This document shows positions 1 to 58,323 of a stretch of DNA of 58,323 nt, in pieces (position 1 is the stretch's first letter; each line of letters opens with the position of its first letter). Location: positions 1 to 58,323 of the forward strand of contig CALIVT010000028.1 in assembly GCA_938048185.1 (NCBI GenBank), given 5' to 3'. Source of the DNA: an uncultured Arenicella sp. (GTDB lineage: Bacteria; Pseudomonadota; Gammaproteobacteria; Arenicellales; Arenicellaceae). A program made the translations under genes and the position numbers. The notes beneath the pieces are model-generated. The model searched no databases and was not told the origin of the DNA. It saw only the letters and a list, made by a program, of their open reading frames with translations.

Positions 1-41
1 AAGCGGAGAATCGATGCGTAAGAAACTCAATAAACTTGACC

Positions 42-128
42 CATCGTGAACACCTGAGGTACAAGATCAGTAACAACATGTTAAGAAATTTAGGTGTTCA
101 CCATGGCGCGGAATAGGTGTTCACGATG
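42..128. repeat. Inverted/direct repeat cluster, possible IS end remnant
   Basis: A 14-bp sequence CATCGTGAACACCT (42-55) is repeated in perfect inverted orientation as AGGTGTTCACGATG at 115-128. A direct, one-mismatch copy AGGTGTTCACCATG lies at 92-105. Multiple GTGTTCAC-type repeats close to a CGGAATACGC-like sequence (131-140) resemble the multiple-repeat termini I remember from IS21-family elements. No transposase gene is present, so if this is an IS end it is a solo remnant. It could also be a binding site array for a regulator of the gene starting at 232. Confidence 0.4.
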
Positions 129-231
129 AACGGAATACGCAACTAACAAGTAACCAAAGTTCACTCCGCAGCAGAGCTGCGCCGCAGGGTGTCGTGTCGA
201 TGCGCCACCCCTTGACGTTATAGAGGCTACG

Positions 232-711
232 ATGACGATTAACACTTCTAAAAGAAAAACGACACAAATTTTGTTATCTGGACTCGTTCTGACTACGTGG
301 GATAAACCGATAGTTAATGCAGTTATTTTACCAGCGCATGCACAGACATCTATTGCATTCCAAGTCGGCGTATATGGCCTTAACTCAAGCATTGAAGACG
401 GAGTGCAGAGCAATACCCGGCAAGCGTGTGTTATTTTTGAGTCTGATTTGACGGTTACATATTTGGAAGAAACCGTTGAAAATGTTGATGGTGTAGACAC
501 TATTACACGCTACAAAGGAAGTACAAGGCATATTCCTGGTGCATCAGAAATACCTTTCTTTGTGCTTGAATGCAATAATTCGAATAGTCAAAAATTTATT
601 GGGATAGAATTTATTTCGAATGAATCTATTTCTGGCAGGATTAATATCGGGACGACGAGTTCGCCCTTTAGATTTCCTCGAAGTGAATCTACTTTGAGTT
701 TCGAGTGTTAG
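232..711 (+). CDS. Small exported protein of unknown function
   Basis: I do not recognise a characterised family for this 159-residue protein. The start has a good ribosome binding site (AGAGG about 8 bases upstream). The N-terminus has basic residues (SKRK, 6-9), a hydrophobic stretch (about 12-33) containing W-x-KPIV, and then LPAHAQT (33-39), which looks like a signal peptidase I site (AHA/Q). I recall similar Trp-Lys-Pro...Leu-Pro-Ala-His-Ala leaders on small secreted proteins of marine gammaproteobacteria, but cannot check this. The mature part is polar, beta-rich in appearance, with three cysteines including the C-terminal residue. The gene stands alone beside the repeat cluster at 42-128 and is AT-richer than the downstream housekeeping genes, which may indicate acquired DNA. 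Confidence 0.6.
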   Translation: MTINTSKRKTTQILLSGLVLTTWDKPIVNAVILPAHAQTSIAFQVGVYGLNSSIEDGVQSNTRQACVIFESDLTVTYLEETVENVDGVDTITRYKGSTRHIPGASEIPFFVLECNNSNSQKFIGIEFISNESISGRINIGTTSSPFRFPRSESTLSFEC

Positions 712-785
712 TTTAGTGGAGGCGCGTTTTGATTGAAGGTGGAATTTCCCCCATTTTACCTGAGCTTAAAAGCAGAGCGTTAGCA

Positions 786-821
786 AGAAAAAAGCCGTTA
801 CCGAATAACTACGATAACGGC
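786..821 (-). terminator. Rho-independent terminator downstream of folE
   Basis: Read on the minus strand, GCCGTTATCG and CGGTAACGGC form a hairpin (stem centred on 794-821), followed by a run of six T and then CTT (about 784-793). The orientation fits termination of the folE transcript, about 200 bases after its stop codon. The 712-1016 gap otherwise holds a 65-codon open frame on the plus strand without coding character and a small plus-strand hairpin at 972-987. Confidence 0.7.
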
Positions 822-1016
822 CTCTCTTTACTAATTCGAGCTTTTACATCCTGTGTCGGCTCTAGCAAACACGAGCTCCTTGATTCGTCGACAAGACTCG
901 ACTCCTATCGGCTCACGTCCAGGTGAGTGTTTTGCTGAAAAGAATATTATCGACTTATCTCGTTCGTCGCTTCACCCGTTCGGGTGAGATTTAAATCTTT
1001 TTTCGAATATGAGGTA

Positions 1017-1559
1017 TTAATCCCTGACTAGAGATAAGAATTCGGTGCGAGTCGATTGATTGCTACGAAATATACCGAGCATTGATGATGTTTTCATTGA
1101 CGAGTTTTGTTTCTCTACGCCGCGCATCATCATGCACATATGTTTGGCTTCGATGATCACGCCTACGCCTTCGGCTCCGGTAACTTCACGAATGGTTTCG
1201 GCTATTTCGGTGGTTAGTTGCTCTTGAATTTGCATGCGGCGGGCGTACATGTCGACGATGCGTGCGACCTTTGATAGCCCAAGTACTTTGCCGTTGGGAA
1301 TATAGGCGACGTGGGCTTTACCTATAAATGGCAGCAAATGGTGTTCGCACATTGAGTATAGTTCGATATCTTTGACGATAACCATCTCACGTGAGTCGGA
1401 TGGGAATAGGGCATTGTTGATAACGGCTTCTAAGTTTTGGCCGTAGCCCTGCGTTAGAAACTTCATTGCTTTTGCTGCGCGTTTCGGGGTGTCTACTAGG
1501 CCGGCACGAGACAGGTCTTCACCGCACTCGGTGATGATTTTTCGGTACGCATCTTCCAT
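1017..1559 (-). CDS. folE: GTP cyclohydrolase I (type IA)
   Basis: Converts GTP to 7,8-dihydroneopterin triphosphate, the first committed step to tetrahydrofolate, in the cytoplasm. The 180-residue length is typical of short bacterial FolE proteins that lack the N-terminal extension of the E. coli enzyme. Zinc ligands are visible: Cys71 and the two histidines in CEHH (71-74), and Cys142 in HMCMMMRGV. The presence of all three ligands marks the canonical zinc-dependent type IA enzyme rather than a FolE2 enzyme. The gene is monocistronic on the minus strand, separated by about 118 bp from the thioesterase gene upstream of it, and is followed by a good terminator at 786-821. Confidence 0.95.
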
Positions 1560-1677
1560 CGTTTTACTCTCAGTTAAGTTAAATCTTGCACTGCCCTCGA
1601 TTATGCAACAAACGGCTAAAATACCAAGTGATTTTGCTCACTATAGAGAAGTTGCTCGGTAATGGCCGAGGTCGCAA

Positions 1678-2469
1678 TTAGTAAAAGACCGCAACGTTTT
1701 GTCGGCCGGTTATCACTAAGTCACCCGCTTTATTCCATACTTGCATATCTTGGCTTGAATAGCCGTCGCGCGCATGCTCGGCGGCGCTGCGCATAAGCCA
1801 CCAGCCCTCTTCGCTGGCGTAGTCATCAGTCAAGAAGTTCATCATCCATGTCATGGAGCTGACGGGGGCGAACTCTTCAAACATTGGTAATACCGCAGGC
1901 GGTGGCATATCGGCAAGTCCGATTAAGCCTGCGAGCGTGTAAGCTTTATCGTCTTTGTGTCGCACCCAAATAAAGTGCTCGCTGTCTTTTGAGCCCGATA
2001 CTGGCATGCCTCCCTTGGATAGAAGGCAATCGAAATTTTCGGCAAATTTAGGGCCAGGTGCGCGTTTGAAGAAGTCTTCAGACTCTTCGACACTCGGCAC
2101 GTTCGGTTTGCGCGTAAAATCTTGATTTAAACGTGATTCTCTAGCCTCACCAAAACAAAAAACGGCGTGCGTAGCCAAGCCTTTCTCGCCTGTCATTTCA
2201 GCGCTGATATAAGCGACTGATCTGCCTCTGCGTAATACCTTAGTTTGAATTTTTACCGATCCACCGACGGGACCAATAAAGTTTATTTGTGCCGAACGCA
2301 AGGGCGGTAGATCTGGATACAGGTCGAGCGCAGCTTGAACGCAAATAGCCGCCGATAAGCCACCGTAAGTGGTTCGGCCTTGCATCCAGTTTTCTGGAAC
2401 ATTGACGCTTAGGCTATGGTCGCTCTCGCGTATGAACCCGGTAAGAATTTCAGAAAAAGTAGTACTCAT
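1678..2469 (-). CDS. TesB-like acyl-CoA thioesterase family protein
   Basis: A 263-residue protein with the features of the 4HBT_3/TesB-like double-hotdog thioesterases, which hydrolyse acyl-CoA esters. The N-terminal hotdog has the WMQGRTTYGG segment (about 28-37) where this family places its substrate-binding turn. The second hotdog contains the PMFEEFAPVSSMTWMMNFL stretch. The substrate cannot be told from sequence. It begins 8 bases after gatB and is likely the last gene of the gatCAB operon, although no functional link with tRNA amidation is known. This may be simple co-transcription. Confidence 0.8.
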   Translation of the reverse strand: MSTTFSEILTGFIRESDHSLSVNVPENWMQGRTTYGGLSAAICVQAALDLYPDLPPLRSAQINFIGPVGGSVKIQTKVLRRGRSVAYISAEMTGEKGLATHAVFCFGEARESRLNQDFTRKPNVPSVEESEDFFKRAPGPKFAENFDCLLSKGGMPVSGSKDSEHFIWVRHKDDKAYTLAGLIGLADMPPPAVLPMFEEFAPVSSMTWMMNFLTDDYASEEGWWLMRSAAEHARDGYSSQDMQVWNKAGDLVITGRQNVAVFY

Positions 2470-2477
2470 AATAAGGC

Positions 2478-3926
2478 TTAGCTCATCTTCTTTATTAGTA
2501 GTTCATTAGCCATTTTTGGGTTCGCTTTGCCGCGTGACTTTTGCATCACTTGACCCACTAAGAAGCCGATAACTTTATCGTTACCATCTTTGAATTGCTG
2601 CACTTGCTCTGGACACGCAGCTACAACCTCATCGACAATTGCCTCTATCGCGCCAGTGTCGGTGATCTGCTTGAGGCCCTTTGCTTCAATGATCGTATCA
2701 ACGTCTCCTTCTTCTTGTTCCCAGAGGGCCGAGAACACTTGTTTTGCGGTTTTGCCTGATAAAGTATTGTCGGCAATGCGGTCTAACAGCAGGGCGAATT
2801 GCTGACTATTAATTGGTGACGCGTTGATATCGAGTTCAGACTTATTTAAGTTGGCGAATAACTCGCCGCTCATCCAGTTTGCGACAATTTTGGTCTCTGC
2901 CTTAGTGGCAGCCAAGGTCGCTTCAAAGAAATCGGCAACTTCGCGGTCTGCGGTAAGCAGGTCAGCGTCGTCACTGGATAGGCCTAGCTCCGTTTCGAAT
3001 CGTGCTTTTTTAGCAACGGGTAATTCTGGCAGGGTCGCTCGAACTTCTTCTAGAAAGCTATCTTCCAACACCATCGGTGGTAAATCCGGGTCTGGGAAGT
3101 AACGGTAATCGTGCGCTTCTTCTTTAGAGCGCATTGATCGAGTTTCGTGTTTGTCGGAATCGTATAGACGCGTTTCCTGAGTAATGCTGCCGCCGTCTTC
3201 TAAGATATCGATTTGGCGTTCTATTTCATACTCCATGGCGCGCTCGACAAAGCGGAAAGAATTTATGTTCTTCAATTCGGTACGAGTGCCGTATTCGACC
3301 TGGCCACGGGGGCGCACCGAGACGTTGGCGTCACATCGAAATGAGCCTTCTTGCATGTTGCCATCACAGATCCCGATATAACGCACTAAGCTGTGCAGCT
3401 TGCGTAAATATGCAACCGCTTCACTGGGCGAGCGCATGTCAGGTTCTGAGACAATTTCAAGTAACGGCGTACCTGCACGGTTTAGATCGATGCCGGTTTG
3501 GCCTTGAAAATCTTCGTGCAGTGATTTACCAGCGTCTTCCTCTAAATGGGCACGGGTGATGCCGATGCTTTTACTGCCATTAGGGGTGTCGATATCGAGC
3601 TCGCCGAAGCCGACGATGGGCAGCTCCATTTGCGATATCTGATAGCCTTTCGGTAAATCAGGGTAGAAATAGTTTTTACGCGCGAACACGTTGCGCTGAT
3701 TGATTTGTGCGCCAATCGCAAGCCCGAATTTAACCGCGAGTCGCGCGGCTTCGTAGTTCATCACCGGCAGCACACCGGGCAGGGCGATATCGACCGCGCT
3801 GGCTTGTGTATTCGGCTCGGCGCCATAGGCGGTAGAGCTGCCAGAGAAAATTTTGGATTTGGTTTGCAGTTGCGCGTGCACTTCCAAACCGATAACGACG
3901 TCCCAACGCTGGTCCCAATTAAACAT
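2478..3926 (-). CDS. gatB: Asp-tRNA(Asn)/Glu-tRNA(Gln) amidotransferase subunit B
   Basis: Subunit B of the GatCAB amidotransferase. It binds the misacylated tRNA and phosphorylates the glutamyl or aspartyl side chain before ammonia attack. The 482-residue length is standard. The N-terminal signature [10 protein letters not shown] (about 11-20) and the [14 protein letters not shown] segment (about 87-100) are diagnostic of the GatB cradle domain. The C-terminal 150 residues are the YqeY-like helical tail that contacts tRNA, ending in ...[18 protein letters not shown]. It overlaps the gatA stop by one base, so the two are translationally coupled. Presence of GatCAB implies at least one of Asn-tRNA or Gln-tRNA is made by transamidation here. 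Confidence 0.97.
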
Positions 3927-5434
3927 TAGTGCTTGCCTCCGAGGTTAGAGTTTAGTGCGCCGTCGGCTGGCGGCGGTGCTTGCAAATGCCAATCGGTTTC
4001 CTGTTGAAATTTATGTGCGATATTCAATAGTTTGGCTTCTTGAAGGTACGGAGTGATTAAATGTAAGCCGGTGGGTAACCCCGCTTGTGTGAAGCCTGCT
4101 GGGATAGAACCGGCCGGTAAACCCGCCAGATTTGCAGGTATCGTGAAAATATCGTTGAGATACATTTCCGTGGGGTCATCACTTTTACTGTTCATGGCAA
4201 AGGCTGGGCTAGGCGTGGTTGGCCCCATTATTACGTCGCACTCGGCGAACGCGGCGTCAAAGTCGTTTGAGATTAGGCGGCGCAACTTCAGCGCTTGTGA
4301 ATAATAGGCGTCGTAATAGCCGGACGACAACGCGTAGGCGCCAATCATGATGCGGCGCTTCACTTCATTGCCAAAGCCCTCGGAGCGGGTTTTGGTGTAC
4401 ATATCGACTAAGTCGCTATACTCGGCGGCGCGTTGACCATAACGCACGCCGTCAAAGCGCGATAAATTCGACGACGCTTCGGCTGGCGCTATCACATAGT
4501 AGCTGGGCAGTGCTAAATGTGAGTTGGGTAAGGAAACTTCTTTAACGGTGGCACCGAGTGCTTCAAACTGTTTTACCGCAGTTTCGATAATTGCGGCCAT
4601 TTCGCTGTCTAAACCGGCGCCGAAGAATTCTTTTGGTAAACCAATTTTCAAGCCCTCAAGTGAGTGGTTCAAGCTTGCGGTAAAGTCCTCAGTCGGTATA
4701 TCTAAGGAGGTGGCGTCTTTGGTGTCAAAACCGGCCATGCTGTTTAGCAGTAGCGCGGCGTCTTCGGCGGTGTGTGTCATCGGCCCGGCTTGATCCAGCG
4801 ATGATGCGAAGGCAATCATGCCGTAACGCGAGCAACGTCCGTAGCTTGGCTTTAACCCTGTCAGATTGCAAAACGCGGCGGGTTGTCTAATTGAACCGCC
4901 AGTGTCTGTGCCCGTTGCAGCGGGTGCGAGTTGGGCCGCGACGGCCGCCGCGGAGCCGCCAGAGCTGCCACCTGGGACCAGCGGGTCTTGTGCTGAGCCG
5001 CGCCCCACGGAACGCCACGGGTTGGTCACGCTTCCGTAATACGAGGTCTCATTCGACGAGCCCATCGCGAATTCGTCCATGTTAGTTTTGCCTAAACTGA
5101 CCACTCCGTGTGAGTGCATGTTTTCGACTACGGTGGCGGTATAAGGTGCAATGAAGTTCTCTAAGATCTTTGAGCCACACGTAGTTTGTGTGCCTTCTAT
5201 ACAGAAGATGTCTTTTTGTGCCACGGGTACGCCGAGTAATTGCGTCGTGTCGCCGCTTGCGCGTTTTGCGTCGGCGGCTTTAGCTTGCGCTAACGCGAAG
5301 TCGGCATTAGTGCTGATAAACGCGTTGTGCTGTGAATGTTCAATGCGTTCTAAGTAGTCTTGCGTAATTTCTACGCTAGAACGTTTGCCGTCTTTTAAAT
5401 CGGCCGCTAAGGTGGCCAAGGTGGTGATAGTCAA
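3926..5434 (-). CDS. gatA: Asp-tRNA(Asn)/Glu-tRNA(Gln) amidotransferase subunit A
   Basis: Glutaminase subunit of GatCAB. It releases ammonia from glutamine and channels it to GatB. The amidase-signature triad is intact: Lys74 (VAQKD), cis-Ser157 in the GGSSGGS motif, and nucleophile Ser181 in GTDTGGS. At 502 residues it is slightly longer than many homologues because of a polar C-terminal tail. It is preceded by gatC with a 107-bp spacer that contains a 14-bp tandem duplication (5457-5484). The end overlaps the start of gatB by one base. Confidence 0.97.
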
Positions 5435-5456
5435 AACTGATGCCTGCTAATTAGAT

Positions 5457-5484
5457 GGTGTTAGTGCTTGGGTGTTAGTGCTTG
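5457..5484. repeat. 14-bp tandem duplication between gatC and gatA
   Basis: GGTGTTAGTGCTTG occurs twice in direct tandem (5457-5470 and 5471-5484) in the gatC-gatA spacer. It is noncoding and has no evident hairpin. It belongs with other short tandem duplications in intergenic gaps of this window. Confidence 0.8.
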
Positions 5485-5541
5485 AGTGCGTCGTTAATCG
5501 AGGCTTGTTTCGGCGACGCCAAAGTTACAGCTGTGCAAGAC

Positions 5542-5829
5542 TCAGTCGATTACTTTGGGAACTAAATACAATCCGCGTTCGGCGCTTGGTGCGATCGCTT
5601 GAAACTTGTCTCGCTGGTTGTGCTCGGTCACTTCGTCGGCGCGCAGACGCATAGTCGCATCAAAGGGGTGCGTCATTGGTTCGATGCCGGTGGTGTCAAC
5701 GGCCTCCATTTGTGCTACTAAATCAAGTATGTTGCCAAGCTCTGCGCTGTACTTTTCGACTTCATGATCGTCGATTTTAAGGCGCGCGAGGCGGGCAATA
5801 CCGTGTACGGTGTCGTTGTCTAAAGCCAT
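5542..5829 (-). CDS. gatC: Asp-tRNA(Asn)/Glu-tRNA(Gln) amidotransferase subunit C
   Basis: Small 95-residue belt subunit that stabilises the GatA-GatB interface. The family pattern is clear: N-terminal [12 protein letters not shown] helix (about 8-19), central [21 protein letters not shown] (about 31-51), then [15 protein letters not shown] (about 53-67), which matches the conserved H-P...R-D-V segment. First gene of the gatCAB operon on the minus strand, divergent from mreB. The 253-bp gatC-mreB spacer must contain both promoters. Confidence 0.95.
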
Positions 5830-6064
5830 TTAAATATTAGTCTGAAGTAGGGTGTGTGAGGCGTTTTGCCAAAGTTGCTCGAGAGTCAAAACGCGGCTCT
5901 CAAATAATGCTCTTAGAACGTTAAAAACCGTTTATAAAACCACTGTCAGCGAAAACGAAAGATAAACCACGAAATTACCACAGATAGCTCAGTTGTTGAA
6001 TAGCGCAGTCGCTCGATACACGTTACAATGGCTGATTAATACGAATAATAATTATTCTTAGTAG

Positions 6065-7129
<1,065 letters not shown>

Positions 7130-7256
7130 GTCCGTATACGCGGCGGCAACCATCGGTGCAGTGGCGATTCGAGAGCAACAATTTATGCACGAACAGCTGG
7201 CGCGTCGCCCTGTGAAAAATTGGTGCTGCCTAATCAGTGCGTTTCGCGCTTAGAAC

Positions 7257-8123
7257 GTGGCGAACCCATTTCGAAAAAACGCTGGTTGGTCACAGTACGC
7301 TGCGGTTTTTGTTATCTCGGTGGCAATGATGATGGTCGACTCGTTGACCAATTGGTTGAACGCTCCTCGCAATATTTTGTCGGTGGGTTTGTCGCCGATT
7401 CAAAGCTTGGCGTCCATTCCGTCGTCGATCGGGCGCTACTTCACTTCCACGCTTACGTCTGAGCCCGATTTACAAATCGCCTACGACAACTTGCGTAACG
7501 AATACTTCAAACTTAAATCAGAGACCTTGCTGTTGCGCGCGCTAGAGGAAGAGAATCAGAGCTTGCGCGACCTTCTTGCGGCGTCTGAGCGTCTTAAAGA
7601 AAAAATTACGTTGGCTGAATTGATGGATGTAAACCTAGACCGCGATAACCATCGGGTGTCGGTGGGGCGTGGAATTCGCGACGGAGTTTACGTTGGCCAA
7701 GCAGTGATTGATGATCAGGGTGTGATTGGTCAAGTAACCGAGGTGATGCCACTGAGTAGTATTATTGTTCTGATTACTGACCCGACCCACGCATTACCGG
7801 TCCAGGTTGAGCGCAATGGTCTGCGCACGGTCGTGAATGGCACCGGCAGCGTGTCGTTATTGCGAGTGCCGTACCTAAATGAAAACTCAGACATTATTGT
7901 TGGCGATATATTGATTAGCTCAGGCATGGGTGGGCGGTTTCCCAATGGCTACCCGGTAGCCGTGGTCAATGACGTTGAAATTATTGAAGACGAAGCGTTT
8001 ATTCGGGTTACCGCGAGTCCAATCGCTAAGCTCGATCGCTCAAATCACGTGCTGTTGCTATCTCGGCAGTCGCGGGCAGACGCAAAGAAGCGTGTCGAGC
8101 AATTGATTTCGGGAGATGAGTAG
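7257..8123 (+). CDS. mreC: Rod shape-determining protein MreC
   Basis: Periplasmic elongasome scaffold that activates PBP2. The 288-residue protein has a short cytoplasmic tail, one membrane span (about 14-32), a coiled coil (about 70-115, rich in Leu/Glu) and the beta-domain with ITDPTHALPVQV and GMGGRFPNGYPVAVV segments typical of MreC. The start is a GTG at 7257. An in-frame TAG at 7251-7253 rules out any earlier start, and no clear Shine-Dalgarno sequence precedes it, so translation may be modest. Its stop codon abuts the GTG of mreD. Confidence 0.93.
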   Translation: MANPFRKNAGWSQYAAVFVISVAMMMVDSLTNWLNAPRNILSVGLSPIQSLASIPSSIGRYFTSTLTSEPDLQIAYDNLRNEYFKLKSETLLLRALEEENQSLRDLLAASERLKEKITLAELMDVNLDRDNHRVSVGRGIRDGVYVGQAVIDDQGVIGQVTEVMPLSSIIVLITDPTHALPVQVERNGLRTVVNGTGSVSLLRVPYLNENSDIIVGDILISSGMGGRFPNGYPVAVVNDVEIIEDEAFIRVTASPIAKLDRSNHVLLLSRQSRADAKKRVEQLISGDE

Positions 8124-8624
8124 GTGGGCCCGAGCAGGAATACATCCACCATGCGTTTAGCGTTCGGCGTGTCGATCTCCGCGTTCATCGCGCTGGTGTT
8201 AACGGTGGTGCAATTACCTGCTTGGTTGTTCTATTTCTGGCCTGAGTGGATTGCCTTAGTCGTTATCTACTGGGCGTTAGCGACCCCCAAAAGTGTTGGT
8301 CCGTTTGTGGGCTTTATTATCGGCACCTTACTCGAAGTGCTGTTTGTGCGAGTGTTTGGCGTGCTTGGCCTTGGCTTAGCGACCCTGGCGTTTATGGTTA
8401 ACTCGGCCAGCCGGCAATTACGCGTGCTGTCAATTTGGCAGCAGATGATCTCCGTCGGTTTTTTTGTGGCAATTTTTAAGCTTTTGACAGGTTGGTTGTC
8501 GGGCTTGTTGGAGGAGTCTACTATCACGGCTGAAGACTGGTATTCGATCGTAGGCAGCGTGGTGATATGGCCCTTTGTCTATATTTTATTAGAGGAACTT
8601 CGTCGCACAGTGCGCATTCGATAA
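8124..8624 (+). CDS. mreD: Rod shape-determining protein MreD
   Basis: Integral membrane partner of MreC with about five predicted spans, typical for the 160-residue family. Hydrophobic segments start at about residues 10, 35, 55, 100 and 138. The conserved segments PEWIALVVIYWAL (about 35-47) and GPFVGFIIGTLLEV (about 57-70) match MreD proteins. The start is a GTG immediately after the mreC stop (zero-base gap). An ATG at 8151 is an alternative that would shorten it by nine residues. Translational coupling to mreC is likely. Confidence 0.9.
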   Translation: MGPSRNTSTMRLAFGVSISAFIALVLTVVQLPAWLFYFWPEWIALVVIYWALATPKSVGPFVGFIIGTLLEVLFVRVFGVLGLGLATLAFMVNSASRQLRVLSIWQQMISVGFFVAIFKLLTGWLSGLLEESTITAEDWYSIVGSVVIWPFVYILLEELRRTVRIR

Positions 8625-8630
8625 TTAATC

Positions 8631-10568
8631 ATGGCAGCTGACCGTATAGAGTTAAAAGATTATCTGCGTGAAACCAACCTGATTCACAGTCGTCTAATCG
8701 CCTTAGTTGTTTTACTGTGCGTGTTGACGTTTATCTTGGTGGCTCGTGTTTGGTATTTGCAAATTTATAATAATGAGCGTTTCGAAGTGTTGTCTAAAGA
8801 CAACCGCGTTCGTCTAGTGCCAATGCCACCTGTGCGTGGGCAGATTTTTGATCGCAACGGCAAGGTTCTAGCTGAGAATATTCCTGTTTTCACACTCGAA
8901 ATATTACCCAAGGATGTTGAAAATATGGACGCGTTACTCGATGAGGTTACGCGGATTATTGAGGTGTCACCTAACGACGTAAAGAAGTTTAAAGCTTTAG
9001 TGAAATCTCATCGCGGTTTCGAAGCGCAAGTATTGAAGGTGAATTTGAGTGAGGAGGAGGTTGCCCGATTTTCTGTCAACCAACACCGCTTTCGAGGTGC
9101 GCAAGTGCAGGCGCGATTGCAACGCAACTACCCATATGGCGGCGAGATGGCACATGTTCTGGGTTACGTTGGGCGTATTAATCAACGCGACAAAGAAAGT
9201 ATTGATGCGAAAGCTTATAAAGGTACGGACTACATCGGCAAGCGCGGTATTGAAGCACGCTATGAAGACCAATTACTTGGTCGAGTCGGCGTTGAGCAGG
9301 TTGAAACCAATGCTCATGGACAGCGTATTCGTCGCTTAGATAAAAATGAACCCGTGTCTGGCGATAATATTTATCTAAATATCGACGCTGATTTACAAGT
9401 CAAGGCGCGCGAATACTTAGGCGATCGACGCGGTTCGGTCATTGCCATTGAGCCTGAGAGCGGGGAGGTGTTAGCCTTTGTTAGTAACCCGGTTTATGAT
9501 CCCAATAAATTCGTAAATGGTATCGATCATCGTTCATATAACGCTCTGCGGGAAGACGTTAATCGACCGTTGTTAAATCGCACTATTAGCGGCCGATACG
9601 CACCGGGCTCAACGATTAAAGGTTTAGTTTCGCTTGCCGCGTTAGAAAACGGTTGGAGCGAAAATAAACACATTACTTGCCCCGGCTATTTTACGTTAAA
9701 GGGCAGCAGTCATCGTTATCGTTGCTGGCGTCGAGGCGGTCACGGTTCGACTTCGATGCTTAAATCAATCATGCAGTCCTGCGACGTATATTATTATCAG
9801 CTGGCCAACACGATTGGCATCGACAAGCTCTCGGCCTTTCTTAAAACGTTTGGTTTGGGCTCTCAGACGGGCATTGATTTAGACGGCGAACCGTCCGGCT
9901 TAGTACCATCGCGCGAGTGGAAGCGTGAGCGACGAGGGGTTGCTTGGTATCCCGGTGACACGCTTAATACCGGGATTGGACAAGGTGATGTGTTGGTTAC
10001 ACCACTACAGTTGGGAGTGATCTCAGCGACCCTAGCCAACCGCGGGCGGCGCATAGAGCCGCGCTTAGTGGGTCGACTTGAGCACAGCGCGAATGGCGGC
10101 AGTGATAAAGCGGTGACGACATTGGTTGGTGCGGAGTTAGGTACGGTAGTTGCTAAACCCCGAAATTTTGACGCTATTATCGATGCGATGGAAGCTGTTG
10201 TTGGGCACCCTAGAGGAACGGCGCATAACTCTGCAGGTAAAAATGTGGGCTATACCATGGCGGGTAAAACCGGTACCGCGCAGGTAGTGGCAATCCCGCA
10301 AGGCGCGCGATATGACGCGAGTAAGTTAAATGATTTTCAAAAAGATCATGCGTTATTTGTCGCATTTGCCCCGGTAGAGAAACCCAAAATCGCAATTGCG
10401 GTTATTGTTGAAAATGGCGGCAGCGGCAGCAGCGCCGCGGCGCCGGTGGCACGTAAAGTAGCGGATTTTTATTTATTAAATAAAGACGCTAACGCGGCTG
10501 AGCCGGTTCTGCCAGAGAGTGGTCAAGAACCGTCGCCTGAACCGCTTGCCAGTGTGCTGAGTCAATAA
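8631..10568 (+). CDS. mrdA: Penicillin-binding protein 2 (elongasome transpeptidase)
   Basis: Class B PBP that crosslinks peptidoglycan during lateral growth, working with RodA. The 645-residue protein has a single membrane anchor (about 20-42), the class B head with R-G-x-I-x-D-R-N (VRGQIFDRNG, about 68-77), and the transpeptidase domain with S327-T-I-K330. It also has SCD in the SxN position (MQSCDVYYYQ) and K-T-G in MAGKTGTAQ. The Ser-Cys-Asp in place of Ser-x-Asn is the form also found in other PBP2 proteins. The Pro/Glu-rich C-terminal tail (about 620-645) lies outside the catalytic domain. It overlaps rodA by one base. Confidence 0.97.
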   Translation: MAADRIELKDYLRETNLIHSRLIALVVLLCVLTFILVARVWYLQIYNNERFEVLSKDNRVRLVPMPPVRGQIFDRNGKVLAENIPVFTLEILPKDVENMDALLDEVTRIIEVSPNDVKKFKALVKSHRGFEAQVLKVNLSEEEVARFSVNQHRFRGAQVQARLQRNYPYGGEMAHVLGYVGRINQRDKESIDAKAYKGTDYIGKRGIEARYEDQLLGRVGVEQVETNAHGQRIRRLDKNEPVSGDNIYLNIDADLQVKAREYLGDRRGSVIAIEPESGEVLAFVSNPVYDPNKFVNGIDHRSYNALREDVNRPLLNRTISGRYAPGSTIKGLVSLAALENGWSENKHITCPGYFTLKGSSHRYRCWRRGGHGSTSMLKSIMQSCDVYYYQLANTIGIDKLSAFLKTFGLGSQTGIDLDGEPSGLVPSREWKRERRGVAWYPGDTLNTGIGQGDVLVTPLQLGVISATLANRGRRIEPRLVGRLEHSANGGSDKAVTTLVGAELGTVVAKPRNFDAIIDAMEAVVGHPRGTAHNSAGKNVGYTMAGKTGTAQVVAIPQGARYDASKLNDFQKDHALFVAFAPVEKPKIAIAVIVENGGSGSSAAAPVARKVADFYLLNKDANAAEPVLPESGQEPSPEPLASVLSQ

Positions 10569-11647
10569 TGCCGTTCCGTATCAAAGTAGACATGCCGTTA
10601 ATGTTTGGCTTGTTAATGCTGTGCGTTGGCAGTTTACTGGTGCTTTGGAGTGCCGGTGGCGAGAGCCCGAGACTTCTTATTAGCCAATCTATTCGCATGG
10701 GCATCGCAGTTGTCGGTATGGTTGTGCTGGCACAGGTGCGACCTGACACCTTGTTTCGCTGGACGCCCTATTTGTTTGCGGCGGGTTTGGGTATGCTGAT
10801 TTTAGTGCTGTTGGTCGGCGATGTAGGCAAGGGTGCGCAACGCTGGCTCGATCTAGGGGTAGTCAGATTTCAGCCTTCTGAAGCGATGAAGTTAGCCGTG
10901 CCAATGATGGTTGCCTGGGTTTTGACGCGTAAGACTCTACCGCCGAACTTCAAAAATCTGTTCTATGCGGCGTTGGTTCTTGGCGTGCCATCGGCTTTAA
11001 TTCTGGTGCAGCCCGATTTAGGTACGGCGATTTTGATTTTGATGTCAGGCGCACTCATTATTTTTCTTGCGGGTTTCGCGTGGAAGCATATTGGTATTTT
11101 AGCAGCAATGACCGCCGCGGCGATTCCGATTGCCTATCATTTTTTACTGCGACCCTATCAGCAGCAACGCATTCAGACTTTGTTAGATCCGTGGTCAGAC
11201 CCACTTGGTTCGGGTTACCAAATTATTCAATCTATGATTGCGATTGGCAGTGGCGGGGCGCAAGGCAAAGGTTGGACGCAAGGTAGCCAGTCGCAACTCG
11301 AGTTTATTCCTGACCGACACACTGATTTTATCTTCTCGGTGTTTTCAGAAGAAATGGGCTTTATTGGTGTGCTTATTTTGATCACAGTGTACGTCGCTAT
11401 TGTTGCGCGCGGCCTTTATATTGCCTACTACACCAAAGATACGTTTTCACGCTTGCTCGCAGGCAGTTTATCGATGACGTTTTTCTTTTATGTGTTTGTG
11501 AATATCGGCATGGTTGCCGGTATGCTCCCAGTCGTTGGGATTCCTTTGCCGCTGATCAGTTATGGCGGCACTTCTATGGTGACTCTGATGGCCGGCTTTG
11601 GTATCTTGATGGGCATTCATAATCACCGTAGTTTGATGTCTCGATAA
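10568..11647 (+). CDS. mrdB: Peptidoglycan glycosyltransferase RodA
   Basis: SEDS-family polymerase that builds glycan strands from lipid II in the elongasome. The 359-residue protein has about ten membrane spans. SEDS motifs are visible: VQPDLGTAILI (about 143-153), QGKGWTQGSQSQLEFIPDRHTDFIFSV with the catalytic-loop region (about 234-260), and GIPLPLISYGGTSM (about 323-336). The start ATG overlaps the mrdA TAA, as in many mrdAB operons. Confidence 0.96.
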   Translation: MPFRIKVDMPLMFGLLMLCVGSLLVLWSAGGESPRLLISQSIRMGIAVVGMVVLAQVRPDTLFRWTPYLFAAGLGMLILVLLVGDVGKGAQRWLDLGVVRFQPSEAMKLAVPMMVAWVLTRKTLPPNFKNLFYAALVLGVPSALILVQPDLGTAILILMSGALIIFLAGFAWKHIGILAAMTAAAIPIAYHFLLRPYQQQRIQTLLDPWSDPLGSGYQIIQSMIAIGSGGAQGKGWTQGSQSQLEFIPDRHTDFIFSVFSEEMGFIGVLILITVYVAIVARGLYIAYYTKDTFSRLLAGSLSMTFFFYVFVNIGMVAGMLPVVGIPLPLISYGGTSMVTLMAGFGILMGIHNHRSLMSR

Positions 11648-11700
11648 CTCTTTGACCCTTTCAATCATCTTTTCCTATGCGAATAACCGAGAAAACTCCC

Positions 11701-12972
11701 ATGCTGAAGACCATCACCTTAGCCTTATCTTGTCTACTAGCAGGTCTGATGGTTTGCACTCATGCGCAAGCGATTGAATTGTCCAAAGAGCCTAAGTTGC
11801 AGGCGATTGCCGATCAATTGATTGCCGAAAAACATTATACCCAGGCTGAGCTCGATCGCATTTTTAGCCAGGCTGACATCCAACAATCAGTGCTCGACGC
11901 TATGCAAAACCCGGCCGAGTATAAATTTACCTGGGGTAAGTATCGTAAGATATTTTTGCAGGATGACCGTATTCAGCAAGGCGTAGACTTCTGGTTGGCG
12001 CACCAAGCCGTCTTAGAAGCCGCCGAGCAGGAATACGGTGTACCAATAAGTGTGATTGTTGCGATTATTGGTGTCGAGTCGAAGTTTGGAAAGTATAAAG
12101 GTAAGCACAAAGTTCTAGATAGCTTGAGCACATTGGTTGTTGGTTTTCCGCGACGCAGCAAATTTTTTGCTAAAGAACTTAAAGAGTTTCTTATTCTGAC
12201 CAAAGAGAATGAGCTTCAAGCGCCTGAAATATTAGGTTCATACGCAGGGGCTGTGGGCTTTCCTCAGTTTATTTCCAGCAGCTATCGAAACTACGCCGTT
12301 GACTATTCTGGTGACGGTAAAACTGATTTAATCAATCAACCTAGCGACGCGATTGGCAGTATCGCCAATTACTTCATTAAGAACGGGTGGAAGCCGGGTG
12401 AGCCAGTGACCTCGGTTGCCTACACGACGGTTGAGGGCTCGATCGCCGCGCTCGCTAACCGCAAGCGCAAGACTTTATACACCGCACAGTCGTTACGCGA
12501 TAAGGGCGCACCGTTGAGCCTTAGCATTCAAGATGATGAAAAATTGAATGTATTGATGCTTGATGCCAACGAGGTCGTTACCGAACCCAAGGGCAGCAAT
12601 CGCTATGTCGTACGTGCGGGTGATACCGCGTGCCAAATTGCCGAAGACTCGAATGTGTCATGCGCCGCGCTTATTAAACTGAATAACTTGGATAGCAAAG
12701 GGCGCATCTACCGTGGCCAGCGCCTGAAGTTGCCCACATCTGAGTTTGCAGTGGCTAAAGATTCCAAGTCTAAACTTGCGTCAACAGGCACCAGTAAGTG
12801 GCAGGTGGCAAGTTCTGATTCGGGCGCAATTGAAGAGGATACTGTGCAAGAGCGATACTTTTTCACACACCGTAATTTTTATGCGATTACGCAATACAAT
12901 CACAGTGTTCTATACGCCATGGCAGTACATGATCTGAGCCAAGCGATTGCTCAAGCCAAACGTGCACGCTAA
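11701..12972 (+). CDS. mltB: MltB-type lytic transglycosylase with inserted LysM domain
   Basis: Cleaves the MurNAc-GlcNAc bond to form 1,6-anhydroMurNAc. I chose ATG 11701 because it starts directly at a signal peptide (MLKTITLALS...HAQA). An in-frame ATG at 11677 would add eight residues. The catalytic glutamate lies in IIGVESKFG (Glu126). The downstream GSYAGAVGFPQFISSSYRNYAVDYSGDGKTDL block is typical of MltB. Between VLMLDA (about 284-289) and the family's terminal YFFTHRNFYAITQYNHSVLYAMAV block (about 386-409) lies an extra 90-residue segment. It holds a LysM-like module (YVVRAGDTACQIAEDS...RGQRLKLP, about 302-345) and a Ser/Lys linker. The LysM is therefore inside the MltB fold rather than appended. 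The usual neighbour rlpA is absent. Confidence 0.9.
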   Translation: MLKTITLALSCLLAGLMVCTHAQAIELSKEPKLQAIADQLIAEKHYTQAELDRIFSQADIQQSVLDAMQNPAEYKFTWGKYRKIFLQDDRIQQGVDFWLAHQAVLEAAEQEYGVPISVIVAIIGVESKFGKYKGKHKVLDSLSTLVVGFPRRSKFFAKELKEFLILTKENELQAPEILGSYAGAVGFPQFISSSYRNYAVDYSGDGKTDLINQPSDAIGSIANYFIKNGWKPGEPVTSVAYTTVEGSIAALANRKRKTLYTAQSLRDKGAPLSLSIQDDEKLNVLMLDANEVVTEPKGSNRYVVRAGDTACQIAEDSNVSCAALIKLNNLDSKGRIYRGQRLKLPTSEFAVAKDSKSKLASTGTSKWQVASSDSGAIEEDTVQERYFFTHRNFYAITQYNHSVLYAMAVHDLSQAIAQAKRAR

Positions 12973-13009
12973 TTGATAGACAATAGATAAACCGAGTTCG
13001 ATACCCTAC

Positions 13010-14149
13010 ATGAGAGTTTCCCCCCTTTTACTGATTATAATAGTTACGCTCTACAGCCCCTTAGGCGTTAGTCAAACCAAGCCTGAGATCGACGCAAAAG
13101 CGTGGGTGTTGATGGAGATGAATAGTGGAGAAATTCTCACCAGTAAGAACCCAGATTTAACTCTACATCCAGCCAGCATCACTAAGTTGATGATGAATTA
13201 TGTGTTGTTTGCGCGTTTAAAAGCGGGCGATGTAAGCATGTCAGATTTAGTGCCTATCAGCGAGCACGCGTGGCGCGCCGAAGGTTCACGCATGTTTGCT
13301 GACGTAAACTCACGACTCGAGCTAGGGCATTTGCTAAAGAGTACGATTATTCAGTCGGGCAATGATGCGGCCATCGCCTTAGCGGAATTCACGGGCGGTA
13401 GTGAGTTCGCTTTTGCTCAGCTAATGAACCGAGAAGCGGTGAAACTGAATTTAACGCACTCCAATTTCTTGAACAGCACCGGATTGCCGGCCGAAGGTCA
13501 TTTAATGTCGTCGGTTGATATTGCTAAGTTGGCAGCCGCGATCATTCGGGATTTTCCCGACTACTACGCGTGGTTCGCGGAGAAAGAATACACCCACAAC
13601 AACATCACCCAATATAACCGCAATAAGTTACTGTGGAAGGACAGCAGTGTGGACGGGCTTAAAACCGGGTACACCGAAGCGGCCGGCTATTGTCTTGTTG
13701 GCAGCGCAGTACGCGATAAGCAACGATGGATAGCGGTAGTGATGGGCGCTAAAAGCGTGCGCGCCCGTGAGGCCGCGGTGTTGGAGTTATTGAATTACGG
13801 TTTTAATTATTATGAGCCCAGTGAGCAATTAAATCAGCAAGGCGGTGTGACGTCAGTGCGAGTGTACGGCGGTGCGGTAGAAGAAGTGCTATTGCAAGCA
13901 CGTAAACCCGCCAATGTCGTGGTGCCGAGAGGTCGTGCCAAAGATATTGAAACCAACCTAATACATAGCCCGTATTTTGAGGCGCCGATAGAAGTGGGGC
14001 AGAGCATGGGCTTGGCACAACTTACCCTAGACGGCGAAACCATCGCCGAGGTGCCACTGGTGGCAATGAGCGAAATAAATTCAGCCGGCTGGTGGAAACG
14101 TATCGTCGATTCGATTAAGCTGCGCGCCAAACAATTTTGGGAAGAGTAA
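13010..14149 (+). CDS. dacA: D-alanyl-D-alanine carboxypeptidase (PBP5/6 type)
   Basis: Removes the terminal D-Ala from pentapeptide stems in the periplasm and so limits crosslinking. The 379-residue protein has a signal peptide (about 1-21) and the active-site motifs S56-I-T-K59, S116-G-N118 and K218-T-G220. After the catalytic domain there is a PBP5-like beta domain, and the C-terminal segment GWWKRIVDSIKLRAKQFW forms an amphipathic anchor helix. It sits between mltB and ybeD, as in pseudomonad clusters, with 8 bases to the ybeD ATG used here. Confidence 0.96.
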   Translation: MRVSPLLLIIIVTLYSPLGVSQTKPEIDAKAWVLMEMNSGEILTSKNPDLTLHPASITKLMMNYVLFARLKAGDVSMSDLVPISEHAWRAEGSRMFADVNSRLELGHLLKSTIIQSGNDAAIALAEFTGGSEFAFAQLMNREAVKLNLTHSNFLNSTGLPAEGHLMSSVDIAKLAAAIIRDFPDYYAWFAEKEYTHNNITQYNRNKLLWKDSSVDGLKTGYTEAAGYCLVGSAVRDKQRWIAVVMGAKSVRAREAAVLELLNYGFNYYEPSEQLNQQGGVTSVRVYGGAVEEVLLQARKPANVVVPRGRAKDIETNLIHSPYFEAPIEVGQSMGLAQLTLDGETIAEVPLVAMSEINSAGWWKRIVDSIKLRAKQFWEE

Positions 14150-14157
14150 CTCGGCTC

Positions 14158-14451
14158 ATGACTGACAAAAAAAGTGACCCACAAGACGGCTTTGACCTAA
14201 TAGAATATCCTTGCGACTTCCCGTTTAAGGCGATGTGCCGTGCACAAGACGGTGCGCCGGCTATTGATTATATCGAAGGGCTGATTACGCCTTTACTGGA
14301 TGATGGCGCACTGGTAAGTATGTCTGGCAATCATAGCCGGACCGGTAAATTTGAATCCGTTACGGCGACGGTGCGCTTGAAAAATAGACAAGAATTAGAA
14401 GCCATCTATGAGCTAATTGCACAGTCTCCGCGTGTGGTAATGACGCTGTAA
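14158..14451 (+). CDS. ybeD: YbeD/DUF493 family protein
   Basis: Small ferredoxin-like-fold protein of the DUF493/YbeD family, often found between dacA and lipB. Its biochemical role is not settled, and ACT-like regulation has been proposed from structure. The family pattern is visible: Y-P-C-D-FPFKAMCRA near residue 19, GNHSRTGKFESVTATVRL in the middle, and an ALIAQSPRVVMTL-like end. ATG 14158 gives 97 residues. A longer TTG-initiated frame from 14137 would overlap dacA and lacks support. Confidence 0.88.
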   Translation: MTDKKSDPQDGFDLIEYPCDFPFKAMCRAQDGAPAIDYIEGLITPLLDDGALVSMSGNHSRTGKFESVTATVRLKNRQELEAIYELIAQSPRVVMTL

Positions 14452-14488
14452 GCGTGGTTTTGCTACACCCACAAGTTTATAGTCAGTC

Positions 14489-14556
14489 GCAACTTTCGTG
14501 AACTGCTAACTCTCGTGAACTCCTAACTTTCGTGAACCCCTAACTTTCGTGAACCC
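14489..14556. repeat. Four 17-bp tandem repeats running into lipB
   Basis: Four tandem 17-bp units of the form CTAACTTTCGTGAACCC occupy 14489-14505, 14506-14522, 14523-14539 and 14540-14556. Units 3 and 4 are identical, units 1 and 2 differ at a few positions. Every unit carries a GTGAAC hexamer, and the GTG of unit 4 (14549) is the lipB start codon I favour. Because 17 is not a multiple of 3, successive GTGs fall in different frames. Confidence 0.85.
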
Positions 14557-15190
14557 CCAAAAACAGTACTCCTTATTCAGTTCGGCCGGTCATCAGGCTG
14601 ATGTATTGGTGTTTGGCGAGGTTGACTATCAAACTTCCTACCAAGCGATGTCTGGGTTCGCAGTCGAGCGCGACGCCAACACGCCTGATCAAATTTGGTT
14701 GCTTGAACACCCTCCGGTCTATACCCAAGGCACTGCTTGCGATAGTGTGGCGTTGTTACCCAGTAATATTCCGATTGTTAAGACCGATCGTGGCGGCCAA
14801 ATAACGTATCATGGCCCGGGTCAGATAGTGATGTATCCATTGATCAACCTGCGTCGTCACGGGCTGGGGGTTAAGCGCTTTGTCGACAAGATAGAGCAAT
14901 GCATGATCGACGTGCTAGACGAACTAGAGATTCAAAGCCAACGTCGTGCCGATGCCCCTGGGGTTTACGTCGGCAGTTCTAAAATTGGCGCGTTAGGGCT
15001 CAGGGTTCGTCGAGGCACTAGCTATCATGGTCTAAGTTTGAATGTGGAGATGGACCTCACGCCGTTTAGCAATATAGACCCCTGCGGCTTTCACGGTTTG
15101 AGTGTGACCCAGGTTGCGAATTACGTAAATCAACCCGACCGTACACGCATAGCCCAGTCGTTGGCAGCGTCCTTGGTTAACTCTCTTTAG
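14549..15190 (+). CDS. lipB: Octanoyl-[acyl-carrier-protein]-protein N-octanoyltransferase
   Basis: Transfers octanoyl from acyl-ACP to lipoyl domains, the first step of lipoate synthesis. The 213-residue protein has the conserved LLEHPPVYTQG (about 50-60), TDRGGQITYHGPGQIVMYPL (about 79-98), RADAPGVYVGSSKIGALGLRVRRGTSYHGLSLN with the catalytic Lys and Cys region, and DPCGFHG. GTG 14549 lies inside the fourth 17-bp repeat and has no convincing Shine-Dalgarno. No in-frame ATG is available before the conserved core, so the initiation region is unusual. lipA does not follow. The next gene, murU, is convergent and ends only 9 bases away. Confidence 0.94.
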   Translation: MNPQKQYSLFSSAGHQADVLVFGEVDYQTSYQAMSGFAVERDANTPDQIWLLEHPPVYTQGTACDSVALLPSNIPIVKTDRGGQITYHGPGQIVMYPLINLRRHGLGVKRFVDKIEQCMIDVLDELEIQSQRRADAPGVYVGSSKIGALGLRVRRGTSYHGLSLNVEMDLTPFSNIDPCGFHGLSVTQVANYVNQPDRTRIAQSLAASLVNSL

Positions 15191-15199
15191 TACCTGGCT

Positions 15200-15910
15200 T
15201 TAGTGACTGATTTCAGCGTTCAGTTGGGCAAATCGCTCGGGGGTACCGACATCGTTCCATTCGCCAAAATGTTCAATTAAGTCGAGTTGCTGATTCGCGA
15301 CCATGGTCTTTAATATCGGGCCGAGTGCTTGCTTACCCGGCGGCAGACCTGAGAACAGTGATTTGCGATATACGGCGATACCACTGAAGGTTCGACTCTG
15401 AGCGCTAGTAGTATCGCCACTGCGCTCAATGTTAGCGTTGGCGCCTTTTATCAAAAAATCGCCTTTGGGGTTTTGTGGTGGATTTTTGACTAAGACTAAT
15501 CGACCCTGCAGGTCTGCTTGCTCAGAAAGCGGCGCAAGCGCGTGGGCAAAATCAAAGTCGGTAAAAATATCGGCATTGATCACCAGAAACGGGTCGCTGG
15601 CGATAAGTGGCAACGCCTTGCGTAGGCCCCCGGCGGTCTCTAATGCCCCAGTGTCGGATTCATTAGAGTACTGTATGTCTAGTTTAAAACGCTTACCATC
15701 GCCTACGTGTTTAATGATTTTTGCGCCAAGATAGTCGACATTGATTACTATTTTTTTGAAGCCTTCGGCACGTAGTTTTTTTAGGTGGTGCTCGATTAAT
15801 GTGTGTGCGCCAACCTTCAGCAATGGCTTAGGAGTGTGATCAGTTAGGGCGCGCATGCGCGTACCGCGGCCAGCGGCTAGTATCACAACTGAGGTATTTT
15901 CGGGTGTCAT
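15200..15910 (-). CDS. murU: N-acetylmuramate 1-phosphate uridylyltransferase
   Basis: Nucleotidyltransferase that makes UDP-MurNAc from MurNAc-1-phosphate in the anhydro-sugar recycling pathway that bypasses de novo MurA/MurB synthesis. The signature LAAGRGTRMRALTDHTPKPLL (first motif at about 11-19) is intact. The metal-binding VINADIFTDFDF segment (about 110-121) and the terminal EWNDVGTPER segment (about 216-225) match MurU/HddC-type enzymes. Its start overlaps the amgK stop by four bases. The pairing with amgK is what makes MurU more likely than another sugar-1-phosphate nucleotidyltransferase. Confidence 0.9.
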   Translation of the reverse strand: MTPENTSVVILAAGRGTRMRALTDHTPKPLLKVGAHTLIEHHLKKLRAEGFKKIVINVDYLGAKIIKHVGDGKRFKLDIQYSNESDTGALETAGGLRKALPLIASDPFLVINADIFTDFDFAHALAPLSEQADLQGRLVLVKNPPQNPKGDFLIKGANANIERSGDTTSAQSRTFSGIAVYRKSLFSGLPPGKQALGPILKTMVANQQLDLIEHFGEWNDVGTPERFAQLNAEISH

Positions 15911-16890
15911 AAGACTGAGCGAATGTGGCCTTCAAAGTGGTTCTTAAAGGTGGTTAGTTCGGGGTAAATTTCCATTACCTCTAAGGCATATTTCGCAACC
16001 AATGGCAGGTCGTTTAAGTAGTTGTCTTTACCATCTCGGTAGTTAAGTCGGCAAAAAATACCTAAAATTTTGAGGTGTCGTTGCAAACCGGCAAGGTCCA
16101 CCCAACGCACGAGTTGCGCCAACGAAAACCCTTCAATGTCGAGTTGTGCAAGCGCTTTAATACGGTACTCTTCGAGCCACTTATGTTGTTGTTCACGCGG
16201 CCATTCGATATAGCAGTCTTTGAACAGTGAGGCTAGGTCGTAGCTAATCGGGCCGACGACCATATCTTGAAAATCAATTACGCCGGGCGAATTTTCCGCT
16301 GTGATCATCAAATTGCGCGAATGATAGTCTCGGTGCACCCAGACTTGTGGTTGTTCTAAGCAGGCTAGCGCTAAGGTTTGCTGCGTGTGTAGCCAGACTG
16401 CGAAGCTTGGTTCATAAATACTTTGTCCGAGGTGTTTGGCAACAAACCATTTCGTAAATAGGGACATTTCCGCAACAAGCTTGGATCCGTCATACGCGGG
16501 TGGTTCATATTGCGGTGAGCCTGACCCGCCTTGAATTTTAATTAACGCATCAATTGCGTCGCTGTATAAACCTGCCGGTTGATCGGGTAGGGCGTCTAAA
16601 TACGTTTGATTGCCGAGGTCCTCGAGAACCAGAAACCCTTGTTGCGTGTTGTGTTCGTGTATTTGTGGCGAGTGAACACCGAGTTTGGACAATGCGCGAG
16701 CGGACTCGATAAACGGCTCGGTGGTTTCTTTTTCTGGCGGCGCATCCATTACAATCAGGCTACCACGATCAGTTTGAGCCCTGAAATAGCGCCTGAAACT
16801 GGCGTCAGCTGACGCGGGTTCGATCTTATCAAGGCGATAATTTAGGCTATGCGTTAGCCAAAACTTAAGTTGCTCTAGTCGTTGATCCAC
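15907..16890 (-). CDS. amgK: N-acetylmuramate/N-acetylglucosamine anomeric kinase
   Basis: Phosphorylates MurNAc at C1 to feed MurU. The 327-residue protein has the aminoglycoside-phosphotransferase fold: a nucleotide-binding lobe with VMDAPPEKE (about 47-55), the hinge VLEDLG (88-93), the Brenner motif H186-R-D188...N193, and D206-F-Q-D in place of DFG. Adjacent amgK-murU divergent from lptD-surA is the arrangement known from Pseudomonas putida. Such bacteria can have intrinsic fosfomycin tolerance because UDP-MurNAc is salvaged. That is inference for this organism. Confidence 0.9.
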   Translation of the reverse strand: MDQRLEQLKFWLTHSLNYRLDKIEPASADASFRRYFRAQTDRGSLIVMDAPPEKETTEPFIESARALSKLGVHSPQIHEHNTQQGFLVLEDLGNQTYLDALPDQPAGLYSDAIDALIKIQGGSGSPQYEPPAYDGSKLVAEMSLFTKWFVAKHLGQSIYEPSFAVWLHTQQTLALACLEQPQVWVHRDYHSRNLMITAENSPGVIDFQDMVVGPISYDLASLFKDCYIEWPREQQHKWLEEYRIKALAQLDIEGFSLAQLVRWVDLAGLQRHLKILGIFCRLNYRDGKDNYLNDLPLVAKYALEVMEIYPELTTFKNHFEGHIRSVL

Positions 16891-17267
16891 GTGCAGTTTC
16901 TAAAATTTGAAAGGTTGACAAGAAGCCGCGTCGTGCGAGGATGCGTGCCTTTAGCCCGATATAGATAAGGTTTCGCTGAGCTGTCTTTAACAATGTCTCG
17001 AACTAATTACTTATTTAGATTAAAAGGTCTTAATCGTGGCTTAGCAGTGTGCAACTTATTGCTCTATAATAGCGCGGTGATTATACAGAAAACACTGGTC
17101 GCGAGCGATTGCAGTAAAGGTTTGCTCAACTTGATTTTAATTGCTCGCAATTATGCAGGTAAAAAAGAGGGTGAAACGCTGTCGTATTGCCGTCGTAACT
17201 ATTGGCTGATCTGTAACCCGCACGCAATAAACATTTACAATAAAAATATATCAGGTGGATTGGCTCT
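16891..17267. other. Intergenic region between amgK and lptD
   Basis: A divergent spacer of 377 bases that must carry the lptD and amgK promoters. A 93-codon open frame (16993-17274, plus) overlaps the lptD start, has no recognisable domain and is not called as a gene. A ribosome binding site (AGGTGG) sits about 10 bases before the lptD ATG. I see no RNA gene or repeat. Confidence 0.5.
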
Positions 17268-19619
17268 ATGCTAAAGCAGTCTCTGCGGTCTAAAAAGTTC
17301 GATAGCGATAAGCGTACTCATAACACAAGGCCGTTTGCACTCAGTGCCGTAGCTTTGTTACTTACAAATGTCGTGTTTATGTCAAGCGCGAACGCCGCGT
17401 GTAAAGGCTTAAACTGTGCGTGTGCGCCCTCTGAACTTCAATTTACATCACCGGTATTGACGCCCGATGAAGATGGCCAATACCCGATTTCTCTTGAAGC
17501 AGACAATGTCGAAGCCGACGGCGATGATTTAGTCACTTTGAGTGGTAATGCCGAAGTGACCCAGGGCCGCCAAACGATTGTTGCCGACAAATTGCAATAT
17601 TATCGAGAAAGCGAACGCGTGGTTGCAGACGGTCGCGTGGAGATGATTTCTGAAAAAGGCGACTATCTTGCCAGTGAGGCGATAGACGTTCATGTGCCGA
17701 CCCAAATCGGTAGTATGAAAAATTCCTCGTTCAAACTGTCACAAGGCATCACCAGCGCTGACGGAATTGATACTGTACAAATTCAATCTCGTGGTTCCGC
17801 CGAACAAGTCAACCTTGAAGGTGAGGGCTTCGTTCGACTGCAAAACGCTAAGTACACTACCTGTCCGGAAGGCAATGAGAGCGTGATCATTGGCGCTCGT
17901 CAGCTAGAGCTTGATCGCCTGGCTGGGGTCGGCCGTGCACGCGGGGCAACCATTCGCTTTAAGGGTGTACCGATATTCTATACGCCCTATATCTCGTTTC
18001 CGTTGAATAAAGAGCGAAAGACCGGTTTATTAACACCCGGTTTTGGTTCGGATGAAGAGTCTGGAAATATTTATGAGCTACCTTGGTATTGGAATATCGC
18101 CAAGAACCAAGATGCGACTATTACTCCAAGGTATTACACTGATCGCGGGGTACAAGTCGCGGCGGAATATCGTGTGCGAACCCAAAATTCATCAACCTAC
18201 TTATACGGTGAGGTTTTGCCCGACGACGAGCTGTTTGAGGGTGAAGATCGTAGCCTAATCACCTTGCAACACGCACAACAGCTAACTGATAACCTATCCG
18301 CTCAAGTTAACTTTAATGATGTGTCGGATATCGACTACTTTAATGACTTGCGTAACGATGTTCGGTATTTTAGCGCCACCTATGTTCCACGCGATGTTCA
18401 GCTCAACTATTCGCATGATTACTTCCGACTCAGCGCGCGTGCGAACGAGTATCAGATTATCGATGACCGAGTGAGTGAGGCAAACGCACCGTATGAGCGC
18501 TTACCCTCATTGTCGTTCAGTACTAACTTACCCGACGGCCCTTATGGTGTGCGCTATGGTTTAAGCGCAAGTTATACCAACTTCAATCAAGATACGCGCG
18601 TTGAGGGTACGCGGACCGCGATCAATCCGTATGTTCAATTGCCGTTTGAAAGTTTGTGGGGCTACGTCAAGCCGACCTTATCGGTACACAGTCGCAGCTA
18701 CAGCTTAGATAACATTGCTGAAGGCTCGGAAGACAACCCTTCATTTACCGTTCCAATTTTAGCCGTCGACAGTGGCCTGTTTTTTGAGAAGAACACGAGT
18801 TGGTTTGGTAGCGGCGCATTGCAGACTCTTGAACCTCGTGTTTATTATGTTTACGCACCTGAGGAAGACCAAGATGACGTGCCGATATTTGATACCAGTC
18901 AGGTTTCTCTAAATAACTTCAGTAATATTTTCCGTGCGAATCGCTTTTTCGGTGAGGATCGAGTGGGTGATACGAACCAAGTAACCATCGGCCTCACGTC
19001 GAAAATCATAGACAATGAAACCGGTGATCAACGTTTAGTCGCTAGCATCGGTCAATTGTATTTGCTAGACGATCTAGAAGTTGGCTTGCGAACCACTCAA
19101 GCGCCAGTTGAAAAAGGGTTGGGCGACTTGCTTGCAGAGGTTCGAACTGAGTCTGAGAACGCTTGGACCACGTACAGCTTTTTGCAATTTGATCACGAGG
19201 AAAGCGAACTTCGTACAGCGCGATTCGCTGTTGGTTATCAGCCTAAAGACGATAGCCGTAAAAATGTGCAGGTAGGTTACTACCGCTCGAAGTTCACTAA
19301 TTTTACGGTCCAGCAAGGCGAGGTAGTTGCGCAAGATCGCGTGGTCGACCAATTAACGGTCAACGCTAATTGGCCACTATCTGATCGGTGGCAGGCTTTC
19401 GCTTCGGAACGCTACTCTATCGAAGATTCTGAGAGCTTAGAAACTACCGCAGGACTTGAATACAATGGCTGTTGTTGGAAGGTTCGCTTTATTGGTAGCA
19501 ACCGGATCAACAGCCGTTTGCGCCGCAATGCGACAACTGATAATCGTGACGATAAGAGAACCGCGTATTTCATTGAATTCGAGCTAACCTCACTGGGTCG
19601 CTTACGTACAGGCTTATAA
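17268..19619 (+). CDS. lptD: LPS-assembly outer membrane protein LptD
   Basis: Outer-membrane translocon that inserts lipopolysaccharide into the outer leaflet with LptE. The 783-residue protein has a signal peptide with a long basic n-region (cleavage near SANA/A, about residue 43), an OstA/LptA-like jelly-roll (about 65-190), and the C-terminal 26-strand barrel domain. The conserved barrel-start block FKGVPIFYTPYISFPLNKERKTG is at about 226-248. Cysteines for the interdomain disulfides are present: a cluster after the signal peptide (CKGLNCAC), one in KYTTCPEG, and the adjacent Cys pair in YNGCCWK near the C-terminus. It is followed by surA after 34 bases. Confidence 0.96.
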   Translation: MLKQSLRSKKFDSDKRTHNTRPFALSAVALLLTNVVFMSSANAACKGLNCACAPSELQFTSPVLTPDEDGQYPISLEADNVEADGDDLVTLSGNAEVTQGRQTIVADKLQYYRESERVVADGRVEMISEKGDYLASEAIDVHVPTQIGSMKNSSFKLSQGITSADGIDTVQIQSRGSAEQVNLEGEGFVRLQNAKYTTCPEGNESVIIGARQLELDRLAGVGRARGATIRFKGVPIFYTPYISFPLNKERKTGLLTPGFGSDEESGNIYELPWYWNIAKNQDATITPRYYTDRGVQVAAEYRVRTQNSSTYLYGEVLPDDELFEGEDRSLITLQHAQQLTDNLSAQVNFNDVSDIDYFNDLRNDVRYFSATYVPRDVQLNYSHDYFRLSARANEYQIIDDRVSEANAPYERLPSLSFSTNLPDGPYGVRYGLSASYTNFNQDTRVEGTRTAINPYVQLPFESLWGYVKPTLSVHSRSYSLDNIAEGSEDNPSFTVPILAVDSGLFFEKNTSWFGSGALQTLEPRVYYVYAPEEDQDDVPIFDTSQVSLNNFSNIFRANRFFGEDRVGDTNQVTIGLTSKIIDNETGDQRLVASIGQLYLLDDLEVGLRTTQAPVEKGLGDLLAEVRTESENAWTTYSFLQFDHEESELRTARFAVGYQPKDDSRKNVQVGYYRSKFTNFTVQQGEVVAQDRVVDQLTVNANWPLSDRWQAFASERYSIEDSESLETTAGLEYNGCCWKVRFIGSNRINSRLRRNATTDNRDDKRTAYFIEFELTSLGRLRTGL

Positions 19620-19653
19620 CGCGCTCTTTTTATAAGGGCTAGCGTAAAAAATT

Positions 19654-20952
19654 ATGAATAAATTTATTAGAATCATTCCAACTCGACTTACCGCATTGTT
19701 GCTCTTAGTTATTAGTGCATTGCTCGCTGGTGGCACCCCAGCGCTCGCTGCCGGGTTTATGGATCGTGTGTTGGTAATCGTCAATGAAGATGTAATAACT
19801 CAGTCTGAGTTTGATTATCGTATGCTCACGGTCAAGCAAGACCTAGAACAGTCATCAAAGCCAGTGCCACCCAATTTGGCTAAGCAGTTGATTGAAACCA
19901 TTGTCAATGAGCGCTTGCAAGTGCAAGAGGCGAACCGTCGCGGCATTCAAATTAGCGACGCGGAGCTAGAGCAAGCAATACAGCGTTTTGCAGCACAGCA
20001 GAACGCCACACCCGAGCAACTTAAGCAGTCAATTGAGCAAACTGGGCAACCCTTTAATATGTTTCGCGAGTCGGTCCGAGATTCATTGACTATCTCGCGT
20101 TTCACTGAGTATTACGCTCGAACTCGAGTCGTGGTGCCCGACTATGAAATCGACGGTTTTATTGGGGCTAATAACCTCGATGCGGATAATTCTGAGTATC
20201 AGATCGCTCAAATCTTGATAAAGAACCCGGACACTAAGGCTGAGTTAGCAGAACAGGTCCGCGACGAAATAGTAGAAGGCTTAAGCTTTCAGCAGGCCGC
20301 GTTAAAATACTCTGAATCGACAAACGCACAAGAAGGTGGGCTCATTGGCTGGCGCACGAAAGAGAAGTTGCCCGAGGTGTTCTTCAATGCAGTAAGGAGC
20401 ATGCAAGTCGGTGAGGTCTCGCCGGTATTGTATACACCCAATGGTTTACATATTTTAAAGTTGCTTGATCGAAAAGGTGATGAACGTACCGAAATTGTGC
20501 AAAGTCAAGTTAGCCATATTTTGATCAAGTCTGAATCGAAAGTTGCCAAGTCACAAGCAGCAAAACGTTTGTATGAGATTCGTCAGCGGATGCAAAACGG
20601 CGAAGATTTTTCGGAGCTTGCGCGCATTTACTCTGATGATACGGCATCGGCTGCAACGGGTGGCAGTCTAGGCTGGGTGTCACCCGGAGAGATGGTGAAA
20701 CCTTTCGAAGCGGTTTTTGAAAAATTACCGTTAGGAGAAATTAGTGACCCGGTTGAAACTCAATTTGGCGTGCACATTATTCGCGTTGAAGATCGTCGTA
20801 CTAAAGACGTAAGTGCACAGGTTGTGCGTAATCGAGTCGATGGCATATTACGACGCCAACGAGCAGATCGTGAATTTAATCAATGGGTTAGAGAGTTGCT
20901 GGAAGGTGCTTACGTGGAGCACGTGGCTGACCCGGTATCGCCGACTTCATAG
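19654..20952 (+). CDS. surA: Periplasmic chaperone/peptidyl-prolyl isomerase SurA
   Basis: Periplasmic chaperone for outer membrane proteins, including LptD, encoded just upstream. The 432-residue protein has a signal peptide (cleavage near ALA/A, about residue 33), the SurA N-terminal domain (MDRVLVIVNEDVITQSEFDYR, about 36-56), and two parvulin domains. The first parvulin domain spans about 180-275 (QIAQILIK...GLHILKLLD), and the second about 285-385 (VSHILIK...FGVHIIRVED). The second domain retains the GGSLGWVSPGEMVKPFE motif of active parvulins. In many gammaproteobacteria pdxA-rsmA follow surA. Here a terminator and dksA follow instead. Confidence 0.95.
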   Translation: MNKFIRIIPTRLTALLLLVISALLAGGTPALAAGFMDRVLVIVNEDVITQSEFDYRMLTVKQDLEQSSKPVPPNLAKQLIETIVNERLQVQEANRRGIQISDAELEQAIQRFAAQQNATPEQLKQSIEQTGQPFNMFRESVRDSLTISRFTEYYARTRVVVPDYEIDGFIGANNLDADNSEYQIAQILIKNPDTKAELAEQVRDEIVEGLSFQQAALKYSESTNAQEGGLIGWRTKEKLPEVFFNAVRSMQVGEVSPVLYTPNGLHILKLLDRKGDERTEIVQSQVSHILIKSESKVAKSQAAKRLYEIRQRMQNGEDFSELARIYSDDTASAATGGSLGWVSPGEMVKPFEAVFEKLPLGEISDPVETQFGVHIIRVEDRRTKDVSAQVVRNRVDGILRRQRADREFNQWVRELLEGAYVEHVADPVSPTS

Positions 20953-21024
20953 TATTGCCAACCCAATAAGTACTGCCAACTTCTTTAGATGGCTCTTTAG
21001 AAGCCCAAGTCTTAGAAGCCCAAG

Positions 21025-21072
21025 CCGCTGGATTTTAAAGTCGCTGGATTTTAAACTCGTTGGATTTTACGC
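21025..21072. repeat. Three 16-bp tandem repeats downstream of surA
   Basis: Units CCGCTGGATTTTAAAG (21025-21040), TCGCTGGATTTTAAAC (21041-21056) and TCGTTGGATTTTACGC (21057-21072) form a degenerate tandem array in the surA-dksA gap. Just upstream, TTAGAAGCCCAAG is also duplicated (about 20998-21025). The region is noncoding. Confidence 0.8.
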
Positions 21073-21108
21073 GTGCGCGGTCAGCGTTGGACGTACCCGC
21101 ACACTCGC

Positions 21109-21147
21109 AAAAAAAGCCGCTAATGAAGATCATTAGCGGCTTTTTTT
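21109..21147. terminator. Bidirectional terminator between surA and dksA
   Basis: A perfect 10-bp stem, GCCGCTAATG (21116-21125) with CATTAGCGGC (21131-21140), loop AAGAT, is flanked by seven A on the left and seven T on the right. It can terminate both the surA transcript (plus) and the dksA transcript (minus). Confidence 0.92.
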
Positions 21148-21170
21148 ATTTGTTCTAAGAGCGCCAGCGC

Positions 21171-21914
21171 CTAGATCATCTGGCGTTCTTTAATCTCGTT
21201 GAGCGTTTTGCAGTCCACGCACAGCTCGGCCGTCGGTCTTGCTTCGAGTCGGCGAATGCCGATTTCGATGCCGCAACGATCACACCACCCATAGTCGTCA
21301 CTGTCTACACGTGAAATAGTTTGATCAATTTTTTTAAGTAGTTTGCGTTCGCGATCGCGGTTGCGCAACTCCAAAGACATATCCGTCTCTTGACTGGCGC
21401 GGTCGTTCGGGTCTGGATGGTTGATGTTTTCATCTTGCATCAAGTGAATGGTGCGCGACACTTCATCTAGCAGGTTAGTTTTCCAGGCAATCAAAATATT
21501 TCTAAAGTGATCTACTTGGTTCGGGTTCATATATTTTTCACGTGCCTTTTCCTTATAAGGCTCAATCCCGTGAATTAAATTATCGCTATTAACTGCCGAG
21601 GTAGTTTTCTTAGTTACTTTCTTGCTTGTTTTTTTAGTCACTTTCTTTTTCACAGCCGGTTTAATCGCCGGCGCATTGGGTGTTGTTTTAGTCAATTTAC
21701 GTGCTGCTTTTTTAGCAGGCTTAGCCGCAACACGTTGAGTCGCTTTTTTTGCTACTTTTTTACTAATCTTTTTCTTAACTTTCTTTGTGGCTGCCTTTTT
21801 AGAAATCTTGGTCTTTCCTCCGGCTGCATTCGCAATGCTCTTAGCCTTGCTTTCTGTCTTATTACCGGCCTTCTTGGAGGTTTTCTTTTTAGTAACTCTT
21901 TTCTTAGTAGCCAT
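21171..21914 (-). CDS. dksA: RNA polymerase-binding DksA with Lys/Ala-rich N-terminal tail
   Basis: Secondary-channel regulator of RNA polymerase that acts with ppGpp in the stringent response. The C-terminal 135 residues are a complete DksA: HGIEPYKEKAREKYMN (about 115-130), the coiled-coil tip with Asp168 and Asp171 in HPDPNDRASQE, and the zinc finger cysteines 211, 214, 232 and 235, ending in IKERQMI. Unusually, residues 1 to about 110 form a highly basic Lys/Ala/Thr-rich segment with KKxxKK and AKKA repeats, like the C-terminal tails of histone H1-like AlgP proteins. At 247 residues it is about 95 longer than E. coli DksA. The ATG has no competing downstream start at the domain border, so the tail appears to be translated. 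Convergent with surA. Confidence 0.95.
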   Translation of the reverse strand: MATKKRVTKKKTSKKAGNKTESKAKSIANAAGGKTKISKKAATKKVKKKISKKVAKKATQRVAAKPAKKAARKLTKTTPNAPAIKPAVKKKVTKKTSKKVTKKTTSAVNSDNLIHGIEPYKEKAREKYMNPNQVDHFRNILIAWKTNLLDEVSRTIHLMQDENINHPDPNDRASQETDMSLELRNRDRERKLLKKIDQTISRVDSDDYGWCDRCGIEIGIRRLEARPTAELCVDCKTLNEIKERQMI

Positions 21915-22397
21915 GAGGTCTTATCTCTTATGTAAACAACGTTACTGGCTTAACTCAGGACGGTCTTTAATTTACTGCAGGCGACCCGCAGCCTGACTTA
22001 AGATTGAAAAAAAGGAAGATAGCACTTACTTACTGCCCGCACTCAAAAATTTAGCCCGCATTTTTACTACAAAGCGACCAGATAATCAACTAGCTCATAC
22101 GCGTTAGTTCTATAAATAATAGTGAGTCGGTTACGGAGGAGAGTTGATTCTACTTTGTGTAAGTAATCAGCCGGTTCTAGACGACTGTATTGATATACGA
22201 GAGTTAAGCTCGATGTCTGAGTCTTCATTGTGTTAATACGCTGGCTTCGCGCAACACCTTTGCTATACTTCCTCCCGTATTCGTTCTGTTATCGATATAA
22301 GCAATAACAGATAGAATAGAGGTAACGGCAGAAAAACGATAATTAAATGACGTTATTAAAATACAGATATAACCCTATTTATAGAGGTAAGAAAATC
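21915..22397. other. Divergent intergenic region dksA / repeat lipoprotein
   Basis: A 483-base spacer without a convincing gene. It contains an inverted repeat TCTGTTAT (22285-22292) / ATAACAGA (22304-22311) and, just upstream of it, a -10-like TATACT (22264-22269). Together these could be a regulated promoter for the lipoprotein gene. An SD-like AGAGGTAAG lies about 8 bases before the ATG at 22398. The left part should hold the dksA promoter. Confidence 0.4.
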
Positions 22398-23096
22398 ATG
22401 AAGACACTAAATAAAACTGCACTGGCGGTGGCTTTGGCGTTAGCGGTCACTGCATGCGGAGACAGCGGCGAAAAGTCAGCAATTAGTAACGCGATTGACG
22501 CGACAAAAGAAGCGGCAACTGATGCCGTAGATGCAACCTCGAATGCGGTTGACTCGGTAGCTGATAAAGCGGCTGATGTTGCGGACAGCGCAGGCGAAAT
22601 GGCTGGCGACGCGGTTGATGGTGCTAAAAACATGGCCGGCGACGCAGTAGACGGCGCAAAAGACATGGCAGCCGGCGCAGGTGAAATGGCGGGCGACGCG
22701 GTTGATGGTGCTAAGAGTATGGCTGGCGACGCAGTAGACGGCGCGAAAGACATGGCGGCTGGCGCAGGTGAAATGGCGGGCGACGCGGTTGACGGTGCTA
22801 AGAGTATGGCTGGCGACGCAGTAGATGGCGCGAAAGACATGGCGGCTGGCGCAGGCGAAATGGCGAGCGATGCGGTTGATGGTGCTAAGAACATGGCTGG
22901 CGACGCAGTAGACGGCGCTAAAGACATGGCGGCTGATGCCGGTAGCGCTGCGGTCGAAGGCGCTAAGGAAATGGCGAGCGACGCAGTAGATGGCGCGAAA
23001 GACATGGCGGCTGATGCGGGTAACGCTGCGGTTGATGGTGCTAAAGAAATGGCTGACGATGCCGTAAAAGCTACCGAAGACGCTGTTACCGAGTAA
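22398..23096 (+). CDS. LEA-like 11-mer repeat lipoprotein
   Basis: Predicted lipoprotein of 232 residues. MKTLNKTALAVALALAVTAC is a signal with the lipobox VTAC, acylated at Cys20. I chose ATG 22398 because it has an SD and begins the signal peptide. A longer frame from 22347 only adds a non-signal extension. The mature protein is almost entirely Ala/Gly/Asp/Lys/Met/Val built on an 11-residue motif of the form MAGDAVDGAK(S/N/D). This is arranged as 29-residue superrepeats (11+11+7), giving an amphipathic helix like group 3 LEA or YtxH-type proteins. Function is unknown; a periplasmic stress or envelope-spacer role would be a guess. An excellent terminator follows. Confidence 0.85.
   Translation: MKTLNKTALAVALALAVTACGDSGEKSAISNAIDATKEAATDAVDATSNAVDSVADKAADVADSAGEMAGDAVDGAKNMAGDAVDGAKDMAAGAGEMAGDAVDGAKSMAGDAVDGAKDMAAGAGEMAGDAVDGAKSMAGDAVDGAKDMAAGAGEMASDAVDGAKNMAGDAVDGAKDMAADAGSAAVEGAKEMASDAVDGAKDMAADAGNAAVDGAKEMADDAVKATEDAVTE
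22593..22940. repeat. Four 87-bp tandem repeats in the lipoprotein gene
   Basis: Near-identical in-frame 87-bp units start at 22593, 22680, 22767 and 22854, and the last one diverges toward its 3' end. Each encodes a 29-residue block beginning Gly-Glu-Met-Ala. High nucleotide identity between units suggests recent expansion and a likely copy-number polymorphism between strains. Confidence 0.9.
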
Positions 23097-23119
23097 ACCT
23101 GCTTATAGCGGTCTAAAGA

Positions 23120-23150
23120 GCCTCATTGTTAACGCGATGAGGCTTTTTTT
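23120..23150 (+). terminator. Rho-independent terminator after repeat lipoprotein
   Basis: The 7-bp stem GCCTCAT (23120-23126) / ATGAGGC (23137-23143) is followed by seven T (23144-23150), 24 bases after the stop of the lipoprotein gene. Confidence 0.9.
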
Positions 23151-23209
23151 ATAGATAATTTGTCTTAGGTCATCACATCAACCCCTGTCATCAGACATAG
23201 AGTCTTAAT

Positions 23210-23515
23210 ATGGATACCTCTGAACCGAACCTTAAGCACAAGCTGCATAATGAGACGGCCCTAATATCTTGGCACGAACTACAACGCTTTTTTGCTCAAG
23301 GCGCGGTTGTGGTAGTCGATGCGTCACTCGACTTGGTAGAGATAGCGACTTTTTTCGCCGAGGATAGTGTGGATAAGTTGCAACAATATACTGAATCTGG
23401 CGCGGTGGCGGCGCCAAGCAACGATAAAGCGCGTGATTGGTATTCAGCAAATTCAGAGCTTTGGAGTGTCGTGGTTGCCCCGTATGTATTGGTGCAAGAG
23501 CGAGAAAAACCTTAG
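23210..23515 (+). CDS. DUF2288 family protein
   Basis: A 101-residue protein that matches the DUF2288 pattern as I know it: LHNETALISWHELQRFFAQGAVVVV near the N-terminus (about 12-36), LDLVEIATFFAED (about 40-52), and the terminal LWSVVVAPYVLVQE (about 84-97). The family is widespread in gammaproteobacteria and cyanobacteria and has no assigned function. It has no signal peptide or membrane span, so it should be cytoplasmic. It lies between the lipoprotein terminator and the pstS Pho box and is probably monocistronic. Confidence 0.85.
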   Translation: MDTSEPNLKHKLHNETALISWHELQRFFAQGAVVVVDASLDLVEIATFFAEDSVDKLQQYTESGAVAAPSNDKARDWYSANSELWSVVVAPYVLVQEREKP

Positions 23516-23638
23516 CGTGAGCAAATCGGCGTTTACGCTGCGTGCGATTGGTGCTTAAGGGCGAGCCTTTCATTAAAATTCACATGCTTAAAGTTAATTA
23601 AATCAATCGTTTACAATTGTTTTAGATATTGCTTTTCG

Positions 23639-23672
23639 CTGTAATATTGTTGTCATACGTAGTCATTAGGAT
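23639..23672 (+). promoter_or_regulatory. Pho box and -10 element upstream of pstS
   Basis: CTGTAAT-ATTG-TTGTCAT (23639-23656) matches two 7-bp PhoB half-sites with 4-bp spacing. A -10-like TAGGAT (23667-23672) follows exactly 10 bases later, the spacing expected when the Pho box replaces the -35 element. The pstS GTG is 50 bases downstream of the -10. Confidence 0.75.
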
Positions 23673-23721
23673 AGCCACAGTTTTAAGATAACCTTTATCC
23701 TTTTCTTTAACGGAGAAAACT

Positions 23722-24852
23722 GTGAAAAAACTAATTCTTGGTCTGGTCGCTGCTGCATCGGTTGCCAATGTATCAAACGCAACGGCGCGTGATTCTATCA
23801 GTGTCGTCGGTTCTTCAACTGTTTACCCTTTTGCTACGGTGGTTGCTGAGAGATTTGGTAAAGCAACCGATTTCAAAGCGCCTAAGGTCGAGTCAACAGG
23901 TTCAGGCGGTGGTTTGAAATTGTTTTGTAAAGGAGTTGGGGTGGCGACACCTGATATTACTAACTCGTCGCGTCGCATCAAGTCAGGTGAGTTCGAAGAC
24001 TGTCAGAAAAATGGCGTCAAAGAAATTGTTGAAGTTCTTATTGGTTATGATGGCATCGTATTAGCAAACGCTAAAGGCGCGGCGCCAATGCAGCTCTCGC
24101 GTAAAGACATCTATATGGCCTTAGCCAAAATGGTTCCAGGTCCAGACGGAAAATTAATTGATAACCCCAATAAGACATGGCGTGATGTCAATGCCGCGCT
24201 GCCTGCGACCAAGATTGAAGTGCTAGGCCCACCACCAACATCCGGAACTCGTGACGCCTTCGCTGAGCTTGCACTTGAAGGTGGTGCCCGTGAGGTTGAA
24301 GAGATTGCTAAGCTTCGAGGTTTGAAAGCGGATCAGGCCGAAGAGATCGCTGCAGTGGTTAAGAAGCTGGGTATTGAGTCAGCTTGGGCTGCGGCGGTTA
24401 AGAAAAAGGGCGATAAAGCTAAAGGTAAAGACGTTGTTAAAATCATTGGCCGCTCCGTACGCGAAGACGGTGCCTATATCGAAGCCGGTGAAAACGATAA
24501 CTTGATTGTAAATAAGTTAGTTGCCAATCCTAATGCGCTGGGTATATTCGGTTTTAGCTTTCTTGACCAAAACTCTGACAAAGTACAAGGCTCTATTATC
24601 GATGGCAATGCGCCAACCTTTGATGCGATCGCCGAGGGTAGTTATAAGGTAAGTCGTCCGTTGTATTTCTATGTTAAAAAGGCACATATCGGGACTGTTC
24701 CAGGTATTCAAGAATATCTAAATACTTTCGTCTCCGAAGATACGATTGGGCCTGACGGCTACTTGATCGATAAAGGGTTAATTCCACTTGGCGATGACGC
24801 TTACATTGATATGTCGAGTGGTGCGAAAGCGTTAAAGAATCTTGCTCTTTAA
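23722..24852 (+). CDS. pstS: Phosphate ABC transporter substrate-binding protein PstS
   Basis: Periplasmic high-affinity phosphate-binding protein delivering Pi to PstCAB. It starts at GTG 23722 with CGGAG about 7 bases upstream. Signal peptide of about 22 residues (ATA/R). Phosphate-contact motifs are visible: VGSSTVYPF (about 28-36), STGSGGGLKLFC (about 58-69) and PPPTSGTRDAF (about 173-183). At 376 residues it carries a Lys/Ala-rich helical insertion (about 192-235) not seen in the short E. coli type and resembles the pseudomonad form. It is followed by a strong terminator at 24962-24997, so pstS can be expressed in excess over the membrane components. Confidence 0.95.
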   Translation: MKKLILGLVAAASVANVSNATARDSISVVGSSTVYPFATVVAERFGKATDFKAPKVESTGSGGGLKLFCKGVGVATPDITNSSRRIKSGEFEDCQKNGVKEIVEVLIGYDGIVLANAKGAAPMQLSRKDIYMALAKMVPGPDGKLIDNPNKTWRDVNAALPATKIEVLGPPPTSGTRDAFAELALEGGAREVEEIAKLRGLKADQAEEIAAVVKKLGIESAWAAAVKKKGDKAKGKDVVKIIGRSVREDGAYIEAGENDNLIVNKLVANPNALGIFGFSFLDQNSDKVQGSIIDGNAPTFDAIAEGSYKVSRPLYFYVKKAHIGTVPGIQEYLNTFVSEDTIGPDGYLIDKGLIPLGDDAYIDMSSGAKALKNLAL

Positions 24853-24961
24853 TATTAACTAGTTACGAAGCCATCGTTTCAAAAAAGAATTACTAATCTC
24901 CTCTCGAATAGGTAGCTTCGGGCTGACGATAAGACCCAGCTGTTGAGACCATATTCACTCT

Positions 24962-24997
24962 GGCGGGTAAGTTTTGAACTTGCCCGCCATTTTTTTT
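24962..24997 (+). terminator. Terminator between pstS and pstC
   Basis: A 10-bp stem, GGCGGGTAAG (24962-24971) with CTTGCCCGCC (24979-24988, one G-T wobble), is followed by A and eight T. It separates pstS from pstCAB-phoU, and the Pho box at 25081 then restarts transcription. The rest of the 24853-25177 gap has no gene. Confidence 0.92.
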
Positions 24998-25080
24998 GGT
25001 AAATATCGGGTATTATGCCGAAGGCATTTTATGTGTGATAGCAGACCGCATTTTCACCTGATTGGCGGTATTTTTCGATG

Positions 25081-25114
25081 TTGACACAGAGCTGTAAGAA
25101 CTCGTTTCTATACT
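25081..25114 (+). promoter_or_regulatory. Candidate Pho box and -10 upstream of pstC
   Basis: TTGACAC-AGAG-CTGTAAG (25081-25098) is a weaker two-half-site Pho box, 5 of 7 matches per half. It is followed 10 bases later by the excellent -10 TATACT (25109-25114). The same 10-base geometry is present at pstS and phoB, which supports the call. TTGACA alone would be a -35, but its 22-base spacing to TATACT is too long. Confidence 0.6.
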
Positions 25115-25177
25115 ACGCGAATCAATATTCGTGCGCGCACAGAAACGGTAGTCGTTGGATAACTACATTAGAATAAG

Positions 25178-26605
25178 ATGAACCTATCAACCTTATTATT
25201 GATTACCTTTGTTGCCTCCGCGGGTGCCTACTTTATTGGGTATACGCGCTCGCAGCAGATCGCTAAACCGATTGGCGGTGTTCGCCATTTGGCGACCTTG
25301 CCAAGTTATTACGCCAGTATGATGAGCATTTGGGCGTTGGTGCCGGCATTGATTGCGGTCGTGCTTTGGTCGGTGCTCGACGGGTCAATCATCTCGTCAT
25401 TGGTCAAAGGTGCATTGCCGACCGAAGCAAAGCAGATGAGCCAAGAGAACCTGGGGCTGTTAATGAGCCAGGTTGAGAATGTGGCGATTGGCATAGGCAG
25501 TATTGAAACACTGGGCATCGAGTATCAGCCCGCAGTTGAACGCTTGAAAAGCTTAACGTTGGTGAGTAAGCAGAGCATGCCTGTCTTGGTAATTGTGATT
25601 CTTATCATCGGCATGTTGCTAGGCTTCCGAGCGATCAGCCCACACTACAATGCGCGCTATGCGGTTGAGAAAATTTTTAATGTAACGCTCTTTGTGTGTT
25701 CCAGCATCGCGATTTTCACCACCTTCGGAATTGTGTTTTCAGTATTGCTGGAATCACTCGCCTTTTTCCAAAAAGTACCGTTTTTCGATTTTGTTCTTGG
25801 CACACATTGGAGTCCGCAAATAGCGATTCGTGCGGACCAAGCGGGCGCTTCTGGCTCCTTTGGCGTGATACCTTTGATCGTGGGCACCTTACTCATTTCA
25901 TTTATTGCGTTGCTGATCGCGGTGCCGGTAGGCTTGATGTCAGCCGTGTACTTGTCAGAATACGCGAGTCGTCGAGTGCGCGGTATCGTAAAGCCTGCAC
26001 TGGAGATTTTGGCGGGCGTACCGACCGTTGTTTACGGTTTCTTTGCTGCCTTGACCGTGGCGCCCGCCATTCGGCGCTATGGCGACGCTTTGCGCGACTG
26101 GGGTGCCGAGCGTGATATCGAGTTTCTAGCAAACCTAGCGGTTTCATCCGAGAGTGCCTTGGCCGCAGGCTTGGTTATGGGCGTGATGATTATTCCGTTT
26201 GTCTCATCGCTTTCAGACGATGTCATTAATGCCGTACCGCAGAGCTTGCGCGACGGCTCGTATGGTTTAGGTGCGACCCAATCTGAGACCATTAAAAAGG
26301 TTGTTTTCCCCGCGGCGTTACCGGGGATCGTCGGTGGAGTATTGTTAGCCGCATCGCGCGCGATTGGCGAAACAATGATTGTGGTAATGGCGGCTGGTTT
26401 AGCCGCTAATTTAACGGTAAATCCGCTTGAAGCAGTTACTACGGTGACGGTACAAATTGTTACCCTATTGGTCGGTGATCAAGAGTTTGACAGTGCCAAA
26501 ACCCTTGCGGCCTTCGCATTAGGCCTATTTTTATTCGTCATCACCTTGGCGTTGAATGTTGTCGCGTTAAAAGTGGTTAAGAAATATCGAGAGCAATATG
26601 ACTGA
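25178..26605 (+). CDS. pstC: Phosphate ABC transporter permease PstC (long form)
   Basis: Inner-membrane channel subunit of the Pst transporter. The C-terminal 300 residues are a standard PstC permease: LIAVPVGLMSAVYLSEYAS (about 246-264) and the coupling-loop block SLRDGSYGLGATQSETIKKVVFPAALPGIVGG (about 360-391). At 475 residues it is roughly 150 longer than E. coli PstC. The extra N-terminal part has two membrane spans (about 1-20 and 50-68), a loop of about 70 residues, and a further span before the permease core. This long form, paired with a long PstA, is known in pseudomonads and marine bacteria. It overlaps pstA by eight bases (ATGACTGA). Confidence 0.94.
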   Translation: MNLSTLLLITFVASAGAYFIGYTRSQQIAKPIGGVRHLATLPSYYASMMSIWALVPALIAVVLWSVLDGSIISSLVKGALPTEAKQMSQENLGLLMSQVENVAIGIGSIETLGIEYQPAVERLKSLTLVSKQSMPVLVIVILIIGMLLGFRAISPHYNARYAVEKIFNVTLFVCSSIAIFTTFGIVFSVLLESLAFFQKVPFFDFVLGTHWSPQIAIRADQAGASGSFGVIPLIVGTLLISFIALLIAVPVGLMSAVYLSEYASRRVRGIVKPALEILAGVPTVVYGFFAALTVAPAIRRYGDALRDWGAERDIEFLANLAVSSESALAAGLVMGVMIIPFVSSLSDDVINAVPQSLRDGSYGLGATQSETIKKVVFPAALPGIVGGVLLAASRAIGETMIVVMAAGLAANLTVNPLEAVTTVTVQIVTLLVGDQEFDSAKTLAAFALGLFLFVITLALNVVALKVVKKYREQYD

Positions 26606-27947
26606 TTCTAGTAATACGGCGAGTAATGATTCAATGCCGACGCCGGTTGAGGTAGACCAAGCACGTGCTGAGTTGGCCAAGCGGCGAGCGGCTTCTTTAA
26701 AAAAGCGCAACGCAGCAGAGAAGCGCTTTCAATGGGCCGGCCGGCTGTCTATCGCGTTTGGAATTGCGTGTGTACTCTTTCTCTTCACTGATATTTTTAG
26801 TAAGGGCATCAGTGCGTTTACGCAGACTTACATCGACGTTGAAATTACCTTCGATGCCGAGCAACTAGGCCTTACACCGCAAAGCACCGAGAAAGAAATT
26901 AAAGCCGCAAGTTTTGGCTCGTTTTTCAAAAAATCGTTGCGCGCTCAATACCCAGAAATTACCGAACGTAAAGCCAAGCGTCAGCTCTACGCACTGTTTA
27001 CCAGCGACATGCCGTTAATTTTACGCAATATGGTGGTTGCTGACCCTTCGTTAATCGGCACTACCCAGACAATCAGCATGATTGCGGATGATGACTTCGA
27101 TACGTATTACAAGCACAGTTATGGCAAAAACCTGGGGCCTGATGAGAAAATTAGTCGTTTAAATGAGATGCAAGAAAACCTGGTTCACCAATTGGTTAGA
27201 TCGGGTGCAGTGAAGAAGAAATTCAACTCGATTTTGTTCACTAACTCGGATTCACGTGAACCAGAGCTGGCCGGTATTAAGGGGGCGATTATGGGGTCGA
27301 TATTGACCTTGTTCGTTACGCTGATACTGTCTTTTCCGATTGCTGTCGCAACCGCGATTTATCTCGAAGAGTTCGCACCAACGAATAAGATAACCGACTT
27401 TATTGAAGTTAATATCAATAACCTTGCGGCGGTACCGTCGGTTATTTTTGGTTTGTTAGGGCTTGCGGTGTTTATTAATTTTTTTGGTATGCCGCGCTCG
27501 GTACCGCTTATTGGCGGTTTTGTGCTTACCCTTATGACGTTGCCAACGATCATTATTTCTAGCCGCGCGGCAATCAAGGCAGTGCCGCCCTCTATTCGTG
27601 AAGCGGCGCTAGGCATGGGGGCGTCGAAGGTGCAAACAGTGGTTCACCACGTGTTGCCATTAGCCATGCCAGGGATGTTGACCGGCACCATAATTGGCAT
27701 GGCGCAGGCGCTTGGCGAGACGGCCCCGCTATTAATGATTGGTATGGTCGCTTTTATTGTAGACGCCCCCAGTGGTATTACTGACCCAGCTACGGTATTG
27801 CCAGTGCAAATATTTTTGTGGTCGGACAGTCCTGAACGTGCTTTCGTAGAAAAGACTTCTGCCGCGATTATGGTGTTACTGACCTTTCTTATTTGCATGA
27901 ACAGCCTAGCGGTCTGGCTCCGTAAACGCCTCGAGCGGCGCTGGTAG
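26598..27947 (+). CDS. pstA: Phosphate ABC transporter permease PstA (long form)
   Basis: Second Pst permease. The 449-residue protein starts with a Lys/Arg-rich cytoplasmic segment (about 20-48) and a membrane span (about 50-72). A non-membrane domain of about 150 residues follows (about 75-225), absent from the 296-residue E. coli protein. The permease core has the coupling loop SIREAALGMGASKVQTVVHHVLPLAMPGMLTG (about 333-364). The start overlaps the pstC stop, indicating coupled translation. The function of the extra domain is unknown. Confidence 0.94.
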   Translation: MTDSSNTASNDSMPTPVEVDQARAELAKRRAASLKKRNAAEKRFQWAGRLSIAFGIACVLFLFTDIFSKGISAFTQTYIDVEITFDAEQLGLTPQSTEKEIKAASFGSFFKKSLRAQYPEITERKAKRQLYALFTSDMPLILRNMVVADPSLIGTTQTISMIADDDFDTYYKHSYGKNLGPDEKISRLNEMQENLVHQLVRSGAVKKKFNSILFTNSDSREPELAGIKGAIMGSILTLFVTLILSFPIAVATAIYLEEFAPTNKITDFIEVNINNLAAVPSVIFGLLGLAVFINFFGMPRSVPLIGGFVLTLMTLPTIIISSRAAIKAVPPSIREAALGMGASKVQTVVHHVLPLAMPGMLTGTIIGMAQALGETAPLLMIGMVAFIVDAPSGITDPATVLPVQIFLWSDSPERAFVEKTSAAIMVLLTFLICMNSLAVWLRKRLERRW

Positions 27948-28028
27948 ACCTTAGGTTATGCTAGTAAGACCTATGAGCATATAGAGCCAATAACATTAAC
28001 TTCTGAAAACGCTTTAACTGGAGTTACA

Positions 28029-28859
28029 ATGAATACAGCACAACAATCGATGACAGAAATAGTGAAAGAAACCTATCAGACCTCCGGCCACCCTTTATTA
28101 GATGACCCGAAAATGCGCGTGCGCGGTGCCAACGTATTCTATGCACAGAAGCAGGCGATTTTTGACGTCAACTTAGATATCGGCAAGAACCAAGTTATTT
28201 CTATGATTGGCCCGTCGGGCTGCGGTAAGTCGACGTTTTTGCGTTGCCTAAACCGCATGAATGACACGATTGATATTTGCCGCGTAGAGGGCCAGTTGTT
28301 GTTAGAGTCGCAAGACATCTATGATAAAAAGATTGACGTAGTAGAGCTTCGCGCGCGCGTTGGCATGGTGTTTCAAAAACCTAACCCGTTTCCTAAATCA
28401 ATTTATGAGAACGTGGCCTACGGCGCGCGCATTCATGGACTAACCGACAATAAGGTGCAGCTCGACGAACTGGTTGAGAAGAGCCTTATTCGTTGTGGCT
28501 TGTGGAACGAAGTTAAAGACCGTTTGGAAGAACCAGCAACCGGCTTGTCTGGTGGCCAGCAACAACGTTTGTGCATTGCGCGCGCAATTGCCGTCAATCC
28601 TGAAGTGATATTGATGGATGAGCCGTGTTCGGCACTCGACCCCATTGCCACGGCGACAGTAGAAGAGTTAATTCACGAGTTAAGTGAAAACTTTACTATA
28701 TGCATTGTCACGCACTCAATGCAGCAGGCGGCGCGGGTATCACAACGCACTGCTTATTTTCATTTAGGCAAGTTAATCGAAGTAAACGACACGTCGCAGG
28801 TTTTCACTAATCCAGAGCACCAGCTGACCGAAGAGTACATCACTGGCCGAATTGGTTAA
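28029..28859 (+). CDS. pstB: Phosphate ABC transporter ATP-binding protein PstB
   Basis: ATPase that powers the PstCA channel. The 276 residues contain the Walker [10 protein letters not shown] (61-69), Q-loop [19 protein letters not shown], signature LSGGQQQR, Walker [13 protein letters not shown] and switch histidine in IVTHS. A 20-residue N-terminal extension is usual for the family. It is 81 bases after pstA and 24 bases before phoU. Confidence 0.97.
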
Positions 28860-28883
28860 GTTGACATTAAGGACGTAAAAATT

Positions 28884-29597
28884 ATGAATGATGATATCAA
28901 AGTAGGCAGACATATTTCTCGGCAGTTCGACCAAGAACTGGATGAGGTTCGATCACGCGTATTAAAAATGGGCGGCTTAGTCGAAGCGCAGTTAGATAAA
29001 GCCCTCGAAGCCTTACGCGAAGGTGAGACTGACGTGATTGTTGATGTTGAGAAACTTGATCATAAAATTAACGAAATGGAGATGCAGATTGACGAAGAGT
29101 GCACTCAAATACTCGCCAAGCGTCAACCAACTGCCGGAGACTTGCGTCTTATTATTGCGACCACCAAGTCGGTGCGAGACTTAGAGCGTATCGGCGATGA
29201 GGCAGAGCGAGTTGCGACCATGATTCGCCATGCGCTAGAGAACGAGGCATCATTGAAAGCGTTTAAAGGCTTATTGTCGTTGGGCGAGCATGTCAAAGAG
29301 TTGTTGCATGATACGCTTAATACCTATGCCCGCATGAAGACCCGTTCTGCGGTTAAGAATATTCGCAAAGACCAAGATATTGACGAAGAGTACGCTCGTG
29401 TTGTTATGCGTTTGGTCGAATACATGAAAAAGGACCCGGATAATATTTCTGATGCGCTGGATGTTATGTGGGCTGCTCGCTCGTTAGAACGAATTGGCGA
29501 CCATTGTATTAACATCTGTGAGAACGTAATTTACTTAGTTGAGGGGCAAGATGTTCGACACAGTGATATCGACACGATTAAAGAACAACTCGCTTAG
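28884..29597 (+). CDS. phoU: Phosphate signalling regulator PhoU
   Basis: Links the Pst transporter to PhoR and keeps the Pho regulon off when phosphate is plentiful. The 237-residue protein is two PhoU three-helix repeats (about 15-105 and 120-215). The conserved RDLERIGDEAERVATM (about 97-112) and SLERIGDHCINICENVIYL (about 197-215) contain the E(R)IGD metal-binding motifs. The gene closes the pst operon with a terminator 25 bases downstream. Confidence 0.96.
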   Translation: MNDDIKVGRHISRQFDQELDEVRSRVLKMGGLVEAQLDKALEALREGETDVIVDVEKLDHKINEMEMQIDEECTQILAKRQPTAGDLRLIIATTKSVRDLERIGDEAERVATMIRHALENEASLKAFKGLLSLGEHVKELLHDTLNTYARMKTRSAVKNIRKDQDIDEEYARVVMRLVEYMKKDPDNISDALDVMWAARSLERIGDHCINICENVIYLVEGQDVRHSDIDTIKEQLA

Positions 29598-29621
29598 ATC
29601 ACAAAGCATCAAATTTTTGAA

Positions 29622-29650
29622 TGGCCGGGCAAGTTGCTCGGCCATTTTTC
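29622..29650 (+). terminator. Terminator after phoU
   Basis: A GC-rich stem, ATGGCCGGGC (29622-29631) with GCTCGGCCAT (about 29637-29646, one G-T wobble), is followed by five T with C and TT after. It ends the pstCAB-phoU transcript. Confidence 0.88.
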
Positions 29651-29687
29651 GTTATACTTGATAAAATAATTTTGCCGAGAGTGGCGC

Positions 29688-31403
29688 GTGGCTATGACTT
29701 CGACAGACGTACTAAAAAAAGAATCCAATATTAGCCCTAGGAATTTATCCATCCGAGAGCTTCAAGGTGATGGCATGTTGTCGGCTTATAGCGGTCAACT
29801 AGTAACCACCAGTGGCGTGGTCACTGGGGTGTTGCGTCGTGGCTTCTTTATACAAATGCCGAATGTTGAATGGGACGGTGTTGGCTCTAACGCAATCTAT
29901 GTCTATAGCCCTGACTGGCAAGCAACTAAAGGTGCTGAGGTCGTCGTGGTCGGTGACTGTGTCGACTATCGTAAGGATGATAACGCCAAGCCTGTAACCC
30001 AACTGCATTTCGACTCGGCCAAGGTTAAGCAAACTGATGGGCCTGAAATAGCACCCATTTTTTTGACACGCGAGTTGCTAAACAAGAATTACGGTGATCT
30101 CGCGATCTTATTAAATAGCTTAGAAGGCATGCTGCTCGCGATCGAACCCGACCAGACCTTTGTCGCCCCGAGTAACCGCTATGGTGATTATGTGCTTGCT
30201 TTAGATGCGGATGAGATGGATGACAGTGGTTTACGTACTCACTATGGTGGTTTTATTCCGCAGGCAGATGATGAATTACGTTGGTTACCGGGCTTTAGAG
30301 TGACTAATTACAATCATGCTCCACGTCTGAACATTGGTTCAAAGTTAAAGAGTCGTATCGTCGGACCGCTTAACTATCGAGTCGGTTCCTATCAAATTTC
30401 GGTTGGCGAGCCATTTGCAGTAGAGGAAAATTTTATCTCACTGGAGAAGTCATCCTTGAGCCCAAGCGCTGATTCAATAACAATTATGACATTGAACTGT
30501 TTCAATCTAGACCCTCACATTGAATCCGAGTTAAAGGTAAGCAATCCGCGTCAAGATATCGACGACGACTGGGGTGATGGACGTTTTCATACTCTAGCGC
30601 AAGCGGTAGTGCTGTATGCCAATACGCCCGATATTGTTGCCTTGCAAGAGATTCAGGACAGCGATGGCGCTGAGTTGACCGATGTCGTTGATGCCTCGGC
30701 TACTTACGATTTACTCATTCAGACCATCAAAGAACTCAGCGGTGTCGAATACTCGTGGGTTGATGTGCCGCCAGAACTCAACGCCGATGGTGGACAGCCC
30801 GGCGGCAATATTCGTAACGCGTATTTGTACAACCCACAGCGGGTAAGTCTCGTTGCCGAGTCAGTTCGCTCATTAGGTCGTGGCGTTGAGTGTTTTGATG
30901 ACTCACGTAAGCCCTTAGTGTGTGAATTTCTAGAACGTAGCTCAAACAAACGGTTGGCGGTGATCAATGTTCACCTTGCATCAAAACGGCATCAAGAAAG
31001 TATTTTTGCGATGTCCAACCCAGGTGTAGACGCGAAGCTCCCGGTGCGTGTAGCTCAGGCGGAAGTCGTTAAAAAAGAAGCCGAAACTCTCTATGAGAAG
31101 GGTGTTGATTACTACATAACGGGTGATTTTAACGACACTGAGCATAGCGAAACGTTAAAAATGTTAACATCGGGCAGTGGTGCTAACTTAGTATTATCGC
31201 TAGACCCTAACCAGCGCTACGACTATAACCATCGCGGCAAATTGCAGGTGTTAATGCACGGCATTGTCCCTGAGTCTCTATTAGCTCAAGGCCGAGCAGA
31301 GTACGAGATAATCCACGGGAACGAGTTGTTGGGCATGACCCCGAGTGAGGACAGCGACAAGCCGAGTGATCACGCTTACGTTATCGCTAAAATAAGGTTT
31401 TAG
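29688..31403 (+). CDS. Endonuclease/exonuclease/phosphatase-fold nuclease-like protein
   Basis: A 571-residue protein with an N-terminal OB-fold-like region (about 30-260, RGFFIQMP near residue 53) and a C-terminal endonuclease/exonuclease/phosphatase domain (about 265-570). This is the architecture of extracellular nucleases such as ExeM/NucH. Catalytic positions are present: MTLNCFN, DIVALQEIQD, NVHLASKRH, YITGDFND and KPSDHAY. GTG 29688 is favoured because GAGAG lies about 8 bases upstream; ATG 29694 is possible. Unlike its extracellular relatives it has no signal peptide, so either it is cytoplasmic or export is non-classical. It lies between phoU and phoR and overlaps phoR convergently by 17 bases. 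No Pho box was seen upstream. Confidence 0.82.
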   Translation: MAMTSTDVLKKESNISPRNLSIRELQGDGMLSAYSGQLVTTSGVVTGVLRRGFFIQMPNVEWDGVGSNAIYVYSPDWQATKGAEVVVVGDCVDYRKDDNAKPVTQLHFDSAKVKQTDGPEIAPIFLTRELLNKNYGDLAILLNSLEGMLLAIEPDQTFVAPSNRYGDYVLALDADEMDDSGLRTHYGGFIPQADDELRWLPGFRVTNYNHAPRLNIGSKLKSRIVGPLNYRVGSYQISVGEPFAVEENFISLEKSSLSPSADSITIMTLNCFNLDPHIESELKVSNPRQDIDDDWGDGRFHTLAQAVVLYANTPDIVALQEIQDSDGAELTDVVDASATYDLLIQTIKELSGVEYSWVDVPPELNADGGQPGGNIRNAYLYNPQRVSLVAESVRSLGRGVECFDDSRKPLVCEFLERSSNKRLAVINVHLASKRHQESIFAMSNPGVDAKLPVRVAQAEVVKKEAETLYEKGVDYYITGDFNDTEHSETLKMLTSGSGANLVLSLDPNQRYDYNHRGKLQVLMHGIVPESLLAQGRAEYEIIHGNELLGMTPSEDSDKPSDHAYVIAKIRF

Positions 31404-32757
31404 GTACAACGCCAGACTGATTCTGCGCGCCGCCTGACGCGTGCGCGTTGGTTAATGCTTGGGTGTCCTTTAGCGAAAGCTGTTGCGGAAATTTACAGCG
31501 AAACTCACTGCCTGCACCAAGTTCGCTTAAAATTTCGAGTTCGGCACCGTGACGCTGTAATACGTGTTTCACAATAGCCAGCCCTAGACCGGTGCCGCCG
31601 CCATCGCGCGAGCGGTCGGTGTCTACCCGATAGAAGCGTTGGGTTAGGCGTTCAATATGGTTGGCTGCAATCCCTAGGCCATCATCTTTAACTGAAAAAA
31701 TAGCACCGCCGTCGTTCGCGTGCCAATGCACACGGATGTAGCCGTTGTCCGGCGTATAGTTAATCGCATTGGTAATCAAGTTTGAAAAGGCGCTGTGCAG
31801 CTCCGTTTGCGCGCCGCTGATCACCAAGTTGTAGTCGATATCCAACTCCAATTTGTGGCGTTTTTGCTTTATGAGTGGCTGTACCGATTCGACGATGGTG
31901 TTAACTATGTGCGTAACGTCTACGCGTTCACTCGGTTTGAGAGTAGCGTTGTCTTCTAGCTTCGCCAAATACAATAGGTCGTTGACGATAAACTGCATAC
32001 GTTCTCCCTGTAGACGCATTTGTTCTAGCGGTTTTCTAAACCGTTGTGGCACATCTTCGGTGCCTTGTAGTATCTCTACATAGCCTTTTAGAACAGTTAA
32101 AGGGGTTTTTAATTCGTGCGATACGTTTGCGACGAAGTCGCGTTGCATTTGATTAATCTGTATCAGCCGGCTTACATCTCTCGCGACGATCATGCGCAGC
32201 TTTTCTGTATAGCGCACGCACTTTATGTTCAGTATCTGCTCGTTATTGGACAGAGAATTCACCACTACGCCCTGAGCGACCGGTGCGTCTAGTTTGCCAG
32301 CGGCTTCGATGTGCGCTTCCACTTCCGGGTGGCGAATTAGGTCGGAGAACTTTACCGCCGAATCTCCTGGCCAGCGAATGCCTAGTACTGTTTTTGCGTT
32401 AGCGTTAGCCCATTCTATTTTGCCACGCTCGTCAATTAATACGATCGCGTCGGGTAAGGCGCCAACGGCTTTACGAAATTGGCTTAGAAAAGAGGTAAGT
32501 TGGCGTTTTCGTTTCGCACTTTTATTACTTTTTCGATTCAATGAGCGATAAAGTAAATAGAGTTGCCCGCTCACTTCCGGCATCGGGTTGTCGCGCGGCT
32601 TCTCAACCCATCGATACAGCGTGTCAAGTCGAAAGATTTGCCAAACAATAATACCCAACGCAACCAGCAGCATGACCAAAAAGGTATGGCCTAGCGAGTA
32701 GCCGAGTATCGCGGCGACGCTGAGTAGTGCGATAAATTTCCAGATATCGTATTGCAT
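31387..32757 (-). CDS. phoR: Phosphate regulon sensor histidine kinase PhoR
   Basis: Membrane kinase that phosphorylates PhoB under phosphate limitation. The 456-residue protein has a short two-span N-terminus (about 5-42), a cytoplasmic PAS domain (about 95-195), a HisKA domain with His214 in FVANVSHELKTPL, and a HATPase_c domain (N-box NLITNAINYTP, G-boxes DDGLGIA and GGGTGLGLAIVKH). No large periplasmic sensor is present, as expected for PhoR, which senses through PstB/PhoU. Its last codons overlap the 3' end of the nuclease-like gene in a convergent 17-base overlap. It is transcribed with phoB after a 120-base gap. Confidence 0.95.
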   Translation of the reverse strand: MQYDIWKFIALLSVAAILGYSLGHTFLVMLLVALGIIVWQIFRLDTLYRWVEKPRDNPMPEVSGQLYLLYRSLNRKSNKSAKRKRQLTSFLSQFRKAVGALPDAIVLIDERGKIEWANANAKTVLGIRWPGDSAVKFSDLIRHPEVEAHIEAAGKLDAPVAQGVVVNSLSNNEQILNIKCVRYTEKLRMIVARDVSRLIQINQMQRDFVANVSHELKTPLTVLKGYVEILQGTEDVPQRFRKPLEQMRLQGERMQFIVNDLLYLAKLEDNATLKPSERVDVTHIVNTIVESVQPLIKQKRHKLELDIDYNLVISGAQTELHSAFSNLITNAINYTPDNGYIRVHWHANDGGAIFSVKDDGLGIAANHIERLTQRFYRVDTDRSRDGGGTGLGLAIVKHVLQRHGAELEILSELGAGSEFRCKFPQQLSLKDTQALTNAHASGGAQNQSGVVPKTLF

Positions 32758-32877
32758 GACCGTATTTTAACCGAGGCCTCGCAAATTAGGTAGCGTTGCT
32801 ACTCTCTGTCGCGCGCTTTTGTGTTGAGTGTGTTTCGCCGCGTTCACTAAAGTCAAGTTTTCGGTCGTTAATAACTG

Positions 32878-33567
32878 CTATGCGGCGATTGAAAAGCGGT
32901 AGCCAACACCTCGCACGGTGTTGATATACCCGTCGCAACCATGCGGCTCGAGTACTTTACGCAAACGCCTGATATGTACGTCTACGGTTCTATCTTCTAC
33001 GTACACCTGATTACCCCATACATTATCGAGCAATTGGTCACGCGCAAAAACACGATCAGGGTGGGTCAACAAGAAATGTAATAGTTTAAATTCTGTTGGG
33101 CTGAAATCGACGTTTACGCCGTCGATTAAAATTCGGTGCTGGCCCGAATCGATTTTAATTTTGCCTGCGGCGACCACATCGCCGCTGACATTTTTGTCTG
33201 ACAGGCGGCGCAACACGGCGTTTACCCGCGATATCAATTCTTTGGTAGAGAAAGGTTTTTTTACATAGTCGTCGGCGCCGATATCCAGCCCACGAATCAG
33301 GTCGCTCTCATCGTCTTTAGCTGTGAGCATGATAATGCCAACTTGGTTGTTTCCTTCTCGACGAATGCGTCCCGCGAAGTCGATGCCAGAGATGCCGGGC
33401 ATCATCCAGTCGAGTAGCATCAGGTCTACGTTTTGTTTTTCGAGAATTTTAGCGGCCTGATGAGCGTTGTGTGCATCAGAAACAGTGAATCCTTCGAGCT
33501 CCAAAGCCATACGAACCATATCGCGGATCGCAGCTTCATCGTCGACGATTAATAAGTGTGCGCTCAC
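32878..33567 (-). CDS. phoB: Phosphate regulon response regulator PhoB
   Basis: OmpR-family transcription factor that binds Pho boxes. The 229-residue protein has a receiver domain with the acid pair Asp9-Asp10, phosphoacceptor Asp53 (LLDWMMPG) and Lys in VKKPF. The winged-helix effector contains FSPTEFKLLHFLLTHPDRVFARDQLLDNVWG and the recognition-helix region VEDRTVDVHIRRLRK. The start is ATG 33567. A Pho box with correctly spaced -10 upstream indicates autoregulation. Confidence 0.96.
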   Translation of the reverse strand: MSAHLLIVDDEAAIRDMVRMALELEGFTVSDAHNAHQAAKILEKQNVDLMLLDWMMPGISGIDFAGRIRREGNNQVGIIMLTAKDDESDLIRGLDIGADDYVKKPFSTKELISRVNAVLRRLSDKNVSGDVVAAGKIKIDSGQHRILIDGVNVDFSPTEFKLLHFLLTHPDRVFARDQLLDNVWGNQVYVEDRTVDVHIRRLRKVLEPHGCDGYINTVRGVGYRFSIAA

Positions 33568-33613
33568 AATGAATTCCTTCAGTTAGTTGTTTTCGATTCA
33601 AATAGAGTGTCAT

Positions 33614-33647
33614 ATTACACCGTTGCTATATTACAACCGAGTGACAA
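33614..33647 (-). promoter_or_regulatory. Pho box and -10 element upstream of phoB
   Basis: On the minus strand, TTGTCAC-TCGG-TTGTAAT (33647-33630) is a two-half-site Pho box. It is followed after 10 bases by TGTAAT (33619-33614), a 5-of-6 match to the -10 consensus. This supports positive autoregulation of phoB-phoR. Confidence 0.75.
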
Positions 33648-33832
33648 GCCAAATTCAAACCACTGAAAAGACTAAAAAATCCAGAAAACCTATACCTTGC
33701 TGATTGATCCTGGGTCTTTGCCTGAGCTGTCTTATGTTACGTAATGTAATCACGTAGAATAGTGAAAGTGTACAGTCTTAACGTAAATTCTGACTCCAAT
33801 TCCAGTGCAATACATGAATAATAACGCAACAC

Positions 33833-34798
33833 ATGAATAAGAGTGTTTTAAACGGCGTGGCGCCGAACCACGCCGAGATGCAAAGCGACGCCCTGAGCTC
33901 CGAGAGCGATAGCGTGCTCAAAGATAAGCAACGCTATGAGAACAATAAACTCGCTAAGCGGCTCCAACGACAAGTCGGTCAGGCAATTGGCGATTTCAAT
34001 ATGATTGAGGACGGCGATAAAATCATGGTGTGCGTGTCGGGTGGTAAAGATAGTTACGCGATGCTTGATATCTTGATCGCGTTGCAGAAAAGAGCGCCAA
34101 TAGATTTTTCGCTGGTGGCGGTTAATCTTGATCAAAAGCAACCAGGGTTTCCTGAAGAGGTTTTGCCCGCGTACTTAGAAACGCTTGGCGTTGACTATCG
34201 CGTTGTTGAGGAAGATACCTACAGCATAGTGACCGACAAAATTCCGGCAGGTAAAACCGCGTGTTCTTTGTGTTCGCGTTTGCGCCGCGGTATTTTATAT
34301 CGAACGGCGACTGAGCTGGGCGCAACCAAGCTTGCCCTAGGGCATCACATGGACGATATGGTCGAGACCTTGTTTTTAAATATGTTTCACGGTGCACGCA
34401 TGAAAAGCATGCCGCCTAAGCTGGTTAGTGATGACAAAAAACACATCGTTATTCGGCCTTTGGCGTATTGTCGAGAAGCTGATCTGGAACGATTTTCAAA
34501 CATTAAGAAATTTCCGATTATTCCGTGCAACTTGTGCGGCTCACAAGAAAACTTACAACGCAAGAAAATTAAGCAAATGCTTGCTGATTGGGACAAGCAA
34601 CAAGGCGGCCGGGTGGTGAACGTGTTCAAGTCAATGTCGCGGCTAACGCCCTCACATTTGCTTGATCGCGACGCGTTTAATTTTGTTGATTTGACCACCG
34701 CCCACGCGGACGAGTTAAGCGAGTTTGATATCGCGTTCGATGAATCGCCGATGGAAGTTTTGTTGCAACGTTCAGAGCTCAACTCAGAAAGCGGTTAA
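33833..34798 (+). CDS. ttcA: tRNA 2-thiocytidine biosynthesis protein TtcA
   Basis: Thiolates cytidine 32 of certain tRNAs. It is an ATP pyrophosphatase with an Fe-S cluster. The PP-loop is SGGKDS (69-74). Cluster cysteines are Cys144 and Cys147 (CSLC), with a further CNLC pair at 232-235, one of which is the third ligand in E. coli. The 321-residue protein has a polar N-terminal extension of about 35 residues. A short duplicated ACATGAATAA lies across the start (33812 and 33831); the upstream ATG is out of frame and opens an eight-codon frame only. Confidence 0.95.
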
Positions 34799-34821
34799 CC
34801 GGCCCGAGCGCTTTTAGAGCA

Positions 34822-35169
34822 ATGGATACAGAGCGTTTTGCTAAGCAATTGCGTGATTTAAAAGCACGGGTGAGGAAGACTGTCGAGCTGAGCCACACGG
34901 GCGCTAGGCCGGTGGAATTAGATCAAAACCGGGTAGGGCGCTTATCCAGAATGGATGCCATGCAGGGGCAAGCCATGGCTAAGGCGAATGAACAGCGTCA
35001 GCGACAATTATTAACCGAAATTGAACGGGCTGAAGCGCGCTTACTCAGTGGCGACTACGGGCGTTGTATCGAGTGTGACGATTTTATCGTTGAGGCACGC
35101 CTATCCGCTGACCCCACGGTACAAACTTGCATCGGGTGTGCAAGCGCCAGTGAGCGCGCCCCGAGCTAG
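34822..35169 (+). CDS. Small TraR/DksA-family C4 zinc finger protein
   Basis: A 115-residue protein with an N-terminal helical region (about 1-75, coiled-coil-like) and a C-terminal zinc finger of the DksA/TraR type (Cys-Ile-Glu-Cys at about 86-89 and Cys-Ile-Gly-Cys at about 107-110). It lacks the DxxDxA tip motif of true DksA. It probably belongs to the short DksA-like proteins whose targets are less well known. It follows ttcA by 24 bases and may be co-transcribed. Confidence 0.85.
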   Translation: MDTERFAKQLRDLKARVRKTVELSHTGARPVELDQNRVGRLSRMDAMQGQAMAKANEQRQRQLLTEIERAEARLLSGDYGRCIECDDFIVEARLSADPTVQTCIGCASASERAPS

Positions 35170-35201
35170 CTAACGACGAGTTAATCGGCAAGAACCGAGC
35201 A

Positions 35202-35852
35202 TTAACTGCCCCAGAGTTGTTCAACGCGACGGTCACGCCCGCAACCAGTGCGGTAGACCCGGTAGCGAATCGGGTTCTTTTTGTAATAGTCTTGATGATA
35301 TTCTTCGGCGAGATAAAAGGGCGCTGCCGCTAACAATGGTGTGACGATTTCCGCGTCGAATGGCTTGTTCTTTTGCAGTTCAGCGAGCGATTTTTCGACA
35401 GTCTCGCGCTCGTCTGCGTCGCCGTAAAAAATAGCTGAACGGTAAGAACTGCCTTTATCGCAAAACTGACCTTTGTCGTCTGTGGGGTCGATGTGTCGCC
35501 AAAAGAACTCGACCAGTTCGCTGTAGCTTACTTTGTTAGAATCGTAATGTACTCTGACGGCCTCGTAGTGACCTGTTTCGGTGTAAGACACCGTTTTATA
35601 ATCCGCGGTTTCTTTGCTGCCACCAGTATAACCAGACTCGGCTTCTGATACGCCGTCGACCTTTTCAAAGTCTGATTCGATGCACCAGAAGCAGCCTCCG
35701 GCAAATACCGCAGTCTTCATGTTTGGCTGCGTGGCCAACGAATCTTTGCTTGGGGATTGATCGCCTTCCTGTGCGACCAGAACTTGGTTAACACCAAGGT
35801 AAACAAGTGACAATAAGCCAATAGTAACAAGGCGTTTAGTGAGTTTTGACAT
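35202..35852 (-). CDS. msrA: Peptide-methionine (S)-S-oxide reductase, exported form
   Basis: Reduces methionine-S-sulfoxide in oxidised proteins. The 216-residue protein begins with a basic/hydrophobic signal sequence (about 1-28, cleavage near VAQ/E), so it probably acts in the periplasm or is membrane anchored. The active site GGCFWCIES gives Cys54 as nucleophile with a nearby Cys57. Conserved DPTDDKGQFCDKGSSYRSAIFY and EEYHQDYYKKNP segments follow. It is divergent from a second, different msrA at 35961, with a 108-base spacer. Confidence 0.93.
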   Translation of the reverse strand: MSKLTKRLVTIGLLSLVYLGVNQVLVAQEGDQSPSKDSLATQPNMKTAVFAGGCFWCIESDFEKVDGVSEAESGYTGGSKETADYKTVSYTETGHYEAVRVHYDSNKVSYSELVEFFWRHIDPTDDKGQFCDKGSSYRSAIFYGDADERETVEKSLAELQKNKPFDAEIVTPLLAAAPFYLAEEYHQDYYKKNPIRYRVYRTGCGRDRRVEQLWGS

Positions 35853-35960
35853 GCGTCTGGTTTCCGTTAAATATGGGGAAGAAAGTTATAGTCAGATATT
35901 AAAAAGGGGCTTATCGGTGATATGCTCTAATTTATAGCATAACCCTTACGAGACAAGACC

Positions 35961-36599
35961 GTGTTAGTTGATAAGTTATCACTGCCAAACCGAGAACAAG
36001 CCTTAGCGGGCCGCGACACGCCGATTGAGTTAGACAATGTACATCACGTGAGCGGTCGCCCGATGAAGCCACCGTTTTCCAAAGACGATTCGAAGTTGGA
36101 GACAATTTTGCTCGGCTTAGGCTGCTTTTGGGGCGCAGAGCGAAAGTTTTGGAATATGCCGGGTGTCTACACCACCGCAGTGGGTTATGGCGCCGGACTG
36201 ACACCAAACCCGACGTATGAGGAGGTCTGTTCTGGTCTCACTGGGCATAACGAGTTAGTGTTGGTGGTTTACGATCCGGTGATACTGAGTATCGATGAGT
36301 TGTTAAAGAGCTTTTTTGAGTCGCATAACCCGACACAAGGCATGCGTCAGGGCAACGATACAGGGACACAGTACCGGTCCGGAATTTATTATAGTACCGT
36401 TGAGCAAAAGGCGGCTGCGGAACGAATTTTATCGACTTATCAAGCATCATTGCGCGCGGCAGGTTTAGACGCGATTACCACTGAGGTTTTATCCGCACCA
36501 AGCTTTTATTACGCAGAGCAGTATCATCAACAATATTTGGCGAAGAATCCAAATGGATATTGCGGTCTTGGCGGAACTGGGGTCAGTTGTGCGATCTGA
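35961..36599 (+). CDS. msrA: Peptide-methionine (S)-S-oxide reductase, cytoplasmic E. coli-like form
   Basis: Second MsrA, 212 residues. It has no signal peptide and closely follows the E. coli MsrA pattern: N-terminal [13 protein letters not shown], active site [13 protein letters not shown] with Cys55, [34 protein letters not shown] and the C-terminal [15 protein letters not shown] with resolving cysteines. The start is GTG 35961. It faces the exported msrA, so the pair may share a regulated promoter region for oxidative stress (inference). Confidence 0.93.
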
Positions 36600-36707
36600 T
36601 TATTGCGAGTAATTGTATTGTATTGCGGGCGGTGCAGATTAAAATACATGTCAAATATTTAGCAGGCGATTGGGTAAATTGAATTGACTGCTGATACCCC
36701 ATCGTTA

Positions 36708-36776
36708 GTACTTACTTTTTGTACTTACTTTGGGGTCGAGAGCTTGAGTTTGGGGGCGAGAGTTTGGGGGCGAGAG
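36708..36776. repeat. Short tandem repeats upstream of the sensor kinase
   Basis: GTACTTACTTT is duplicated with 13-base period (36708-36733). TTTGGGG(G/T)CGAGAG occurs three times (36729-36742, 36749-36762, 36763-36776), the last two in perfect tandem. The array lies in the 254-base noncoding gap before the kinase gene at 36854 and is G-rich on the plus strand. Confidence 0.8.
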
Positions 36777-36853
36777 TTCAAGTTTTATTTTTGGTCAAGT
36801 GCTCGAGGTTGGGTGTGGGCTAGAGCGTTAGTTCAAACGGGGCAGAAGAACAA

Positions 36854-38320
36854 ATGAGTGAATTACCAGCAAAACATAGCGAGGGAAAACAGAAAGTAAA
36901 CCTCACGCGCCAATTTATGCTCTCAGGTTTGATTGCGGTTGTGCTGATCGTGTCATTGGCAACGCTTAGAGGCTACTATTCCTTAAGAGGCTATTCAGTG
37001 CGCGACGCCGGTGATGTGGTTGCGTCAAGGGTCAATGATGTGAGTAACCGAGTCGTCGCTTCGATGGTCGGTGATCAAAACGGAGATGCTAAAGGTCTTG
37101 ATAATAGTAACCTGGTAACCAGGCTTGGTTTGACCCTCAACCGTATTCGTGATGTAACGTCGGTCGAGCTGTATCGTATTGACAAGCGATATGTTTGGTC
37201 ATCATCGCCCAATAATACGACTTCTAGCGACGCTGCTGGAAGCGTTACGCGCGCATCAGCACCTCAGCTATCCGAGCGAGAGCTAGAGGCCTTCAATCGT
37301 ATTTTGGAAAACCCTGATATCGACAATGTTGTTCTCGACGAACGCTTTACCGAGATCAATACCTGGTTAGACGCTGTGGTAAATAAACCCAAGGTCTTGC
37401 CCATGTTGGTTAGACTTACCGATGGCACCGGCAGAGATCTTGGTATTGCGAAGCTCACGCGTGATTTTTCAGGTGCCTTGGTTGGCCCTCGCCATTTTGG
37501 CTTTCGTTTACTCGTCTTTGCGCTATTGGCAGCATTGCTTCTTTTTTCAATGTTGTATCTAAATTTTCGACGCGGTGTTAAGACTATCGAGCGTCAAGAG
37601 CAAAAATTAACACACCAGATATCACGCTTGTCAAACTTGCTGGCCATTAACAAAACGATGCAAAAAAGCATTAAGACTGCGAGCGCGCGCGCCGTTGAGT
37701 TGAATGAGCAGTTCTTGCGAAGAGTCGGCGCTGATTTGCACGACGGACCCGCGCAAATGATCGGCTATGCGGTGTTGCGCTTAAATAATGTTTCAAAAAA
37801 TGAGGCGGCTAAACAGTTTGGGCATGAATTTCATGCAGTTAAAGAGGCCTTAGACGAGTCACTCGAAGAAATACGCGGTATCTCATCTGGTTTAGTGTTG
37901 CCTGAGCTTGAGCAAATGAGCCTGGAGGAATGCTTACGTAAAGTGATTACCCTGCACGGCGCTAAATCGGATGCCGAAGTTGCGCAGTTTTATCAAGACC
38001 TGCCGCAAGACATTCCGTTGCCCATTAAAATATGCGCCTACCGTTTCCTGCAAGAGGGGTTGAATAACGCGCATCGACATGGCGCCGCTGAAAAGTGCCG
38101 AGTATCGGCTTACGTGCAGAAAGACGAGCTAATTATTGCGTTAAAAGATAATGGTATGGGGTTTCGCAAGTCGACACTCGGCAGTGGGAGTGGCGTACAC
38201 CTTGGTTTAACCGGATTAAAAGACCGCATAGAGAGCCTAGGGGGCACTTTCGCGATAAACAGTGAGCTGGGAGTTGGTACAGCGTTAAAGTTCTCAGTTA
38301 GCCTCAATGAAGACGCGTAG
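36854..38320 (+). CDS. NarX/LuxR-type membrane sensor histidine kinase
   Basis: A 488-residue kinase with TM1 (about 22-38), a periplasmic domain of about 175 residues without a recognised sensor fold, TM2 (about 216-236), a coiled-coil linker (about 243-285), HisKA_3 with His296 in GADLHDGPAQMIGY, and HATPase_c (N-box FLQEGLNNAHRHG, G-box DNGMGF and GLTGLKDRIESLGG). The HisKA_3 type pairs with NarL/FixJ regulators, and such a regulator is encoded 232 bases downstream. Ligand and regulon are unknown. Confidence 0.9.
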   Translation: MSELPAKHSEGKQKVNLTRQFMLSGLIAVVLIVSLATLRGYYSLRGYSVRDAGDVVASRVNDVSNRVVASMVGDQNGDAKGLDNSNLVTRLGLTLNRIRDVTSVELYRIDKRYVWSSSPNNTTSSDAAGSVTRASAPQLSERELEAFNRILENPDIDNVVLDERFTEINTWLDAVVNKPKVLPMLVRLTDGTGRDLGIAKLTRDFSGALVGPRHFGFRLLVFALLAALLLFSMLYLNFRRGVKTIERQEQKLTHQISRLSNLLAINKTMQKSIKTASARAVELNEQFLRRVGADLHDGPAQMIGYAVLRLNNVSKNEAAKQFGHEFHAVKEALDESLEEIRGISSGLVLPELEQMSLEECLRKVITLHGAKSDAEVAQFYQDLPQDIPLPIKICAYRFLQEGLNNAHRHGAAEKCRVSAYVQKDELIIALKDNGMGFRKSTLGSGSGVHLGLTGLKDRIESLGGTFAINSELGVGTALKFSVSLNEDA

Positions 38321-38552
38321 GCTTTGCGCGAAGCCAGGCCCGCAGCCCGAGCTGAGTTTTTTTGTAATATATGCACGCATCAATCATCAACAGTTTGGTA
38401 CTATAGACGGTGAGTAGATGAGCTTTGCCACTGAGCTTTGCTACTAAGTCATACTTGTTCATCGTGTTGCGCCTTGGCCTTGTTGTGCAGTCAACGTTAC
38501 AATAAGCGCCAAGAATATAGACTGCTTATAAATCTAACCATTGTAAGGAAAT

Positions 38553-39206
38553 ATGTCCGATTTAATTTCTATCATCGTTGTCGATGACCATCCTCTATTT
38601 CGTGAAGGTGTCGTAACCACTCTGGTTGAGAGCGGCTTTTTTGATGTGGTTGCTCAGGCCGGCAATAAAGAAGATGCCATCGCGCTTGCTGAAAAACATC
38701 TACCTGATTTGATGCTAGTGGACGTATCAATGCCAGGTGGCGGTATCGATACCGCACATCAAATAGCGAGTCGCGTGCCTATCGTTAAAGTCATTATGTT
38801 AACGGTATCTGAGCAAGAGCAAGACGTGCAAGCAGCCCTTAAGGCGCAAGCGCGTGGTTACGTGCTCAAAGGCGTTGCGTCTGATGATCTGATATCCATT
38901 CTTAAGGACATTAGCCGTGGAGACTCTTATATTTCCCCGAATCTTGCGGTTAACCTGCTGATGCGCAGCAGTGAAGACGCGCACAAAGAGACGGTTGACG
39001 ATTTTGATTTAAATGACCGTGAGCGTCAGATATTGGAAAAGCTTGCGATTGGCATGAGTAACCGTGATATCGCTGATGATATTCACTTAAGTGAGAAAAC
39101 CGTAAAGCATTACATGACGAATATCATGAATAAGTTACACGTGAGTAACCGTGTTCAGGCGGCCATCAAAGCTTATGAAATGGGCAAACAAGCAGGTCGG
39201 TTTTAG
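38553..39206 (+). CDS. NarL/FixJ-family response regulator
   Basis: A 217-residue response regulator with receiver acid residues Asp11-Asp12, phosphoacceptor Asp57 (MLVDVSMPGG), and a C-terminal LuxR HTH (LNDRERQILEKLAIGMSNRDIADDIHLSEKTVKHYMTNIMNKL, about 150-195). It is likely the partner of the kinase at 36854. No autoinducer-binding domain is present, so it is not a quorum-sensing LuxR. A 22-bp tandem duplication follows the stop codon. Confidence 0.92.
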   Translation: MSDLISIIVVDDHPLFREGVVTTLVESGFFDVVAQAGNKEDAIALAEKHLPDLMLVDVSMPGGGIDTAHQIASRVPIVKVIMLTVSEQEQDVQAALKAQARGYVLKGVASDDLISILKDISRGDSYISPNLAVNLLMRSSEDAHKETVDDFDLNDRERQILEKLAIGMSNRDIADDIHLSEKTVKHYMTNIMNKLHVSNRVQAAIKAYEMGKQAGRF

Positions 39207-39210
39207 AATC

Positions 39211-39254
39211 ATGAGTGCCCGGCTGCAGTGTGATGAGTGCTCGGCTGCAGTGTG
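39211..39254. repeat. 22-bp tandem duplication after the response regulator
   Basis: ATGAGTGCCCGGCTGCAGTG-TG (39211-39232) and the same with one C-to-T change (39233-39254) form a direct tandem. A third fragment ATAGATGCTGG follows. The repeat begins 4 bases after the response-regulator stop codon. Confidence 0.85.
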
Positions 39255-39501
39255 ATAGATGCTGGTTGTCACATGACAAGGAAAAGTTAAGACCTAAGTC
39301 TGACTTATTCGCTACTTAGTACCATAGTATTTCTCTGCCTAACTGCGTAAATTACACGAATGGTTAGGTAGGGCAGTAAATTGATTCTAACATTTAAAAG
39401 TTTTGGGTAGGGGTTAGGTAATCCTTTTTGTTAGAATTCGATTTATTTTGGTAAGAGATTTTGTAGGGAAATCGTTGACGACCATATTGCTAAACCGGAA
39501 G

Positions 39502-39527
39502 AAGCTCCCGTCAGGGAGCTTTTTTTT
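39502..39527 (+). terminator. Strong terminator 295 bases downstream of the response regulator
   Basis: The perfect 8-bp stem AAGCTCCC (39502-39509) / GGGAGCTT (39514-39521) with loop GTCA is followed by a T run to 39527. It ends a 447-base gap (39207-39653) with no protein-coding gene. The response regulator could simply have a long 3' UTR, or the terminator could belong to a separate small RNA. Confidence 0.9.
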
Positions 39528-39653
39528 CGCCCTCTGTTTTGTGCTTGCCTCTATTTGTATGCAGCCTCGACGAGTGAAGGCTGCCGCTAACTAGTTGATC
39601 GCTAAATTTTCAGTGCGCCTCGCACGCGCATAGGCGCAGGACGAACGTTAGGG

Positions 39654-40832
39654 TCACTGCATATCCTCATAGCATTTATTAACTGCGCTGATTGCGGCAC
39701 CACGATCAAGCGTTAAGTTTTGGTTTATCAGCGCGGCTTCCAGCGCGTGTACGCACAGGCGAACATTGCTTGGTCTCGACGCGTAACCCATCAGACCGAT
39801 TCGCCAGACCTTGCCGGCTAGCTGGCCTAGCCCCGCACCAATTTCCAAGCTGTATTGATTCAAAAGTTGCTTGCGCACTGCCGCCTCGTCTATCCCTGGC
39901 GGTACCGAAACCGCGTTTAACTGGGGCAATCGATCTTGTTCTTTAACCACAAGACTTAGACCGAGAGCCTCTAGACCCGCTTTAAGTGCAAGATGGTTAC
40001 TCTGGTGGCGAGCCCAGCTGTTGTGTAGGCCTTCTTCTTTTAGAATGAGTAATGCTTCATGCATCGCATAGAGGGCGTTTACGGGCGCTGTGTGATGGTA
40101 GGCGCGCTGTGTGCCTTTACCCCAGTAACCCATTACTAAATTCATGTCCAGGAACCAGCTTTGGACTGGAGTCTTGCGGTTCGAAATACGCGTTTGGGCC
40201 CTTGTACTAAAGGTTAACGGCGACAAGCCCGGAACACACGAGAGACATTTTTGGGTGCCACTGTAAACGGCGTCAGCGCCCCAACCATCGACATCTACCT
40301 CGATGCCCGCTAACCCGGTGACGGTGTCGACAATACTTAGCATGCCGTCATCTGCCGCCAACTTACACAGCGCGCGTGCGTCGCTTTGTACTCCGGTCGA
40401 CGTTTCAGCGTGTACAAACGCAATTGCGGTAGCGTGCGGGTACTCGGTGATTGCGTGTTGGACTTTTTCAATGTCGACTGCGGCTCCCCAATCGTCTATA
40501 ACCATCACAGCCGTCGCTCCAACACGTTCTACGTTTTCTTTCATTCGTCCGCCGAACACACCGTTTTGACAAACGATGACGGTATCTCCAGGCTCGATCA
40601 AATTTACAAACGCCGCTTCCATGCCCGCCGACCCTGGTGCAGACAATGGCAAGGTAAGCTCGTTTCCGGTTTGAAAAGCGTATTGAAGTAGCGTCTTGGT
40701 TTCGTCCATCAGACGAATGAACTCGGGGTCTAAGTGACCGATAGTCGGTCTGGCTAGGGCCGATAGAATGCGAGGGTTTACGTCAGACGGGCCTGGGCCC
40801 ATCAAGGTGCGTAGCGGAGGATGAAAGCTCAT
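39654..40832 (-). CDS. Class V aminotransferase (alanine/serine-glyoxylate type)
   Basis: PLP enzyme of 392 residues resembling alanine-glyoxylate and serine-glyoxylate aminotransferases. N-terminal TLMGPGPSDVNPRIL (about 9-23), GHLDPEF, SAPGSAGMEAAFVN (about 64-77), HAETSTGVQS (about 141-150), DTVTGLAG, and the Schiff-base lysine Lys195 in YSGTQKCLS are all typical. Substrate pair cannot be fixed from sequence alone. It has no operon partner: upstream is the gap before the outer-membrane protein gene, and downstream is noncoding. Confidence 0.9.
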   Translation of the reverse strand: MSFHPPLRTLMGPGPSDVNPRILSALARPTIGHLDPEFIRLMDETKTLLQYAFQTGNELTLPLSAPGSAGMEAAFVNLIEPGDTVIVCQNGVFGGRMKENVERVGATAVMVIDDWGAAVDIEKVQHAITEYPHATAIAFVHAETSTGVQSDARALCKLAADDGMLSIVDTVTGLAGIEVDVDGWGADAVYSGTQKCLSCVPGLSPLTFSTRAQTRISNRKTPVQSWFLDMNLVMGYWGKGTQRAYHHTAPVNALYAMHEALLILKEEGLHNSWARHQSNHLALKAGLEALGLSLVVKEQDRLPQLNAVSVPPGIDEAAVRKQLLNQYSLEIGAGLGQLAGKVWRIGLMGYASRPSNVRLCVHALEAALINQNLTLDRGAAISAVNKCYEDMQ

Positions 40833-40982
40833 GGAGATACCCGTTCATATACACAAGTAAGAATAATGGCTTACATTATAGACAAAGCGTATTGCGCTGT
40901 GCGTTTGCGCCGTAAGTTTCGACTATTTGTTTTATGAATTTATAATTTGCGATGCTGCTTATTATAGCGGTTTGAGCGTAGT

Positions 40983-42143
40983 CTACTTATGGCGTCGTCG
41001 CTGATAGTAATCGCCGAGCAACATATCAAACTGTAAGCCAAATCTAATTGCGCTTTTATAAGGAGCGCCAACTTCTTCGCGCTCCCAGCGAAAATCCACA
41101 CCAGTCTCTAGATATAACCATTCGCGCAAAATCGGTCGGATATAGGTGAAGGTCATACCGTACTCGGGCAGCGATACTGGGTTCTCTACCTCGCCACGCA
41201 TATACAGGCTGCTTGAGACACCGCGCTTGTCGCTAATAGAGTGGTGCCAGGTGGTCTCTGTAAACCACTCCCATTGCTCCGCCTCTTCGGTGTACTTTAC
41301 GCTGGCTTGGCTCACCCAAATATCGTTGTCACCGAGATGGCTAGTATAGTCCGCGCGGCTACTAACGCCGTAGCCATCTTGTTCGCGCCAGAAAATTGTT
41401 TGCGTGGTGCGTAAAAAGCTTTGGTCGCTAAGCGGGAATAAATACCGATGCGCCACTTTAGCGTAAGGGCTAAAGCCGCTGCTTAGTTTAGCGCCAACCG
41501 AAAAGTCAAAGCCGTTGCTGTCTTTGCTTGGCGTTCTATAGCCTAAACCAACTAACCACTCGCTGTCTTCGTCGTTGGTTGAGCGCAGTCCAACATTGCT
41601 TACTCGATCTTCATTGACCTCAGTGTTACTTATGTAACTGTCCTCTTCAACACGACCGACAAACGCATCAAAGCGTTTGCTCACATTCGGTAGTTTGGTG
41701 CGTATGCGTACTCTTAGTCGTGGGTCGATGCCTTCAATTTCATCGTGTTTGAAACCTATCGAAACTTTGCCACGAAAATCTTGTCCCGAAAATGGTTCAC
41801 TGTCACCAAATAGACCGTCAAGCCAGCTCGCGGTATTACACAGTCGGGAGTGGGTGTCCGCACGAACGGCGTCGACCCACAATTCGCCTTCGGTTTCGCG
41901 TTTGCAGCCATTGCTCGGTTTGTCGCTTGCATGTAGCGACTCAATCTTGCTTAGATCAGAGTGACTGATACTAATCTGAGGGTCGTTTGAGCGCGACACT
42001 GGTGTCGATTGCTCAGGCTGCGCACTATTAGATAGCACGTCGATTGACTGTCCGTCTTGTGGTTGACCGCCGGCATGGGTGTCGAGACCGGCACACAATA
42101 AACCGGTTAATATCAGGGCATTGCTATAAGCGCTAATAGTCAT
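40983..42143 (-). CDS. Predicted outer-membrane beta-barrel protein, unknown function
   Basis: Unrecognised 386-residue protein. It has a signal peptide (about 1-25, cleavage near THA/G), a polar low-complexity segment (about 26-80), then alternating aromatic/hydrophobic strands such as RGKVSIGFKHDE, EWLVGLGYRTP, FDFSVGAKLS, AKVAHRYLFP, TQTIFWREQ, WEWFTETTWHH, LYLETGVDFRWE and IRFGLQFDML. These read as a beta-barrel of about 10-12 strands. It ends in basic residues rather than a terminal Phe, so BAM recognition may be atypical. It lies 124 bases downstream of a lipoprotein gene on the same strand, probably co-expressed. Confidence 0.7.
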   Translation of the reverse strand: MTISAYSNALILTGLLCAGLDTHAGGQPQDGQSIDVLSNSAQPEQSTPVSRSNDPQISISHSDLSKIESLHASDKPSNGCKRETEGELWVDAVRADTHSRLCNTASWLDGLFGDSEPFSGQDFRGKVSIGFKHDEIEGIDPRLRVRIRTKLPNVSKRFDAFVGRVEEDSYISNTEVNEDRVSNVGLRSTNDEDSEWLVGLGYRTPSKDSNGFDFSVGAKLSSGFSPYAKVAHRYLFPLSDQSFLRTTQTIFWREQDGYGVSSRADYTSHLGDNDIWVSQASVKYTEEAEQWEWFTETTWHHSISDKRGVSSSLYMRGEVENPVSLPEYGMTFTYIRPILREWLYLETGVDFRWEREEVGAPYKSAIRFGLQFDMLLGDYYQRRRHK

Positions 42144-42267
42144 CTAGCGAGTTTAAACTAACTGTCGTTGAAAGCTAAGAGTTATCATTTTTGTAAGATA
42201 GAGTAAGCGGTTCCTGTAAACATGTAGCTTGCAGCCTAGTTCACTGCTGTACACGTAATATTGTTTT

Positions 42268-42837
42268 CTAAAAATTATCATAATCTTCGACTGGGTAATA
42301 GCGCTCGTAGCTAATTTCTTTCGGCGTGACTTCGCGTGCAATCAGCGCCGCGACATCGGCCTCAACCCGGGTTACGAAGTTGTCATGGTCATTGCGTTCT
42401 GCGGCGGTGCGCAAGGCGCTGCCCCACGCGATCATATTGCTGCTGTTGATGTTTCTGTACTCGTTGTCTTGAGCCCATTCATTGGCAATGTCGATACCTA
42501 ATCGTTCCAGCCGCTCGACCATTTTTTCGCGTTCTGGCTCGCTCTCCATTGAGCTAAGAAATAGCCCGGAAACTCGGTTCCAACCGTTCGGGTAAAGCGT
42601 CGTGCCGTGGTAAAACCGAATTATCCAGCTTAGGTGCGTGCTGATGGCTTTGTCACTAACCTCAGTAAGGTTACGTTTGACGTAATAGGCATCGACAAAT
42701 ATTTTCCGATCGGGAATATCGTCCGGCCAATCGTCTCTAGATGTCATTGTTTGGCAGGCAGAAAGCACCAATGAAAGTAATATTAAGCAGGATAGGCGCG
42801 TTGTTTTGAACATCATAGAACGGGTTAGTTTGGTCAA
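42268..42837 (-). CDS. Predicted lipoprotein of unknown function
   Basis: A 189-residue protein with a lipoprotein signal: hydrophobic LSCLILLSLVLSAC, lipobox LSAC, lipidated Cys28. The residue after Cys is Gln, so outer-membrane sorting is expected by the usual rule. The start may be Met8 or Met9. The mature part is charged and helical, with W-rich segments HLSWIIRFYHG and NEWAQDNEYRN. It does not match a family I know. It is the upstream member of a pair with the predicted barrel at 40983, which suggests a two-component envelope complex. Confidence 0.72.
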   Translation of the reverse strand: MTKLTRSMMFKTTRLSCLILLSLVLSACQTMTSRDDWPDDIPDRKIFVDAYYVKRNLTEVSDKAISTHLSWIIRFYHGTTLYPNGWNRVSGLFLSSMESEPEREKMVERLERLGIDIANEWAQDNEYRNINSSNMIAWGSALRTAAERNDHDNFVTRVEADVAALIAREVTPKEISYERYYPVEDYDNF

Positions 42838-43245
42838 GTGGACGAAATTCTCGCTCGAATTGTAGCTAAGGTGGGGTTTTTTGTGTAAAAAACTTAAAAA
42901 TTGATACTGTAATTAGCGAATCTGAAGAAATTCGTCGTTTATGTGACAGTCAAAGGGTAGCTCAAAGTTTTAAACTGACAAGCGACAGGAAAAGTTGCAT
43001 GTCAAAATGCTTGGTTTTGTAAAGTTTCGTAATTTCTTGAAGACGTACGTTGGAATTTCTTCTGGATTTCTGTCTAATAACTCAATCCGAGTTTTTGGTT
43101 GGCCGTTAGCTCTTTAGATAAAATTACGGAGTGACATTTTGTCTCGGTAATGACGGGGTCAGTGTGTTTGTGGCGTTAAGTCTCGCGAGAAATATATTGA
43201 TACTAAATTCGGAAAATTTAATAGCACACTCTATAGGGGTATACA
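42838..43245. other. AT-rich gap between lipoprotein gene and tetR-like gene
   Basis: About 408 bases, AT-rich, with divergent genes on each side, so it must hold both promoters. I see no coding region, terminator or strong repeat. AGGGGT about 8 bases before the GTG at 43246 is a plausible ribosome binding site. Confidence 0.4.
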
Positions 43246-43833
43246 GTGGATTTAAGAAAAAGACGCAGCCAAGAGAAACTGCAGTTGGCGCTTGCGCAAC
43301 ACTTACAAAGTAAAACAATTGATGAAATAACGATCGGTGAATTAACAAAAACCGCGGGTGTTAGTCGACAGACCTTTTATTCAAACTTTGATAGCAAACA
43401 ATCTATTTTGTTGTCTCGGATTGAAGCTCTGTTTGAAAAGAGCTGGAGTAAGACTGAGGTTTTGGTGCAGAACTCTGAGATAGGCCGAGAAGAATTTGTT
43501 GAGTTTAGTGTTCGAAATTTACTTGAGGAATGCGATAAAGAGCGAACAATGATGCGTGCAGCCTTTACCGGTCAAGCGGGCATTCAATGTTTGTCATTAT
43601 TGAAAACGCTTATTTCACGTTTAATTTCCGATCGAATTTTATTTCAGTTTAATCATAATTTTAATGCGAGACAGCTAGACACTATTTCCGATTTCTATGC
43701 AGGTGGCATTATTGGGACCGTTCAAGGTTGGCTGGTTGATGATTCGGCAATGAAAGACATTGGCTCGGTCGCACGACAAATTGGTCGACTGATTCCACAT
43801 GGGTTGGATGGTTATATCTCTAAGCCCTACTAA
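43246..43833 (+). CDS. TetR/AcrR-family transcriptional regulator
   Basis: A 195-residue protein starting at GTG 43246. The N-terminal HTH is clear: ALAQHLQSKTIDEITIGELTKTAGVSRQTFYSNFDSKQSIL (about 16-56). The C-terminal ligand domain is of the TetR_C_33/AcrR-like type and not specific. It is flanked by a terminator 70 bases downstream, so it is transcribed alone. No neighbouring transporter or enzyme indicates its target. Confidence 0.85.
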   Translation: MDLRKRRSQEKLQLALAQHLQSKTIDEITIGELTKTAGVSRQTFYSNFDSKQSILLSRIEALFEKSWSKTEVLVQNSEIGREEFVEFSVRNLLEECDKERTMMRAAFTGQAGIQCLSLLKTLISRLISDRILFQFNHNFNARQLDTISDFYAGGIIGTVQGWLVDDSAMKDIGSVARQIGRLIPHGLDGYISKPY

Positions 43834-43902
43834 ATTCGAGGTTTATAATTTTTGATAACGAATTAAATATTAATTAAGGCCTACCATAAAGGTCACTTAG
43901 AT

Positions 43903-43937
43903 GGGGTTCTCGATTGTTCGGGGACCCCGTTTTTTTT
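43903..43937 (+). terminator. Terminator between tetR-like gene and suhB
   Basis: The 10-bp stem GGGGTTCTCG (43903-43912) / CGGGGACCCC (43919-43928), with two G-T wobbles and loop ATTGTT, is followed by G and eight T. Its position shows the next gene does not start at the early TTG at 43914. Confidence 0.88.
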
Positions 43938-43970
43938 GCACTGGGGCCGCGACTGCTGGATAATCCCAAG

Positions 43971-44768
43971 ATGCACAATATTCTAGAGGTGGCAAAACAA
44001 GCGGCGCGTATTGGCGGTGAGGTTATTCAAGAGGGCGCTGGGCGCCGCGACTCGCTCGATATAGAGCAAAAGAGTTTGCATGACTATGTTTCCGAGGTTG
44101 ATCGCAATTCTGAACACGCAATTAAGTCACATATACTCAGCGCGTTTCCCACGCATAAAATCGTAGGGGAGGAGTATGGTGAACACGCGGGCCTCGAGAA
44201 TATCAAGTGGGTGATTGACCCACTTGATGGCACGACCAATTTCCTTAGAGGTATTCCTCATTACGCTGTTTCGATTGCTGTGTTACGTGATGGTGTACCG
44301 GAGTACGCCGTTGTATTCGACCCGGTCAAGGACGAAATGTTTTGCGCCAGTCACGGCGGTGGTGCATTGCTCAATGATGTGCCAATTGGCGTGAGTGATT
44401 TGGCGTCCAGTCGAGGCGGGCTATTCGCCACTGGCGTGCCGTTCAGCGGCGATAATTTGACAAATATTGATCGTTTTACCAGCACCATGGTCGCGATTCT
44501 TGAGCAACACACGAGCGGCATTCGTCGTTTGGGTTCCGCTGCGCTTGATTTGGCTTACGTTGCCGCAGGTCGATACGATGGGTATTGGGAGGCGAACCTC
44601 AAGCTTTGGGACATTGCCGCAGGGGTATTGTTGGTAACGGAAGCCGGCGGGGTGGTGAGCGATTTACGTGGGAATCAAGACCACTTGATTAGTGGTGATG
44701 TACTCGCAGCGGGCGCGGGAGTGCATCCAGATATGGCCAGACTGACGTCTCGCTTTTACAAGGGTTGA
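43971..44768 (+). CDS. suhB: Inositol-1-monophosphatase family protein
   Basis: A 265-residue member of the inositol monophosphatase family. Metal-binding residues are present: Glu67-Glu68 in VGEEYGE, Asp83 and Asp86 in WVIDPLDGTTN, and the C-terminal WDIAAG motif. ATG 43971 (MHNILEVAKQAA) matches the usual N-terminus MHPMLN...AAR of SuhB, and the frame extended to 43914 would read through the terminator hairpin. In E. coli SuhB also joins the Nus factor antitermination complex. Whether this one does so is not visible from sequence. Confidence 0.9.
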   Translation: MHNILEVAKQAARIGGEVIQEGAGRRDSLDIEQKSLHDYVSEVDRNSEHAIKSHILSAFPTHKIVGEEYGEHAGLENIKWVIDPLDGTTNFLRGIPHYAVSIAVLRDGVPEYAVVFDPVKDEMFCASHGGGALLNDVPIGVSDLASSRGGLFATGVPFSGDNLTNIDRFTSTMVAILEQHTSGIRRLGSAALDLAYVAAGRYDGYWEANLKLWDIAAGVLLVTEAGGVVSDLRGNQDHLISGDVLAAGAGVHPDMARLTSRFYKG

Positions 44769-44849
44769 ATAGCCTATGCTCTCCGCTTGGTATCAAATCG
44801 ATCACTCTACTACTTCTAAATCTGTCGACTTAAAAGCGTACTCGGCATC

Positions 44850-44881
44850 AAAAAAGCCATTGCTGTTAAGCGATGGCTTTA
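44850..44881. terminator. Bidirectional terminator, strong on the minus strand
   Basis: AGCCATTGC (44855-44863) and GCGATGGCT (44870-44878) form a 9-bp stem with one wobble. Six A precede it and TTTAT follows. On the minus strand the hairpin is followed by TTTTTT, an ideal terminator about 125 bases after the 23-codon reading frame. On the plus strand it can end suhB. Confidence 0.85.
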
Positions 44882-45005
44882 TACACGTTCCGTCTTGCTC
44901 GTGAAGTTAAACCTGCGAATATCGCGATTGAATTCAACGCTCACATTTTTCCTTTTAGGCGCAGCCAGTTAAGGCTAAGCCAAATTGTTTTTTGTTATCT
45001 TGTTG

Positions 45006-45077
45006 CTAGTGGTCAGAAAGCTCGTTAAAAGCAACTAAACCAAGTAGTACAAGTGTAACGATGGTCATGATTTCCAT
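45006..45077 (-). CDS. Candidate 23-residue membrane peptide
   Basis: A short minus-strand frame with ATG at 45077 and TAG at 45006-45008. It encodes an N-terminal MEIMTIVTLVLLGLVAF transmembrane-like stretch (about residues 3-17) and a polar NELSDH tail. AGGTG lies about 7 bases upstream of the ATG, and a strong minus-strand terminator is 125 bases downstream. Such a single-span peptide resembles small bioenergetic or transporter subunits in size, but I recognise no family. It is the only coding candidate in a 756-base gap (44769-45524). The upstream part of the gap carries the acnD control region. Confidence 0.55.
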   Translation of the reverse strand: MEIMTIVTLVLLGLVAFNELSDH

Positions 45078-45349
45078 AATAGCACCTAAGTTAAAGTTAA
45101 AATAAAGTTCGAATTTCAGTGGCTTGCCGTATAGGGTCTGCTCTGAATACACTCGTAATATGCGGCTTCTGAACTGATTTTAAAAATGGTTTATCCTTAT
45201 ATTTAAAATAACCTGTAGTTATGGCTATTCATTTCAATTGGTTTATTTAGAATATCATGCGCGTAGCCTTTGCAGAAGGCATCACTGACGCGTCGCGTCG
45301 TTTAGTTAGTGTGCACTTGCGCAATTTCGTTAGCCAGCTGTGATACAAT

Positions 45350-45361
45350 ATTGTCAACAAT
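45350..45361. promoter_or_regulatory. Palindrome ATTGTCAACAAT upstream of acnD (site 1)
   Basis: ATTGT-CA-ACAAT, half-sites ATTGT/ACAAT separated by 2 bases. The identical 12-mer occurs at 53441-53452 just before gntR-prpBC. FadR/VanR-type GntR regulators commonly bind such short palindromes, so this is a candidate operator of the methylcitrate regulator. Confidence 0.6.
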
Positions 45362-45411
45362 TGAAGTCAATTTTTCATTAAAACTGATTTTTATGAATGA
45401 TTTGATGCCTT

Positions 45412-45423
45412 ATTGTAAACAAT
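45412..45423. promoter_or_regulatory. Palindrome ATTGTAAACAAT upstream of acnD (site 2)
   Basis: A second ATTGTnnACAAT copy, 62 bases downstream of site 1 and about 100 bases before the acnD ATG. Two phased sites (about six helical turns apart) could allow cooperative binding or looping. Confidence 0.6.
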
Positions 45424-45524
45424 GATTGAATTCAATATCGTTCAACACGGTTTCATCCGATCACTTTTATCGCGCCGTTAGACCCGAAATAGGTTCTCAA
45501 AGCCACCAATACTTCTAATTTTCT

Positions 45525-48128
45525 ATGAATACAGCCCATCGCAAACCCTTACCGGGAACAAAACTTGATTTCTTTGACACGCGCTCAGCTATCGAGGCAA
45601 TTAAGCCCGGTGCTTATGCGGCCTTACCCTATACCTCCAGGGTGTTGGCTGAAAATCTAGTGCGTCGATGCGACCCAGAGTCGTTGCGCGCGAGCTTGGA
45701 ACAAATTATTGAGCGTAAGCGTGACCTTGACTTTCCTTGGTATCCCGCGCGCGTTGTCTGCCACGATATCCTAGGACAAACCGCGTTGGTCGATTTGTCC
45801 GGTCTGCGTGACGCAATTGCTGAGAAAGGCGGCGACCCCTCGCAAGTTAACCCGGTGGTGCCTACTCAATTAATTGTCGACCATTCATTAGCGGTTGAGC
45901 ACGCTGGGTTTGAAAAAGATGCGTTTGAGAAAAATCGAGCGATCGAGAATCGCCGTAACGATGACCGCTTTCATTTTATAAATTGGTGTAAGAAAGCGTT
46001 TAAGAACGTCGATGTAATTCAACCTGGCAATGGCATTATGCATCAAATTAATTTGGAGCGGATGTCGCCGGTCATTCATGCGCGCGACGGTGTTGCTTTC
46101 CCTGATACCTTAGTCGGCACCGATAGCCATACGCCCCACGTGGATGCGCTGGGCGTGATTGCATTAGGCGTTGGTGGTTTAGAAGCTGAGACAGTGATGT
46201 TAGGCCGCCCATCTTATATGCGCCTACCCGACATTGTTGGGGTCGAATTGACAGGTAAACGTCAAGCGGACATTACCGCGACGGATATTGTATTGGCCAT
46301 CACCGAGTTTTTACGTAACGAAAAGGTTGTTTCTGCATACCTTGAATTTTACGGCGAGGGCGCGGCTGATTTAACCTTGGGCGACCGTGCAACCATCTCA
46401 AATATGACGCCGGAATTTGGTGCTACGGCAGCGATGTTTTATATCGATCAAAATACCATCGACTATTTGACGCTGACTGGCCGTGAGGACGAGCAAGTAA
46501 AATTGGTTGAAACTTACGCCAAAGAAACGGGCTTGTGGGCAGACAGTTTAGGTACCGCCGAGTATGAACGCGTACTCACATTTGACCTGTCGAGTGTGGG
46601 GCGCAATATCGCAGGCCCGTCAAATCCTCATCGACGAGTATCCACAAATGAACTGGCACAAGCTGGTATCAGCGGCGAGGTCGAGAACATCGAAGGTCAG
46701 ATGCCCGATGGCGCAGTGATTATCGCAGCGATTACCAGTTGTACCAATACCAGTAACCCGCGCAACGTGATTGCGGCCGGTTTGATCGCTCGTAACGCAA
46801 ACGCCTTAGGGTTAACGCGTAAGCCGTGGGTCAAAACTTCATTAGCGCCGGGCTCTAAGGCCGTGGAACTGTACCTTAAAGAAGCCGAACTGCTGGGTGA
46901 GCTTGAATCCTTAGGTTTCGGCATCGTTGGTTTTGCGTGCACCACGTGTAACGGTATGAGTGGCGCGCTAGACCCCGTTATTCAACAAGAGGTAATTGAG
47001 CGAGACTTGTATGCAACTGCCGTGTTGTCCGGTAACCGAAATTTTGATGGACGCATTCACCCGTATGCCAAGCAGGCGTTTCTGGCGTCGCCCCCGTTGG
47101 TTGTCGCGTACGCTATCGCCGGCACGATTCGCTTTGATATTGAGCAGGGCGTGTTGGGCATCGACGGTGAAGGCAATGAAGTTCGACTCAAAGATATCTG
47201 GCCCAGTGACGAGGAGATTGACGCGGTTGTGGCCGGTAGTGTCAAGCCCGAGCAATTTACTAAAGTTTATGAGCCAATGTTTGCGGTGCAAGTGGAAGAG
47301 AATGAACAAATTAGTCCGCTGTATGACTATCGTGAAATGAGTACCTATATTCGTCGCCCGCCTTATTGGGAAGGCGCGCTCGCAGGTGAAAGAACGATGC
47401 GCGGCATGCGGCCGTTAGCGATTTTGGGCGACAACATCACCACAGATCATTTATCGCCGTCAAATGCGATTATGCTCGACAGTGCTGCAGGCGCGTATTT
47501 AGCGAAAATGGGCGTGCCGGAAGTCGACTTTAATTCGTATGCGACTCATCGTGGCGATCATCTCACTGCGCAACGTGCAACCTTTGCAAACCCTAAGTTG
47601 TTGAATGAAATGGTGCGTGAAAACGGTGAGATCAAGCAAGGGTCTTTAGCGCGTATTGAGCCGGACGGAAACGTCACGCGCATGTGGGAAGCTATTGAGA
47701 CTTACATGCAACGAAAGCAGCCATTAATTATTGTCGCGGGCGCAGACTATGGCCAAGGTTCGTCGCGAGACTGGGCTGCAAAGGGCGTTCGCTTAGCGGG
47801 TGTAGAAGTTATAGCCGCTGAAGGTTTCGAGCGAATACATCGCACTAACTTGTTGGGGATGGGCGTGCTGCCACTGCAATTTCAGCCGGGTACGACGCGC
47901 AAAACGTTAGGTTTAGACGGTACTGAAACCTACGATGTTCAGGGCGATATTAGCCCCGGCTCGAACATGACATTATTAGTAAACCGTGCGAATGGCGAGT
48001 CGCTAGAGGTGAGTATGACGTGTCGTTTAGATACTGCAGACGAGGTTCGAGTCTATGCAGCCGGTGGCGTATTGCAACGTTTTGCGCAAGACTTTCTCGA
48101 GTCTGCAAATGTTGCGACGACCGGCTAA
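45525..48128 (+). CDS. acnD: Fe/S-dependent 2-methylisocitrate dehydratase AcnD
   Basis: Aconitase-family enzyme that works with PrpF to dehydrate 2-methylcitrate in propionate catabolism, replacing PrpD. The 867-residue protein has the standard aconitase fold. Fe-S ligands are Cys406 (ITSCTNTSNP), Cys472 and Cys475 (ACTTCNG), and the swivelling domain carries the SNAIMLDS... and GADYGQGSSRDWAAKG motifs. The combination with prpF just downstream is the main reason to call AcnD instead of housekeeping aconitase A. It is preceded by two palindromes at 45350 and 45412. Confidence 0.94.
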   Translation: MNTAHRKPLPGTKLDFFDTRSAIEAIKPGAYAALPYTSRVLAENLVRRCDPESLRASLEQIIERKRDLDFPWYPARVVCHDILGQTALVDLSGLRDAIAEKGGDPSQVNPVVPTQLIVDHSLAVEHAGFEKDAFEKNRAIENRRNDDRFHFINWCKKAFKNVDVIQPGNGIMHQINLERMSPVIHARDGVAFPDTLVGTDSHTPHVDALGVIALGVGGLEAETVMLGRPSYMRLPDIVGVELTGKRQADITATDIVLAITEFLRNEKVVSAYLEFYGEGAADLTLGDRATISNMTPEFGATAAMFYIDQNTIDYLTLTGREDEQVKLVETYAKETGLWADSLGTAEYERVLTFDLSSVGRNIAGPSNPHRRVSTNELAQAGISGEVENIEGQMPDGAVIIAAITSCTNTSNPRNVIAAGLIARNANALGLTRKPWVKTSLAPGSKAVELYLKEAELLGELESLGFGIVGFACTTCNGMSGALDPVIQQEVIERDLYATAVLSGNRNFDGRIHPYAKQAFLASPPLVVAYAIAGTIRFDIEQGVLGIDGEGNEVRLKDIWPSDEEIDAVVAGSVKPEQFTKVYEPMFAVQVEENEQISPLYDYREMSTYIRRPPYWEGALAGERTMRGMRPLAILGDNITTDHLSPSNAIMLDSAAGAYLAKMGVPEVDFNSYATHRGDHLTAQRATFANPKLLNEMVRENGEIKQGSLARIEPDGNVTRMWEAIETYMQRKQPLIIVAGADYGQGSSRDWAAKGVRLAGVEVIAAEGFERIHRTNLLGMGVLPLQFQPGTTRKTLGLDGTETYDVQGDISPGSNMTLLVNRANGESLEVSMTCRLDTADEVRVYAAGGVLQRFAQDFLESANVATTG

Positions 48129-48141
48129 TGGAGTGACTAAA

Positions 48142-49317
48142 ATGAAACATGCTCCACAATTAAAAATCCCCGCCACTTACATGCGCGGAGGCACCAGCAA
48201 GGGCGTATTTTTTACGCTAGATGATTTGCCGTTAGCGGCGCAGACGCCAGGTGATATGCGCGATCACTTGTTGCTTAGAATCATCGGCAGCCCTGACCCC
48301 TATGGTAAGCAAACCGATGGTATGGGAGGCGCGACCTCGAGTACGAGCAAAGTTGTCATTGTCTCCAAAAGCAAGCAAGCAGAGCACGACGTGGATTATC
48401 TGTTCGGTCAGGTTTCGATCGATAAACCGTTTGTTGATTGGAGTGGGAACTGCGGAAATTTGTCAGCCGCTGTAGGCCCGTTTGCAATCGCAAATGGGCT
48501 GATTGAAGGCAGCCGAGTGCCGGATGATGGCGTTGCGGTGGTGCGAATCTGGCAAGCGAATATCGCAAAGACGATCATCGCTAAAGTGCCAATCAGCAAT
48601 GGTGAGGTGCAAGAGACCGGCGATTTTGAGTTAGACGGCGTCGCGTTTCCAGCGGCCGAGGTGCAGGTAGCGTTTCTTGACCCCGCCGCGGGTGACGGTG
48701 CCATGTTCCCCACCGGGCAGTTGGTGGATGAACTTGAGGTGCCTGGTATCGGTTCTCTCAAGGCCACTTTAATTAACGCCGGCATACCGACTATTTTTTT
48801 GGATGCCGACCAAATCGGTTATCTGGGCACTGAGTTGCAAGGCGATATCAACAGCGACCCGCGCGCGCTTGAACGATTCGAGACTATCCGTGCGCACGGT
48901 GCAGTAAAAATGGGCTTAATAAAGTCTATCGATGAAGCCGCTACTCGACAGCACACTCCGAAAGTTGCGTTTGTCGCCAAAGCGCAATCCTATGCTGCCT
49001 CCAGTGGCAAACAGGTCAGTGTTGACGATATTGATCTCGTGGTTCGCGCTATGTCGATGGGGCAATTGCATCACGCCATGATGGGCACGGCAGCGGTGGC
49101 GATCAGTGTCGCGTCGGCCATACCAGGGACCTTGGTAAATCTGGCCGCGGGCGGTGGCGAACGCAGCAGCGTGCGTTTCGGCCATCCATCGGGCACGCTA
49201 AAAGTTGGCGGTAAAGCGAGTTTTGTAGAAGGCCGCTGGATTGCCGAGAAGGCCACTATGAGCCGCAGCGCGCGCGTACTAATGGATGGCTGGGTTAGGG
49301 CTCCAAGTGGCGTCTAG
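48142..49317 (+). CDS. prpF: PrpF, 2-methylaconitate isomerase
   Basis: Isomerises 2-methylaconitate, which AcnD then hydrates. The 391-residue protein has the PrpF N-terminal YMRGGTSKGVFF (about 13-24), the GNCGN segment with an active-site cysteine (about 106-110), and C-terminal GRWIAEKATMSRSARVLMDG. ATG 48142 is preceded by GGAG at 8 bases and lies 13 bases after the acnD stop. A longer frame from 48055 would overlap acnD and is not supported. AcnD and PrpF are translated from one transcript. Confidence 0.94.
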   Translation: MKHAPQLKIPATYMRGGTSKGVFFTLDDLPLAAQTPGDMRDHLLLRIIGSPDPYGKQTDGMGGATSSTSKVVIVSKSKQAEHDVDYLFGQVSIDKPFVDWSGNCGNLSAAVGPFAIANGLIEGSRVPDDGVAVVRIWQANIAKTIIAKVPISNGEVQETGDFELDGVAFPAAEVQVAFLDPAAGDGAMFPTGQLVDELEVPGIGSLKATLINAGIPTIFLDADQIGYLGTELQGDINSDPRALERFETIRAHGAVKMGLIKSIDEAATRQHTPKVAFVAKAQSYAASSGKQVSVDDIDLVVRAMSMGQLHHAMMGTAAVAISVASAIPGTLVNLAAGGGERSSVRFGHPSGTLKVGGKASFVEGRWIAEKATMSRSARVLMDGWVRAPSGV

Positions 49318-49401
49318 ACAGCCTTTGATTAAAACGTGTGCACTGACTTTGTGGTATCTTAATTCTCATCAATATCAATCTGTTAACTTGAGGAACTCAA
49401 T

Positions 49402-49842
49402 ATGAAGTTGTCGTTACGTGTACTGACCGTTTTGTTACCCGCGTTGTTGATGATTGGCGCATCGCACGCCGATGAGACGCCACCTACGCCACAAGAAAAA
49501 GCGTTTACGTTTCGCACCAGCCTGTTCCAAACCTTTTCCTGGAAGTTTGGCCAAATGGTGGGTGCCATGAAACAAAAAGACGAAGCCGCGTTCAGCAAGC
49601 ATCAAAGTGATTTGGTCTATCTCTCTAGCATGATAGAAGAGGGCTTCCAAATCAAAGACAGCATTCCCGAAGGCAGCGATGCTAAGCCTGAAATTTGGCA
49701 AGACTATGATGGGTTTAAAGAAAAGGCGGCGGCCATGACCCGTTTGACGAAAGACTTAACCATGGCTGATTTTGATCCGCGCGCGTATGGCAGCAAAACC
49801 TGCGGTAGCTGTCACCGAGACTTTCGTGTTAAGCGCGACTGA
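49402..49842 (+). CDS. Cytochrome c-prime family protein
   Basis: Periplasmic class II c-type cytochrome of 146 residues. It has a signal peptide (about 1-22, SHA/D). The mature part is a four-helix bundle with the typical C-terminal heme motif CGSCH (134-138) followed by RDFR. The N-terminal helix carries RTSLFQTFSWKFGQMVGAM as in cytochrome c'. Family members bind NO or act in electron transfer. It is convergent with a cytochrome b561 gene 48 bases away, and the two are probably a redox pair. Confidence 0.9.
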   Translation: MKLSLRVLTVLLPALLMIGASHADETPPTPQEKAFTFRTSLFQTFSWKFGQMVGAMKQKDEAAFSKHQSDLVYLSSMIEEGFQIKDSIPEGSDAKPEIWQDYDGFKEKAAAMTRLTKDLTMADFDPRAYGSKTCGSCHRDFRVKRD

Positions 49843-49890
49843 TCCGCTCGGCTGCGCTTTATTAGTCGCCCCGAGAGCAATAACGGCTAA

Positions 49891-50586
49891 TTAGTAGTAA
49901 TCACTCGCTACTGGCGGCTCGGGTAAGGCTGTCGCCAGTAGGAAAACACCGCCAGCGCATAAAGTGAACACGATCGCCGCGACAATTAGCGTTGTCGTTT
50001 TACGCGCGTGTTTTACGCTTAACGATTCAGGCGAACCCAGCTTTTTGCCGTGAATCATCGCGCTGCTTAAGTGCTGGTTTTTATACACACGGTAGAAAAT
50101 AATCGCCATGATATGCACGGCAATGACCAGGACTATTAAGTCGAAATTCCATTGATGGATTAGGTGAAAGTACTTTTCAAGTGTGTCAGTTGCCAGATAG
50201 TTTAGCGCTCCGAAAAAGTAGTCGTCGTTATTGAATAGGCCGCTGAGTGTTTGCAGCCCAATGACAAATAACATCACTAGTACGGATAATCCGCCTAAGG
50301 GGTTGTGGCCTAAAAACGGTTTCGAGTCTTTTTCGGTTAGGGTTTTACTGTAGGCGATTATGTCTTTAGTGGAAAATAAAAAACTCGAAAATCGCGCGTA
50401 GTCAGTACCGATGAAGCCCCATATCAGACGAAACAGTAACAACGTTAGCGCAGAGTATCCGGCAAGAAAATGCTGCTCCATGTCTTCGAGAATATCGACT
50501 GAAAACCAAGCGTAGAAGAGACTCGCTACTAATAGCCAATGACAAAGTCGCGTTGGAATATCCCAGACTAATATTTTGCTACTCAT
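49891..50586 (-). CDS. Membrane cytochrome b561-type protein
   Basis: A 231-residue integral membrane protein with the b-type cytochrome pattern of Ni-Fe hydrogenase/b561 subunits. There are about five spans (about 15-30, 42-62, 96-115, 147-167 and 196-219). Candidate heme histidines are in RLCHW (His16), QHFLAG (His39), LIHQW and VAVHIMAI. It has Lys/Ser-rich loops and a C-terminal periplasmic tail. It is a likely electron donor or acceptor partner for the adjacent cytochrome c', an inference from gene proximity. It is downstream of prpC, but the prpC terminator lies between them. Confidence 0.87.
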   Translation of the reverse strand: MSSKILVWDIPTRLCHWLLVASLFYAWFSVDILEDMEQHFLAGYSALTLLLFRLIWGFIGTDYARFSSFLFSTKDIIAYSKTLTEKDSKPFLGHNPLGGLSVLVMLFVIGLQTLSGLFNNDDYFFGALNYLATDTLEKYFHLIHQWNFDLIVLVIAVHIMAIIFYRVYKNQHLSSAMIHGKKLGSPESLSVKHARKTTTLIVAAIVFTLCAGGVFLLATALPEPPVASDYY

Positions 50587-50597
50587 ACTTGTACTAT

Positions 50598-50623
50598 AAA
50601 AAAAGCCAGACGAGTTGTCTGGC
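50598..50623 (-). terminator. Terminator downstream of prpC
   Basis: On the minus strand, GCCAGAC (50623-50617) with loop AACTC and GTCTGGC (50611-50605) is followed by seven T, ending 24 bases after the prpC stop. It separates the prp operon from the cytochrome b gene. Confidence 0.9.
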
Positions 50624-50646
50624 CTAATTTACCGGTGGTTTTGGTT

Positions 50647-51774
50647 TCAACGTTCCGCTATCGGAATAACCTTTCGGTGTTCTGGCCCGATATATTCGGC
50701 ACTTGGCCGGATTATTCGGTTGTTCTCGCGTTGTTCAAACGCGTGTGCCGCCCAGCCAGTCACTCTAGACATTACAAATATCGGCGTGAACAAGCCAGTC
50801 GGAATACCCATGAATTTATAGGCGGATGCATGGAAAAAATCGGCATTACAAAACATACCTTTTTCACGTTTCATAACGTCTTCGCAGCGAACCGAAACCG
50901 GGTAGAGGACGGTATCACCGACTTCGCTCGCAAGCTTCTCTGACCATTTTTTAATTATCGCGTTGCGCGGGTCTCGTTCTTTGTATACCGCGTGACCAAA
51001 GCCCATGATCAATTCTTTATTCTCAAGCTTTTCGAGAATCGCGGTTTCCGCTTCGTCGGCAGACGACCATTGTTCGATCATCTCCATCGCTGCTTCATTG
51101 GCGCCACCGTGCAACGGACCGCGCAAGGTGCCAATCGCACCGGTAATAACTGAATGAATGTCGGTCAAGGTTGACGCAGCTACCCGGCCATTAAACGTCG
51201 ATGCGTTGAACTCATGCTCTGCGTATAACACCAGCGATACATTCATTACTTGTTCATGTAGCGCACTCGGCTTTTCACCGTGTAACATATGTAAGAAATG
51301 TCCACCGATCGTTGCGGCGCCCGTGTCTGTGTTAATGCGTATGCCGTCTTGACTAAAGCGATACCAATACACAACCATCGCTGGTAGCAACGCCAAAATT
51401 CGGTCGACGCTATCGCCTTGCTGTTCAAAGCTGGTTTCTTGCTCTAAGTTACCCAGTAGTGAAACCCCGGTTCGCATCACGTCCATTGGGTGTGCGCTGG
51501 CCGGTATAAGCTCTAGACAACGTTTTAGCGCTGTTGGAATTTCACGCAAGGCGTGCAGTTTAGATTGATAGGCGTCTAGCTCGGCTTGAGTGGGTAGGTG
51601 GCCTTTCAGGATGAGGTGTGCTACTTCTTCAAAGATGCAATTATCGGCCAAATCGTCTACGTCATAACCTCGATAGTTTAAGCCAGAACCTTGTGTGCCA
51701 ACGGTACACAATGACGTTTGCCCCGCGACCTGACCGCGCAAACCAGCGCCAGAAAGTTTCTTATCGGTTGCCAT
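50647..51774 (-). CDS. prpC: 2-methylcitrate synthase
   Basis: Condenses propionyl-CoA with oxaloacetate to 2-methylcitrate. The 375-residue protein is of the short citrate-synthase class. Catalytic positions are seen in RGPLHGGANEAAM, GFGHAVYKERDPR and ADFFHASAY. The N-terminal GLRGQVAGQTSLCTVGTQGSGLNYRGYDVDDLADN matches PrpC rather than GltA. It is expressed with prpB (14-base gap) and gntR. Confidence 0.94.
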   Translation of the reverse strand: MATDKKLSGAGLRGQVAGQTSLCTVGTQGSGLNYRGYDVDDLADNCIFEEVAHLILKGHLPTQAELDAYQSKLHALREIPTALKRCLELIPASAHPMDVMRTGVSLLGNLEQETSFEQQGDSVDRILALLPAMVVYWYRFSQDGIRINTDTGAATIGGHFLHMLHGEKPSALHEQVMNVSLVLYAEHEFNASTFNGRVAASTLTDIHSVITGAIGTLRGPLHGGANEAAMEMIEQWSSADEAETAILEKLENKELIMGFGHAVYKERDPRNAIIKKWSEKLASEVGDTVLYPVSVRCEDVMKREKGMFCNADFFHASAYKFMGIPTGLFTPIFVMSRVTGWAAHAFEQRENNRIIRPSAEYIGPEHRKVIPIAER

Positions 51775-51788
51775 GTTAGTATTACCTC

Positions 51789-52673
51789 TTAGAGTTTATC
51801 TTTAGAAAATAGGCGATCTAAAGAGTCTTCGTATTCTTGATAGTTCAAATAGTCGTAAAGCTCCATGCGGGTTTGCATGGCGTCGACCACGTCCCGCTGA
51901 TGGCCCTTCTCAAGTACGTCGCGATATACCATTTCCGCGGCTTTGTTCATCGCGCGAGTTGCGGTAAGCGGGTACAACACCATGTCAACCCCGTGAGCGG
52001 CGAGCTCATGAATATCAAACAAGGGCGAGACGCCAAATTCCGTCATATTCGCCAGCAGCGGGGCATCGATTGCCGCATCGTATGCACGATACTCTGCAAG
52101 CGTGGCCATGGCTTCCGCGAACACCCCATCAGCGCCCGCTTCAACATACGCGCTTGCGCGGTCGACCGCTGCTTGTAAACCTTCGTTGGCGTATGCGTCG
52201 GTGCGAGCTATGACGAAGAAATTCTCGTCTGTTTTCGCATCAACCGCTGCTTTAATTCGGTCGACCATTTCAGCGGAGCTTACCAACTCTTTGTTGGGGC
52301 GGTGCCCGCAGCGTTTAGCCGCGACTTGATCTTCAATATGCACTGCCGCGACGCCTGCACGAATGCTTTCTTTAATTGTTCGGGCGATATTAAATGCGCC
52401 ACCCCAACCGGTGTCGATATCGATCACTAAGGGCGTGTCAACTACGGCTGTAATGCGTCGCGCGTCTTCTAGCACGTCATTCATGCTGGTCATGGCGAGA
52501 TCGGGCAAGCCATAAGATGCATTGGCACAGGCGCCGCCTGAAATATAGACCGCTTGGTGGCCGATCTTGGTCGCCATTAGTGCAGTGTAGGCATTAATCG
52601 TGCCCATAATTTGCAGTGGCTTATTCTTTGCCAACGCTTGTCTAAAGCGCTGACCAGGAGTTTCGTAGCTCAT
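51789..52673 (-). CDS. prpB: 2-methylisocitrate lyase
   Basis: Cleaves 2-methylisocitrate to pyruvate and succinate. The 294 residues belong to the isocitrate-lyase/PEP-mutase superfamily. The catalytic motif KRCGHR places Cys122 in the active site, and DIDTGWGG and HIEDQV are the metal-binding segments. It is longer than PEP mutases of other function and matches PrpB. It follows gntR by 6 bases. Confidence 0.95.
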   Translation of the reverse strand: MSYETPGQRFRQALAKNKPLQIMGTINAYTALMATKIGHQAVYISGGACANASYGLPDLAMTSMNDVLEDARRITAVVDTPLVIDIDTGWGGAFNIARTIKESIRAGVAAVHIEDQVAAKRCGHRPNKELVSSAEMVDRIKAAVDAKTDENFFVIARTDAYANEGLQAAVDRASAYVEAGADGVFAEAMATLAEYRAYDAAIDAPLLANMTEFGVSPLFDIHELAAHGVDMVLYPLTATRAMNKAAEMVYRDVLEKGHQRDVVDAMQTRMELYDYLNYQEYEDSLDRLFSKDKL

Positions 52674-52679
52674 AATCAG

Positions 52680-53411
52680 TTACTGGTTTTCGGTTGCGGG
52701 TTTGGTGAGCGTGTCTCGAATAGACGCCTTGGCGCGGGCGATATGCTTGCGCATCAAAATTTCCGCCAGTTGCGGGTCGCGCTGTTCGATGGCATAGATT
52801 AGCTGGTCATGCTCAATCAGTGCGCGGTTCGATCGTGACTTAAAGCGGCTGGTTTGAAAACGGAACATGCGAATTAAGTGATACAGCTCGTCACAAAGCT
52901 GATCCGTCAAAAGTCGGTTTCCGCTGCCCTTAATAATTTGATAGTGAAAATCGAAGTCGCCCTCGGTTTGCATATACTCGCCGGCATTATTTTCGGAATG
53001 CAGGCGGTGTACCTCGAGTAATTCTTTGAGTTTGGCGATATCGTGCTCACTCATATTTTCTGCGGCTAGCGCGGCGGCTTTACCTTCGAGTGCTTCGCGC
53101 ACATCGTAGAGCTCCATAATGTCGTCGAGTTCAAGCGTGACGACGCTGGCACCAACATGCGGAACGTGACGGACTAAGCGCATTGCGACTAAGCGCCTGA
53201 TTGCTTCTCGCAGTGGCCCGCGACTCACTTGAAATTGCTCGGCTAGCGTTGGCTCGTTGAGTTTTTCGCCAGGTGCGATTTGACCTTTGATGATTGCTTC
53301 ACGCAACGCGATGGTCGTTTGGCCACTCAGCGTTTTATCTATATCGGGCTGTACGCGGTCGTCGCGTTGCTCCGCTGGGTTGTCAACAATGTCGTCAATC
53401 GGTTTGCTCAT
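52680..53411 (-). CDS. GntR/FCD-family regulator of the methylcitrate genes
   Basis: A 243-residue FadR-type regulator. The winged-helix HTH is at about 35-100 (LNEPTLAEQFQVSRGPLREAIRRLVAMRLVRHVP) and the FCD effector domain at about 110-225, with the metal-binding acid/histidine residues typical of organic-acid-binding members. It is the first gene of gntR-prpB-prpC, so it is autoregulated and probably responds to 2-methylcitrate or a related acid (inference from context). The palindrome ATTGTCAACAAT lies 30 bases upstream of its start. Confidence 0.9.
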   Translation of the reverse strand: MSKPIDDIVDNPAEQRDDRVQPDIDKTLSGQTTIALREAIIKGQIAPGEKLNEPTLAEQFQVSRGPLREAIRRLVAMRLVRHVPHVGASVVTLELDDIMELYDVREALEGKAAALAAENMSEHDIAKLKELLEVHRLHSENNAGEYMQTEGDFDFHYQIIKGSGNRLLTDQLCDELYHLIRMFRFQTSRFKSRSNRALIEHDQLIYAIEQRDPQLAEILMRKHIARAKASIRDTLTKPATENQ

Positions 53412-53440
53412 AGGGCCGGAGTTTGCCGCGCGAGCTCTTG

Positions 53441-53452
53441 ATTGTCAACAAT
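53441..53452. promoter_or_regulatory. Palindrome ATTGTCAACAAT upstream of gntR-prpBC
   Basis: Identical to the 12-mer upstream of acnD (45350-45361). A related TGTGTATACAAT is at 53503-53514 with one perfect half-site. These are candidate GntR operators controlling gntR-prpB-prpC. Confidence 0.6.
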
Positions 53453-53585
53453 TTGGTCTACTATTACGCTTTTTTGGTCTTTTAATGAGCTTTGAAATTA
53501 AATGTGTATACAATAATTTGCTTTTCTTGAGGGCTGTTCCCTTGTTTGGGATCGGCAAAACGAGAACGTAGCGTGCTTGGTTGGG

Positions 53586-54209
53586 CTATTTAGCAAGCAA
53601 CTTGCATACGATTTCTGACACGGCTTGTTTAGTCTTGCGGCGGCCTAACGTTTTGCTAATAGCGAGTTGTACCACCGAGCCGGAAATAACCTGCGCGATA
53701 ATTTTCGGGTCCATAGTCGGTTCTATTTCGCCCCTGCCAGATGCATTCTTAATGATGTGTGCGACAATTTTGGCGTATGGAGCACGAAAATGGCGCGCAG
53801 TCTCTCTGAGTATTGCCGGCTCGTTGACGGTTTCGGCTGCAAGCAACAAAAAACCCTTGAGTACATTGGGTTTGTTTAGCGCATCGATACTGAGTTCGAT
53901 AAGCTGTTCTATATCTTGTTTAAAGTTGCCATGGTCGGGTAATGGCCACTCATCGACGTTAGGCAGTAAGGCTTCTTCAACGATGTGTTCGATGTCTCCA
54001 TTCCACCAATTATAGAGCACATTGCGAGAGACTTTGGCTCGAGTAGCAATTAGCTGAATACTCAAGCCTCGGACTCCTTTTTCTTCGACTAGCTCGCGAG
54101 TCGCGTGCAGTATTGCTTGGTGCTTACTGCTGTTACGGCGACGGCTCCCAGGGGCTTTCTTTTTACTGGGCGGGCTATTGAGCTCAGCGTTCGCGGTTCT
54201 TATTGTCAC
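53586..54209 (-). CDS. TetR/AcrR-family transcriptional regulator
   Basis: A 207-residue regulator with a basic N-terminal tail (SKKKAPGSRRR, about 15-25). The HTH is HATRELVEEKGVRGLSIQLIATRAKVSRNVLYNWWNGDIEHI (about 36-75). Its ligand-binding domain resembles TetR_C_16-type proteins but is not diagnostic. It is divergent from the acyl-CoA dehydrogenase gene across a 272-base spacer that contains two inverted repeats at 54352 and 54394. These make the dehydrogenase a likely target. Confidence 0.85.
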   Translation of the reverse strand: MTIRTANAELNSPPSKKKAPGSRRRNSSKHQAILHATRELVEEKGVRGLSIQLIATRAKVSRNVLYNWWNGDIEHIVEEALLPNVDEWPLPDHGNFKQDIEQLIELSIDALNKPNVLKGFLLLAAETVNEPAILRETARHFRAPYAKIVAHIIKNASGRGEIEPTMDPKIIAQVISGSVVQLAISKTLGRRKTKQAVSEIVCKLLAK

Positions 54210-54351
54210 TGTATTGTGTTTGTGGTGATCGAAGTGAGGGCGGCTGCATTCTACCCGAGTCTTGTCCTGGTCGACTATTAGTTTGTAAGAGTATTTTAGT
54301 TTTTAGCCGGATCTTTCACTTGATTATCGCACCTTATTGGGTGCTGATACT

Positions 54352-54408
54352 GAAACACCTGTTTCGGGCGCTTCTCAAGCTTATATTGACTTGCTTGTTT
54401 CAAACAAG
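54352..54408. promoter_or_regulatory. Candidate TetR operators upstream of the acyl-CoA dehydrogenase
   Basis: Two inverted repeats: GAAAC-ACCT-GTTTC (54352-54365) and CTTGTTT-C-AAACAAG (54394-54408). They share the GTTTC/GAAAC-like core and lie 117 and 74 bases before the dehydrogenase ATG, in the divergent tetR spacer. The exact protein that binds them is inference. Confidence 0.5.
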
Positions 54409-54481
54409 TAAATTGCGCTTTGTGGCTAACTGTATGGCTACTTACCTCAAATTTTCCATATTCAACCGATAGGCAGCACAG

Positions 54482-56257
54482 ATGGCCGAGTACAAAGCCC
54501 CCATTTCCGAAATTTCATTCGTTCTAAATGATCTCTTAAATATTGATCAGCTTACCGCTATTCCCGGTTTTTCTGAGGCGACGCCAGAGTTAGTTGACGC
54601 CGTGGTGGAAGAAGCTGGAAAGTTTGCTGCTGAGGTCATAGCGCCGATTAATCGTATTGGCGACATACAACACAGTAAGGCCGCGAACGGAGAGGTGAAG
54701 ACGCCCGACGGCTTTAAAGAAGCGTATGCGCGCTTTATCGAAAATGGCTGGCTTAGTTTGGCGCAACCCACAGAATATGGTGGGCAGGGCTTGCCATTTA
54801 CGCTGCATATGGCTGCCAGTGAGTTTTGGAACAGCGCCAATATGTCGCTGGCGTTGTGTCCAATGTTGAGTGCGGGTGCTATAGATGCACTGGTCGCGCA
54901 TGGCGATGAAAATTTACGCAACAAATTTTTGCCCAACATGATCGGCGCGCAATGGACCGGGACCATGAATCTAACCGAATCGCACGCGGGGTCAGATTTA
55001 TCCAATTTAAAAACCAAAGCTACGCCCAATGGTGATCATTACCTTATAAAAGGCCAGAAAATTTACATTACGTGGGGCGAACACGATATGACTGAGAACA
55101 TCATTCATATTGTACTGGCGCCACTGGTCGACGCGCCTGCTGGCGTTAAAGGCTTATCGCTATTTCTCGTGCCAAAATTTTTGGTTAATGACGACGGTAG
55201 TTTAGGCGAGCGCAACGACTTAACGGTTGTGTCTACAGAGGAGAAGATGGGCATCAACGCGAGCCCTACCTGTGTGATGAGTTTTGGTGAAACGCAAGGC
55301 GCCGTTGGCTACATGATAGGGGAACCGGGGCAGGGTTTAAATTGCATGTTTACCTTGATGAATCACGCGCGTTTAGAAGTAGGTTTGGAAGGGGTCGGGT
55401 TGTCAGAAATGGCCTATCAAGATGCCTTGTATTACGCCAAACAGCGAGTACAGGGTCGGAACCCCGAGACCGGCGATGCGACCACTATTATTGGTCATCC
55501 GGATGTGCAGCGCATGCTGATGCAAATGAAGTCGATGACTGACGCTATGCGAGCGGTGTGTTTCGACGCGTCTATGTCGCATGACCTACGAAGTCACTCC
55601 GCTAACCAAGAAGAGCGAGATTATCATTCAACCAAATTTGCCTTGTTGACACCGATAACCAAAGCTTGGTGTACCGAGCTTGTAAATGAAGTGACTTCGT
55701 TAGGTATTCAAGTTCATGGTGGCATGGGCTTTATCGAGGAAACCGGGGTTGCGCAACACTATCGTGATGCACGTATAACCGCAATCTATGAGGGTACAAA
55801 TGGTATCCAGGCCAATGATTTGATCGGTCGCAAGTTGCTGCGTGACAGTGGTGCAGGCTTCAATGCATTGATGTTGGAAATGGACGCGACTCTGGGCTTA
55901 CTTGATGCCGAAACCGATTTGGTTAAGCGCTTTATCGAGCATAAGAATCGATTGCAAGAAACCGCTAAATTTGTGCTCGAGAATGCGAGCGTCAGCGCTA
56001 ATTTTGAAGGCGCGGTGGCGTATAACTTTCTGATGCAAATGGGGTACGTTTGCGGCGGCTGGTATCACTTGCGCAGCTTTTTAGCAGCCCAATCAAAACT
56101 GGACTCAGGCGAGGGCGATATTCAGTTCTATAATAACAAGCAACTTGCCGCTAAGTTTTATGTTTCTCAGCTTTTGCCGCGCGCGACCGCCTACAGTGAT
56201 GCTGTGATCGGTGGTGCCGAAATAGGCTGCGAGTTAAGCGTCTCGGCATTCGGTTAA
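54482..56257 (+). CDS. Acyl-CoA dehydrogenase, DmdC-like long form
   Basis: FAD enzyme oxidising an acyl-CoA to the 2-enoyl-CoA. The 591-residue length with an additional C-terminal domain places it with the DmdC/FadE-like long acyl-CoA dehydrogenases, not the 380-residue type. FAD-binding segments GTMNLTESHAGSDLSNLKTKA (about 160-180) and the catalytic Glu in YEGTNGIQ (about 438-445) are intact. DmdC oxidises 3-methylmercaptopropionyl-CoA, but sequence alone does not prove this substrate. Its neighbours (TetR, icmF) suggest a short branched acyl-CoA. Confidence 0.9.
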   Translation: MAEYKAPISEISFVLNDLLNIDQLTAIPGFSEATPELVDAVVEEAGKFAAEVIAPINRIGDIQHSKAANGEVKTPDGFKEAYARFIENGWLSLAQPTEYGGQGLPFTLHMAASEFWNSANMSLALCPMLSAGAIDALVAHGDENLRNKFLPNMIGAQWTGTMNLTESHAGSDLSNLKTKATPNGDHYLIKGQKIYITWGEHDMTENIIHIVLAPLVDAPAGVKGLSLFLVPKFLVNDDGSLGERNDLTVVSTEEKMGINASPTCVMSFGETQGAVGYMIGEPGQGLNCMFTLMNHARLEVGLEGVGLSEMAYQDALYYAKQRVQGRNPETGDATTIIGHPDVQRMLMQMKSMTDAMRAVCFDASMSHDLRSHSANQEERDYHSTKFALLTPITKAWCTELVNEVTSLGIQVHGGMGFIEETGVAQHYRDARITAIYEGTNGIQANDLIGRKLLRDSGAGFNALMLEMDATLGLLDAETDLVKRFIEHKNRLQETAKFVLENASVSANFEGAVAYNFLMQMGYVCGGWYHLRSFLAAQSKLDSGEGDIQFYNNKQLAAKFYVSQLLPRATAYSDAVIGGAEIGCELSVSAFG

Positions 56258-56269
56258 ATTTCGATTGTC

Positions 56270-56977
56270 ATGCCCAGCTCGATGAAGGCTAATGATTCTA
56301 AAGTGCTGAACACAGATGCGCTGAACCCGACGCTAGATCAATCAGTTGAAGGGAGCTCAGCCAGTGCTGCTTCGGCGCAAAAACTGACGCAAGCCGAGCG
56401 CACTGAAATATCAGATCAACGCATGTTCGACGCGGCTGTCGTTCTAATAAACGAGCGAGGGCCGGCCGCAACCAGTCTCAGCGATGTGGGCGTTTGGGCG
56501 GGCTATAGCCGAGGCCTAGCCAGCCATCGTTTCGGTAACAAGAATAGTTTATTTAACTTCGTCGTGCGTCGTGTGGGTGAATTTTGGTTAGAGCAATTGA
56601 AAGACTCGACCGGCGGACAAGTTGGTTTTGCTGCCATTGAGCAAGCGGTCGATCAACACTACCAATTTTGCGTTGATGCGCCCGCCCACGTAAGAGCGTT
56701 TTACACGCTTTGGTTTGAGTCGGTTAATGCTGGGTCTGAATTGAGTAACACCATCAATGGTATTCATCAACGTCGTTTTCAAGATGTGCTGAACTGGGTG
56801 TTGAACGACCCTGGGGTCAGCGAGGAGGTAAAGCGCGAGGCCGATATCATTGCGGCGCAATTTGGAGCATCAATCATTGGGATTGTTTACTTTTGGCTGG
56901 CAAATCCTGAAAAAATAAATGAAACCAAGCGTTTACATGATGGGCTTAAGCAAACCATGACACGCTTTTTAACTTAG
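56270..56977 (+). CDS. TetR/AcrR-family transcriptional regulator
   Basis: A 235-residue TetR protein with a disordered 40-residue N-terminal tail. The HTH is MFDAAVVLINERGPAATSLSDVGVWAGYSRGLASHRFGNKNSLF (about 52-95). It begins 12 bases after the dehydrogenase stop and 9 bases before icmF, so the three form one operon. It is a likely local regulator of branched acyl-CoA use. Confidence 0.88.
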   Translation: MPSSMKANDSKVLNTDALNPTLDQSVEGSSASAASAQKLTQAERTEISDQRMFDAAVVLINERGPAATSLSDVGVWAGYSRGLASHRFGNKNSLFNFVVRRVGEFWLEQLKDSTGGQVGFAAIEQAVDQHYQFCVDAPAHVRAFYTLWFESVNAGSELSNTINGIHQRRFQDVLNWVLNDPGVSEEVKREADIIAAQFGASIIGIVYFWLANPEKINETKRLHDGLKQTMTRFLT

Positions 56978-56986
56978 GATATTACT

Positions 56987-58323
56987 ATGACAGTGCTCAA
57001 TGCGAAAACCCAAACAAGCTCAGAGCGTAGTAACTCTGCGGCCCAAACGGTGCAATCGCCTCTGCGGTTTATTACCGCAGCAAGCCTGTTTGATGGTCAT
57101 GATGCGTCTATTAATATCATGCGTCGGATACTGCAGTCACTGGGTGTAGAAGTGGTTCATTTGGCCCACAATCGTTCGGTCGCCGAGGTCGTGCAGACGG
57201 CACTGCAAGAAGATGCGCACGGCATTGCGTTAAGCTCATATCAGGGCGGTCATGTCGAATATTTCAAATACATGGTTGATATGCTTAAAGAGCACAATGC
57301 CGAACACATTAAAGTATTTGGCGGCGGCGGTGGCGTAATTATTCCGTCTGAGATCCAAGATTTGCATGACTACGGCGTGACTCGAATCTACTCACCGCAA
57401 GACGGTATGGAGTTAGGCTTAGTCGGCATGATTCAAGATATGGTGGATCACTGCACACCACCGCAGCGCACGTCAATAACGCTTGACAGTGCGTTAACAA
57501 ACCCGCGTGACTATCATGCGTTATCACGTCTAATTAGCGCGATTGAAACCACTGAAATTGAATCAGCGGACTTAGCTAAATTGAGGTTGTCGGCTGGCGT
57601 TCATACCCCGGTACTTGGTATCACTGGAACTGGCGGCGCGGGTAAGTCGTCGCTTACGGATGAAATGGTTCGGCGTTTTCGCCTCGACTCGAGCGACGAG
57701 GCTCGCATCGCTGTGCTCGCGATTGATCCTACGCGTCGCAAAACGGGCGGCGCGCTTTTGGGTGACCGAATACGCATGAATTCGATTTACCAAAGTAATA
57801 TTTACATGCGTTCGATCGCGACGCGCGGGGCGGGCGGCGAGGTGCCAAGCGCCTTAGCGGACATTATTTCGGCTGTCCGACATTTTGACTTTGATTTAAT
57901 CGTGGTTGAGACGCCGGGCATCGGGCAAGGCGATGCTGGAATTGTGCCGTACGTAGACGCATCCATGTACGTGATGACGCCGGAATTTGGCGCACAAAGT
58001 CAGCTAGAAAAAATCGACATGCTAGATTTTGCTGACATTGTGGTGATCAATAAATTTGATCGAAAAGGCGCCGCAGATGCTTTGCGTGATGTCGCGAAGC
58101 AAGTGCAACGCAACCAAGAAGCGTGGGATAAGTCTCCCACTGAAATGCCGGTCTACGGCTCTATTGCATCGCGTTTCGGTGACGACGGTGTCACCGCAGC
58201 CTATCATGGTTTATTGAGCATGCTGCGTACTAAGGGTTTGCGACAATGGACGTCAAAACTCCCGTTTATCGAAAACCGTGTACCGTCCGAAAATTCGGTA
58301 ATTGTGCCAAGCTCCAGGCAGCG
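56987..58323 (+). CDS. icmF: IcmF-type fused acyl-CoA mutase (5' part, runs off the window)
   Basis: Open to the right edge, 445 codons visible. SD-like TAGGAT precedes the ATG. Domains in order: a B12-binding domain (about 27-155, with DGHDASIN in the cobalt-histidine loop and GGGGGVIIPSEI), a linker, and a MeaB-like G domain with Walker A GTGGAGKSS (about 214-222), ETPGIGQGD (switch region) and INKFD. This order, B12 domain then G-protein chaperone then mutase, is diagnostic of IcmF, fused isobutyryl-CoA mutase. The mutase domain that decides the substrate (isobutyryl, pivalyl/isovaleryl or methylmalonyl) lies beyond the window. Confidence 0.9.
   Translation, partial: MTVLNAKTQTSSERSNSAAQTVQSPLRFITAASLFDGHDASINIMRRILQSLGVEVVHLAHNRSVAEVVQTALQEDAHGIALSSYQGGHVEYFKYMVDMLKEHNAEHIKVFGGGGGVIIPSEIQDLHDYGVTRIYSPQDGMELGLVGMIQDMVDHCTPPQRTSITLDSALTNPRDYHALSRLISAIETTEIESADLAKLRLSAGVHTPVLGITGTGGAGKSSLTDEMVRRFRLDSSDEARIAVLAIDPTRRKTGGALLGDRIRMNSIYQSNIYMRSIATRGAGGEVPSALADIISAVRHFDFDLIVVETPGIGQGDAGIVPYVDASMYVMTPEFGAQSQLEKIDMLDFADIVVINKFDRKGAADALRDVAKQVQRNQEAWDKSPTEMPVYGSIASRFGDDGVTAAYHGLLSMLRTKGLRQWTSKLPFIENRVPSENSVIVPSSRQ

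Follow-up and report, generated by a model that had tools for sequence, protein, structure and literature searches.

The mltB gene of an uncultured Arenicella species encodes a family 3 lytic transglycosylase whose predicted fold is interrupted by a LysM domain, a nested arrangement that recurs throughout the genus. The gene lies in a cluster of cell wall genes on contig CALIVT010000028.1 (assembly GCA_938048185.1), of which we analysed a stretch of 58,323 nucleotides, hereafter the window. We regard this LysM-bearing MltB as a real but modest, genus-wide variant of a known enzyme. Our preferred reading, to which we assign a probability of roughly 60%, is that the LysM serves to tether a soluble periplasmic MltB, itself predicted to be active, to glycan.

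The mltB open reading frame occupies positions 11677..12972 of the forward strand (431 amino acids as listed) and offers two in-frame ATG codons, at 11677 and 11701. By eye the second is probably the true start, since it opens a normal-looking signal peptide; this probable Sec signal peptide (11701..11772, + strand) ends in A-Q-A, and neither inspection by eye nor a simple pattern found a lipobox in it. The SLT_2 profile (PF13406) matches the protein in two stretches with 290.7 bits against a cut-off of 24.3, and the NCBIfam profile for MltB (TIGR02282) likewise matches in two stretches with 320.8 bits against 281.4. Sequence searches of solved structures returned SltB1 (5o8x, 4anr) and Slt35 (1ltm, 1d0k and others), with 5o8x aligning first to residues 41-293 and then to residues 394-430. 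By its sequence and its predicted structure the window gene is an MltB, a family 3 lytic transglycosylase. In each of the Arenicella-genus genomes scanned (13/13) SLT_2 is matched by a single gene, in two pieces, so the LysM-bearing gene is the MltB of the genus.

The first part of the MltB fold (residues 38-296; 11788..12564, + strand) comprises the N-terminal helices, the catalytic core, an EF-hand-like loop and the alpha/beta subdomain, and runs up to a strand at residues 289-296. Within the core, Glu134 (12076..12078, + strand) aligns with Glu162 of Slt35, the catalytic residue according to the accessible part of PMC13134497. The EF-hand-like calcium loop follows at 12301..12348 (+ strand; D209...D213...D217...D224); its residues D209, D213, G214, D217 and D224 are invariant columns of alignment A1 and make up a predicted calcium motif, an EF-hand being described as a hallmark of family 3 lytic transglycosylases in the text available from PMC12547810. 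The fold is completed by a terminal block of one strand and two helices (residues 392-431; 12850..12969, + strand), delimited from sequence and model. Tyr407, Asn408 and Tyr413 of this block align with Slt35 residues 338, 339 and 344, and Asn339 we take to be an active-site residue. Slt35 Tyr338 and Tyr344 bind substrate (PMC13134497, in the part accessible), and Asn302 of SltB2, the counterpart of Slt35 Asn339, is named in PMC12547810 (likewise in part). When the alignment was read by hand, the ten Slt35 positions named in the accessible text of PMC13134497 corresponded to Y89, F93, E134, F163, F164, Y189, F198, Y232, Y407 and Y413 of the window MltB; eight of them are conserved exactly, and the other two differ by a Tyr/Phe exchange. 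With its active-site residues conserved to this degree, the enzyme would be expected to be active.

Between the motifs LNVLMLDA and RYFF the window MltB carries 95 residues, and the 17 full-length genus members (the window gene and 16 others) carry 75-137; in the same alignment the gap is four residues in 11/11 outgroup MltBs, which include those of the sister genera G018 and G019. The original prediction of about 90 residues with a LysM-like module and a flexible linker, in place of a normally short loop, thus agrees with the count. The insert begins with a linker of 12 residues (linker 1; 12565..12600, + strand), identical in length in 17/17 genus members, and continues with the LysM domain, which profile and model place at residues 309-352 (12601..12732, + strand). 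The Pfam LysM profile (PF01476) matches residues 310-353 with 36.7 bits against a cut-off of 20.9. A second linker of 39 residues (linker 2; 12733..12849, + strand), predicted to be disordered at 361-389, leads back into the terminal block, and its length varies from 19 to 81 residues in the genus. The LysM itself forms 44 gap-free columns among the 17 members, all of which retain the cysteine pair C318 and C328, a putative disulfide. Pfam, run on 16 of the 17 genus rows (all except L013) and the 11 outgroups of alignment A3, found SLT_2 in all 27 proteins and LysM in 16. PG_binding_1 (PF01471) remained unmatched in the window MltB up to E = 1. An origin of the insert in a faulty assembly or reading frame can be ruled out, because 17 genome assemblies carry it open and in frame.

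The AlphaFold model of the window MltB (pLDDT 83.8, pTM 0.74) was computed from alignment A4 (18 rows, with the outgroup rows split); an earlier model with a pLDDT of 60.5, built from the poorer alignment A1 (nine rows, of which three outgroup rows were misaligned in the insert), was not used. In the model the strand at 289-296 is followed by LysM elements at 309-311, 318-324, 329-335 and 349-351, a low-confidence segment at 361-389, and a strand (392-397) and two helices (399-408 and 411-430) of high confidence. VIA-align 2 superposes SltB1 (5o8x_A) on model residues 32..429 over 304/304 residues (Z 36.2, rmsd 2.4) and Slt35 (1d0k_A) over 300/314 residues (Z 35.3), and the top Foldseek matches belong to the same MltB family. 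As SltB1 is superposed on both sides of the insert, the terminal NFY...YAMAV block is part of the MltB fold, as had been proposed from the sequence. Model residues 307-355 superpose on the LysM 4uz2_D over 48 aligned residues with an rmsd of 1.3 and a Z of 7.9, which for a 48-residue domain falls in the range that VIA-align 2 calls common, the LysM assignment being mainly profile-based; the LysM structures matched include 4uz3, titled 'bound to N...'. The structure prediction thus places the block in an MltB fold and the insert in a LysM fold, and neither of the outcomes that the original prediction gave as refuting it was obtained.

The position of the insert calls for a more precise description than the one it was first given. 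By residue offset (427 -> 321 in 7qvd) it maps to loop 281-285 of SltB2, and the accessible part of PMC12547810 assigns residues 227-291 of SltB2 to the alpha/beta domain and 292-323 to the third catalytic segment. The insertion site is the loop that closes the alpha/beta subdomain, and a single strand separates it from the third catalytic segment downstream; the module lies inside the MltB fold, as claimed, but outside the catalytic core itself.

The distribution of the nested LysM was surveyed with a profile (A2, 17 rows) built from the insert and the terminal block and searched against 109 genomes of the order, 369 of the class and 398 of the phylum, in total 852 distinct genomes; the family is represented by 21 genomes from three genera. 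In all 18 Arenicella-genus genomes (G000-G017) the profile matches across both LysM and block: the match is continuous in 16, broken into two pieces in G011 and truncated by a contig end in G016. The LysM is present in every full-length mltB of the genus (17/17) and in one fragment. Among the matches listed from the 834 other genomes none combines a LysM with the MltB block, and the best of them scores 68.1 bits (G090, over the LysM only), compared with 198.9-237.0 bits for the one-piece genus matches. Most of these listed matches are confined to one of the two parts, either the LysM or the terminal block; about a dozen span from the middle of the LysM into the block (for example in G250, G162 and G847), and those in G026 and G802 span from the LysM onward. 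Sixteen ambiguous or long-framed cases were measured: 14 have the block without a LysM, and two (G026 and G802) have LysMs without the block. Measured from the SxAGA motif, the terminal block lies 186-249 residues away in genus ORFs and 109-119 residues away in 65/65 other ORFs, counted over loci with both landmarks, with some genes counted twice and L100 falling outside the motif pattern. Across all loci compared, LysM and block occur together in genus ORFs only. The search for further MltB proteins with an internal LysM, envisaged in the original prediction, accordingly found them in all genus genomes and, among the matches listed, in none of the others. In the literature matches listed, from a search that covers few subscription journals, we recognised no description of such a protein.

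Many of the LysM-bearing loci compared within the order share this cysteine pair in their LysMs, including SLT-type transglycosylases and two efflux proteins. A further gene of the genus encodes a C-terminal array of three LysM repeats (L104:2193-4109 on contig C1 of the same genome, and L134-L149), each repeat of which has the MltB-type cysteine pair in 17/17 genus loci examined, the genus being represented by 18 genomes; Pfam finds an SLT transglycosylase domain in the copy of the window's own genome. In a profile search of that genome the first repeat scores 54.1 bits and the other two 34.8 and 31.6, which by score alone made the first repeat the nearest LysM there. A tree of LysM sequences (102 rows, 44 columns, with the bootstrap not settled and many forks unresolved) places the MltB LysMs with the third repeats of five genes of family f9 and four single LysMs (97/94), and two proteins with single LysMs of this kind proved to be efflux proteins. 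The MltB LysMs do not form one clean group, row L014 being placed next to the LysMs of the efflux proteins. Since the MltB LysMs stand apart from the repeats of the genus's own SLT gene, that gene is not supported as the donor, which is perhaps to be sought among the cysteine-pair LysMs of the order. The two efflux proteins (L093:1399-2976 and L151:1-1344, from family f3 of the same order) are of the outer-membrane type, with an OEP domain (PF02321) and an N-terminal cysteine-pair LysM that might attach them to the cell wall.

According to our preferred reading, an ancestral MltB would have gained a cysteine-pair LysM, a type frequent among the wall proteins of the order, in the last loop of its alpha/beta subdomain. 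The LysM would most likely bind glycan strands containing GlcNAc and, when bound, would hold MltB on the sacculus near its cutting site. Linker 1 would keep the LysM within 12 residues of the enzyme body, and the disordered linker 2 would serve as a slack return strand that lets the two strands of the enzyme close normally. We infer activity, glycan binding and tethering, together with any effect on processivity or on the choice of strand. Against a tether counts that some LysM domains are degenerate and that others may bind proteins in place of glycan.

The wording of the original prediction also allowed the module to gate the lytic site; its tethering half is plausible, its gating half is without direct support. 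A LysM placed beside the ring-like opening could restrict access, blocking long strands and rendering the enzyme more exolytic, and its position in the alpha/beta subdomain at the site of SltB2 loop 281-285, together with the constant 12-residue length of linker 1, would suit such a restrictor. The same SltB2 loop is among those with high B-factors, and the exolytic behaviour of SltB2 is considered likely to be driven by its peptidoglycan-binding domain (both PMC12547810, accessible part). By analogy with this proposal for the 3B binding module, an effect of the LysM on the product pattern is possible. However, the Pseudomonas aeruginosa enzyme SltB1, which lacks a binding domain, is also described as mainly exolytic in the available text of the same source, and linker 2, disordered and 19-81 residues long, varies fourfold in length and so implies no fixed geometry for the LysM. 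The combination of a short, constant linker 1 with a long linker 2 speaks more for a tether than for a rigid gate, which we consider possible but unlikely.

A further reading connects the insert with the gene content of the locus. The window cluster consists, all on the forward strand, of mrdA (PBP2, 8631..10568), rodA (mrdB, 10568..11647) directly upstream of mltB, mltB itself and, directly downstream, dacA (a PBP5-type carboxypeptidase, 13010..14149). RlpA is a septal transglycosylase with a SPOR domain, and in the sister genera its gene occupies the mltB-dacA interval, the order in G018 and G019 being rodA-mltB-rlpA-dacA-ybeD-lipB. In the window this interval is 37 nucleotides long (12973..13009) and no rlpA was found in it, in agreement with the reported absence of the gene from the cluster; the order rodA-mltB-dacA-ybeD-lipB is shared by nine further spanning loci of the genus (L031-L035 and L105-L108; L109 repeats L035). 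Nor was rlpA found elsewhere in the window's own genome, an assembly given as 98.2% complete, with TIGR00413 unmatched at E<=0.001 and PF03330 unmatched at E<=10. Over this genome and its relatives TIGR00413 matched in 91 of 119 genomes, 89 of them above the cut-off; the remaining two matches cover the SPOR part only (G052) or fall in two pieces (G101). Within the genus the count is 0/18, as against 91/101 for the others.

The link to rlpA that the original prediction hinted at gains from this count, but is weakened by genus g11 of another family. There rlpA is missing from 3/3 genomes (G028, G078 and G098, by elimination from the match list) and dacA directly follows mltB in all three; no LysM was seen in their MltBs (L101, L102 and L103, the one of G078 being cut by a contig end), and L101, the one of the three scanned with Pfam, is a plain SLT_2 protein. 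The loss of rlpA from the interval in g11 is apparently independent. G020, from the same family as g11, also lacks rlpA; its best MltB match (E 5.0e-7) is weak and its assembly is listed at 88% completeness, which leaves G020 of little weight for the connection. As g11 has an ordinary MltB without rlpA, a causal link between LysM and rlpA is unproven, and the gain of the one and the loss of the other are a coincidence on one branch, a single event.

That the LysM-bearing MltB took over the septal glycan cutting of RlpA, with a glycan-binding module in place of SPOR, would fit the absence of rlpA from a genus whose sister genera keep it in the operon. In Vibrio cholerae, MltD fully replaced RlpA as sole transglycosylase, as MltB did not (PMC8820737, in the part accessible), and for MltD of P. 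aeruginosa the title of 8rhf indicates two LysM domains. V. cholerae MltB, for its part, did rescue in the presence of MltG, and an RlpA lacking its SPOR domain still complemented, so that targeting is not essential in that species (PMC8820737, same part). Against such a takeover also stand the five SPOR matches among the other proteins of the window's own genome, its SLT-type transglycosylase with LysMs, the rlpA-free g11 and the fact that one branch amounts to one event; we judge it distinctly unlikely. A bolder version, in which the nesting adds a third type to the family 3 transglycosylases and the LysM, through a preference for glycan poor in peptides, directs MltB to the septum and thereby enabled the deletion of rlpA, appears about as unlikely.

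That the insert is a tolerated passenger without a binding role, as its place in a loop and its disordered linker might suggest, is very improbable: the LysM is retained in 17/17 full-length genes and the fragment, and its mean pairwise identity among the 17 members (0.70) is close to that of the N-terminal core (0.71), the corresponding values being 0.51 for the alpha/beta part, 0.80 for the terminal block and only 0.32 and 0.20 for the drifting linkers, so that the LysM sequence is probably under selection. Replacement of a lipid anchor by the LysM is rejected as an explanation of the insert, because the 11 aligned outgroup MltBs also lack a lipobox; one genus row (L014) matched the pattern, doubtfully.

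Set beside known systems, the window MltB most resembles family 3A (SltB1 of P. aeruginosa, MltB/Slt35 of Escherichia coli), its best matches in both sequence and structure, with which it has in common the fold, the catalytic Glu, the EF-hand-like loop and the active-site aromatics. MltB of E. coli is a lipoprotein, whereas the window MltB has no lipobox. Family 3 transglycosylases are sorted by the presence of a C-terminal binding domain, 3A being without a peptidoglycan-binding domain and 3B carrying PG_binding_1 (PF01471) at the C-terminus (PMC12547810, as far as its text was available). In contrast to 3A, a LysM for which glycan binding is predicted splits the fold of the window MltB, as far as sequence and model indicate. 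Like the 3B enzymes SltB2 and SltB3 it joins a family 3 catalytic unit and a putative peptidoglycan-binding module in one chain; unlike them its module is an internal LysM, PF01471 is unmatched and the chain ends with the MltB block. MltD-type SLT enzymes also combine a transglycosylase with LysM, and Pfam finds SLT and three LysMs in L104 and L087, both from the order, which have the same cysteine pair, but their catalytic family is SLT (PF01464) and their LysMs follow the catalytic domain in tandem rather than being nested within it.

The paired loss of rlpA from the same operon makes the genus a natural case in which to ask how one transglycosylase can stand in for another during cell separation. 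For the family, the nested LysM means that the loop which ends the alpha/beta subdomain of a family 3 enzyme tolerates an entire domain, and a LysM in this position may solve the same problem as the C-terminal binding domain of the 3B enzymes, by means of a different module placed inside the fold.
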